Of a DNA stretch of 40,183 bases, positions 1 to 40,183 are shown piece after piece (positions within the stretch are counted from its first letter, which is position 1; each line of letters begins with the position of its first letter). Source of the stretch: Salinivirgaceae bacterium (lineage in GTDB: Bacteria > Bacteroidota > Bacteroidia > Bacteroidales > SZUA-534); assembly GCA_030620515.1 (NCBI GenBank), contig JAUXEM010000009.1, forward strand, positions 1 through 40,183. Direction: 5' to 3'. The position numbers and the translations under genes were made by a program. Below the pieces are notes generated by a model, which was not told the DNA's origin, made no database searches, and saw only the letters and a list, made by a program, of their open reading frames with translations.

Positions 1-141
1 CTATAAATAGCTCCCTTTTTATATTTAAAAACTATTATGTTTATAATACAATGCATTGATTATATATGGCTTTCGTAATCTATATAAACAAAATTAAAGT
101 ATTCAATGCATAAAATTCATTACTCCATCGTCTAAAAGCGT

Positions 142-172
142 TTTGAAAAACCGAAAATCTTTACTAACCTTG
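142..172 (+). promoter_or_regulatory. Putative Bacteroidota-type promoter of the TPR/LuxR-like regulator
   Basis: TTTG at 142-145 is followed after 19 bases by TAACCTTG at 165-172. The phylum consensus is TTTG-N19-21-TAnnTTTG, so this has one mismatch in the -7 element. Transcription would begin near 179, about 54 bases before the ATG at 233. Upstream, the octamer CAATGCAT occurs at 49-56 (inside the palindrome CAATGCATTG, 49-58) and again at 103-110; this could be an operator pair but may be chance in AT-rich DNA. Confidence 0.42.
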
Positions 173-232
173 AAGTGCTAATTGCATTAAATTAGTAAGA
201 AATTTTTTAAGATATTACCATACTTGACGATA

Positions 233-1879
233 ATGTTTATTGAAAAAAATATATTAAAAACACAGCTTTTAATATTATTTCTATGTCTTTTGTCATTAGA
301 ATTAATGTCTCAACCATCCTTTGATACTGATTCGACAATAATTTCAATTTTTAAAGAACAAGATGAAGCAAAAAGGTTGGATTTATTAATCATTCATGCT
401 TATGATATTAAGTATAAAAATTCAAATCAATCAATTTACCTGTTTAAATATGCATATGAAATAGCAAAAAAGTTAAAATTAAAAGAAAGAGAAATATATT
501 GCGTATATCATATTGCCGATACCTATTACATAATTTCAAGTTTTCATAACGCAATAAAATATTATAAAATTCATGGAAAATTAGCTGAAGAATTGAATGA
601 TACCACACAAATTGCTGGCTCTTACTATCAATTAGCATTTTCTTATTATAAATTGGAGGATTACGATAAAAGTGAAAAATCATATCTTAAAGCAATAAAA
701 TATTACAACTTATTAAACAATATGGTAAATGTTGGCTATTGTTATAATAATTTAGGTCTTTTATATGGCAGACGTGATTTTGATAAGGCTTTAATATACT
801 ATAGAAAAGCATACGCTACTAATAAAAAAGATGGGGGTATTTATACTTGCAGTATAAATATGAATAATATTGCTTGCATGTTACTATACAAGGGAGAAGC
901 AGAAAAAGCCAAACCTATTTTAGATTCAGCTTTGAACTTAGCATTAGAATCAGACAATAAACAAGCCCTATTTTACATATATGGAAGTTTTGGAGAATAT
1001 TATCAATCACTAAAGAATTACAAAAAAGCTGAAAATAATTACCTACTTGCCTGGAATTTACAGAAACAATTCTCATACATTAATGGCATTCAGAACCTAC
1101 TAGAAATTATTCGTATTTTCTATGAGGAAAAAGAAGATTTTGCCTCAGCCTACTATTATTATAAAATATACATTAGGAATAAGGATAGTTTACAAAATAT
1201 AAATGATGCTAAAACATTCTTACAACAAGAACACGAAGAGGCTATTAAACAAGTTGAATTAAAAAACAGGGAGCAAACACTTATCCAAAAAGAAAAAGAA
1301 GGCAATTACCAGAAACTAATAATAATTATCTCGTTCTTATTATTCTTAGCCTTTGGGTTTTACTTTATCAAAAGAAAAATTAATATTAAAAGAGAAAAAC
1401 ATCTTTTAGATAAAAAAGAATTAAATGATAATATTGTAATAGAAAAAATAGAAAATAAAAACAAGGAACTAGTTTCTAAAACTATACTATTAGGCGAACG
1501 CAATAATTTAATAAAAGATGTTTCAGAAAAATTAATTGAATGCCGTCCAAATCTTAAAAAAGCTAATGTAGAAATAATTCAAGGAATTATTGACGACCTA
1601 AATTCTAATCTAAATGAAAAACAATGGGAGGAATTTCATCAAAACTTCTTAAATATGTATCCTTCTTTTACAGAAGCCCTTACAAAAGATTTCACTAACT
1701 TAAGCCCCAGTGAGATAAAGATGTGCACTTTTTTAAAACTAAACATGAGTTCTAAAGAAATTGCCTTAATTAATCACATGACAACCAGCAGTGTGGAAGT
1801 TGCTCGCTCAAGATTACGCAAAAAGCTTGGAATAAATAACATAAGCAAATCTTTTACTTCATTTTTTGCTCAGTACTAA
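233..1879 (+). CDS. Membrane-anchored TPR protein with C-terminal LuxR-like helix-turn-helix
   Basis: A 548-residue protein. The ATG at 233 gives a normal signal sequence ending in LMSQ; a TTG at 224 in the same frame is less likely. Residues about 30-320 are helical tetratricopeptide repeats rich in paired Tyr/Ala positions (for example YYKLEDYDKSEKSYLKAI). A single membrane span follows near 365-382 (KLIIIISFLLFLAFGFYF), then a charged coiled coil. The last 60 residues hold a LuxR/GerE-like helix-turn-helix (LSPSEIKMCTFLKLNMSSKEIA, with SVEVARSRLRKKLGI as recognition helix). The layout, periplasmic TPRs joined through one span to a cytoplasmic DNA-binding domain, is common in Bacteroidota and implies one-step sensing of an envelope or nutrient signal. 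It stands alone with no partner kinase, so its targets are unknown. Confidence 0.85.
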   Translation: MFIEKNILKTQLLILFLCLLSLELMSQPSFDTDSTIISIFKEQDEAKRLDLLIIHAYDIKYKNSNQSIYLFKYAYEIAKKLKLKEREIYCVYHIADTYYIISSFHNAIKYYKIHGKLAEELNDTTQIAGSYYQLAFSYYKLEDYDKSEKSYLKAIKYYNLLNNMVNVGYCYNNLGLLYGRRDFDKALIYYRKAYATNKKDGGIYTCSINMNNIACMLLYKGEAEKAKPILDSALNLALESDNKQALFYIYGSFGEYYQSLKNYKKAENNYLLAWNLQKQFSYINGIQNLLEIIRIFYEEKEDFASAYYYYKIYIRNKDSLQNINDAKTFLQQEHEEAIKQVELKNREQTLIQKEKEGNYQKLIIIISFLLFLAFGFYFIKRKINIKREKHLLDKKELNDNIVIEKIENKNKELVSKTILLGERNNLIKDVSEKLIECRPNLKKANVEIIQGIIDDLNSNLNEKQWEEFHQNFLNMYPSFTEALTKDFTNLSPSEIKMCTFLKLNMSSKEIALINHMTTSSVEVARSRLRKKLGINNISKSFTSFFAQY

Positions 1880-2039
1880 AATTTAGTTTTTGGAAAGCTT
1901 CTTTTTTAAACAAAAAAAAACAAAATCTATTTCAAAAAAAAGATTAGAGTACTCAGTAAGGCATTCTTCTAATAGAAAATATAGTGTGGCAAAAACACTT
2001 TACTTTCAAATATACTTATTAAAAGACGTATAAATCAAT

Positions 2040-2070
2040 ATTGCCCGACGTAATTATTCATTCGGGCAAT
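2040..2070. terminator. Perfect 9-bp inverted repeat between convergent genes
   Basis: ATTGCCCGA (2040-2048) is the exact reverse complement of TCGGGCAAT (2062-2070), with a 13-base loop. It lies between the end of the TPR regulator (1879) and the end of gap on the other strand (2164), where a shared terminator is expected. Neither side has a strong T-run directly after the stem, so termination is inferred mainly from position. Confidence 0.4.
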
Positions 2071-2163
2071 TTGAAATTAAAAAAACAATAAATTCGCCAC
2101 GCAACAACTAGTGTTAAGGCAAGCGTAACGCAGAAAATACAATTACTAAATATATTTTTAAAC

Positions 2164-3204
<1,041 letters not shown>

Positions 3205-3210
3205 TTAAAT

Positions 3211-3240
3211 TAAATGTAAAAACAACCCAATAATTGCAAA
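3211..3240 (-). promoter_or_regulatory. Putative promoter of gap
   Basis: Read on the minus strand, TTTG (3240-3237) and TACATTTA (3218-3211) are separated by 18 bases. The -7 element differs from TAnnTTTG only in the last base. It falls 31 bases upstream of the gap ATG and just downstream of the preceding gene's terminator, which is where a promoter is needed. Confidence 0.35.
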
Positions 3241-3281
3241 TTGTTTTCTTTAAGACATAAATTTATAAAATCGAAAAACAA

Positions 3282-3318
3282 AAAACAAAAAAAAAAGCCT
3301 CGATAATATCGAGGCTTT
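3282..3318 (-). terminator. Intrinsic terminator of the T9SS beta-propeller gene
   Basis: On the minus strand an 11-bp perfect stem (AAAGCCTCGAT / ATCGAGGCTTT, three-base loop, 3294-3318) runs straight into a T-run (the A-tract 3283-3296 on the plus strand). It lies 20 bases past the stop codon of the upstream gene. This is a textbook rho-independent terminator. Confidence 0.92.
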
Positions 3319-3337
3319 AAATAAATATGTGTTTAAA

Positions 3338-6300
3338 TTATCTTTTTATAATTCTCTCTGTTGATTGCGCTTGACCAGCAACAACATTTAACAAATAAGT
3401 ACCCTTTGGCAATGCATTCATTTGTATTTGAATTGAGTTTTCAGTATCAGCAACTTTATAACCACCATCAATAGTCATTAATAACTGACCACTAATACTA
3501 TACAGATACATTTTTACGGCAGCATCTTTTGGTAAAACATAATTAACATTAGCCATATCTGCTACCGGATTTGGATAAACACTCATTTGAACCTTTGACC
3601 CATCAACCTTTACAACAGGATCTGAGGCTTCAATCGTATTTGGAACGTAAAAAGCACTATTCTCAAAGAAACCTTGAGCATGAGTTCCAATATATATCAT
3701 ACCATTTTTTGCAGTCCATTTTGAAGTAAGCGTTTGGTCTATTTGGTATACAGCAATAGGATCTAAACCTTCGTTAAATGGCTCCCACGTAAGTGTAATT
3801 GATGCTTGCGTAAATACATCTTCAGTTATAAACACTCCTAATTCAGTCCCTATCAATACTCTACCTTTATTTGGAGTTTGCTCAACTAATGCAGCATATG
3901 CAGGTGCAACGGGTAAATTATGAGTCATATTAATAAAATTACCATAGCCGGTATTTGCAATTGCAGTAGTAGCATCTGTACACAAATATACGTACCCTGT
4001 GTTTCCATAATTACCTAATGTAACAATTAGGTTATCACCATTGTTAGGATCCACTGCTAAGCCAGTAATTGCTCTATTACCAAATCCACCTATTTTAGCA
4101 AGAGTGGTAACTACATCATCAGGGTCAATTTCAGTACACCCTGTGGCTTTATCTCTAGCATGTTTCAAATTCCCTAAACGGTAAACAGAGCCGTAATTTG
4201 TTGCAATAAACAAGTTATCACCATCTTCACTAAATACAAGCTGAGTAGTTTTCTCCTTTGGATCGTTGGTAGGAGCAAAGGAACCTTCAAAAACACCAAG
4301 TTTAATAGCTCTAAACCAATCTTTGTTAGTTGGATTTACAAATGAAGCAGCCTCTCTAGTTAACCAAACTGTTCGTGCCATACCCAATGCAAATAAAGAG
4401 CCATAAGGATCATGGAATAAAATTGTATCACTTTTCTTGTATCCAATAGTATCTCCATATTCAGGATGATCTTCATTAATTTCAATTGTGATAGGAATTG
4501 GTGCTCCAAAAATATTCTCACTACTAAACACAATATATTCATCAACTTCATAATCTCTACGAGCAATAAAAGCTACTGTATCCACACCCAATTCATCATT
4601 ATCAGTTTCCCAATACGCAATTGGCGTAATAAAATAGCCTTCTCCGCTTGCTAAACCAGTATAACCTTTATCCGCGCTCCAATGCAGATCAATCATATTT
4701 GTAGTATAAAAATCGTTCCAATCTCCATAATTAGCATCATTATTTCTATAAAGACCTCCATAGTACTGAGTTACAAAAGAAGATGTTGGTCGTATATCAG
4801 AAATAGCAACATGACCACCATCTCCGCCATGCACTTCTCTAGCGCTTCTGTGGGTATTACCTTGGCCATCAATTACTAAAGACCCATTATCTTGCGTACC
4901 AGTAAGTAAATGTCCCTGACTATTAGCAGCTACCGAATAGTTTTGCGTAACACCGTAACTATTATTCATAACTTTAAATAAATAGGGAGTATTCTCATAA
5001 TCTATAAATCCTCTACTTATACCACCATCACTGGCAATGAAAAATGTTTTCGGATTCTTTAGGTCGAAACAAATGGCATGCATATCTGCATGTATATAGT
5101 TCTCCCTCCAATAATCTAAAAACCAATATGAAAGTTGTGTCCAATCAAACAAATCACCAGTTGCTACAGCTTTTCCTTCATATAAATCAATTCCACCTAC
5201 ATAAATAATATCTTTATTACTAGCATTAACTGCAATAACATTGTCAAATACACCTTGGTCTCTAAAAGGATTAAAATAGTCTGAACCCCCTTTACCAATA
5301 ATCACCCAGTTGTCACCACCATCTTTCGACTGATATATATTTCTAAGTGATCCATAGGGTGATGCAGATATTGCACTACAATAAATATAATTTGGATCGG
5401 TTGGAGCAAAAGCAAATTCTAATCTTGCAACATTAGTATTGCTAATTAAATTTCCTCCTTGGCTACTATCTTTACCAGAACGCAACTTGAAAACAGATTC
5501 TCCTGGTTTTTTCACATAACATTTTTTTGAAATACTTGCAACTACTAAACCATCAGCATTTACTGATACATCTTCTCCACCTACAACATTTATACCTTGG
5601 TCTAGTGTAACATTTGTCCAAGTATTACCAGCATCGGTGGAAACCTTTAAGCCTCCTTCTGTTCCTGCATAAATTACATTCTCGTTGGTAGGATCTGCAG
5701 CCACTTCATAAACCCACGCAAAAGCATCATCTGCAGTTGTTGGATTAGTTGATTCAAGCTTTTTAAAAGTTTCACCATTATCAGTCGATTTCCATATACC
5801 ATCACCTATAAAACCACCAACTCCACTTGCATTTCTAAAATAAAAACCCTCACCTGTTCCAAAATACAAATCTCCGTTACTAGCTTGTGTTATGCAGCTA
5901 ATATTCATATTCTCTACTTCACCATTAAGCCCTTCGTATTTTATTTGCTTCCAAAACTGACCAGCAGAAGTAGATTTCCAAAGGCCTCCAGATACAGAAC
6001 CAGCGTACATAATAGAAGAGTTATCTTTATCTATTAGTAAAGCTCTTGTTCTGCCACCAATATTATCTGGCCCTCTAAACTCCCATGTATCTGTCCCACT
6101 TTTTCTTTGAGGCATTGCTCTAAATCCTTTTTGAGCTGCATTAACATCTTTTATGTCAATCCTCTTTGTCTCCTGATTAGCTCTAATTCTATTCAGGTAT
6201 TTTGCAGCACCTTTAGCAGAATACTGTTCAATTTCACTCTCCCTCGGATGATACTTTCTAACCCCATCATTATTCTTTGTAGGTAAAAGAAGTATTACGC

Positions 6301-6346
6301 CCAAAACAAGGATAACAATGTTTAATAATAAGTATTTGTTTTTCAT
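3338..6346 (-). CDS. Secreted BNR/Asp-box beta-propeller protein with T9SS type A sorting domain
   Basis: A 1002-residue exported protein. The ATG at 6346 gives a clean hydrophobic export signal (MKNKYLLLNIVILVLGVILLL); an in-frame TTG at 6379 would add 11 polar residues and is less likely. Residues about 90-880 carry repeated Asp-box motifs of the sialidase/sortilin propeller fold, such as GLWKSTSAGQFW, IWKSTDNGETF, LKVSTDAGNTW and IYQSKDGGDNW. The last ~80 residues (from YPNPVADMANVNY to a basic end, ERIIKR) form the type A Por/T9SS C-terminal sorting domain, so it is taken across the outer membrane by the type IX system and released or anchored to surface glycolipid. The Asp boxes do not prove sialidase activity; no sialidase active-site set (FRIP, Arg triad) is visible, so a glycan-binding or adhesive role is as likely. 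Confidence 0.9.
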   Translation of the reverse strand: MKNKYLLLNIVILVLGVILLLPTKNNDGVRKYHPRESEIEQYSAKGAAKYLNRIRANQETKRIDIKDVNAAQKGFRAMPQRKSGTDTWEFRGPDNIGGRTRALLIDKDNSSIMYAGSVSGGLWKSTSAGQFWKQIKYEGLNGEVENMNISCITQASNGDLYFGTGEGFYFRNASGVGGFIGDGIWKSTDNGETFKKLESTNPTTADDAFAWVYEVAADPTNENVIYAGTEGGLKVSTDAGNTWTNVTLDQGINVVGGEDVSVNADGLVVASISKKCYVKKPGESVFKLRSGKDSSQGGNLISNTNVARLEFAFAPTDPNYIYCSAISASPYGSLRNIYQSKDGGDNWVIIGKGGSDYFNPFRDQGVFDNVIAVNASNKDIIYVGGIDLYEGKAVATGDLFDWTQLSYWFLDYWRENYIHADMHAICFDLKNPKTFFIASDGGISRGFIDYENTPYLFKVMNNSYGVTQNYSVAANSQGHLLTGTQDNGSLVIDGQGNTHRSAREVHGGDGGHVAISDIRPTSSFVTQYYGGLYRNNDANYGDWNDFYTTNMIDLHWSADKGYTGLASGEGYFITPIAYWETDNDELGVDTVAFIARRDYEVDEYIVFSSENIFGAPIPITIEINEDHPEYGDTIGYKKSDTILFHDPYGSLFALGMARTVWLTREAASFVNPTNKDWFRAIKLGVFEGSFAPTNDPKEKTTQLVFSEDGDNLFIATNYGSVYRLGNLKHARDKATGCTEIDPDDVVTTLAKIGGFGNRAITGLAVDPNNGDNLIVTLGNYGNTGYVYLCTDATTAIANTGYGNFINMTHNLPVAPAYAALVEQTPNKGRVLIGTELGVFITEDVFTQASITLTWEPFNEGLDPIAVYQIDQTLTSKWTAKNGMIYIGTHAQGFFENSAFYVPNTIEASDPVVKVDGSKVQMSVYPNPVADMANVNYVLPKDAAVKMYLYSISGQLLMTIDGGYKVADTENSIQIQMNALPKGTYLLNVVAGQAQSTERIIKR

Positions 6347-6492
6347 ACCTTTATGATTTGCATTTAAGTTAATTTTCAATAAAAATATTGGGCGGCAAGT
6401 TAAATAAAAATTACATAAATAAAAAAAGTCTAACCTAGCCTAAATCTAGTAAAACCACCTATTTAGTAACATGTTTTGCTTAAGCCTCCAAA

Positions 6493-7248
6493 TTAATTAT
6501 TCTTTGTTTTAATTCTTTTTATTCTGGGATTTTTAATTTTACCAAACCTACCTGATATAAACAAGGCGGCAAAGTAAAAACTATTAAAATCATTTGCCAT
6601 TATTTCAACTTCCTTCATAAAAATATCAATAGACAAACCTCCTTCAATAGCATTAATAATCAAATCCTTCTTTCCAAACTCGAAGCTAACAGCTCCCTTA
6701 ATATGTGCCCCTGGCATTATCTTTATCTCGCTAAAACCTTTAAAAAAAGAGGCTTTCCCGTATATATCAGTAATATTTAGGTGAGAAGCACTATTAAACT
6801 TTTCTATTTTTGATTCTTTACCAACTTTATAATATATTGGCTTCAAAAAGCCAAAAACAGGTCCTATCTTATAATAACACCTAATTTCAACTCCTCCCTT
6901 ATCTTTTTTTTGATATAAATTATGCAGTTTACCATAAGTGAATCTTGTATTAAAGAATACATTCAACTTACCATAAGCATATCTGCTATTGTCGGATGAA
7001 ATTGGATTTGAAACTTTCACTTCTTTTGCATCGTGAATTATAGCAAAATCAAACGAGTATAGAGTTTTTGAATGGATATTATTCATTTTACCATAGCAAT
7101 ACTCTACTCCCCAACCATTAGTATATAAATGACCAGCAACAGAATGTTCATTTCTAACTAATGCCTTAGGAATACTATCTATTTCTCCTTGAGCAAAGGA
7201 TAAGAAAGTTTGAAGAATACAAAACCCTATGACTATAAGATTACGCAT
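6493..7248 (-). CDS. Exported protein of unknown function, possibly an outer membrane barrel
   Basis: A 251-residue protein with a clear signal peptide (MRNLIVIGFCILQTFLSFAQ, cleavage after FAQ). The mature part alternates polar and aromatic residues (GWGVEYCYGKMNN, RFTYGKLHNLY, GVEIRCYYKIGPVFGF, FYFAALFISGRFGKIK), which suits beta strands and possibly an outer membrane barrel, and it ends in a basic tail. The short motif YGKL/YGKM recurs three times. I do not recognise the family. It directly follows the 42-residue lipoprotein gene, with 31 bases between them; the pair may be one unit with a leaky hairpin between. Confidence 0.72.
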   Translation of the reverse strand: MRNLIVIGFCILQTFLSFAQGEIDSIPKALVRNEHSVAGHLYTNGWGVEYCYGKMNNIHSKTLYSFDFAIIHDAKEVKVSNPISSDNSRYAYGKLNVFFNTRFTYGKLHNLYQKKDKGGVEIRCYYKIGPVFGFLKPIYYKVGKESKIEKFNSASHLNITDIYGKASFFKGFSEIKIMPGAHIKGAVSFEFGKKDLIINAIEGGLSIDIFMKEVEIMANDFNSFYFAALFISGRFGKIKNPRIKRIKTKNN

Positions 7249-7250
7249 TT

Positions 7251-7268
7251 AAAAACCTCAGAATGAGG
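7251..7268 (-). terminator. Short hairpin with T-run in front of the exported-protein start codon
   Basis: On the minus strand CCTCA-TTC-TGAGG (7268-7256) is followed by five T residues (7255-7251) that run into the ATG of the 251-residue protein at 7248. It sits 11 bases past the lipoprotein stop codon. It could be a weak terminator, an attenuator or a hairpin masking the downstream start. The stem has only five pairs, so the call is tentative. Confidence 0.38.
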
Positions 7269-7279
7269 CATTCTAATAA

Positions 7280-7408
7280 TTAAGAAGGTAGTTCAACACC
7301 TTGCTCTACTTCAACTTCAGTATAAGCTGGACAATCTGCAGTTTTACAAGAACTGACCAAAACTATTGTAAATAGACTAACAACAAATAGAACGAATACT
7401 CTTTTCAT
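7280..7408 (-). CDS. Small 42-residue lipoprotein
   Basis: A complete small gene with an ATG at 7408 and TAA at 7280-7282. The N-terminal 20 residues are a lipoprotein signal (MKRVFVLFVVSLFTIVLVSS) ending in a lipobox whose cysteine is Cys21, followed by KTADCPAYTEVEVEQGVELPS. The mature peptide is only 22 residues, acidic, with a second cysteine in a CPAY motif. Tiny lipoproteins with a Cys-x(4)-Cys-Pro-Ala-Tyr start are, from memory, recurrent in Bacteroidota, but I know no function. It lies upstream of the exported unknown protein and downstream of the polymerase-like gene. Being short, it is easily missed by gene callers. Confidence 0.72.
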   Translation of the reverse strand: MKRVFVLFVVSLFTIVLVSSCKTADCPAYTEVEVEQGVELPS

Positions 7409-7485
7409 ATTAACTTTTTTTTTAACAATCTACTAAATTAAATTTTAGCGGCACTAAAAGTAACTTTAAATTTTTAATAAATAAA

Positions 7486-9591
7486 CTATTTTCCAAAATC
7501 TTGTAACATAATTTGACTAAAACTTGTACTTTCTTGCTGAAACTTAACAAACGAATCTACTACTTTGTTTTTATCTTTTAGCCAAATGTTTAGTTTTTTT
7601 ATGTCTAATTTATCTTGTAAAGTAATTGCATACTGAACACATATAGCATAAACCGCTTTATTATATCGATCAGGCAAATTTTTATCATAAGGTATTTGCG
7701 AGAAATAACTAAATGCTTTCTTGTAATCTTTTTTATTATAGTAAACAATGGAGATATTTATTAAGGCATCGTGATAACGTGGTGAAATTCGCAAAGCTTC
7801 ACTATAATATTTAATAGCTTCATCTGGTTTTTTTAATAAATCATAACTAGTGGCTAAATTCAAAATAACTTGAATATTATAAGGGTGAATTTTGTATGCC
7901 TCTTGAAACGAGATAGTTGCAGCTTTAACGTCATTCTGTTTATGCTCAGCCGATCCTTTATAAAAAGATATAGGCATGCTAAACGGATCCATTGTGTAAA
8001 ATGTAGTTTCTAATTTTTTTGCACTCCTATATACTCCACGATAATTTTTCTTCACTCTCTGATAGTACTGCATCTTGCGAAATTCTTTCTCGCCATTGAA
8101 AATATCTTTTGCCACATACAAATTGAAAATTGAAAATAACAAGATAAATGCACCAAAAAACACTAACATTTTTGAAGTTTTTTTTCTATTATTGTTAGAT
8201 TTGAGTTTTGACCAGTTATCGAATATAACAATAGCAAACATTGCCAAGTACACAATATTATGTGGAATTCTTTCTCGCGAAAACGAAATAAATAAAATAA
8301 CAATATACCCAATTAACGTAGCAAAAATTAACCCATTTAATACACGAACCTCTTTGCATGACGATTTAATAAAATTACGCCATGCTAAAACCAAAATAGT
8401 TCCATAAATTAGCAAATAAAATAACAGACCTAAAAGACCAATTTCGGCCGCTATCCATAAAAAATCATTATGGGTTCGTTGAAAATGCATTGTACCTTGC
8501 CTTATACCATTATCGAATTCATTTAAACCATAGTTTGGAAGATAAATGCGCCAATGCCCTGGGCCAACTCCTAATAAAGGATGTTCCTTTATCATTTTAA
8601 ATGTTTTACCCCATGCAATTGTTCTAGTTTCTATTGATGTAGGATTATCTATAGAATAAATTGTCATATGCTCATCAGGGTTAACTACCTGAAGCACCTT
8701 GTCGCTTATTACTTTAAATACCTTAATGTCAGACTTAGCAACAAACACAACACTCCCAACAACTATGAATACGGGTAATACTAAAACAGCTATTTTTTGA
8801 ATTAATTTAAGCGATTTGCCCGAGTTTTTAGGCATAACAAAAAACAAATGCACTAAAAAAAGAACAAAACCCAAAACCATAAACAAACCCAAAGCAGCCC
8901 AAACAGTTTTAGACACTAATAGCCCAATAAAAACAAAGCTCAATAACAAGGTAATAATAGATAATACTCGCCATAGCTTTCTAAATATAATTACTCCATA
9001 TATAACAAAAGGAAGTGATAGAAACAGAAATGAGGAAAAAGGATTCTTACTTGCCAAGGTTGATTTTACATTTATTAATGCTTGAGTTAAATAATAAGCA
9101 TAGTAATTGCTTGCATTAGTAAATATGGTAAAATCGGCTTTTATTAACTGATATACTCCAATTAATAAAAAGAAAAGTGTTGAAGCAATTATCGATTTAA
9201 TAACAAGGTTTCGTGCATTAGCTGTGTTTCTCAGAAATATATACATATAAAAAAAGTAAAGCATAAAAGCTCCTTCTTTTAGGGCTTTAAATACAGCCTC
9301 TTTACCATTTATTACACCAATACTTGAGATAATATGATTAGCAAAATATAATAGTGCACAGCCAAAAATAATCCACTCAATTCCTTTAAAAGATATATCT
9401 ATTTCTTTTTTATATACTTTATATAAAAATATTACAGACAGAATTAACAGCAACCAACTTAAGCCAAGAAACCGAGAGTACAAGCCAGGATCCATGAGTT
9501 TATTAGAAAAAATAGCTGGTAACAAAGCAATGAAACCTACTATGAAAAGCCACTCAATCTGATAGAAATACTTTTTTATTAATTTAATCAT
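7486..9591 (-). CDS. O-antigen ligase/polymerase-like membrane protein with C-terminal TPRs
   Basis: A 701-residue membrane protein. About twelve hydrophobic spans fill residues 10-470. The large periplasmic loop characteristic of the Wzy_C/WaaL family lies near 300-375, with the GVGPGHWRIYLPNYG segment followed by the conserved TMHFQRTHNDFLWIAAEIGLLG. Residues about 560-650 form tetratricopeptide repeats (AATISFQEAYKIHPYN, DEAIKYYSEALRISPRYHDAL) on the far side of the last span. Members join or polymerise lipid-linked glycan repeats at the outer face of the inner membrane; the TPRs probably recruit a partner. Ligase and polymerase cannot be told apart by sequence. No glycosyltransferase lies beside it. 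Start is ATG. Confidence 0.83.
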   Translation of the reverse strand: MIKLIKKYFYQIEWLFIVGFIALLPAIFSNKLMDPGLYSRFLGLSWLLLILSVIFLYKVYKKEIDISFKGIEWIIFGCALLYFANHIISSIGVINGKEAVFKALKEGAFMLYFFYMYIFLRNTANARNLVIKSIIASTLFFLLIGVYQLIKADFTIFTNASNYYAYYLTQALINVKSTLASKNPFSSFLFLSLPFVIYGVIIFRKLWRVLSIITLLLSFVFIGLLVSKTVWAALGLFMVLGFVLFLVHLFFVMPKNSGKSLKLIQKIAVLVLPVFIVVGSVVFVAKSDIKVFKVISDKVLQVVNPDEHMTIYSIDNPTSIETRTIAWGKTFKMIKEHPLLGVGPGHWRIYLPNYGLNEFDNGIRQGTMHFQRTHNDFLWIAAEIGLLGLLFYLLIYGTILVLAWRNFIKSSCKEVRVLNGLIFATLIGYIVILFISFSRERIPHNIVYLAMFAIVIFDNWSKLKSNNNRKKTSKMLVFFGAFILLFSIFNLYVAKDIFNGEKEFRKMQYYQRVKKNYRGVYRSAKKLETTFYTMDPFSMPISFYKGSAEHKQNDVKAATISFQEAYKIHPYNIQVILNLATSYDLLKKPDEAIKYYSEALRISPRYHDALINISIVYYNKKDYKKAFSYFSQIPYDKNLPDRYNKAVYAICVQYAITLQDKLDIKKLNIWLKDKNKVVDSFVKFQQESTSFSQIMLQDFGK

Positions 9592-9737
9592 AAAAGCTAT
9601 TGCAATAATTGAATGCCAAATATTTGGTTTTTTTTGACCATATCCAATTTATTGTTCGTATTTATTTACATGATAGAACAAAGTATTGAAAACATTTACA
9701 TATTTATGTCTGTAACTTACACCATACAAACTATTAG

Positions 9738-9745
9738 TACATTTG
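9738..9745 (+). promoter_or_regulatory. Candidate -7 element upstream of the nitroreductase
   Basis: TACATTTG matches the TAnnTTTG consensus exactly and would start transcription near 9752, some 78 bases before the nitroreductase ATG. No good TTTG is found 18-21 bases upstream, so only half the promoter is visible. The divergent spacer (9592-9829) also holds a perfect 12-bp palindrome, CCAAATATTTGG (9616-9627), close to the leftward gene; an operator is possible but unproven. Confidence 0.38.
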
Positions 9746-9829
9746 TTGTTTCACAATATATGTAAAACAATAGTACATGATTTTTATTTTATGACATTTG
9801 CATTTAAATTTACACAAAATTTACTATTT

Positions 9830-10573
9830 ATGGATACAATATTTAATCATCGCTCAATTAGAAAATACAAGAACACTGCTATCTCAGATGAAGTTCTTAA
9901 TAAACTTTTACTTGCAGCAACAAGAGCATCTAACACTGGCAACATGCAGGTTTACAGTATTGTTGTTACACAAGATGCAGAAATTAGAAAACAACTTTGT
10001 GAAGCCCATTTTAACCAAGGCATGGTTAACGAAGCTCCTGTACATCTTACATTTTGTGCCGACATAAATCGCTTTGAGAAATGGTGCGAGCTTAACAATG
10101 CAGAACCTGGATACGATAATTTCTTATGGTTCTACAATGCAACTATAGATGCTGTTTTAGCTAGCCAAAATGCTTGTTTAGAAGCCGAGCACCACAATTT
10201 AGGAATATGCTATTTAGGAACAACTACCTACATGGCCGAAAAAATTATCGACATACTTGATTTACCTAAAGGTGTTGTGCCAGTAACGTCGATTGTTATA
10301 GGTTACCCTGACGAAACTCCTGAGCTAACTGACAGATTACCTCTAGAAGGTATTATTCATTATGAAAAATATAAAAAATACGACGAACAAAAAATAAAGA
10401 ATATACATGCTCCAAAAGAGGCTTTAAATTCAACTAAGAAATTAATTGAAGAAAATGGCACTGAGAATTTAGCTCAAATATTCACTGACAAAAGATATAA
10501 AAAAGCAGACAATATTCATTTCTCAAACGAATATTTGAAAGTTCTAAAAAAACAAGGATTTATGAATCAGTAA
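9830..10573 (+). CDS. NfsA-like NAD(P)H-dependent flavin oxidoreductase/nitroreductase
   Basis: A 247-residue FMN enzyme when started at the ATG at 9830, which begins MDTIFNHRSIRKYKN; this is the usual start and length for the family. An upstream in-frame start at 9743 would add 29 residues absent from relatives and would place the promoter inside the gene. HRSIRKY binds the FMN phosphate, ASNTGNMQ matches the second flavin motif, and GICYLGTT plus VVPVTSIVIGYPDE form the C-terminal half of the fold. Such enzymes reduce nitro compounds, quinones or free flavin by two-electron steps. The physiological substrate cannot be inferred. No partner gene is nearby. Confidence 0.9.
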   Translation: MDTIFNHRSIRKYKNTAISDEVLNKLLLAATRASNTGNMQVYSIVVTQDAEIRKQLCEAHFNQGMVNEAPVHLTFCADINRFEKWCELNNAEPGYDNFLWFYNATIDAVLASQNACLEAEHHNLGICYLGTTTYMAEKIIDILDLPKGVVPVTSIVIGYPDETPELTDRLPLEGIIHYEKYKKYDEQKIKNIHAPKEALNSTKKLIEENGTENLAQIFTDKRYKKADNIHFSNEYLKVLKKQGFMNQ

Positions 10574-10812
10574 GCATTTAAAATTTAGTTCTACTATCAA
10601 TTCAAAAGGTAATTTATACATATATGATATAATTAGCTTATGCAAACGACTTAATGTTAGAATGATACAGTCAATTTCTGTTATTATGTTTTCGTATTGT
10701 TTATTTTCATTATTACTACATTAACTCATTCTATCAGTTTATATAAAATAGCTAACCACAAAATTGCTAGCAGAACCATTATGAAAATATCACTAGAACA
10801 GATTATTCTAAT

Positions 10813-12471
10813 ATGAATAAAAAAATAAAATACATTTTACGAATAATCTGTTTTTTTTGTGCTTTTGCAATCAATACAATTGCCTCAAATAGCTTTGGTC
10901 AATCTAACATTACTATTTATGAAATTCAGGATGAAACTATTTTAAGTAAAAAATCAAAAAAGAACAAATCGGAAAACTATATTCATACATTAAGCAAGAA
11001 CTTAGTAAAAAAAAATCATAACCAAGGATACATTACAGCATCTATTGATTCCATAATTCATGAAAACTCAAACCTTAAGCTTTATTTAAACAGAGGTGAA
11101 AAATACTTTCTTAAAAAAGTTCGAACAACCAACAATACTAACCAAATACTAAAATCATACTCAACTACTTATAACAAACCAAAAAAGTATAGCCTCAAAA
11201 AAATTAAACAAAAGAAAAGAATAATAGTTTCTGACTTTAAAAATCAAGGATTTCCTTTCGTGCAAATTTCCAATCAAACAATAATAGATAGTTCATTCAA
11301 TATAAGTCATAACTTTACCATTTCCCCTTTTGAATACTATAGTTTTGAATTGCTGCAAAACGAAACACTAAAACATAGCGAAATAAAGTACCTATCACAC
11401 ATTACAAGAATTAAAAAAGACAAGCCTTATCAGAAAAAAAGAATTGATAACATAGAAGATGTTATTAATAATACAGGAATTTACACGGTTGATTCTATTC
11501 AAATCTCAATGAATAAAAATAAAGTGCAAATTATTCCATCTGTGACTCCTATAAAACAGAATCGTTTAAGTGGATGGGTAGGGATTCAAACGGATAAAGA
11601 AGAAAAAACAACCTTTACTGGCAACATAGAATTCTACACTAAAAATATTTTCAAATATGGTGAAAATATAAATTTTGAATGGAAAAAACAAAATTCACAT
11701 TCGCAACTTATAAACCTTAGCACTAGAATTCCTTTTGTAGCAGGATTACCTGTAGGTATCTTAGGAGAATTATATATTGACAAACGAGATAGTACATTTT
11801 CAAATCAATATTATAAAATTGGTTTAACATTCTTAGTGGCAAATCAAACAAGCCTTTCGGGCTACTACAGCAGAAAAAACTCTACTACACATGTATCTAA
11901 TAATGAGAATCTAAATGCAAATCAAAACTTATATGGTGTATTGGTAAATTATAGCAAACTAAATAATCCTATATTACCTACGAAAGGTTTTTTTTTAAAC
12001 CTAGATATTAACATGGGCAACAGAAACTCATCCAGTAGCCACGAGAGTTTAATAGCTAATTACGAATTAGATATTTATGCTTTTATTCCTATTTGGTTAG
12101 GTAACTTTGTAATTAGAAATCAAACAGGAATAATCACTAACGATTCTGTTAGTATAAATGAATATTTTCAAATAGGAGGTATAAAAACTATGCGAGGATT
12201 TAATGAAAATAGTATTTTCAGCAAGTCATTTAACATCAGTAGCATTGAATATAGACTGCTATTAAACAACAACTCATACATAAATGCATTTTATGATTTT
12301 GGTTTATTCAATTCAAAACTAAATGACTATAGACAGGCCATTGGTTTAGGGTTAGCTCTTTCAACAAAAGCAGGCATGCTATCACTTTCTTATGCATTAG
12401 GAAAACTAAATTCCAGCCCAGTTGAAATAAAATCGGGAAAGATTCACATAGGTTACATCAGTACATTTTGA
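10813..12471 (+). CDS. Omp85-family outer membrane protein (BamA/TamA-like)
   Basis: A 552-residue protein with a signal peptide (through about residue 30, NSFGQ). Residues 45-260 resemble POTRA domains (beta-alpha-alpha-beta units such as GYITASIDSI and GFPFVQISNQTI). From about 265 to the end is a 16-strand type barrel. The family signature in loop 6 is clear: FQIGGIKTMRGFNENSI, where MRGF is the conserved (V/I/M)RG(F/Y) motif. It ends in an aromatic residue (STF), as barrels often do. Known members insert or translocate outer membrane proteins or lipids. At 552 residues it is shorter than BamA (about 800), closer to TamA/TpsB or to unnamed Bacteroidota paralogues. An 11-codon reading frame (10781-10816) ends in an ATGA overlap with this start. 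Confidence 0.85.
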   Translation: MNKKIKYILRIICFFCAFAINTIASNSFGQSNITIYEIQDETILSKKSKKNKSENYIHTLSKNLVKKNHNQGYITASIDSIIHENSNLKLYLNRGEKYFLKKVRTTNNTNQILKSYSTTYNKPKKYSLKKIKQKKRIIVSDFKNQGFPFVQISNQTIIDSSFNISHNFTISPFEYYSFELLQNETLKHSEIKYLSHITRIKKDKPYQKKRIDNIEDVINNTGIYTVDSIQISMNKNKVQIIPSVTPIKQNRLSGWVGIQTDKEEKTTFTGNIEFYTKNIFKYGENINFEWKKQNSHSQLINLSTRIPFVAGLPVGILGELYIDKRDSTFSNQYYKIGLTFLVANQTSLSGYYSRKNSTTHVSNNENLNANQNLYGVLVNYSKLNNPILPTKGFFLNLDINMGNRNSSSSHESLIANYELDIYAFIPIWLGNFVIRNQTGIITNDSVSINEYFQIGGIKTMRGFNENSIFSKSFNISSIEYRLLLNNNSYINAFYDFGLFNSKLNDYRQAIGLGLALSTKAGMLSLSYALGKLNSSPVEIKSGKIHIGYISTF

Positions 12472-12648
12472 AAATAACTAACTTAAATTGGCATTATTTC
12501 AATAAAGCAATTACAATTCACAATTAATTGAATACAAAAACATTAAGACACAATTCCTTTATTAGGAATGCTTACATGCTATACTTAAAAATTTATAATT
12601 CGCTTTCAAGTTTGAGATTATAGTTTTGCTTCGTATATTTATAACCTT

Positions 12649-12685
12649 GTATTATAATTAATAGTTCGTTGTATTTTTATAATAC
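12649..12685. repeat. 9-bp perfect inverted repeat, AT-rich
   Basis: GTATTATAA (12649-12657) and TTATAATAC (12677-12685) are exact reverse complements separated by 19 bases. The right arm can also pair with the nearer GTATT at 12671-12675, so two alternative hairpins exist. It lies 144 bases before the HAMP-GAF-PAS gene. It may be a protein-binding site or simply low-complexity sequence. Confidence 0.4.
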
Positions 12686-12764
12686 ATTGAATATCAGGCG
12701 AGTATAAAATTACTGAGAGTTTAACTAAAGATATGATATTCAAATATTTATATTTTTATCTAAC

Positions 12765-12787
12765 ACCTGCCTGACGCCAAAGCAGGT
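12765..12787. repeat. Dispersed CCTGCCTG palindromic repeat, copy 1
   Basis: ACCTGCCTG (12765-12773) is followed after nine bases by GCAGGT (12782-12787), forming a hairpin of about five G/C-rich pairs in otherwise AT-rich spacer. It shares its left arm with the copies at 20431 and 26205. Confidence 0.6.
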
Positions 12788-12828
12788 TTAAAATCTAACG
12801 ATATATAAATAATATTAAATTAAATATA

Positions 12829-14808
12829 ATGAAAGCCAGATTTACCATAGCAAACAAACTTATTTTAGGATTTGGGATATTAATTCTTGCCACTCTAATA
12901 AATGGGCTTTACACTTACTCTACCTTAAACGAAAACCTAACTCTTAACAAGGAAATACTTGAAATATATGACCCCTCGGTAAATAAATTACAAGATTTGA
13001 ACGATTTAATAAACAGTTCTCAAATATTGACTAAAAATTGGGTTTTCATTGAAAAACAATCAGAAACACCTGACAAAAAGAGGCTTAGTGATATTCATGA
13101 ATTCGAATTCCCAACATTAAAAACAGAGTTAGAAACCATTTCGCAAAATTGGGATTCGATATACCAAGTTGAAATAAACTTAATTTTCACGACTATAAGC
13201 GATACTCTTTTTTTACACCACTCTACAATAATAGAAAGCCTGAATTCTTTTGACAGCTATGAGGACATGATGATTTTCTTTGAAGCAACTCAAATGGTAG
13301 AAAAAGGAGGCTTGGTTTTTGAGTATACGAAAGCTATTCTAAAACGCATCAATAAGCTCGAAAAAACAATGGTTAACAAATCGGCAGAAGCTAAGCATGA
13401 GATGGCTATGTCGTTTAGTTGGTTTCAAAAATTTGTTATTATTGCAATTCTAGTATTATCTATTTTTGTTATTGCTGTCGGTTTTATTTCTACACGAAGT
13501 ATAGTACTACCCGTTTACAAGCTAAAAGAATTTCTGATAGCCATGACCAATGGAAACCTTCCAAAAAACAAGCTTGTAACTAATAATGACGAAATTGGCG
13601 ACATGGGCGATGCACTAAATGGATATATTGAAAACATTCAGAAAACATCTGATTTTGCAGTAGACTTAGGAACTGGTAATTACAATTCCGAATTTGAATC
13701 ACTTGGCGAAAAGGATGCATTAGGAAATACATTGCTTGAAATGCGTGAAAACCTAAAAAATTCGGATGAAGATTCTAAGAAAAGAACAGAAAGAGACAAA
13801 ATTAGAAACTGGACTACAAAAGGATTAGCTGACTTTGGAGATATATTAAGACAGAACTCTGCTAATATGGATAGTTTGGCAAAAAACATAATGATAAACG
13901 TAGTGGACTACCTTGATGTTAATCAAGGTGCCATGTATATTTTAAACGAAAAGGATGGCGATGCTTCATTTTTAGAAATGAAAACGGCTATTGCCTATGA
14001 ACGAGAAAAATTTCTGAAAAAGAATTTTGAGATAAATGAAAGTTTAGTAGGCCGCTGTGCATACGAACAATTGCCTATCTATTTAAAAGAAATTCCAAAT
14101 AATTACATAAACATTAAATCAGGATTAGGAACAGCTGAACCTAAATGCTTGCTGCTTGTACCCTTAGCAATAAATGAAATAGTAATGGGTGTTATTGAAA
14201 TAGCCTCTTTTAGCAATATACCAGAGTATCAAATAGACTTTTTAACCTCTCTTGGAGAAAACATTGCATCTACAATTTTAAATGTTCGTACTAACGAGCA
14301 AACAAAACACCTTTTAGATGAGTCGAAAATGAGAAGTGATGAACTTTCTGCACAAGAGGAAGAGTTAAGACAAAACATGGAAGAGCTTCAGGCTACCCAA
14401 GAGGAGGCTGCAAGACGCGAAAAAGAAATGAGCAATAATATTTCTGCTATAAATAATGCAATTGGAACTCTTGAGGTAGACAGAAATGGAATAATAATAA
14501 CAGTAAACGACAATCTATTAAATAAACTAAAAATACAATCGTCGGCATTAATTGGCAAATCCTTTCAAGAGATGTTTGCTGCTACTAACGAAAATGAATA
14601 TGTTCAGGTTTGGTCTGGTCTACACTTAGGGGAAAGTGGATCAATAACCACAAACTTTTTAACACAAGAATCTGAATTTTGGTTCAAACATACATTAACT
14701 CCTTTTAAAGGGGACGACGGTAATTTTGCAAAAGCTATTGATTTAGTGCTTGATATTACGAATCAAAAAGAATTAGAGAATGAACTTGAATCTATTAAAA
14801 AACAATAA
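12829..14808 (+). CDS. Membrane sensor with HAMP, GAF and PAS domains but no visible output domain
   Basis: A 659-residue protein. Span 1 is near 12-30; residues 31-195 are a helical periplasmic sensor resembling the four-helix bundle of chemoreceptors; span 2 is near 200-222 (FVIIAILVLSIFVIAVGF). A HAMP domain follows (about 222-275: SIVLPVYKLKEFLIAMTNGNL, NDEIGDMGDALNGY). A GAF domain spans about 340-475 (NQGAMYILNEKDG to LLLVPLAINEIVMGVIEIAS), then a coiled coil rich in Glu/Gln (ELSAQEEELRQNMEELQATQ) and a PAS domain (about 535-650) ending IDLVLDITNQKELENELESI. The stop comes right after the PAS exit helix: there is no HisKA, HATPase, GGDEF or methyl-accepting tip. It probably signals through a separate protein. 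Downstream neighbours are small membrane proteins, seven bases away. Confidence 0.85.
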   Translation: MKARFTIANKLILGFGILILATLINGLYTYSTLNENLTLNKEILEIYDPSVNKLQDLNDLINSSQILTKNWVFIEKQSETPDKKRLSDIHEFEFPTLKTELETISQNWDSIYQVEINLIFTTISDTLFLHHSTIIESLNSFDSYEDMMIFFEATQMVEKGGLVFEYTKAILKRINKLEKTMVNKSAEAKHEMAMSFSWFQKFVIIAILVLSIFVIAVGFISTRSIVLPVYKLKEFLIAMTNGNLPKNKLVTNNDEIGDMGDALNGYIENIQKTSDFAVDLGTGNYNSEFESLGEKDALGNTLLEMRENLKNSDEDSKKRTERDKIRNWTTKGLADFGDILRQNSANMDSLAKNIMINVVDYLDVNQGAMYILNEKDGDASFLEMKTAIAYEREKFLKKNFEINESLVGRCAYEQLPIYLKEIPNNYINIKSGLGTAEPKCLLLVPLAINEIVMGVIEIASFSNIPEYQIDFLTSLGENIASTILNVRTNEQTKHLLDESKMRSDELSAQEEELRQNMEELQATQEEAARREKEMSNNISAINNAIGTLEVDRNGIIITVNDNLLNKLKIQSSALIGKSFQEMFAATNENEYVQVWSGLHLGESGSITTNFLTQESEFWFKHTLTPFKGDDGNFAKAIDLVLDITNQKELENELESIKKQ

Positions 14809-14814
14809 TTTTTC

Positions 14815-15147
14815 GTGCAATCATTAATTCTATTAGAATTTACTCTTCTTTCCAATTTAGTTGCTTGGTTAGAGAATAATAGTAGACCTTGCTTTTACAA
14901 AAAAAACTTCGGCTTTGATTGCTTAGGATGTGGTTTTCAACGAGCTGTAATTGAACTTTTAAAAGGCAACTTAATTGAAAGCACTAAGCTTTATCCAGCA
15001 CTTCTGCCTTTATTAGCAACATTCTGTTTTTTAGCACTACACTTAAAATTTAAATTTAATCACGGTGCTTATATTACAAAAATACTTTTCATATCTACAT
15101 CTACAATTATAGTATTCAACTTTTTATACAAATTAACTCTTAACTAA
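14815..15147 (+). CDS. DUF2752 family membrane protein
   Basis: A 110-residue protein starting at GTG (14815), six bases after the sensor gene; no better start exists. The signature CLGCGFQRA lies at 36-44, inside the family's Cys-x-x-Cys-Gly-x-x-Arg pattern that begins here with DCLGCGFQR. Two or three hydrophobic spans follow (LLPLLATFCFLALHLKF and ILFISTSTIIVFNFL). The function of the family is unknown; the conserved cysteines suggest metal or redox chemistry at the membrane. In Bacteroidota it often precedes a CCC-motif membrane protein, as it does here. Confidence 0.82.
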   Translation: MQSLILLEFTLLSNLVAWLENNSRPCFYKKNFGFDCLGCGFQRAVIELLKGNLIESTKLYPALLPLLATFCFLALHLKFKFNHGAYITKILFISTSTIIVFNFLYKLTLN

Positions 15148-15154
15148 AACTATC

Positions 15155-15520
15155 ATGGAAATTGAAAACCCCTCAACGGAACAAGTTCAAAACCTAGAAC
15201 AAATACAACTACCAAACTCAAGCGGAGTATTAGCAATGGGTATTATTAGCATTGTAGGATTTTGTTGTATAGGGGGATTAGTTGGAGTAACTCTAGGGAT
15301 AATAGCATTAGTTCTAGGCAATAACGCTATTAAAGAATATTCTGATAACCCTGAGAAATTCACTGAGAAATCCTATAAAAATGCTAAATCTGGCAGAGTT
15401 TGTGCCATTATAGGAATTTGCTTAAGTGGTATAATGTTTATTGGATTTTTAATAAAACTTTCCGTATTAGGATTCGCTTTCGGAACATTGCTTAAAACAA
15501 TGCCTTGGGAAATGATGTAA
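15155..15520 (+). CDS. CCC-motif membrane protein (DUF4190-like)
   Basis: A 121-residue protein. After a polar, Glu/Gln-rich N-terminus, NSSGVLAMGIISIVGFCCIGG starts span 1, followed by GVTLGIIALVLGNNAIKEY, a short soluble linker (NPEKFTEKSYKNAKSGRVCA) and a last hydrophobic stretch (IIGICLSGIMFIGFLIKL). The layout, including the Lys-Tyr-x-x-Asn-Pro-Glu and Lys-x-Gly-Arg-x-Cys-Ala signatures, fits the Bacteroidota 'CCC motif' family; here the motif reads FCC rather than CCC. The function is unknown. It sits 7 bases after the DUF2752 gene and is closed by a strong terminator. Confidence 0.82.
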   Translation: MEIENPSTEQVQNLEQIQLPNSSGVLAMGIISIVGFCCIGGLVGVTLGIIALVLGNNAIKEYSDNPEKFTEKSYKNAKSGRVCAIIGICLSGIMFIGFLIKLSVLGFAFGTLLKTMPWEMM

Positions 15521-15548
15521 AAAAATCACCCTCATAAAAATAAATAAC

Positions 15549-15587
15549 GCCTGTTTCTGGTTTAAGCCAATAACAGGCATTATTTTT
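15549..15587 (+). terminator. Intrinsic terminator after the sensor/DUF2752/CCC operon
   Basis: GCCTGTT (15549-15555) pairs with AACAGGC (15572-15578), with an inner TGG/CCA stem, and is followed by a T-rich tail (ATTATTTTT, 15579-15587). It lies 28 bases past the CCC-motif gene. The T-rich tail also reads TATTTTTG (15581-15588), an exact -7 match, so the same bases could help start the next gene at 15603. Confidence 0.85.
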
Positions 15588-15602
15588 GAAAAAATTTTAG
15601 TA

Positions 15603-16625
15603 ATGGAAACTCAAAAGCACATATCGAATTTAGTTGAGTTAGGCTTAGCTTTTAAAAATATAGCCAATTCAAACACTCAAGAACCAAGGTTGGAATTAGC
15701 TGAGGCAAAAAACCGCTGGTTTACACAAGAGTCAATAAAATATACTTTTAAGGAATTAGGGAATCTACTTAGTTCAAAAAACTTAAATAACTGGTTAGCC
15801 CAGTATAATATAAGCAAACCCATATCGCAAAAAACTATTGGTTTGGTATTGGCTGGAAATATTCCATTGGTTGGATTTCATGATATTTTATGCGTTCTTT
15901 TAACCGGAAACAAAGTATTAGCCAAACTTTCACACAAAGACGAAATTCTTTATACAATAGTAAAAGAATTACTAGTAAAAATTAACCCTATCTATTCAGA
16001 GTTAATAAGTTTTACTAACGCATCGTTAAAAAACATTGATGCAATTATTGCTACTGGTAGCGATAATAGTTCAAGATATTTTGACTATTATTTTGGAAAA
16101 TATCCTAACATTATTCGAAAAAACAGAAATTCTATTGCGATTATTCAATCGGACAATACGAATGAAGATTTTGAAAAATTGGGTGAAGATATATTTACAT
16201 ACTTTGGCTTAGGTTGTAGGAATGTCTCTTACTTACTTATTCCTGAAGGATTTGATTTAGGAAACTTTTTTAGAGGAATTGAATCGTTCGCTGGCATTAT
16301 TAACCATCATAAATATGCTAATAATTACCAGTATCAGAAAACACTATTATCAATGAACAACACTCCATTTTACGACAATAACTTTTGTTTACTTACAGAA
16401 AATAATTCGATGACTTCGCCCATTGGAACAATACATTATAAGTATTACAAAAGCGACAGTGATTTACAAAATCATATCATTGCTAACAAACATAAAATTC
16501 AATGCATTGTTAGTAAAACAAAATATTCGTTTAATACGTATAGCTTTGGAATGGCTCAAAAACCAGAATTGACTGATTATGCCGATAATATTGACACAAT
16601 AAACTTTTTACTGAATTTAAAATAA
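15603..16625 (+). CDS. Acyl-CoA reductase, LuxC-like
   Basis: A 340-residue member of the LuxC/aldehyde dehydrogenase superfamily. The N-terminal part has IGLVLAGNIPLVGFHDILCVLLTGNKVLAKLS (cofactor side), the NADPH-site motif ATGSDNSSRYF (150-160), and the catalytic Cys205 in FGLGCRNVS. LuxC itself is about 480 residues; this shorter form is the one found in Bacteroidota genomes without luciferase. It should reduce an acyl-CoA or acyl-enzyme to an aldehyde or alcohol, but no luxD/luxE/luxAB is present, so bioluminescence is not implied. It leads a tight unit with the pRiA4-like gene (5 bases) and miaA (5 bases). Confidence 0.85.
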   Translation: METQKHISNLVELGLAFKNIANSNTQEPRLELAEAKNRWFTQESIKYTFKELGNLLSSKNLNNWLAQYNISKPISQKTIGLVLAGNIPLVGFHDILCVLLTGNKVLAKLSHKDEILYTIVKELLVKINPIYSELISFTNASLKNIDAIIATGSDNSSRYFDYYFGKYPNIIRKNRNSIAIIQSDNTNEDFEKLGEDIFTYFGLGCRNVSYLLIPEGFDLGNFFRGIESFAGIINHHKYANNYQYQKTLLSMNNTPFYDNNFCLLTENNSMTSPIGTIHYKYYKSDSDLQNHIIANKHKIQCIVSKTKYSFNTYSFGMAQKPELTDYADNIDTINFLLNLK

Positions 16626-16630
16626 TAAAA

Positions 16631-17143
16631 ATGATAATAACATTTCGGTTTATATCTGACGAAGAGGAGGATTTTATTTGTGATGTAAATATAAACCACG
16701 ATCAAACTTTTGAAGAGCTACATATTGCAATTCAAAAAGCCCTTAATTATGACTCAAATCAATTAGCTTCTTTTTTTAAATCGAACGAAAATTGGGAAAA
16801 ACACGAAGAGGTTACTTTAATTGATATGGGTGGTGATAATGATGTTAAAATTATGACCGAAACAAAAATAGAAGAATTATTTACTGAGAAAAACGAACGC
16901 TTACTTTATGTATTTGATTTTTTTGCTGAACGCTTATTTTTTGGTAGCATTTCAAGAACAATAGATCATGAATCACCAATTAAACTACCCTCTATTTCAA
17001 AGCTTGATGGAGTAATTCCTATCCAAATACAAGAAGATAACACAGACGATATTTCACTAATTGACGACCTTTACTCCGAAGACTTTGATGAGCCCGAGTT
17101 TATAGATGAAAACATTGATGACCTTGACACTGACCTATATTAA
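16631..17143 (+). CDS. Plasmid pRiA4b ORF3-like protein
   Basis: A 170-residue soluble, acidic protein. Residues 1-115 match the pRiA4 ORF3/TnpR-passenger fold: an N-terminal strand (MIITFRFISDEEEDFICDVNIN), QTFEELHIAIQKALNYD, and the core LLYVFDFFAERLFFGSI, which replaces the usual YxYDFGDxWxH. The tail (125-170) is low complexity and very rich in Asp/Glu. The family name comes from plasmid and IS1096 relatives, but here it is a stable chromosomal gene between an acyl-CoA reductase and miaA, with no transposon ends nearby. Its biochemical role is unknown. Confidence 0.68.
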   Translation: MIITFRFISDEEEDFICDVNINHDQTFEELHIAIQKALNYDSNQLASFFKSNENWEKHEEVTLIDMGGDNDVKIMTETKIEELFTEKNERLLYVFDFFAERLFFGSISRTIDHESPIKLPSISKLDGVIPIQIQEDNTDDISLIDDLYSEDFDEPEFIDENIDDLDTDLY

Positions 17144-17148
17144 TTACA

Positions 17149-18048
17149 ATGTCAAAAAAAACACTGGTTGTAATTATAGGCCCTACCGGCATTGGAAAAA
17201 CCGACTTGAGCATAGAAATTGCACAACATCTTAATTCTGAAATAATTTCCTGCGACTCTCGTCAAATGTATCGAGAACTTAAAATTGGCACAGCCGTACC
17301 TGAGCCTCTACAACTTGAAAAAGTAAAGCATCACTTCATTGGCAACTTATCTATTCACGATTATTATAATGCCAGTGAATTTGAGAATCAAACTATAAAT
17401 TTACTTGAAACACTATTTAAACACAACAACTACGCAGTAATGACTGGTGGTTCAGGCTTGTATGTTAATGCAGTTGTAAAAGGTATTGATGAGCTTCCTA
17501 CTATAGACCCAAATGTGCGAGCGCAACTACTTAAAAAATTGGAAACAGAAGGTATTGAAAGTTTGCAAAATGAATTAAAAAAAGTTGACCCTAAATATTA
17601 CGAAGAGGCAGATATAAATAATAGCAAGCGATTACTAAAAGCTCTTGAAGTATATGAAATGACTGGGCAAACCTATTCTTCATTAAGAGTAGCAGAAAAA
17701 AAAGAGCGCCCCTTTAATATAAAGCAAATTGGCTTAACAATGGATCGCGAAAAGCTTTACGAACGAATTAATTTAAGAGTTGACCTAATGCTTGAAGCTG
17801 GCTTAATTGAAGAAGCCAGGAAATTTCATTCCTACAAAAATCTGAATTCGTTAAATACAGTTGGCTACAAAGAGTTATTCAGCCATTTTGATAACGAATA
17901 CGACCTTGATGAGGCTATACGATTAATAAAACGAAACTCTCGTAGATATGCCAAGCGACAATATTCATGGTTTCATCGCGATGATACTATTAAATGGTTC
18001 AATAGGGAAAACAAAGAGGAAATTATTAAATACATTGAATCAAAATAG
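17149..18048 (+). CDS. miaA: tRNA dimethylallyltransferase
   Basis: A 299-residue enzyme of normal length. It transfers a dimethylallyl group from DMAPP to A37 of tRNAs that read codons starting with U, the first step to ms2i6A. Motifs are intact: P-loop GPTGIGKT (11-18), the CDSRQMYRELKIGTAVP region that binds the tRNA base and DMAPP, MTGGSGLYVNAVVKG, and the basic C-terminal RNA-binding segment (RLIKRNSRRYAKRQYSWFHRD). It is the last gene of the acyl-CoA reductase unit, five bases after its neighbour. No separate promoter is visible. Confidence 0.97.
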   Translation: MSKKTLVVIIGPTGIGKTDLSIEIAQHLNSEIISCDSRQMYRELKIGTAVPEPLQLEKVKHHFIGNLSIHDYYNASEFENQTINLLETLFKHNNYAVMTGGSGLYVNAVVKGIDELPTIDPNVRAQLLKKLETEGIESLQNELKKVDPKYYEEADINNSKRLLKALEVYEMTGQTYSSLRVAEKKERPFNIKQIGLTMDREKLYERINLRVDLMLEAGLIEEARKFHSYKNLNSLNTVGYKELFSHFDNEYDLDEAIRLIKRNSRRYAKRQYSWFHRDDTIKWFNRENKEEIIKYIESK

Positions 18049-18131
18049 CAAAGTAAAAAAAACACTGCCATAAAAAAATCTGTGTTCCATTATAATTTTT
18101 TACTTTTATGGCTTAATAAAAAACAGTTGTC

Positions 18132-19289
18132 TTGGCAAAAAACATTATAATTCTTGGAACAGCATTCCCTTTTAGAGGAGGACTTGCCGTATATAACGAG
18201 CGTTTAGCAAAAGCCTTTCAAGAAGAAGGAAACAATGTAAATATTCAAACATTTAAACTTCAGTATCCAGGTTTTCTTTTTCCTGGAAAAACACAATACG
18301 CCGATTGGCAGGCTCCATCACACTTAGACATAGATGCTTCTGTAAATTCAATAAATCCGCTTAATTGGATTAAAATTGGCAAAAAAATAAAAAAACTTAA
18401 ACCCGATATTTTAATAATTAAGTATTGGCTGCCATTTATGGCACCCTGTTTTGGAACTATTGCCAGAATAGCCAGAAAAAACAAGCATACTAAAGTTATA
18501 GCTATACTCGACAATATTATCCCACATGAGAAACGTATTGGCGATAAAAGCTTTTCAAAATATTTTTCGAAAAGTGTAGATGCATTTATTGGAATGTCGG
18601 AAAGCGTGCTTAATGATTTAAATATTTTTGACAAAAATAAACCTCGTCTATTCTGTCCTCATCCACTTTACGACAATTTTGGAGAAAAAATTGATAGAGA
18701 GGTGGCTATCGAAAAATTAAAACTTGATTCTGAATATAAACACATTCTGTTTTTTGGTCTTATTCGCGACTATAAAGGTCTCGATTTATTAATAAAAGCA
18801 TTTGCCGATGAACGCTTTCGTAACAAGAAAATTAAACTTATTGTTGCAGGGGAATTTTACTCCGACCAAGAAAAATACACAGCCTTAATTAATGAATTAA
18901 ACATTGCTGAACATATAGAACTACACAATAGGTTTATTCCTGACCCTGAGGTTGGTATATATTTTGGTGCAGCCGATATTATTGCACAGCCGTACAAAAG
19001 TGCCACACAGAGCGGCGTTACTCAAATAGGATATCATTTTGAGAAACCAATGCTGGTAACAAATGTTGGTGGACTTGCCGAAATAATTCCCGATAATAAA
19101 GTAGGTTATGTAGTTGAACCTGAACCTTCAGCAATTGCAGAAAAACTTCTCGATTTTTTTGAAAATAACAGAACAGATTATTTTGCCAAAAACATAGTAC
19201 AAGAAAAAAAGAAATACGAATGGGCAACCATGACCAACACCATTTACGAATTATACAAAACACTTAGTAACGATGCTAATAAGAAGTAA
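18132..19289 (+). CDS. Glycosyltransferase family 4
   Basis: A 385-residue GT-B enzyme with a probable TTG start at 18132; the frame has no other start that keeps the first Rossmann strand (KNIIILGTAFPFRGGLAVYNERLAKAF). The C-terminal half has the sugar-nucleotide fold: HILFFGLIRDYKGLDLLIKAF, IKLIVAGEFY, IELHNRFIPDPEVGIYFGAADIIAQPYKSATQSG and the acceptor-side VTNVGGLAEII. It probably uses a GDP- or UDP-sugar on a lipid-linked glycan. Its 3' end overlaps hddA by 17 bases, so a heptose is a plausible donor sugar. Upstream, GCCATAAAA (18067-18075) and TTTTATGGC (18104-18112) form an inverted repeat beside a -7-like TACTTTTA (18101-18108). Confidence 0.87.
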   Translation: MAKNIIILGTAFPFRGGLAVYNERLAKAFQEEGNNVNIQTFKLQYPGFLFPGKTQYADWQAPSHLDIDASVNSINPLNWIKIGKKIKKLKPDILIIKYWLPFMAPCFGTIARIARKNKHTKVIAILDNIIPHEKRIGDKSFSKYFSKSVDAFIGMSESVLNDLNIFDKNKPRLFCPHPLYDNFGEKIDREVAIEKLKLDSEYKHILFFGLIRDYKGLDLLIKAFADERFRNKKIKLIVAGEFYSDQEKYTALINELNIAEHIELHNRFIPDPEVGIYFGAADIIAQPYKSATQSGVTQIGYHFEKPMLVTNVGGLAEIIPDNKVGYVVEPEPSAIAEKLLDFFENNRTDYFAKNIVQEKKKYEWATMTNTIYELYKTLSNDANKK

Positions 19290-20298
19290 AGCACCTCTCC
19301 GACTTGGATTAGCCGGTGGCGGTTCCGATGTATCTCCGTTCTCTGACCTGCATGGTGGTGCCATTTTAAATGCTACTATAAATATGTATGCCTATGCAAC
19401 TATTGAACCACGCAATGATGGTAAAATAGTATTACATGCCGTAGATAAAGGAGAACGTTTTGAATATGATAGTGAACCTGTTTTATCTATTGATGGAAAT
19501 CTTGACCTTTTTAAAGGAATATACAATAGAGTAGTTAAAGATTTTACTCAAAAAGCTCTCTCATTTACATTAACTACTTATGTAGATGCCCCTCCAGGAT
19601 CAGGGTTAGGAACATCATCAACATTAGTAACTGCAGTGCTTGGAGCTTTTGCCGAATGGTTAAAACTACCACTAGGTGAATATGACATGGCGCATTTAGC
19701 CTACGAAATTGAAAGAATTGATTTAGATATGGCTGGTGGAAAACAAGACCAATACGCTGCTGCATTTGGAGGTGTAAACTTCATGGAATTCTATGACAAT
19801 GATAAAGTAATTGTAAATCCGCTTAGAATAAAACCAAATATACTAAATGAATTAGCTTATAATCTTGTGCTTTACTACACAGGTACCAGTAGAGTTTCGG
19901 CACAAATAATTGAAGCTCAAAGGCAGAATGTCACCAACAATAAATCCAATTCAATTGAAGCTATGCATAAAATAAAGCAGCAAGCTGTAATTATGAAAGA
20001 AGCTCTTTTAAAAGGAGAACTTAGCAAAATTGGACAAATATTAGACTTTGGTTGGCAGCAGAAGAAGCAAATGGCAGCAAATATAACGAATCTGCAAATT
20101 GATACTCTATACACAAATGCAATTAACGCCGGCGCCAATGGTGGTAAAATTTCAGGTGCTGGTGGAGGTGGCTTTATGTTCTTTTATTGCCCTGGAAATG
20201 CAAGACATAGTGTGATAAATATGTTAAATAAAAATGGCGGACAAGTTAAAAGGTACGAATTTGTTACAACCGGACTACAATCGTGGACTGCAGAATAG
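19273..20298 (+). CDS. hddA: D-glycero-alpha-D-manno-heptose 7-phosphate kinase
   Basis: A 341-residue GHMP kinase. RSKAPLRLGLAGGGSDVSPF (4-23) is the N-terminal signature of this subfamily, APPGSGLGTSST (106-117) is the ATP phosphate loop, MAGGKQDQYAAAFGG (153-167) carries the catalytic Asp region, and SGAGGGGFMFF is the C-terminal glycine-rich motif. The reaction makes heptose 1,7-bisphosphate from the 7-phosphate. The start overlaps the glycosyltransferase by 17 bases, and gmhA and hddC follow, which supports the heptose assignment over fucokinase or galactokinase. Confidence in the exact substrate is lower than for the fold. Confidence 0.85.
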   Translation: MLIRSKAPLRLGLAGGGSDVSPFSDLHGGAILNATINMYAYATIEPRNDGKIVLHAVDKGERFEYDSEPVLSIDGNLDLFKGIYNRVVKDFTQKALSFTLTTYVDAPPGSGLGTSSTLVTAVLGAFAEWLKLPLGEYDMAHLAYEIERIDLDMAGGKQDQYAAAFGGVNFMEFYDNDKVIVNPLRIKPNILNELAYNLVLYYTGTSRVSAQIIEAQRQNVTNNKSNSIEAMHKIKQQAVIMKEALLKGELSKIGQILDFGWQQKKQMAANITNLQIDTLYTNAINAGANGGKISGAGGGGFMFFYCPGNARHSVINMLNKNGGQVKRYEFVTTGLQSWTAE

Positions 20299-20657
20299 AC
20301 ATCTTTTATAGATATTTAGAAAGTATATTCGTATAATTGCGTTAAAAATAAACGTACTTGCATTAAGCAGTGTAAGGTACCAATTAAAGAAAAGGATAGT
20401 TATTTAGTTAATAGTACGTTAGAATTTGAGACCTGCCTGAAGGTAAACCTTGGCGGCAGACAGGCAGGCTGAACAATTCGGGCAGGTAGTGAGTAGTGAG
20501 ACAAAAAATAACACGCTGACAATATGCATGTTAGCAAGAATTCTAAATTTTGTACAACGCTCTCATTATAAACTATATATAAAAACTTAACGAACTATTG
20601 TTAGTAGCACGATACGGAAAATAAAAACCACAATGTTGGGAACAAATTAGATAAATA
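20299..20657. other. Non-coding spacer of 359 bases between hddA and gmhA
   Basis: No gene or RNA is visible. The main feature is the second, longest copy of the dispersed CCTGCCTG repeat (20431-20468) and a related GGGCAGGT just beyond it (20480-20487). No matching promoter pair was found before gmhA, so whether gmhA is transcribed from upstream or from a local start is open. Confidence 0.6.
20431..20468. repeat. Dispersed CCTGCCTG palindromic repeat, copy 2
   Basis: CCTGCCTG (20432-20439) and CAGGCAGG (20461-20468) are perfect complements. Inside the loop sits a second palindrome, AAGGTAAACCTT (20440-20451), so the element folds as a hairpin on a hairpin. This is the most complete of the three copies in the window. 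Confidence 0.72.
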
Positions 20658-21245
20658 ATGAGTGAATCAAGAATTAAAGATATAATAAAAAGCTCTGTCG
20701 ATACTAAACAGGCTATATTAGAAGACAAGCAGCTTATACAAGCAGTAAACGATATTGCAAAGGCAATTATTTCATGTTACAAAAAGGGTGGTAAAGTACT
20801 ATTTTGTGGAAATGGAGGCAGTGCTGCTGATGCTCAGCATTTAGCCGCTGAACTTTCCGGTCGGTTTTATTTCGACCGTGCTCCATTAGAAGCTGAAGCT
20901 TTGCATGTAAATTCATCATACGTAACAGCGGTAGCCAACGACTATTCTTATAACGATATATATTCAAGATATGTGAATGGTGTTGGTAAACCAGGCGATG
21001 TAATAATTGGCATTTCAACATCGGGTAATTCCGAGAATATTGTTAGAGCAATGAAAGTCGCCAAAGAAAAGAACATGCTAACTGTCTGTATGACTGGCGA
21101 ATCGGGAGGGGAAATGAAAGACTTGGCTGACTTCTTACTAAATGTACCATCAACAGATACTCCACGAATACAGGAATCACACATTATGCTTGGACATGCT
21201 TTTTGCGAATTAGTAGAAAGCGGATTATTTACAAGAAATGATTAA
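20658..21245 (+). CDS. gmhA: Sedoheptulose 7-phosphate isomerase (phosphoheptose isomerase)
   Basis: A 195-residue SIS-domain enzyme of the usual length. It converts sedoheptulose 7-phosphate to D-glycero-D-manno-heptose 7-phosphate, the first step of the heptose pathway. The sugar-phosphate loop LFCGNGGSAADAQHLAAELSG (48-68), the second SIS loop GISTSGNSENIV, the active-site TPRIQESHIMLGHAFCELVE and the invariant HLAAE segment are all present. The start codon (ATG 20658) follows an A-rich stretch without a strong Shine-Dalgarno. It overlaps hddC by 8 bases, which points to translational coupling. Confidence 0.94.
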   Translation: MSESRIKDIIKSSVDTKQAILEDKQLIQAVNDIAKAIISCYKKGGKVLFCGNGGSAADAQHLAAELSGRFYFDRAPLEAEALHVNSSYVTAVANDYSYNDIYSRYVNGVGKPGDVIIGISTSGNSENIVRAMKVAKEKNMLTVCMTGESGGEMKDLADFLLNVPSTDTPRIQESHIMLGHAFCELVESGLFTRND

Positions 21246-21945
21246 AGAAGCAATAATACTTGCCGGTGGATTAGGCACCAGGCTTAAGGGAGTTATAGAT
21301 GACATACCAAAACCTATGGCTCCAATAAATGACACTCCGTTTATTCAGTATTTATTCGATTATTTAATAAATCATTCTGTTACTCATGCTGTACTTGCTG
21401 TGGGATACAAGCACGAAGTAATTAAACAGCATTTTGGGAGTAAATACAAAACATTAAATTTATTGTATGCAATTGAACATGAACCATTGGGTACTGGTGG
21501 TGGAATTGCAAATGCTCTTGACCTGATAAAAAATGATAATTGCTTTTTGCTTAATGGCGATACTTTTTTCGATGTTAATTTAAAAGAATTAAACAACCAA
21601 CATCAAGCTAACAATGCCAACTTAACATTATCGTTAAAAGAGATGATAAATTTCGATCGCTATGGTACTGTTGAGTTTAATAAGTACAACAAAATCACCC
21701 TGTTTAACGAGAAAAAAGAAGTGAAAAAAGGATATATTAATGGCGGTGTTTATATAATAACAAAGCAATTATTTACAACATACCAAGCTGGCGAAAAATT
21801 CTCGTTCGAGCAGGATATTATGGAAAAAAGCATTAATAAACTTAATGTACATGCTCATATTTGCAAGGGTTATTTTATCGACATAGGAATACCCGAGGAT
21901 TACTCGAAAGCAAATAGCGAATTGCCTGAGTTGTTTGAGTCTTAA
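21238..21945 (+). CDS. hddC: D-glycero-alpha-D-manno-heptose 1-phosphate guanylyltransferase
   Basis: A 235-residue nucleotidyltransferase. The N-terminal signature AIILAGGLGTRLKGVIDDIPKPMAPI (5-30) binds the nucleotide triphosphate, EHEPLGTGGGIANAL is the base/sugar loop, and LLNGDTFFDVN carries the metal-binding Asp. It ends with YFIDIGIPEDYSKAN, common to this subfamily. With hddA and gmhA beside it, the product should be GDP-D-glycero-alpha-D-manno-heptose, a donor for surface glycans. The 8-base overlap with gmhA fixes the start. A sugar other than heptose cannot be excluded from the fold alone. Confidence 0.86.
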   Translation: MIKEAIILAGGLGTRLKGVIDDIPKPMAPINDTPFIQYLFDYLINHSVTHAVLAVGYKHEVIKQHFGSKYKTLNLLYAIEHEPLGTGGGIANALDLIKNDNCFLLNGDTFFDVNLKELNNQHQANNANLTLSLKEMINFDRYGTVEFNKYNKITLFNEKKEVKKGYINGGVYIITKQLFTTYQAGEKFSFEQDIMEKSINKLNVHAHICKGYFIDIGIPEDYSKANSELPELFES

Positions 21946-22060
21946 TACTAATAGTTTACCTAATTTCTAAACACTTACATTATTTTAATGACACTGCCAC
22001 GCCTTTAGTGTAAACAGGTATACCATTAAAATTTATTGAAAAGATATTTTTGAGTGAACC

Positions 22061-22103
22061 CTAAGTCTAGTCTCTAAAATCTAACTTCTAAAGTCTAAAT
22101 CTC
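22061..22103. repeat. Degenerate TCTAAA-type tandem repeat at the end of the GT2 gene
   Basis: A run of imperfect units (AAGTCTAG, TCTCTAAAA, TCTAACTTC, TAAAGTCTAAA) crosses the stop codon of the following leftward gene (22095-22097). Similar low-complexity strings occur in Bacteroidota spacers. Unit length is irregular (6-9 bases), so slippage rather than a mobile element is the simplest source. Confidence 0.4.
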
Positions 22104-23045
22104 TTTATCTACCAAATATTTATTTCGGTCAGAAGAGCTTCTTGCAATCAGTTCACCAATAAAACCACTTAAAAACATTTGAGTACCAATTATCATACTA
22201 GCTATTGACAAATAAAAGTATGGGCTTTCAGTAACTAGTATTGTATCTAAACCTTTAGACAAAGCAATTAGTTTATGCGAACCAACAACAATTGCGGCTA
22301 CAAAACCAACTAAGAATACAAACATTCCCATAGAACCGAACAAATGCATAGGTTTCTTTCCAAATTTAGAAATGAATATTACAGACAATAAATCAAGTGG
22401 ACCGCGAATAAACCGCTCCAATCCAAATTTTGTTACTCCATATTTACGTTCTTGGTGCTGAACAACCTTCTCTCCTATTTTAGTATAACCAGCCCATTTT
22501 GCTAAAACAGGTATATAACGGTGCATATCGCCATAAACCTCTATGCTTTTAATTACTTCTTTTCTATATGCCTTAATACCACAATTAAAGTCGTGTAACT
22601 TAATACCACTCATTCTACGTGCGGTCCAGTTATAGAATTTGCTAGGTAAATTTTTAGAAAATAATGGATCAAATCGCTTCTTTTTCCAACCCGAAACAAG
22701 ATCATACTTTTCATTTGTAATCATATCAAATAAACCTGGAATTTCTTCAGGGTTATCTTGCAAGTCTGCATCCATTGTAATAACTACATCACCTTCGGCA
22801 GCCTCAAAGCCACAATATAATGCGGCCGATTTACCATAATTGCGTCTGAATTTCAATCCTCTAACAGCACCATATTCTTGAGAAAGTAATTCTATTTCTT
22901 TCCATGAATTATCACTACTCCCATCATCAATAAGTATAATTTCGTAAGTGTAGCTCTTTTCATACATTACCTTAGCAATCCAAGCCACTAGTTCACTTAG
23001 CGATTCTTCTTCGTTATATAATGGAATTACAATACTTAAATTCAT
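22095..23045 (-). CDS. Polyprenyl-phosphate-type glycosyltransferase family 2
   Basis: A 316-residue membrane GT2. LSIVIPLYNEEESL (3-16) opens the nucleotide-binding fold, LIDDGSSDNSW holds the first Asp motif, VVITMDADLQDNPEEIP the DxD-type metal site, and HDFNCGIKAYRKEV the acceptor-side segment. Two C-terminal spans follow (MHLFGSMGMFVFLVGFVAAIVVG and YFYLSIASMIIGTQMFLSGFIGELIAR). The closest known layout is dolichol/undecaprenyl-phosphate mannosyl- or glucosyltransferase (GtrB/DPM1-like), which loads a sugar on polyprenyl phosphate for transfer across the membrane. It pairs with the DUF4199 gene 50 bases upstream, an arrangement often seen in Bacteroidota. Confidence 0.87.
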   Translation of the reverse strand: MNLSIVIPLYNEEESLSELVAWIAKVMYEKSYTYEIILIDDGSSDNSWKEIELLSQEYGAVRGLKFRRNYGKSAALYCGFEAAEGDVVITMDADLQDNPEEIPGLFDMITNEKYDLVSGWKKKRFDPLFSKNLPSKFYNWTARRMSGIKLHDFNCGIKAYRKEVIKSIEVYGDMHRYIPVLAKWAGYTKIGEKVVQHQERKYGVTKFGLERFIRGPLDLLSVIFISKFGKKPMHLFGSMGMFVFLVGFVAAIVVGSHKLIALSKGLDTILVTESPYFYLSIASMIIGTQMFLSGFIGELIARSSSDRNKYLVDKEI

Positions 23046-23095
23046 CTGTTAATAATTTATTTGCAAATATGGAATACCTCCCATATATCTGAAAT

Positions 23096-23629
23096 TTATT
23101 TCTCCAAATTATTGTTACTCAAAATTACAGGTGTTCTAATAAATATTGCGACTACCAAACCTGCAAAAACACCAAATAAAATCTGATTAAAGCCTACGGT
23201 AAAAGCCATAAAGCCAGGTGTTATCATATTTAATACATTCTCGTTACCCATTGCAAAACCAGGGAATTGTTTAAACACCTCTTCGGTTTGCTTAATATAC
23301 TCAAAAAGAGCATCGGGTTCAATTATAGCATAATACAAATACGAAAAAAATGCAAATATTATTGCCGAAAATACACTCAAAAGAACCGTAAAACGAAAAG
23401 CTTGTTTATAGGGTAAATTATTATTAGAATAATGCTCTTTATATTGCTTTCCAAAATACAACATAGCCAAAACCATAATTATCGAATTAACCAAACTTGA
23501 AAAATCACCTGGCTTGTGCGTAAAGCCAGTAAAATTAACAAACAATACTACTAAAGAGAACGCTACACCCATATACAAACCATATGTCATTGTAGCTTTT
23601 AACAAGATATTTTCTTTACGTTCAGTCAT
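23096..23629 (-). CDS. DUF4199 membrane protein
   Basis: A 177-residue protein started at the ATG at 23629; an in-frame TTG at 23635 would add only two residues. Four hydrophobic spans are visible (TMTYGLYMGVAFSLVVLFV, SLVNSIIMVLAMLYFG, FTVLLSVFSAIIFAFFSYLYY and a C-terminal GFNQILFGVFAGLVVAIFI). The family is typical of Bacteroidota and has no known activity; the usual GT2 neighbour suggests a part in glycolipid handling. A -7 element (TATATTTG, 23655-23648) lies 19 bases upstream, so the mRNA leader would be very short. Confidence 0.82.
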   Translation of the reverse strand: MTERKENILLKATMTYGLYMGVAFSLVVLFVNFTGFTHKPGDFSSLVNSIIMVLAMLYFGKQYKEHYSNNNLPYKQAFRFTVLLSVFSAIIFAFFSYLYYAIIEPDALFEYIKQTEEVFKQFPGFAMGNENVLNMITPGFMAFTVGFNQILFGVFAGLVVAIFIRTPVILSNNNLEK

Positions 23630-23647
23630 TCTCAAAATCTATTTTGG

Positions 23648-23655
23648 CAAATATA
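23648..23655 (-). promoter_or_regulatory. Candidate -7 element of the DUF4199-GT2 unit
   Basis: TATATTTG on the minus strand matches TAnnTTTG exactly, followed by CC. No TTTG lies at the expected distance, so only one half of the promoter is supported. The implied leader is about 12 bases. Confidence 0.36.
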
Positions 23656-23812
23656 CTTTTTTTGTGCGGAATAATTAGAATTGCCCTATTTTTCATTCCA
23701 AAACAAACACACACTGATAATAAGTAACTTACACTCAAATCAAAACAATGACCTATTGTATTTGTCTGATTTTATGCACTTTGTAAATTTTCACATAAAA
23801 AGTCTTCAAATT

Positions 23813-23843
23813 TTTGTAGGGTTTTGAAATATTACTACTTTTG
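23813..23843 (+). promoter_or_regulatory. Promoter of the SRP RNA gene
   Basis: TTTG (23813-23816) and TACTTTTG (23836-23843) are separated by 19 bases and both match the Bacteroidota consensus exactly. The RNA begins a few bases later, as expected. Confidence 0.82.
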
Positions 23844-23846
23844 TGC

Positions 23847-23950
23847 GCGGGTAAGTCTTATACGACCAGCTCCTACTGAAATCCCCCAGGTTCGGAAGAA
23901 AGCAAGGGTAGGTGGTTGAGCGGTGCGATATAAGTCGCTTACCCGTTTTT
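23847..23950 (+). ncRNA. ffs: Signal recognition particle RNA, small bacterial type (4.5S-like)
   Basis: About 100 nucleotides. The ends pair (GGGTAAG at 23849-23855 with CTTACCC at 23938-23944). The tip is the conserved domain IV: CCAGG, TTCGGAAGAA, AGCAAGG (about 23885-23909), with the GGAA tetraloop and the asymmetric AGCA loop that bind Ffh. CTTATA/TATAAG and CCTAC/GTAGG fill the helix. A T-run directly after the closing stem ends transcription. It partners Ffh in co-translational membrane targeting. The promoter matches consensus, and the protease gene follows 14 bases later. Confidence 0.92.
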
Positions 23951-23963
23951 TATTGGAAAAACC

Positions 23964-24677
23964 ATGAAATCCAAAACATACAACATTCCATCTGTTGGCG
24001 ATATAATAATTACCAAACACCATCAAACTAATCGTATCACATTAAAGCTAAAGGCAGGGCAACCCCCAAAAGTTGTAATACCAAAGCTTATGACTTATAG
24101 CATGGGTTTTCGATTTGCATTAGAAAAAGAGGATTGGATTATAACACATTTGAATAAGCTAAGCAAGAACAAAAAGTTGCCAGCATTATATAACGAACAA
24201 AATAATTTTAAAACCAGATACAAAAGCATTCAATTTAAATGCGAAGGAAATAAACTTAAAGTAAGCAACACTAATGATATAATTACTTTAATTTTCCCTA
24301 ACGAAACAAATATCAATAATGAAAAATACCAACTTTTAATAAAAAACTTTATTATTGAAACATTACGAAAAGAAGCTAAACAGCACTTAACGAAACAAAT
24401 TGAACATTATGCAAGTACTTTTGGTTTTAAATACAATAAGATTTTTATAAAGAATTTAAAATCAAGGTGGGGCAGTTGTTCGGCATCTGATAATATAAAT
24501 TTAAATTTGCATTTAATGCGTTTGCCTGAACATTTGTCAGATTTTGTAGTTTTGCACGAATTATGCCATACAGTGCATAAGAATCACGGACCGAAATTTC
24601 ATGAGCTACTAAATACCATTTCGGGCAACGAGAAGTTACTAAATAAAGAACTTAAAAAATATACTATAGACTTATAA
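23964..24677 (+). CDS. YgjP-like (M48/DUF45) zinc metallopeptidase
   Basis: A 237-residue protein. The zinc site is HELCH at 198-202 with the third ligand His208 in KNHGP, giving HExxHx5HG. Upstream lies the family motif KSRWGSCSASDNINLN (167-182). This is the YgjP/DUF45 family, soluble, usually 220-240 residues, and it accompanies hydrolase or DNA-repair genes in many bacteria; no physiological substrate is established. It begins 14 bases after the SRP RNA and is one base from pepT, so it may be transcribed by read-through from the SRP promoter. Start is ATG without a clear Shine-Dalgarno. Confidence 0.88.
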   Translation: MKSKTYNIPSVGDIIITKHHQTNRITLKLKAGQPPKVVIPKLMTYSMGFRFALEKEDWIITHLNKLSKNKKLPALYNEQNNFKTRYKSIQFKCEGNKLKVSNTNDIITLIFPNETNINNEKYQLLIKNFIIETLRKEAKQHLTKQIEHYASTFGFKYNKIFIKNLKSRWGSCSASDNINLNLHLMRLPEHLSDFVVLHELCHTVHKNHGPKFHELLNTISGNEKLLNKELKKYTIDL

Positions 24678-24678
24678 T

Positions 24679-25914
24679 ATGAACCAATTAGTAGAGCGTT
24701 TTATCAGATACGCCAAAATTGATACTCAATCGGATGAACATTCAACCACTTGTCCGAGCACCAATAAGCAATTTAATTTGGCGAAAGTTCTAAAAGATGA
24801 ACTTGAACAAATGGATTATATTAAAACAGAGTTTGATGAAAATGGTTACTTATACGCTACTATTCCATCAAATATAAAAGAAAAGGTGCCAACTATAGCA
24901 TTTATTGCACACTTGGACACAAGTCCTGACATGTCTGCTGAAAACGTAAGACCAATTGTAATTAAAGATTATTCTGGTAAAGATATTATTCTTGATCTTG
25001 AAAACAACATTGTTTTGTCACCAAGCGATTTTCCTGAATTAAAAAAATACGTTGGTCAAGACTTAATAACTACTGACGGTAAAACTCTTTTAGGAGCTGA
25101 TGATAAAGCCGGCATTGCTGAAATTATGCAAATGGCGGAAATACTTACTGATAATCCCGAAATTAAACATGGTGTAATTAAAATAGCCTTTACACCCGAT
25201 GAAGAAATAGGTAAAGGTGCAAATTTATTCGATGTAAAGAAATTTGGAGCTGATTTTGCCTACACTATAGATGGAGGTGGGATTGGCGAACTGGAGTACG
25301 AAAACTTTAATGCGGCGCATGCTAAATTTACCGTTAAAGGAAAGAATGTTCACCCTGGCGAGGCAAAAAACAAAATGGTTAATGCTACATTAATCTTGAA
25401 TAGAGTTATAGGATCGTTGCCTATTTCTGAAACTCCACGATATACAGAAGGATACCAAGGCTTTTTTCATGTTTTAGAATTTTCTGGGAATGTTGAATAT
25501 TCACAAGCCGAAATGCTTATTCGCGATCATGATTTTGACAAATTCAATCAAAAAAAGAAGCGAATTGGAGAACTTGTCTCTGATCTCAATAAAGAATATG
25601 GTAGTAATTACATTACGCTAGAAATTACGGATCAATACTACAATATGAAAAAAATGATTGAACCTCATTATCATATTGTAGAAAAAGCAAAAAAAGCCAT
25701 GGAGCTAGTTGGTGTTAAACCTCTTATTAAACCAATTAGAGGAGGTACCGACGGAGCACGCTTATCGTATATGGGATTACCAACACCCAACATTTTCTCG
25801 GGTGGGCATAATTACCATAGTCGATTTGAATACATACCAGTACAATCAATGGAAAAAGCTGTAGAAACCATTCTCAAAATAGTAGAACTATATTCGAAAG
25901 AAATAAAAAAGTAG
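24679..25914 (+). CDS. pepT: Peptidase T (tripeptide aminopeptidase)
   Basis: A 411-residue M20B peptidase of normal length that removes the N-terminal residue of tripeptides in the cytoplasm. Metal ligands and catalytic residues are in place: His78-x-Asp80 in AHLDTSPD, Asp141 in GADDKAG, Glu175/Glu176 in PDEEIG, Asp198 in TIDGG, and the C-terminal FSGGHNYHSRFEYIP with the last His ligand. RGGTDGARLSYMGLPTPN binds the peptide terminus. It follows the YgjP-like gene by one base and ends at a strong terminator. Confidence 0.97.
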   Translation: MNQLVERFIRYAKIDTQSDEHSTTCPSTNKQFNLAKVLKDELEQMDYIKTEFDENGYLYATIPSNIKEKVPTIAFIAHLDTSPDMSAENVRPIVIKDYSGKDIILDLENNIVLSPSDFPELKKYVGQDLITTDGKTLLGADDKAGIAEIMQMAEILTDNPEIKHGVIKIAFTPDEEIGKGANLFDVKKFGADFAYTIDGGGIGELEYENFNAAHAKFTVKGKNVHPGEAKNKMVNATLILNRVIGSLPISETPRYTEGYQGFFHVLEFSGNVEYSQAEMLIRDHDFDKFNQKKKRIGELVSDLNKEYGSNYITLEITDQYYNMKKMIEPHYHIVEKAKKAMELVGVKPLIKPIRGGTDGARLSYMGLPTPNIFSGGHNYHSRFEYIPVQSMEKAVETILKIVELYSKEIKK

Positions 25915-25934
25915 AAATACATTTTTTGACATAC

Positions 25935-25972
25935 AAAAAAGGAGCATTTGAAAATTCAAGTGCTCCTTTTTT
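25935..25972. terminator. Bidirectional intrinsic terminator after pepT
   Basis: GGAGCA (25941-25946) pairs with TGCTCC (25961-25966), and the interior TTGAA/TTCAA extends the stem with one wobble, leaving a two-base loop. It is flanked by six A residues on the left and six T residues on the right, so it works on both strands in principle. It lies 20 bases past the pepT stop. Confidence 0.93.
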
Positions 25973-26334
25973 ATTATTAATAATGGTACTACCAATTTTG
26001 TGGGTAACCAAATTAATTCTAATAATATCATCTGAATTTTTCTTTTTAAACATCTATCTTCTTTCACTTTTATTCGCATTAATAATAATTTTCAATGGTG
26101 TTCATGAGTGCTTTGCAATTACATGATGAAAAGTGACAATTTAGCGCAGCGTTATCACTAACTTTTTTTAATCATTTTATATTTGTGAGTAAAAATATAT
26201 TGAAACCTGCCTGCTAAACAGACAGGCAACTCACACCGTGACTTGCATATTTAAGAAAAACAACAAGTATATTGAACCATCCAATAGAATCTGCGTAAAA
26301 TAATTATATTTACAATTCAGCAAATAAATAATAT
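25973..26334. other. Non-coding spacer of about 360 bases
   Basis: A hydrophobic open frame crosses this region but starts inside the terminator and has no ribosome-binding context, so it is not called. The spacer contains an exact -7 match, TATATTTG (26178-26185), without a -33 partner, the third CCTGCCTG repeat (26205-26227), and a near-match TATATTTA (26305-26312) just before the aldolase gene. Confidence 0.55.
26205..26227. repeat. Dispersed CCTGCCTG palindromic repeat, copy 3
   Basis: ACCTGCCTG (26205-26213) and CAGGCA (26223-26228) can pair around a nine-base loop (CTAAACAGA). The arms are the same as those of the copy at 20431; the loop lacks the inner palindrome. Confidence 0.6.
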
Positions 26335-26991
26335 ATGAAGTTTTTTTTAGACACTCCCGACTTAAATAAAATTAAAGAAGCCATAGAATATGGTGTAATT
26401 GATGGCATTACCACAAACCCATCGCTAATTGCTAAAGAGGGATTAATTGGCGAAGATAATATTTACAAACGCTATATGGATATTTGCAACTTAGTTGATG
26501 GACCTGTAAGTGCTGAGGTTATTTCAACTAATTACAAAGGAATGATTGAGGAAGGAGAAAAATTGGCATCGCTACATAAAAATATTGTTGTAAAAATTCC
26601 TGTTATCAAAGATGGAATAAAGGCCATTAAATACTTATCGGCAAAAGGCATAAAAACTAATTGCACACTAATATTCACACCCGGACAAGCTTTATTAGCG
26701 GCAAAAGCAGGAGCCTCTTATGTATCACCATTTGTGGGACGCTTAGATGATATTTCGCAAGATGGAACTAAGCTAGTTGGACAAATAGTAAACATGTTTT
26801 CTTATTATAATTTTAGCACTCAAGTGATTGCAGCCTCGCTTCGTAGCACCTTGCATATTGCTAAATGTATTGAATTGGGAGTACACATTGCTACAATTCC
26901 GCTGGAAACAATACTAGCCCTATTAAACCATCCGCTTACCCAAGCAGGCTTAAAACAATTTTTAGACGATTATCATAAAGTAAATAACTAA
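26335..26991 (+). CDS. fsa: Fructose-6-phosphate aldolase / short transaldolase
   Basis: A 218-residue class I aldolase of the FSA/TalC subfamily, a (beta/alpha)8 barrel. The N-terminal MKFFLDTPDLNKIKEA and GITTNPSLI (24-32) are diagnostic, and Lys87 in VVKIPV is the Schiff-base lysine. CTLIFTPGQALLAAKAGASYVSPFVGRLDD forms the phosphate-binding side. FSA and transaldolase activities cannot be separated by sequence; in genomes lacking a large TalB, the short form often supplies the transaldolase step that makes sedoheptulose 7-phosphate, the substrate of GmhA. It is three bases from yciO. Confidence 0.92.
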   Translation: MKFFLDTPDLNKIKEAIEYGVIDGITTNPSLIAKEGLIGEDNIYKRYMDICNLVDGPVSAEVISTNYKGMIEEGEKLASLHKNIVVKIPVIKDGIKAIKYLSAKGIKTNCTLIFTPGQALLAAKAGASYVSPFVGRLDDISQDGTKLVGQIVNMFSYYNFSTQVIAASLRSTLHIAKCIELGVHIATIPLETILALLNHPLTQAGLKQFLDDYHKVNN

Positions 26992-26994
26992 ACA

Positions 26995-27606
26995 ATGCTA
27001 GTAAAGATATACCCTGAGAATCCGAACCCCCGTGAAATACAAAAGATTGTTGACATACTACGTAATGGTGGTGTAATTATATATCCTACAGATACTGTGT
27101 ATGGAATAGGTTGCGATATAAATCAACCAAAGGCAGTAAGTAGGGTAGCTCAAATTCGAGGAATAAACTTACAAAAAGCTAATTTCTCATTTATTTGCCA
27201 TGACTTAAGCCACATGTCCGACTTTACAAAGCATGTTTCAAATGATGCTTTTAGACTAATGAAGCATAATTTACCTGGCCCTTTTACTTTTATCCTAGAA
27301 GCCAATAGCAACGTACCAAAAATATTTAAATCGAAAAAGAAGACTGTGGGAATTCGCGTCCCCAACAACCCAATTATTTTAGAAATTGTAAAGGAATTAG
27401 GTAACCCAATTATGTCATCGTCAATTCACGATGAAGACGATATTATTGAATATACAACAGATCCGGAATTAATTCATGAGAAATATAGCAACTTAGTAGA
27501 TATTGTTATTGATGGTGGATATGGCGATAATGAAGCATCAACCATTGTTGATTGTAGCACAGAGGAATTTGAAATATTAAGAGAGGGTAAGGGGATTTTA
27601 TCCTGA
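26995..27606 (+). CDS. yciO: YciO-like Sua5/YrdC family protein
   Basis: A 203-residue YrdC-fold protein. VDILRNGGVIIYPTDTVYGIGCDI (18-41) is the ATP/threonine pocket with the conserved Tyr-Pro-Thr-Asp. It fits E. coli YciO in length and in detail (PENPNPREIQK start, FRLMKHNLPGPFTFIL, TVGIRVPNNPI, ending IVDCSTEEFEILREGKG). TsaC/Sua5 make threonylcarbamoyl-AMP for t6A; YciO has the same fold, and its contribution to t6A is weaker or debated. If no other Sua5/TsaC exists in the genome, this would be the t6A enzyme. It is co-transcribed with the aldolase. Confidence 0.9.
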   Translation: MLVKIYPENPNPREIQKIVDILRNGGVIIYPTDTVYGIGCDINQPKAVSRVAQIRGINLQKANFSFICHDLSHMSDFTKHVSNDAFRLMKHNLPGPFTFILEANSNVPKIFKSKKKTVGIRVPNNPIILEIVKELGNPIMSSSIHDEDDIIEYTTDPELIHEKYSNLVDIVIDGGYGDNEASTIVDCSTEEFEILREGKGILS

Positions 27607-27709
27607 ATAATTCAATTCTCAAATAGGCTAGTTTTTTCTATTATAGATATACACAAAACAACCATTTGCATTTCAGCAGAATAACTGTTTTATGCATAAG
27701 AGACTAAAG

Positions 27710-28408
27710 CTATTTTACGAGCTTAGCAAACAGCACCCTACCTGTTAAATAGTCAAATTGATTATGAACATTATAATCTATCTTCTTTAAATAGCAGTAT
27801 AACTTCATTATGGGTATAAGAAAAGAAAGCCACATAGATGTGCTCTGTCTTTTATCAATAGAAACATTAAAAGATGAAAAACCTGAAAGTATTGACAAAT
27901 TTCTATATTGATCTATAGTTAATGAACCTTTATGCTGAAGACCGTCATTCACTTGGTGATCAAGCGGTCCAAAAGAATAATAGAAACCAGAATACAAAAA
28001 GCGCATTCTCGATTTTAGAGATAAAATATTTGGTGTAGTAAAAAGTAACATCCCATCTTTTTTTAGAATGCGATTTGCCTCTTTAAAAAATACCTCATGA
28101 TCATGAACATGCTCCATTAATTCTACGGCAAGTATTACATCAAAAGAATTGTCATTAAAAGGCAATATTTTAGTAATATCGGCTTGTTGACACTCAATTT
28201 TGTCATAGTAAAAATACTCAGGAAATAAATCACTAGCCATAATATCATATCCTGCTTCGTGAAGTTTTTTAACCAAGTAACCATGACCAGCACCGATATC
28301 TAGAATTTTAGGCTGTTCAAATTTAGGCAACAATTCCATCAAATAGTCATACAATCTAGCATGAATTCCAGGTATTGCTATTGGCTTTATTTCTCTATTA
28401 TTATCCAT
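27710..28408 (-). CDS. Class I SAM-dependent methyltransferase
   Basis: A 232-residue methyltransferase. Motif I is ILDIGAGHGYLVKKL (35-49), motif II includes DIMASDLFPEY, and motif III/IV is FDVILAVELMEHVHDHEVFFKEANRILKKDGMLLFTTPN. This resembles UbiE/Methyltransf_11 enzymes, and its place next to glycosyltransferases suggests it methylates a sugar or acts in glycan capping. The substrate is unknown. A -7 element (TATTTTTG, minus strand, 28440-28433) lies 24 bases upstream, so it may be expressed on its own as well as with the operon. Confidence 0.87.
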   Translation of the reverse strand: MDNNREIKPIAIPGIHARLYDYLMELLPKFEQPKILDIGAGHGYLVKKLHEAGYDIMASDLFPEYFYYDKIECQQADITKILPFNDNSFDVILAVELMEHVHDHEVFFKEANRILKKDGMLLFTTPNILSLKSRMRFLYSGFYYSFGPLDHQVNDGLQHKGSLTIDQYRNLSILSGFSSFNVSIDKRQSTSMWLSFLIPIMKLYCYLKKIDYNVHNQFDYLTGRVLFAKLVK

Positions 28409-28432
28409 ATTTCAATATCTATTTTACTAGCG

Positions 28433-28440
28433 CAAAAATA
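28433..28440 (-). promoter_or_regulatory. Candidate -7 element of the methyltransferase
   Basis: TATTTTTG on the minus strand fits TAnnTTTG exactly and is followed by CGC, in the 72-base gap between the glycosyltransferase and methyltransferase genes. No TTTG is seen at 18-21 bases upstream. Confidence 0.4.
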
Positions 28441-28480
28441 TAAAATTAAATACATTTTTGAACTAAACTATATTATTCTA

Positions 28481-29569
28481 TTACTTTAAATCGTATAAAT
28501 AATTAATCAATCTATCAATTGTTTTTTCTTTATTAAATCTTAGCAATACATCTTTATATCCTTCCTCTCCCATTCTAACTCTTTTATCCTTATCCTTTGC
28601 GAGGCATATAATCGAATTATGAAGTTCCTCCTCATTAAAAGGCTCTACTAAAAAACCATCAATATTATTACGAACTACTTCAGGATTACTACTAATGTTA
28701 AATGCTACAATTGGTTTTTTCATCAGTTTTGCCTCCACTAACGAAAAACCAAACCCTTCCCAAATCGAAGGAAAAACAAAAATATCAATACTACTCATGA
28801 AATCCTTTGAGTTATCAATAAATCCTAAGAATAAAATCTCATTATTTAACTTAGCCTCATTTACTTTTCTTTTTAATTCTTTCTCTAACTCACCATCACC
28901 ACCAATTAAAATTTTAAATCTTACACCTTCCTCTTTAAGCCTTTTAGCAATGTTGATAAAATAAAATTGACCTTTTTGCTTACTTAATCGAGCTAAATTT
29001 CCAATTACAATTTCATTATTTTCTTTGATATATACAGGCTTATAGTTTAACATCTCAAAATATTCAATGCTAATACCATTATATATTTTCTTAATATTTG
29101 ATGAGGGGAAAAGATGTTTATTATTGGCTAATACTGTTTTGGCAGTTTCATTTGAATTTACCAAAACATTAGTAATTATTCTTTTAAACAAAAACCTATT
29201 ACTAAAGCTGTTACTAATAGGTATTGCACTTCCTCGCCGGTATATAATAGTTTTTACTCCAGCTAATTTTGCCGCAATACCAGCCACTTTAACATCGGCG
29301 GGTAGGTTTAATATAATACAATTAGCATTCTGCTTTTTTATTAATTTATATATTTTAAAAAAAATAATTGGGTTTAAAAATGAGGTTGAACTAATTTTCA
29401 CCTTATTAACAGCCAACTTTAAAGAAGAAAATTCAATAAATAATTTCGATTTTGGATATGCCATTGCCGACACATTAAACCCGCGCTTTAGGATTCCTTG
29501 AGCCATTTCGTAGTGCCATTTTTCACCACCACCCCAATTTCTACAACTATTAAAAAAAATTACTTTCAC
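28481..29569 (-). CDS. Glycosyltransferase family 4
   Basis: A 362-residue GT-B enzyme with a GTG start at 29569, two bases after the stop of the GT2 gene. The acceptor domain begins MKVIFFNSCRNWGGGEKWHYEMAQGIL, where GGGEKW is the usual glycine loop. The donor side shows VIGNLARLSKQKGQFYFINIAKRL, FKILIGGDGELEKEL, ILFLGFIDNSKDFMSSIDIFVFPSIWEGFGFSLVEA and the conserved Glu pair (EGFGFSLVEAKLMKKPIVA). It adds a sugar to a lipid-linked intermediate at the cytoplasmic face of the inner membrane. Donor and linkage are not predictable. Confidence 0.9.
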   Translation of the reverse strand: MKVIFFNSCRNWGGGEKWHYEMAQGILKRGFNVSAMAYPKSKLFIEFSSLKLAVNKVKISSTSFLNPIIFFKIYKLIKKQNANCIILNLPADVKVAGIAAKLAGVKTIIYRRGSAIPISNSFSNRFLFKRIITNVLVNSNETAKTVLANNKHLFPSSNIKKIYNGISIEYFEMLNYKPVYIKENNEIVIGNLARLSKQKGQFYFINIAKRLKEEGVRFKILIGGDGELEKELKRKVNEAKLNNEILFLGFIDNSKDFMSSIDIFVFPSIWEGFGFSLVEAKLMKKPIVAFNISSNPEVVRNNIDGFLVEPFNEEELHNSIICLAKDKDKRVRMGEEGYKDVLLRFNKEKTIDRLINYLYDLK

Positions 29570-29571
29570 TG

Positions 29572-30324
29572 TTATATTTTATAAAGCTGTTTTAGTTTAA
29601 TCTCTTTCAAAAAAGCTGAATGAGCCGAATTTTTACAAACGATATATCCATAATACCCATCTAAAAATCCTAGTTTGAAAAAATACATACTAATAAATTT
29701 AGTACACGGTTTCAAAAGTATTCTAAATAATCCTGTTTTTTTTCCCTTTTTAAACCTCATTTCAGCGGCAATCGATGAGAACTTATTTATAGTATCTAAG
29801 TGCTGCTCAATAGTATGAAAAGTATAATGGAGTAAATCTCCTTTAAGCTTTTTAGTTTTACTACCTTCTTGCATTATATACTTGTCGTGAGGATTCTCAC
29901 CTCCCCATTCTCCCTTTGTTTTATCCCATAATCTTAGTTTCTTATCCGGATACCAACCACAATGATGTATCCATTTACCACAATAGCTAGATAAGCGATT
30001 CACATAGTAGCCATGAGCGTTAAAATCATTCTTGACTTTTAATATTTCATCCTTTAACTCAACAGAAAGAGCCTCGTCTGCATCAATCGAAAGAACATGA
30101 TTGTAATTAGCCTTTAGTGCTGCAAAGTTCTTTTGTTCAATATGCCCCTCAAAAGCATTCTCAATAAAACTGACATTGTATTTTTTACAAATATCTTTTG
30201 TTTTATCATTTGAAAAAGAATCAACAACTAAAATTTCATCAGCAACATCAATTACCGACTCAATACAACGAGTTATATTAATCTCTTCATTATAGGTAAT
30301 TATTACAACCGAAAGCTTAATCAT
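29572..30324 (-). CDS. Glycosyltransferase family 2, WaaE/KdtX-like
   Basis: A 250-residue soluble GT-A enzyme. LSVVIITYNEEINITRCIESV (4-24) and EILVVDSFSNDKT open the fold; VLSIDADEALS supplies the metal-binding DxD-like site. WIHHCGWYPDKKLRLWDKTKGEWGGENPHDKY is the segment typical of WaaE/KdtX (LPS core glucosyltransferase) relatives. It overlaps the polymerase gene upstream by 8 bases and is followed two bases later by GT4, so translation is coupled along the operon. The sugar is not predictable. Confidence 0.88.
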   Translation of the reverse strand: MIKLSVVIITYNEEINITRCIESVIDVADEILVVDSFSNDKTKDICKKYNVSFIENAFEGHIEQKNFAALKANYNHVLSIDADEALSVELKDEILKVKNDFNAHGYYVNRLSSYCGKWIHHCGWYPDKKLRLWDKTKGEWGGENPHDKYIMQEGSKTKKLKGDLLHYTFHTIEQHLDTINKFSSIAAEMRFKKGKKTGLFRILLKPCTKFISMYFFKLGFLDGYYGYIVCKNSAHSAFLKEIKLKQLYKI

Positions 30325-31915
30325 TTTTTTTACTTAGAATAAAAATAGAATAAAAGAATGCAAAAAAAGTAACTCCTGATTGGGTTTCAAGTGTATCTTC
30401 GTTTAGCATACTTATTAATACAATTACTAAAAACGAAAATACTAAAGCGAAATTACACCCTTGGTTAAGAAGAATTGGTTTAACAAAAGCAATAACAACA
30501 ATTAAAAAGCCTATTATTCCAAAGGTTAACATAAAGGTTAGGTATTGATTATGTGCTCTTAATCTATAATTATCGGTTAGCTTTGAATGCGATTGTTCAT
30601 AATAATTGGCAAAAGCATTTTTTACATCACCAGTACCAACTCCAAGAAGAAAATTATTTTTAAAAATATTTGTTCCTGCTTTAATAAACTCAATTCGCAT
30701 AGATACTGTTTTGGCATTAGGGTTGCCAAACCTTAGGTAATAATTAAGTTCCCACACAATTTCGTATACTTTAACATAAGGCGGAAATTTCACTCTATAA
30801 ACATTACTGGCATATCCAGCCTCTATCATTCTCACATCTTGCTCGTCCAACTTTGAAAGTCCTTCTGCATCCTTGGTAAGATTTTTCGAGGTTAAGTATC
30901 TAATTAATGTCATTTTTAGGGTTTGGCCTTTAGCATCTTTTCCATCAAAAGGCAAATCACTATATTTTCCCCAAGATTCTCTCATCTCATTATAACAAAT
31001 ATACAACCAAATATAATTGCCATTTTCCGTCATACCAGGTGTTGCATGGTGTATATATTTGCCTCCATTATTTGTGTGCGTTGGCAGATTATCAAAATCA
31101 ACTTTATTAAGGTGATAGAAATTTACTAATACAACTCCTATTAAACCTGCAACAAATAAGGGCATGCCAAGCATATAAAACCACGCAAATATTTTACTGG
31201 TTTTACTACTTAATTCCTTGTAATAAAATACTATGATAAAATAGGTTAACAGCATTAAAACTATCCAACTAGTAGCCGATTGTAATACTATAAGAAAAAT
31301 TAATAACCATAGAATTGAGAATAGGTAAACAAGCTTAATTCCAATACTAATTATCGTATAATTATGTCTTAAATAATATAATAATATAACAATTGAGAAA
31401 ACAATCATTAAGCCAAATCGAATATGCGAAATAAAAATTGAAATATCTCTAATATCTTTTACTTCATGATTTAGAAGTCCTAAATAAACTGCAAAACTTA
31501 TAAATGTTCCAGTTACGACTGTAGCTGCAAAAAATAGCAATATTTTTTTTAGTTGTTGTCTACTTAAAGGATGGCTTGTTGCAACAATTATAGGCAAAAT
31601 AAACAGCGGTAGTTTTATTTTTAAATCGTGTAAAGCATATTTAAAATCTGAGGTATTTAATAACCAAACTAAATGAACAATAAACAATAGGAGGAAAATA
31701 TGCAAGGCTCTACTTTTTTTAAAAGTGGCAATCTTCTCAAAAAAGCGCCCCTCGACCAGCCAATTAAAAACAATTAAAAATTGCGAAAAACCAACTAAGA
31801 AAGGTGCCACAGGCATTCCAATGGCAAGCATAATTAATGCTATTACAAATAGTTGTTTACCAAAAATAATAGCATGATATTTCTTCAAAAAGCTTTTCAA
31901 TTGGCTACTACACAT
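30317..31915 (-). CDS. O-antigen polymerase/ligase-like membrane protein
   Basis: A 532-residue protein with about ten to twelve hydrophobic spans. The large extracytoplasmic loop lies at about 270-430 and ends in NNFLLGVGTGDVKNAFANYYEQ and RLRAHNQYLTFMLTFGIIGFL, the His-containing signature of the Wzy_C family. Its start codon overlaps the stop of the T9SS cargo gene (TAATG, one shared base) and its end overlaps the GT2 by 8 bases. The unusually long loop (over 150 residues, with a GNYIWLYICYNEMRESWGKY segment) is larger than in most WaaL proteins. Polymerase and ligase roles remain alternatives. Confidence 0.85.
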   Translation of the reverse strand: MCSSQLKSFLKKYHAIIFGKQLFVIALIMLAIGMPVAPFLVGFSQFLIVFNWLVEGRFFEKIATFKKSRALHIFLLLFIVHLVWLLNTSDFKYALHDLKIKLPLFILPIIVATSHPLSRQQLKKILLFFAATVVTGTFISFAVYLGLLNHEVKDIRDISIFISHIRFGLMIVFSIVILLYYLRHNYTIISIGIKLVYLFSILWLLIFLIVLQSATSWIVLMLLTYFIIVFYYKELSSKTSKIFAWFYMLGMPLFVAGLIGVVLVNFYHLNKVDFDNLPTHTNNGGKYIHHATPGMTENGNYIWLYICYNEMRESWGKYSDLPFDGKDAKGQTLKMTLIRYLTSKNLTKDAEGLSKLDEQDVRMIEAGYASNVYRVKFPPYVKVYEIVWELNYYLRFGNPNAKTVSMRIEFIKAGTNIFKNNFLLGVGTGDVKNAFANYYEQSHSKLTDNYRLRAHNQYLTFMLTFGIIGFLIVVIAFVKPILLNQGCNFALVFSFLVIVLISMLNEDTLETQSGVTFFAFFYSIFILSKKND

Positions 31916-32748
31916 TAATTACCATTTTCATATAAAACAGTAATAAATCCGGTTTTTGGATCGTAGACCTTTTGTGCATCTTTTGCTATTATTATATAAA
32001 AATAAGTACCTGGTGTAACCTTTGAACCGTCTGGCATAGTTCCATCCCAAACTATATGGCTACTTCTGTCACGCTTAAAAACCAAATTGCCCCATCTGCT
32101 AAATATTTCAATAGCAAATTCATCAACTCCATTTACAGTTGGCGTAAATGTATCGTTTATACCATCGCCATTTGGTGTAAATACATTGGGTACATTATAA
32201 ATATTACTAACGTTTACAATTTGAGAAATAGAATCTATACAGCCATATTCATCAATTATAGTATGCCAAACAGTATAATCACCTTCTGCACTATATTTGT
32301 ATTCGGCAATATTTGTATCCATAGTAACGGATGCACCCTCGCCAAAATGCCAAATAAATGTTTCTAAGGTATTGTTCGATATTGTAGTATTTGTAAAAAC
32401 TCTAGAAAAAGATGAGAATTGTACTGTATCAACTTCAAAACTGCATACGGGGTTTTCGGATATGGAAATATCTTGTGTATTTTCAAAATCCTTAGAACCA
32501 CGCCACACAGTCAATTTTACAGAATGAACTCCTGCTCTGTCATAAATATAAATAAGTGTTTCAGAATTTTTTATCACATCTTCATTTCCAAACTCCCAAA
32601 CCAAACTGTCTATAGTTAAATTTGATTGAGCTGAAAAAGTAATTTCATTACCCACACAAGGACTACCACTAACCGAGAAGTCAGCTTGAGAAAAAACGTT
32701 TGCACAAAAATACAGCAAACCACAGATTAAAATATAAAGCTTCTTCAT
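31915..32748 (-). CDS. PKD-domain protein with T9SS type B (gliding motility-type) sorting domain
   Basis: A 277-residue exported protein. A signal peptide (MKKLYILICGLLYFCANVFS, cleaved near FSQ) is followed by two PKD-like beta sandwiches (about 22-105 and 108-190: LVWEFGNEDV, FIWHFGEGAS with YKYSAEGDYTVWHTIID). The last 90 residues match the type B T9SS domain: NVFTPNGDGINDTFTP, EIFSRWGNLVF, WDGTMPDGSKVTPGTYFYII. Type B cargo such as SprB relatives stays attached at the cell surface. It is the first gene of a glycan operon and is coupled by a one-base overlap to the polymerase-like gene, which is unusual. Confidence 0.92.
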   Translation of the reverse strand: MKKLYILICGLLYFCANVFSQADFSVSGSPCVGNEITFSAQSNLTIDSLVWEFGNEDVIKNSETLIYIYDRAGVHSVKLTVWRGSKDFENTQDISISENPVCSFEVDTVQFSSFSRVFTNTTISNNTLETFIWHFGEGASVTMDTNIAEYKYSAEGDYTVWHTIIDEYGCIDSISQIVNVSNIYNVPNVFTPNGDGINDTFTPTVNGVDEFAIEIFSRWGNLVFKRDRSSHIVWDGTMPDGSKVTPGTYFYIIIAKDAQKVYDPKTGFITVLYENGN

Positions 32749-32805
32749 TTAGCTTTCAATTTAGCATTAATTACTTTAAAGGTATTAACAATTACTTAAG
32801 CATTA

Positions 32806-32835
32806 CAAACATAAAAAAATTAACCACACAACAAA
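32806..32835 (-). promoter_or_regulatory. Promoter of the T9SS cargo-glycan operon
   Basis: On the minus strand TTTG (32835-32832) and TATGTTTG (32813-32806) both match consensus with an 18-base spacer. Transcription would begin near 32799, about 50 bases ahead of the first ATG. This promoter would serve the operon from 32748 down to 28481 and possibly 27710. Confidence 0.62.
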
Positions 32836-32841
32836 AGTATT

Positions 32842-33942
32842 TTAAATATTCCTTGTAAGATTCTGTACGACTTTAAACCCACTTAAAAACTCTTTTGCTA
32901 TAACTCTCATAACCGTATAAAATGGTATTGCCAATACCATGCCTCCAATGCCAGCCAAGCTTCCAGCCATCATTATTACAAGAAATATCTCTAATGGGTG
33001 AGCATTTACACTACTGGAATATATTAATGGCTGAAATAAAACATTATCGATAATCTGAACTATTATAAAAACTAATACCATAAATCCAATTAATGGCAAT
33101 AATTCGGTTTGAAAAGGCAAATCAATATTTGTTGCAACACCTATAATCACACCAAACGAAGCTCCTATCCATGGTCCAACATAAGGTATTACGTTTAAAA
33201 TACCTGAAATTAAACCACATATTAATGCATGCTGAAAACCAATACCTACTATCCATAAGCCAAGCGTTACAAGTAGCATTACTAATACAACTTCAATAAG
33301 AATACCTCCTAAATACCTTGTTAACAAAACTCTTACCGACGACATTACATGCTTAACTTCTTCAATGTAATTATCAGGTATGAACATTAAAACTCCGGTT
33401 GAGAAGAGTGATACATCCTTTAAAAAGAAAAATGAGATGAACGAAATAGAAAAAAAGGCAATTAAAACATTCCCTAAAGTGGAGGTTAATCCTGAAAAAA
33501 TATGCGATACATAGTTTACATCTAATACCGACATAATTTTATTGGTTATAAATTGCTTAAACGAGCTCTCATCTTTAAAATAACCTAATTGCTGAAAAAG
33601 CTCCTGTATTTCAGAAAATGGCTGCTGTAAACTGGCATAAAGTGTATTTACATTTATAGATGAAAGAACATTTGCCTCATTAATAATTAGAGGTATAAAA
33701 ATTCTGAAAAAAGCAATTAACACAAACCACAAAAAAACAAGTGCAATTGCTGCTGAAATTCCACGGGGCAAAACTCTTTGTCTAAATCTAAAACTTTCAA
33801 GTAGCTTAACTATTGGTTGCCCAAGTATTGATATTGCAGCAGCAATTAATACATAAGCAATTATGGCTCTAAAATACCACATTCCAAAAATTAAGAAAGT
33901 CAATCCAATAAAACCAATTATATACTTTAACCTAGCGTTCAT
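32842..33942 (-). CDS. AI-2E family transporter (PerM/YdiK-like)
   Basis: A 366-residue inner membrane protein of typical length. Hydrophobic segments lie at about 7-40, 62-85, 150-175, 205-260, 270-290 and 300-335. The family motif is IPYVGPWIGASFGVIIG (about 258-274) and the C-terminal IDNVLFQPLIYSSSVNAHPLEIFLVIMMAGSLAG-IGGMVLAIPFYTV segment is fully conserved. Members export diverse substrates, and some act in sodium/lithium-proton exchange or autoinducer traffic; a specific substrate is not supported. It is last in the mutL-rhomboid block, 18 bases after the nuclease-like gene. Confidence 0.93.
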   Translation of the reverse strand: MNARLKYIIGFIGLTFLIFGMWYFRAIIAYVLIAAAISILGQPIVKLLESFRFRQRVLPRGISAAIALVFLWFVLIAFFRIFIPLIINEANVLSSINVNTLYASLQQPFSEIQELFQQLGYFKDESSFKQFITNKIMSVLDVNYVSHIFSGLTSTLGNVLIAFFSISFISFFFLKDVSLFSTGVLMFIPDNYIEEVKHVMSSVRVLLTRYLGGILIEVVLVMLLVTLGLWIVGIGFQHALICGLISGILNVIPYVGPWIGASFGVIIGVATNIDLPFQTELLPLIGFMVLVFIIVQIIDNVLFQPLIYSSSVNAHPLEIFLVIMMAGSLAGIGGMVLAIPFYTVMRVIAKEFLSGFKVVQNLTRNI

Positions 33943-33960
33943 ACTTTAAAGCTAACACAT

Positions 33961-35067
33961 TTATTTTTCATTTATAAAACTATATTCACCAATTACAGGA
34001 TAATGATCGGAGTAATTAACCTTAGGAACATTAAAATTCAAACATTTTAAATTAAATGAGTGCAAAATATAATCAATTCTGTAGGAAAAAATATTCCGTG
34101 AATAAGTTGCCCCTTTACCACTACCCATATCAACAAAAGAGTCTGATAATTTTTGAGTTAAATACCTGTAGGTAAAAGATGAAGGAGGATCGTTAAAGTC
34201 ACCACATAAAAGAATAGGATACGGCGAATTTTCAATATAGTCTGTTAATAATTCTGCTTGAACCGCACGCTTTCTAAAGGCATTTGTTAATCTGGTATAA
34301 ACCCCTTTAGCTCCTTTAATTTGCGGTTCTTTTCGTTGAGTAACAATACTGTCAATGAAATTATAATCTTCGGGTAAAAACCTAATAGATTCTAAATGAC
34401 AATTAAATACTCTAATAGTATCTTCGTTTATTTTAATATCTGATAAAATGGAAACATTCCTAGAGTTCGGGAAGCGAATAATTTCTTTATTTACAATAGG
34501 ATAAATGCTATAGGTAGCAATACCGAATCGTTGAAAATCACCAATTCTATCAGTATAATAGATATGCGCATACCGAAATTTCTGATTCATAATTAAAGAA
34601 TCGTGTACTGGGAAAAAATTCTTTTTAGAATTATAATACTCCTGAAAACAAGCAATACTGGGATTTTCTTTGCGAATAAAGCTAAAAATACTATCACGTG
34701 TTTGTTTGTTTTTTGACCAATGATACAAGTCGAAAACATGAACATTATAAGATATTACCTTAAAGGATGTACCCCTTGTATTTTCAACATTACTTTTTGT
34801 AGGTAAGAACTGAAAATTATTCAATAAGGATTTATAACCTATTATAAGAGCAACTATCGATAATAAGAAATAAGATTTTCGAACAAAAACCCAAAAAAGA
34901 ACAAATAGAATATTAAGGATAACAAAATACGGATAGGCTAAAGAAAAAAGAGAGATAAAAGAAAATTGCAATGGACTTAGCACTGCAGAAGCATATGCAA
35001 GCAATAAGCCAGCAACAGCTAATGAATTTACAATTAGTATTATGCGATTAAAAAAACGTCCTATCAT
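33961..35067 (-). CDS. Membrane-anchored endonuclease/exonuclease/phosphatase (EEP) family protein
   Basis: A 368-residue protein. Three N-terminal spans (residues 8-90) precede an EEP domain (about 105-365). The catalytic set is visible: ISYNVHVFD (Asn), CFQEYY (Glu), FNCHLESIRF (His), LLCGDFNDPPSS (Asp and Asn), YRIDYIL (Asp) and the final YSDHYPVIGEY (Asp-His). Such proteins cleave phosphodiesters, either nucleic acid or phospholipid (sphingomyelinase-like); the membrane anchor and outward-facing domain favour an envelope role but the substrate is unknown. It follows the first rhomboid at some distance (435 bases) on the same strand. Confidence 0.9.
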   Translation of the reverse strand: MIGRFFNRIILIVNSLAVAGLLLAYASAVLSPLQFSFISLFSLAYPYFVILNILFVLFWVFVRKSYFLLSIVALIIGYKSLLNNFQFLPTKSNVENTRGTSFKVISYNVHVFDLYHWSKNKQTRDSIFSFIRKENPSIACFQEYYNSKKNFFPVHDSLIMNQKFRYAHIYYTDRIGDFQRFGIATYSIYPIVNKEIIRFPNSRNVSILSDIKINEDTIRVFNCHLESIRFLPEDYNFIDSIVTQRKEPQIKGAKGVYTRLTNAFRKRAVQAELLTDYIENSPYPILLCGDFNDPPSSFTYRYLTQKLSDSFVDMGSGKGATYSRNIFSYRIDYILHSFNLKCLNFNVPKVNYSDHYPVIGEYSFINEK

Positions 35068-35502
35068 AGGTTGAATTTAGGTTGCAAGATACTCAAATGC
35101 TAATTAGTGTTCAAGGAATGTTAATAAAATTGCAGGATTTTTGAACACTCAAAAAAATACTACCACTCTCATAACAATTAAAGAAAACGGATAACGCAGA
35201 TGCAAGCAACAGTGATTAACACAGATTTAAAAAAAATAAATATGATTGAGACTTTCGTGTTACTACAAATTAAACTCAAACTGAGTCCATATTTCAAATC
35301 GAATTGAGGTTAGTGCAATATGACACGAATATTAAACTAAATTCAAGAACTCCTTACGCCTATACAGGAATTATACTAATAAAAAACTCAGCAGTTAATC
35401 CACCGCGAATACACATCACTTCCTAACTAGAAACTCTCTCATCATAAAGGGCACTAAGCTGTTAGTGTAAAACACTAATTTAACCTACTTTTGAAAATTA
35501 TT
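35068..35502. other. Non-coding spacer of 435 bases
   Basis: No gene is visible. Near the rhomboid stop lie three alternating hairpin arms, CACTAA (35452-35457), TTAGTG (35462-35467) and CACTAA (35473-35478), so the middle arm can pair with either neighbour. The centre has phrases resembling degenerate Bacteroidota spacer repeats (ACGGATAACGCAG, CCGCGAATACACATC). No promoter pair was found for the downstream EEP gene. Confidence 0.5.
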
Positions 35503-36393
35503 TTAATTATTTCTACTTTGCCTAAACAGAATCTCTTTTTCGCCTTTTGAAAGACTCTCGTAGCCCGACTTTGCAATTTTTTCTAAAATCTGATCTATTG
35601 TTTTTTGGTCGGTATTTTTTCTTGCATTGTAATCAATATCAGTCTCACCACGCTTATAACTTACTTTTAAATTCGATTTTGGCTTAACCCAACTAGCAAA
35701 GCCATCGAGTGTTTTACCAAAGCCCTTTGCAATATCTTTGCCTTGCTTAAGCTGCCTAATGTACAAATAGCCAAAAGCAGCACCACCCACATGAGCAATA
35801 TGTCCGCCAGCATTCCCTTCGGTTAAAAAAATCACATCGAGTGCAATAGATACCATTGCTAAATATTTTAGCTTAACAGGTCCAAGAAACATTAAATAAA
35901 TAGTGTAGTTGGGAACATAAACCGCCGTAGCTACAACAATTGCCAAAACGGCAGCAGAAGCTCCAAGAGCATATGAAAATGGCACAACATCGGAAAACAC
36001 AGGAAATACATTAAATGATAATATATAAAGCATTGCTCCGGAAAGACCTCCAAGTAAATAAACATTTAACAATTGCTTACCAGTTAAATATTCCAAAAAT
36101 ATTTTCCCTAACCAAAACAACCACAGTATATTAAAAAGCATATGTATAAATCCCTGATGCAGGAACATATAAGAGAAAACGGTCCAAGGTTTATAAATAA
36201 GCTGCGATAAATCAGCAGGTACTGCAAGCCATTCTATTAAAAAGTTAGCATCGCCTAATCCTAACAAATAAAATACGGCATCAAAAACCTTAACAACAAT
36301 AAACACTCCCAGATTAATATAAATTAACCTAGTCAACATGCTTCCTTCTTTAAAGGTTTTTTTTATCTCGTCGATTATTCCGATTCCTGTCAT
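35503..36393 (-). CDS. Rhomboid family intramembrane serine protease
   Basis: A 296-residue protein with six spans between residues 22 and 215. Catalytic Ser146 is in YALGASAAVLA and His201 in HIAHVGGAAFGY, with the oxyanion-side HxxxN motif (HMLFN, 84-88). The usual GASGA is GASAA here. The C-terminal tail (225-296) holds a soluble helical segment ending YESLSKGEKEILFRQ, similar to the DUF6576-type extension of Bacteroidota rhomboids. It cleaves single-span membrane proteins within the membrane. A second rhomboid lies 328 bases upstream across a repeat. Confidence 0.91.
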   Translation of the reverse strand: MTGIGIIDEIKKTFKEGSMLTRLIYINLGVFIVVKVFDAVFYLLGLGDANFLIEWLAVPADLSQLIYKPWTVFSYMFLHQGFIHMLFNILWLFWLGKIFLEYLTGKQLLNVYLLGGLSGAMLYILSFNVFPVFSDVVPFSYALGASAAVLAIVVATAVYVPNYTIYLMFLGPVKLKYLAMVSIALDVIFLTEGNAGGHIAHVGGAAFGYLYIRQLKQGKDIAKGFGKTLDGFASWVKPKSNLKVSYKRGETDIDYNARKNTDQKTIDQILEKIAKSGYESLSKGEKEILFRQSRNN

Positions 36394-36423
36394 GGCTAAA
36401 TTTCTATTTTATTATTTTACTTT

Positions 36424-36675
36424 CGCCCTTTCAGGGCTTATTTAATTCCTATATTATTAAATAGGGCGCTGCCCTATCCTAATGTTTTTTTTCCCTTTCA
36501 GGGCTTGTTTCAATTTCTCAATAATAGAACTACTTTATCATATCTATAGTCGTTAAGGGCAAGCCTTGTAACACAATAAAAATGCTAATTCTTGCTCTGA
36601 AAGAGCATAAGCACTAACATAGGGCAACGCCCTATGAATTTAGCCTACACAAAAACCTCAGCCCTGAAAGGGGGC
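36424..36675. repeat. Mosaic inverted repeat of REP-like units between the two rhomboid genes
   Basis: Left half: CGCCCTTTCAGGGC (36424-36437), ATAGGGCGCTGCCCTAT (36461-36477), CCCTTTCAGGGC (36493-36504). Right half: GCTCTGAAAGAGC (36594-36606), ATAGGGCAACGCCCTAT (36619-36635), GCCCTGAAAGGGGGC (36661-36675). Each unit is itself nearly palindromic, and the right half reads roughly as the reverse complement of the left, in reverse order of the outer units. A small extra stem, AAGG-gcaag-CCTT, sits between (36555-36567). G/C content is far above the surroundings. The layout recalls REP/BIME elements. It fills almost the whole 328-base spacer 36394-36721, which has no gene. Confidence 0.8.
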
Positions 36676-36721
36676 AAGCTATGTTTAGAATATTATTTCT
36701 ATTCGCAGCATACTGCTTACG

Positions 36722-37552
36722 CTAGAATTTATCATATTTACCAATGCCTTTGCTACTCCAATATTTAATTAAAAAGTACCCAAAAATCATTCCTCCTAAA
36801 TGGGCAAAATGGGCAATATTATCACTCGAACGCGGCATTAAAACAGCAAAAAGTTCAATAGCACCATAGCCAATTACAAAATACTTTGCTTTAATTGGAA
36901 TTGGAGGAAAAAGCAACATTAGTTTTGTATTTGGGAATAACATACCAAATGCAAGCAATACTCCAAACACAGCACCCGAAGCTCCAACAGTGGGAACATT
37001 AACGGTTATCTCATATACTTTCTTTGTCAACTCCGTAGCTTCTCTTATATACGATGCATTATTAGGATTCAGACTATATGCTGAAATAAACTCATTTACT
37101 CCTGCTGAAGCATTTGGTAAATGATCACGAATAAAGCTTAATAATAAATCTGGCGAAGGTGTATTTGTGAATGCTGTAATATCAGCTTGCAAACTAGATA
37201 AACTGTAATAATTAACAGCACTATGTAACACTGCAGCACCCAGCCCAGTAACAAAGTAATAAATTAAAAATCTTTTCGGCCCCCAAACCATTTCTAGCAT
37301 CTTACCAAACATGAACAAAGCAAACATATTAAAGAAAATATGTGTAATACTACCATGCATGAACATATGTGTAACAAACTGGAATGGTTTAAAATATGGC
37401 GATTGAACATTATGCAAGGCTAGCAATCTAGTTAAATCAATACCCATTCCTTGCAGCACATAATCAGCAACAAAAACAAGAACATTAATTATAAGTAAAT
37501 TCTTAATTACCGGTGGAATATTACCAAATGGTGACGAACGAAACGGTTGCAT
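36722..37552 (-). CDS. Rhomboid family intramembrane serine protease
   Basis: A 276-residue rhomboid. Catalytic Ser192 is in VGASGAVFG, His251 in AHFAHLGGMIFGY, and the HxxxN motif is HIFFN (71-75). It differs from the first copy by an insertion of about 65 residues between spans 3 and 4 (about 118-183, Asn/Ser-rich), which is likely periplasmic or cytoplasmic loop. It ends after the sixth span with a short basic tail, lacking the helical extension of its neighbour. Its start is 10 bases from the mutL stop, so it is probably translated from the mutL mRNA. Confidence 0.92.
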   Translation of the reverse strand: MQPFRSSPFGNIPPVIKNLLIINVLVFVADYVLQGMGIDLTRLLALHNVQSPYFKPFQFVTHMFMHGSITHIFFNMFALFMFGKMLEMVWGPKRFLIYYFVTGLGAAVLHSAVNYYSLSSLQADITAFTNTPSPDLLLSFIRDHLPNASAGVNEFISAYSLNPNNASYIREATELTKKVYEITVNVPTVGASGAVFGVLLAFGMLFPNTKLMLLFPPIPIKAKYFVIGYGAIELFAVLMPRSSDNIAHFAHLGGMIFGYFLIKYWSSKGIGKYDKF

Positions 37553-37561
37553 AGTCTAATT

Positions 37562-39385
37562 TTATTTAAATTTCTTTTCTAATTCATCCATCTCAACAAT
37601 TGTTAAAATGGTTTTTCCATCAGGAGTAAGATTTGGCATTTGCGACACAAATAGCTTATCATTTATATGCACCATCTCCTCCTGAGTTAATTTTTTCCCA
37701 TAAGGAATAGACAAAAACTTTGCCAAGGAACGAACAATATTTTCACGCACAGCTTGTTTAAAATCTTTTTGGTTCTCTTTTAGATTATCAACAATATCCA
37801 CCACCCATTTATCTACATCATTATCAGGAAATTCCGCCGGAATACTATTAACTACAAATGTAGAGCCTCCAAGCTCATCAATCTCAAAACCCAAACGGTT
37901 AACTTCTGACAAAATGCTTCTAAAAAGTTCTGCATCTACTGGGGACAATTCAATTTTTTCAGGATAAAGCAACTTTTGCCCAACTCCGGATTGCACACCA
38001 GTCTTATATATATACTCATCGAATAATGTACGCTCATGCGCTCGCTTTTGATCAATTAGCATTAACCCTGACTTTACGACAGAGGCAATGTATTTTCCTT
38101 TTATCTGAAAAAAACGATTGTGCACAAGCACATCATCCTGCAGTGAACTTTGAACAACCTGCGTTTCAATTGGCATATCTAACTGCCCTTGTTCTGGATT
38201 TTTCTCAAAGCCTTCGTATAGCTTCTCCCAATTTTGTACTGGCTCTTTCTGCTTTAGTTTTGAGTAAGAGCTATCTGCTTTAAATGGATTATAATCGGGA
38301 TTTACCGAAATTGACGGTGCTGCAATTGGAGTTCCTTTTGCAGGCATAGGTATATCAAAAGCTGCTTCTCTGTTGAAATCGAGCGAAGGACCTATGTTGA
38401 ATTTACCTAAGGCCTCTTTAACCGTAGCTTCAACAATTGGCCACATGGCTCGTTCGTTTTCAAATTTAATTTCGGTTTTAGTGGGGTGTATATTTATATC
38501 AATAGTATCGGGATTAACATCGAAGTAAATAAAAAACGATGGCAGCATTCCCTGCTGCAAAATTTCATAATAAGCCGATGTTACCGCCTTAAAAAAGTAA
38601 GGATGCCGCATATATCGCTTATTCACGAAAAAGAACTGCTCGCCGGCTGTTTTTTTAGCATTTTCAGGCTTACCAATATAGCCAATTATTTTAGCCATTG
38701 ACGTTTCACTTTGAATCGGAATTAAATTTTGGCTAGCACTTTTGCCCAAAACATTAATAATACGGTTATATATTTTAGATGCCGGTAAATTATAAATCAT
38801 TACATCGTTATGCATAAACTGCATTTCTATTTCAGGAAAACCGAGGGCTATTCGCTGAAAATCTTCCATTAAATGTTTTAACTCAGTACTATTCGATTTT
38901 AGAAATTTGCGCCTGGCAGGTACATTAAAAAAAAGATTTTTAACCATAAGATTGGTGCCATTCTGACAGGTTACTGGTTCTTGCACCTCAACTTTTGAAC
39001 CTGCTATGCGAATAAAAGTACCTACCTCTTGCTCAGCCTTTTTAGTTTTAAGCTCTACATGAGCAATAGCGGCAATTGACGCCATAGCCTCGCCACGAAA
39101 ACCCATGGTTCTGATATCGAATAAATCCATGGCTTTACGAATTTTTGAAGTGGCATGGCGTTCAAAACACATGCGTGCATCGGTTTCCGACATACCACAG
39201 CCATTATCAATTACCTGTATTAGGGTTTTTCCAGCATCTTTTAAAACCACCTGAATTTTCGTGCTTCCCGCATCAATGGCATTTTCTACCAATTCTTTCA
39301 CTACAGAGGAAGGGCGCTGAACCACTTCACCAGCAGCAATCTGGTTAGCAACACTATCGGGGAGTAAGTGAATTAAATCGGACAT
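37562..39385 (-). CDS. mutL: DNA mismatch repair protein MutL
   Basis: A 607-residue MutL. The N-terminal GHKL ATPase is intact: LLPDSVANQIAAGEVVQRPSSVVKELVENAIDAG with catalytic Glu31 and Mg-binding Asn35, DNGCGM, GFRGEAMASIA and the FFNVPARRKFL lid. A low-complexity linker (about 335-415) joins the C-terminal dimerisation domain. There the endonuclease-type motif usually read DQHA(x)2E(x)4E is DQKRAHERTLFDE (445-457): His447 is replaced by Lys and the last Glu is shifted by one. The motif around TPDGKTI replaces the CPHGR-type metal site. It may therefore be a non-nuclease MutL like that of E. coli; neighbours give no MutS or MutH here. Confidence 0.96.
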   Translation of the reverse strand: MSDLIHLLPDSVANQIAAGEVVQRPSSVVKELVENAIDAGSTKIQVVLKDAGKTLIQVIDNGCGMSETDARMCFERHATSKIRKAMDLFDIRTMGFRGEAMASIAAIAHVELKTKKAEQEVGTFIRIAGSKVEVQEPVTCQNGTNLMVKNLFFNVPARRKFLKSNSTELKHLMEDFQRIALGFPEIEMQFMHNDVMIYNLPASKIYNRIINVLGKSASQNLIPIQSETSMAKIIGYIGKPENAKKTAGEQFFFVNKRYMRHPYFFKAVTSAYYEILQQGMLPSFFIYFDVNPDTIDINIHPTKTEIKFENERAMWPIVEATVKEALGKFNIGPSLDFNREAAFDIPMPAKGTPIAAPSISVNPDYNPFKADSSYSKLKQKEPVQNWEKLYEGFEKNPEQGQLDMPIETQVVQSSLQDDVLVHNRFFQIKGKYIASVVKSGLMLIDQKRAHERTLFDEYIYKTGVQSGVGQKLLYPEKIELSPVDAELFRSILSEVNRLGFEIDELGGSTFVVNSIPAEFPDNDVDKWVVDIVDNLKENQKDFKQAVRENIVRSLAKFLSIPYGKKLTQEEMVHINDKLFVSQMPNLTPDGKTILTIVEMDELEKKFK

Positions 39386-39391
39386 TCAATT

Positions 39392-39661
39392 TTAATTATA
39401 AAACATATAATAAGCTAATAAAAGCAACAAAGCTAAAATAACCAACAAGCGCATATTCGATTTCTTACGTGTTCTCCTGGTAATTTGAATGTAATTATCC
39501 ATGTCCTCTTTGGTTAATCTAACAGGCTTTCCTTTTTTTTCAGCCTCAACCTCTTTTATAATTGCAGCTTCTCTTTCTTTTCTTTGTTCTGTTCGCTCAT
39601 CGTAATACCTTGGCTTATATGAAAACCTCTTACTTTTGGGTAATTGAAAAAAACTTGCCAT
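39392..39661 (-). CDS. Small tail-anchored membrane protein of unknown function
   Basis: An 89-residue protein. Residues 1-65 are basic and helical, with PKSKRFSYKPRYYDERTEQRKEREAA and a KEDMDNY segment; 66-70 are Arg/Lys; 71-87 are a single span (LLVILALLLLLAYYMF) ending in N. It is a tail-anchored protein with a cytoplasmic basic domain. I know it only as a recurring neighbour of mutL in Bacteroidota; no function is known. It is 6 bases from mutL and lies under a clear promoter at 39686-39715, so it leads the operon. Confidence 0.8.
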   Translation of the reverse strand: MASFFQLPKSKRFSYKPRYYDERTEQRKEREAAIIKEVEAEKKGKPVRLTKEDMDNYIQITRRTRKKSNMRLLVILALLLLLAYYMFYN

Positions 39662-39685
39662 AACTTAATTGTGTAAAATATTTCG

Positions 39686-39715
39686 CAAAGTTATTTCATA
39701 ATAACAATATACCAA
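39686..39715 (-). promoter_or_regulatory. Promoter of the mutL-rhomboid operon
   Basis: On the minus strand TTG (39715-39713) and TAACTTTG (39693-39686) are separated by 19 bases; the -7 is an exact TAnnTTTG match. Transcription should begin near 39679, about 18 bases before the ATG of the small membrane protein. Confidence 0.6.
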
Positions 39716-39844
39716 CTAAAGCAACTTTTTTCGTTTCTATACATAATATCAAAAATTCTTATATCCCTGTTTTGCTGATACTTACGCTTCGTAAATTGCT
39801 GTTTAAAATAAAATGAAAAAAACTCTCAATATTACTTCTCTTTT

Positions 39845-39876
39845 TTTGCGGTTTTTAAAATTTAGTATTATGTTTG
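39845..39876 (+). promoter_or_regulatory. Upstream promoter (P1) of the tRNA-Glu/rpsT region
   Basis: TTTG (39845-39848) and TATGTTTG (39869-39876), 20 bases apart, both match consensus exactly. A transcript would start near 39883, about 125 bases ahead of the tRNA. The leader includes the odd AGGTGACTTGATACG segment (39894-39908). Confidence 0.62.
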
Positions 39877-39958
39877 CAGCGCAAAAAAAATCGAGGTGAC
39901 TTGATACGTTCTTTAAAAGACTGGAAAATAAAAAAAATATTTTTTTTTGAATTATTTG

Positions 39959-39988
39959 TTTGTGTTTTGAAATAAATAGTTAATTTTG
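39959..39988 (+). promoter_or_regulatory. Proximal promoter (P2) of tRNA-Glu
   Basis: TTTG (39959-39962) and TAATTTTG (39981-39988) are 18 bases apart, and CA follows as at many Bacteroidota starts. An overlapping TTTG at 39955-39958 gives a 22-base spacer. The start near 39995 leaves about 13 bases before the tRNA. The 39717-40007 spacer holds no gene; its left part is AT-rich with a small hairpin TTACG/CGTAA (39782-39794). Confidence 0.68.
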
Positions 39989-40007
39989 CAGTCCGAAAAG
40001 CATTTAT

Positions 40008-40079
40008 GCTCCGTTCGTCTAGGGGTTAGGACGCCAGGTTTTCATCCTGGTAGCAGGGGTTCGATCCCCCTACGGAGTA
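40008..40079 (+). tRNA. tRNA-Glu (anticodon UUC)
   Basis: A full cloverleaf of 72 bases. The acceptor is GCTCCGT against ACGGAGT (40072-40078), so the first pair is G.U; the discriminator is A (40079). The anticodon stem is CCAGG/CCTGG (40034-40038/40046-40050) around a loop TTTTCAT, giving anticodon TTC (40041-40043). The T arm is AGGGG-TTCGATC-CCCCT. CCA is not encoded. It reads both Glu codons and also supplies glutamyl-tRNA for haem synthesis. Confidence 0.97.
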
Positions 40080-40107
40080 CTTTATTTTATTTAATAAGAA
40101 AAACAAA

Positions 40108-40183
40108 ATGGCAAATCATCAATCAGCAAAGAAAAGGATACGTCAGAACGAGAAGCGCAGATTACATAATAAATATTATGCAA
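40108..40183 (+). CDS. rpsT: 30S ribosomal protein S20 (partial, 5' end only)
   Basis: The window ends 25 codons into this gene. The translated start MANHQSAKKRIRQNEKRRLH is the conserved N-terminus of S20, a small basic 30S subunit protein that binds 16S rRNA. The ATG lies 28 bases after tRNA-Glu in an A-rich leader (AAGAAAAACAAA), with no classic Shine-Dalgarno. Nothing separates it from the tRNA, so a common transcript with processing is likely. Confidence 0.93.
   Translation, partial: MANHQSAKKRIRQNEKRRLHNKYYA

Follow-up and report, generated by a model that had tools for sequence, protein, structure and literature searches.

A REP-like doublet of three-hairpin units between two rhomboid genes of a Salinivirgaceae bacterium and its probable relation to IS200-like HUH transposases

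Introduction

The REP/RAYT association is a model for the coexistence of a domesticated transposase with its own repeat population. Such pairs have been defined mainly in Proteobacteria, by the presence of a GT[AG]G tag. For TnpA-Y1 subclass 1.2, no REP has been listed, and its members generally have no typical IS200 ends (PMC6006769).

Here we analyze a window of 40,183 nt (the whole stretch of DNA presented above), in which the spacer between two co-directional rhomboid genes is filled by short hairpins. A sequence-only reading of the window had offered three explanations: a REP/BIME-like element, a non-autonomous element mobilized by a RAYT located elsewhere in the genome, or a stable RNA structure in the rhomboid mRNA. 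We consider it probable that the hairpins of the spacer are a REP-like doublet belonging to a Y1 HUH transposase, brought in by insertion and non-autonomous.

Results

Two outward-facing three-hairpin units fill the spacer

The element spans positions 36424–36679 and consists of two inverted copies of one H1–H2–H3 hairpin unit, facing outward. Homology to the repeat reaches 36679 on the right side, slightly beyond the point where the sequence-only reading had ended it. Its features, the bordering genes (both with a Pfam Rhomboid match) and the correspondence to family A, a repeat of the host genome described below, are as follows.

35503–36393, minus strand: rhomboid gene 1 (Rhomboid and DUF6576 domains), downstream in the direction of transcription
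36424–36529, minus strand: left unit, TIR (terminal inverted repeat) remnant–H1–H2–H3, homologous to family A positions 1–104
36425–36437, minus strand: left hairpin H3, GCCCTGAAAGGGC, with a 5-bp stem and a GAA loop
36461–36477, minus strand: left hairpin H2, ATAGGGCAGCGCCCTAT, with a 7-bp stem and a 3-nt loop
36492–36504, minus strand: left hairpin H1, GCCCTGAAAGGGA, outermost pair broken
36511–36529, minus strand: degenerate TIR TTCTATTATTGAGAAATTG (family A: TTCTACTTTACGAAGTTG), adjoining left H1; assigned by alignment and TIR consensus
36530–36582, no strand: centre, no homology to the unit, containing the imperfect palindrome AACTACTTTATCATATCTATAGTCGTT
36583–36679, plus strand: right unit, H1–H2–H3 and the tail GGCAAGC, homologous to family A positions 17–109
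36594–36606, plus strand: right hairpin H1, GCTCTGAAAGAGC, the usual family A form
36618–36636, plus strand: right hairpin H2, CATAGGGCAACGCCCTATG
36661–36673, plus strand: right hairpin H3, GCCCTGAAAGGGG, outermost pair broken
36722–37552, minus strand: rhomboid gene 2, upstream in the direction of transcription

Read directly from the sequence, the six short hairpins form two mirror-image groups of three, as had been recognized, and the 87–89 nt between the groups agree with the earlier figure of about 90 bases. Each unit is laid out as H1, about 12 nt, H2, about 22 nt, H3 and a tail, with hairpin loops of 3 nt of the GAA or AAC type. The two kinds of palindrome distinguished earlier do exist; their assignment needs correction, in that all four CCCTTTCAGGGC-type hairpins belong together as H1/H3 and both ATAGGGC..GCCCTAT hairpins are H2. 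The G+C content stands out, as had been remarked, at 61% in the hairpins versus 34% in the flanks and 39% over the whole element. The two units are inverted and able to pair with each other, as in a REPIN-like doublet.

Short palindromes are common, and one might ascribe the arrangement to chance or to base composition in a genome rich in AT and palindromes, an explanation that retains practically no probability and is already refuted. With up to two mismatches, GCCCTGAAAGGGC occurs at 4 sites in the 40-kb window, all of them within the spacer element, against 0.29 expected; none of 100 shuffles reaches this number. Alignments to the 221-nt family A score far above shuffles, at 78 for the left unit (shuffle maximum 38) and 94 for the right (shuffle maximum 32). 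We built a covariance model of H1–H2, termed R1, without the left copy of the window; this held-out unit is recovered at 36460–36506 with an E-value of 4.5e-8, and the right unit, which was included in the model, at 36592–36636 with an E-value of 7.2e-15.

The rhomboid spacer grew by insertion

In relatives from the same family, the Salinivirgaceae (G001, G003, G005, G009 and G011), the orthologous rhomboid genes are separated by 10–21 nt, compared with about 330 nt in the host. Because of this difference, we conclude that the spacer grew by insertion, and that the fold does not belong to the conserved parts of the rhomboid operon. An exact empty site was not found among the close relatives, nor was a clear target duplication found flanking the element, whose outer ends carry no TIR such as would mark, with a matching target duplication, a miniature inverted-repeat transposable element (MITE). 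A 9-bp direct repeat, ATTTCTATT, lies on both sides at 36400–36408 and 36695–36703 as a possible, weak target duplication; with a shuffle p of 0.018 we did not find it convincing and did not adopt it.

These spacer lengths bear directly on the idea that the hairpins act at the RNA level, as an attenuator or structural RNA within the rhomboid mRNA under selection for its fold. The predicted fold of the spacer strand is strong (−79.1 kcal/mol, z = −5.2 versus shuffles), the genes are co-directional, and the family-wide covariation described below would suit such a role. However, the relatives manage with spacers of 10–21 nt, copies of the repeat lie between unrelated genes of either orientation, two of the window hairpins carry uncompensated changes at the outermost pair, and a search of Rfam returned sub-threshold chance matches, none at the gathering score. 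The earlier suggestion of an mRNA structure is thus not supported, and we rate it as very improbable; any effect of the repeat on rhomboid expression is probably incidental.

Host copies are dispersed, and many lie within a TIR element

Searching the host genome with R1 gave 35 matches, so that the units are not confined to the spacer, a point on which the sequence-only reading had made its case depend. The H2 pattern occurs at 20 sites, versus 1 for the reversed control, and all 21 units examined are intergenic (outside ORFs of 80 aa or more); many intergenic palindromic copies are also a trait of canonical REPs.

About a dozen host copies hold the units inside family A, an element with a 221-nt consensus in which the TIR TTCTACTTTACGAAGTT is followed by H1, H2, H3, H3′, a diverged H2′, H1′ and the inverted TIR. 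The units inside face inward around a long central palindrome, and the ends are 17-bp TIRs with 4-bp target duplications. Complete copies have identical 4-bp flanks, e.g. TTAG, TTAA, TTAC or CTAC; matching flanks were found for 6 of 11 host copies versus 1.3 expected by shuffling (p = 5e-5), and the corresponding figure for copies in other genomes of the order is 9 of 12. With TIRs and matching 4-bp duplications, family A in the host has the marks of a MITE. No autonomous insertion sequence with TTCTACTTTACGAAGTT ends was found: a 3.8-kb TIR pair in G102 contains no recognizable transposase ORF, and in other genomes the contigs break inside the TTCTACTTTACGAAGTT-ended repeat.

Several further repeats share parts of this organization. 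Related hairpins (GCCCTTACAGGGC, AGCCTGAAAGGCT and CCAAGGGCAACGCCCTAGG) occur inside the longer repeats of a family B (L006, L009, L010, L011, L012 and L015), the ends of which differ from those of family A and are, e.g., TTAGAGCCTGTCC-like. The TIR TTCTACTTTACGAAGTT and the 4-bp duplications recur in several families of the order but enclose other hairpins there (L335–L342, L344, L215, L171 and L219); one such hairpin, GCACCAAAGGTGC, lies inside miniature elements of G191 and G088. It is as if one TIR element took up different REP-like units.

Pairing is maintained across the family

An alignment of 84 units, fitted to the model structure and thereby favouring pairing, contains double-sided changes at 12 of 13 pairs and 127 covarying cells, versus 27 in shuffled alignments and at most 20 with the partners slid; the figure of 127 is generous because the alignment was fitted to the model. 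A MAFFT alignment of 15 units points in the same direction. Mismatched cells, counted as a guide to which strand folds, are more often G-U (47) than A-C (12), a difference that inherited copies and model bias can explain, and by columns the two are equal (8 versus 8). Family-wide selection for pairing is supported, which upholds one half of the earlier argument that the fold rather than the sequence is selected. The other half, that the right-hand GCTCTGAAAGAGC had drifted with compensation, does not hold: since GCTCTGAAAGAGC is the common, family-typical H1 of family A, it is not an independent event. Changes left uncompensated, named beforehand as evidence against a selected fold, do occur in the window, where the outermost pair is gone from 2 of the 4 H1/H3 hairpins (36492–36504 and 36661–36673).

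The GT[AG]G tag of canonical REPs is found at the foot of H1 in 1 of 59 units and at the foot of H2 in 1 of 59. Directly before the H2 stem, in the H1–H2 spacer (alignment A3), an invariant A lies within TA[AG]C, of which a simple match is present in 30 of 59 units. This motif resembles YTAN, the target duplication seen with the TIR elements, and is possibly guide-like.

In relatives, the units flank IS200-like transposase genes

R1 units were detected in 21 of 60 relatives, with more than 100 in G035. In this genome and in G057, arrays of units run straight into a gene whose protein product is IS200-like and about 150 aa long. With one such protein (P0001) as the query, we examined 93 distinct transposase genes from relatives, all IS200-like and of the HUH type, and found units flanking 34 of them. 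The association follows relatedness to the query: units lie within 150 nt of 25 of the 36 genes with at least 50% identity (on both sides in 19), of 8 of 16 with 44–50%, and of 1 of 41 below 44%. On the protein tree the flanked state is clustered (17 changes versus 27.8 when shuffled, with a minimum of 20), and in the first 60 genomes the presence of the clade goes along with that of the units (10/14 versus 11/46, p = 0.003). Nearest units are oriented toward the transposase gene in 53 of 55 cases, at a median distance of 55 nt, and in most of 13 loci inspected H3 with a GCGCAAGC-like tail lies between H2 and the gene. The window units have the same H3 end, and a tail similar to that of these flanking units.

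As a control, 29 rhomboid loci (108 kb) yielded one weak R1 match, of 19 bits. A model-free comparison, which asked for inverted flank matches of at least 12 nt, gave 79% for the closest genes, 41–50% for the others and 4% for the rhomboid controls; the more distant genes thus tend to have inverted repeats of other sequence. At one locus of a single-contig genome (L248; G231:C1 near 1393683–1394979), the unit–gene–unit cassette is apparently tandem, with a period of 847 bp.

The flanked proteins match Pfam Y1_Tnp; both of the two tested exceed the cut-off of the NCBIfam IS200 equivalog, and their similarity to ISHp608 TnpA in the PDB (E-value 4e-10) covers the HUH and tyrosine motifs. Among the 93 proteins, Y---Q--HH is present in 89 and DH[IV]H in 66. 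Judged by motifs (DHIH, WQ and Y---Q--HH), length and the conserved tail, the flanked genes fit TnpA-Y1 subclass 1.2 (PMC6006769). At the level of sequence comparison, a dispersed intergenic family, its absence from the orthologous site of relatives and its flanking of a TnpA-Y1 clade on both sides are established, and the earlier proposal of a REP/BIME-like, transposase-linked element is borne out to this extent: the units are dispersed between genes, form inverted doublets and flank IS200-like HUH genes in relatives.

These observations also weigh on a rival account, in which the window copy is a decayed TIR miniature element and nothing else: two adjacent family A copies would each have been stripped of the outer half, so that an inside-out pair remained whose hairpins are passive cargo, with no role for a Y1 enzyme. 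The left half indeed aligns with family A over the whole stretch between its first TIR base and its centre, the halves stop at nearly the same point, family A positions 104 and 109, at the long central palindrome, and TIRs and 4-bp duplications are clear in the host copies. Yet the right half has no recognizable TIR, and H1–H2–H3 with the same end and tail stands beside transposase genes, where the TIR TTCTACTTTACGAAGTT is absent near all but one. Since the same unit end occurs there without a TIR, the point at which the homology stops is also where the unit naturally ends. We regard this account as unlikely.

The host assembly has other Y1 genes with other repeats

The host assembly, 96.5% complete, has four Y1_Tnp matches, and none of these genes has the units of the window beside it, in contrast to a canonical REP with its cognate gene. 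The cognate gene is therefore absent or unassembled, and the view that a RAYT elsewhere in the same genome mobilizes the units is not sustained; a transposase flanked by these units in the same genome was met in relatives, e.g. G035, G057 and G011. In view of the missing GT[AG]G tag and the lack of a cognate gene in the host assembly, we speak of a REP-like doublet rather than a canonical REP.

The four host matches are of several sorts. At L017 the Y1 gene is accompanied by hairpins other than those of the window. One further gene is probably divided between the ends of two contigs (L018:1400–1742 on G000:C258 and L204:1–200 on C126) and has the hairpin GGTGCAGAGCACC on both sides, making another gene–repeat pair of this kind. 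The C126 fragment was considered as the cognate gene and rejected, since the C258 gene probably has its 3′ end there and the fragment carries GGTGCAGAGCACC. A second RAYT (L020:780–2150, G000:C21), above the cut-off of NCBIfam REP_Tyr_transpos, has repeats of its own on either side, GGGTCACGAGGCATCTTGCCTCG and TATTCGGCTAGAAGCCGAATGACCC, a third hairpin type. The remaining match is a Y1_Tnp (HUH) domain embedded in frame, between two parts of the methylase domain, in a type IIG-like restriction-modification protein (L019:112–3297, G000:C290; Pfam Eco57I, TaqI_C and MmeI).

Discussion

We interpret the spacer feature as a REP-like doublet that would have depended on a Y1 HUH transposase. By analogy with what has been proposed for RAYT and REPINs (PMC3116915), the transposase would recognize the mini-hairpins in single-stranded DNA, and may have moved or amplified the units in trans. 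A second route is provided by the TIR miniature element, with its 17-bp TIRs and 4-bp duplication, in which many host copies lie and which is presumably moved by a DDE-type transposase. On this interpretation the window copy is an old derivative of this pool, with one degenerate TIR left beside left H1, and now decaying. The polarity speaks against the interpretation as a whole: the window doublet faces outward, whereas the units beside transposase genes, like those of family A, are directed inward. Taken with the TIR remnant, this outward polarity would also be compatible with two adjacent family A elements as the source.

We further envision, tentatively and at somewhat less than an even chance, that a new REP type of Bacteroidales, with three hairpins and free of the GTAG tag, has TnpA-Y1 subclass 1.2 as its cognate enzyme, and that conserved TIR miniature elements captured these REP doublets, so that the resulting elements can spread by two independent routes (HUH single-strand and DDE).

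Comparison with known systems

The units resemble REP, BIME and REPIN sequences with their RAYT (TnpA-REP) in being short intergenic palindromes, in forming inverted doublets, and in lying around a Y1 HUH transposase gene with many solitary copies elsewhere (PMC3116915, PMC3733652). They differ in having three hairpins with 3-nt loops and no GT[AG]G tag, and the transposase has Y---Q--HH where RAYT has Y---NP. The transposase resembles subclass 1.2, which shares the length of about 150 aa, DH[IV]H, WQ, Y---Q--HH, the conserved C-terminal tail, the occurrence in Bacteroidetes and the low copy number; the 2018 survey lists no REP for that subclass, whereas here a large clade, assigned by motifs, has inverted three-hairpin arrays on both sides (PMC6006769).

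Family A, with TIRs, a 4-bp target duplication, about 220 nt and no gene, resembles bacterial MITEs such as those of Porphyromonas gingivalis (PMC4596501). Unlike in those elements, its interior holds inverted REP-like units of a Y1 transposase, and the window copy has no intact TIR pair or clear target duplication. TIRYT and TIRtrons likewise combine a Y1 gene with flanking inverted repeats that are also present elsewhere (PMC3733652), but here arrays of hairpins form the flanking repeats, and next to the transposase genes the TIR TTCTACTTTACGAAGTT is absent, with one exception.

A search of the open literature for the sequences of the units and of the TIR gave no bacterial report. What appears to be new, as far as sequence can tell, is a subclass 1.2-like Y1 family tied to a three-hairpin repeat; miniature TIR elements that carry REP-like doublets are new as well. 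The stereotyped, tag-free three-hairpin repeat is a candidate substrate for a subclass previously listed as repeat-free, and the composite element, with REP-like units inside TIRs, suggests that mobile DNA of two different kinds can fuse.
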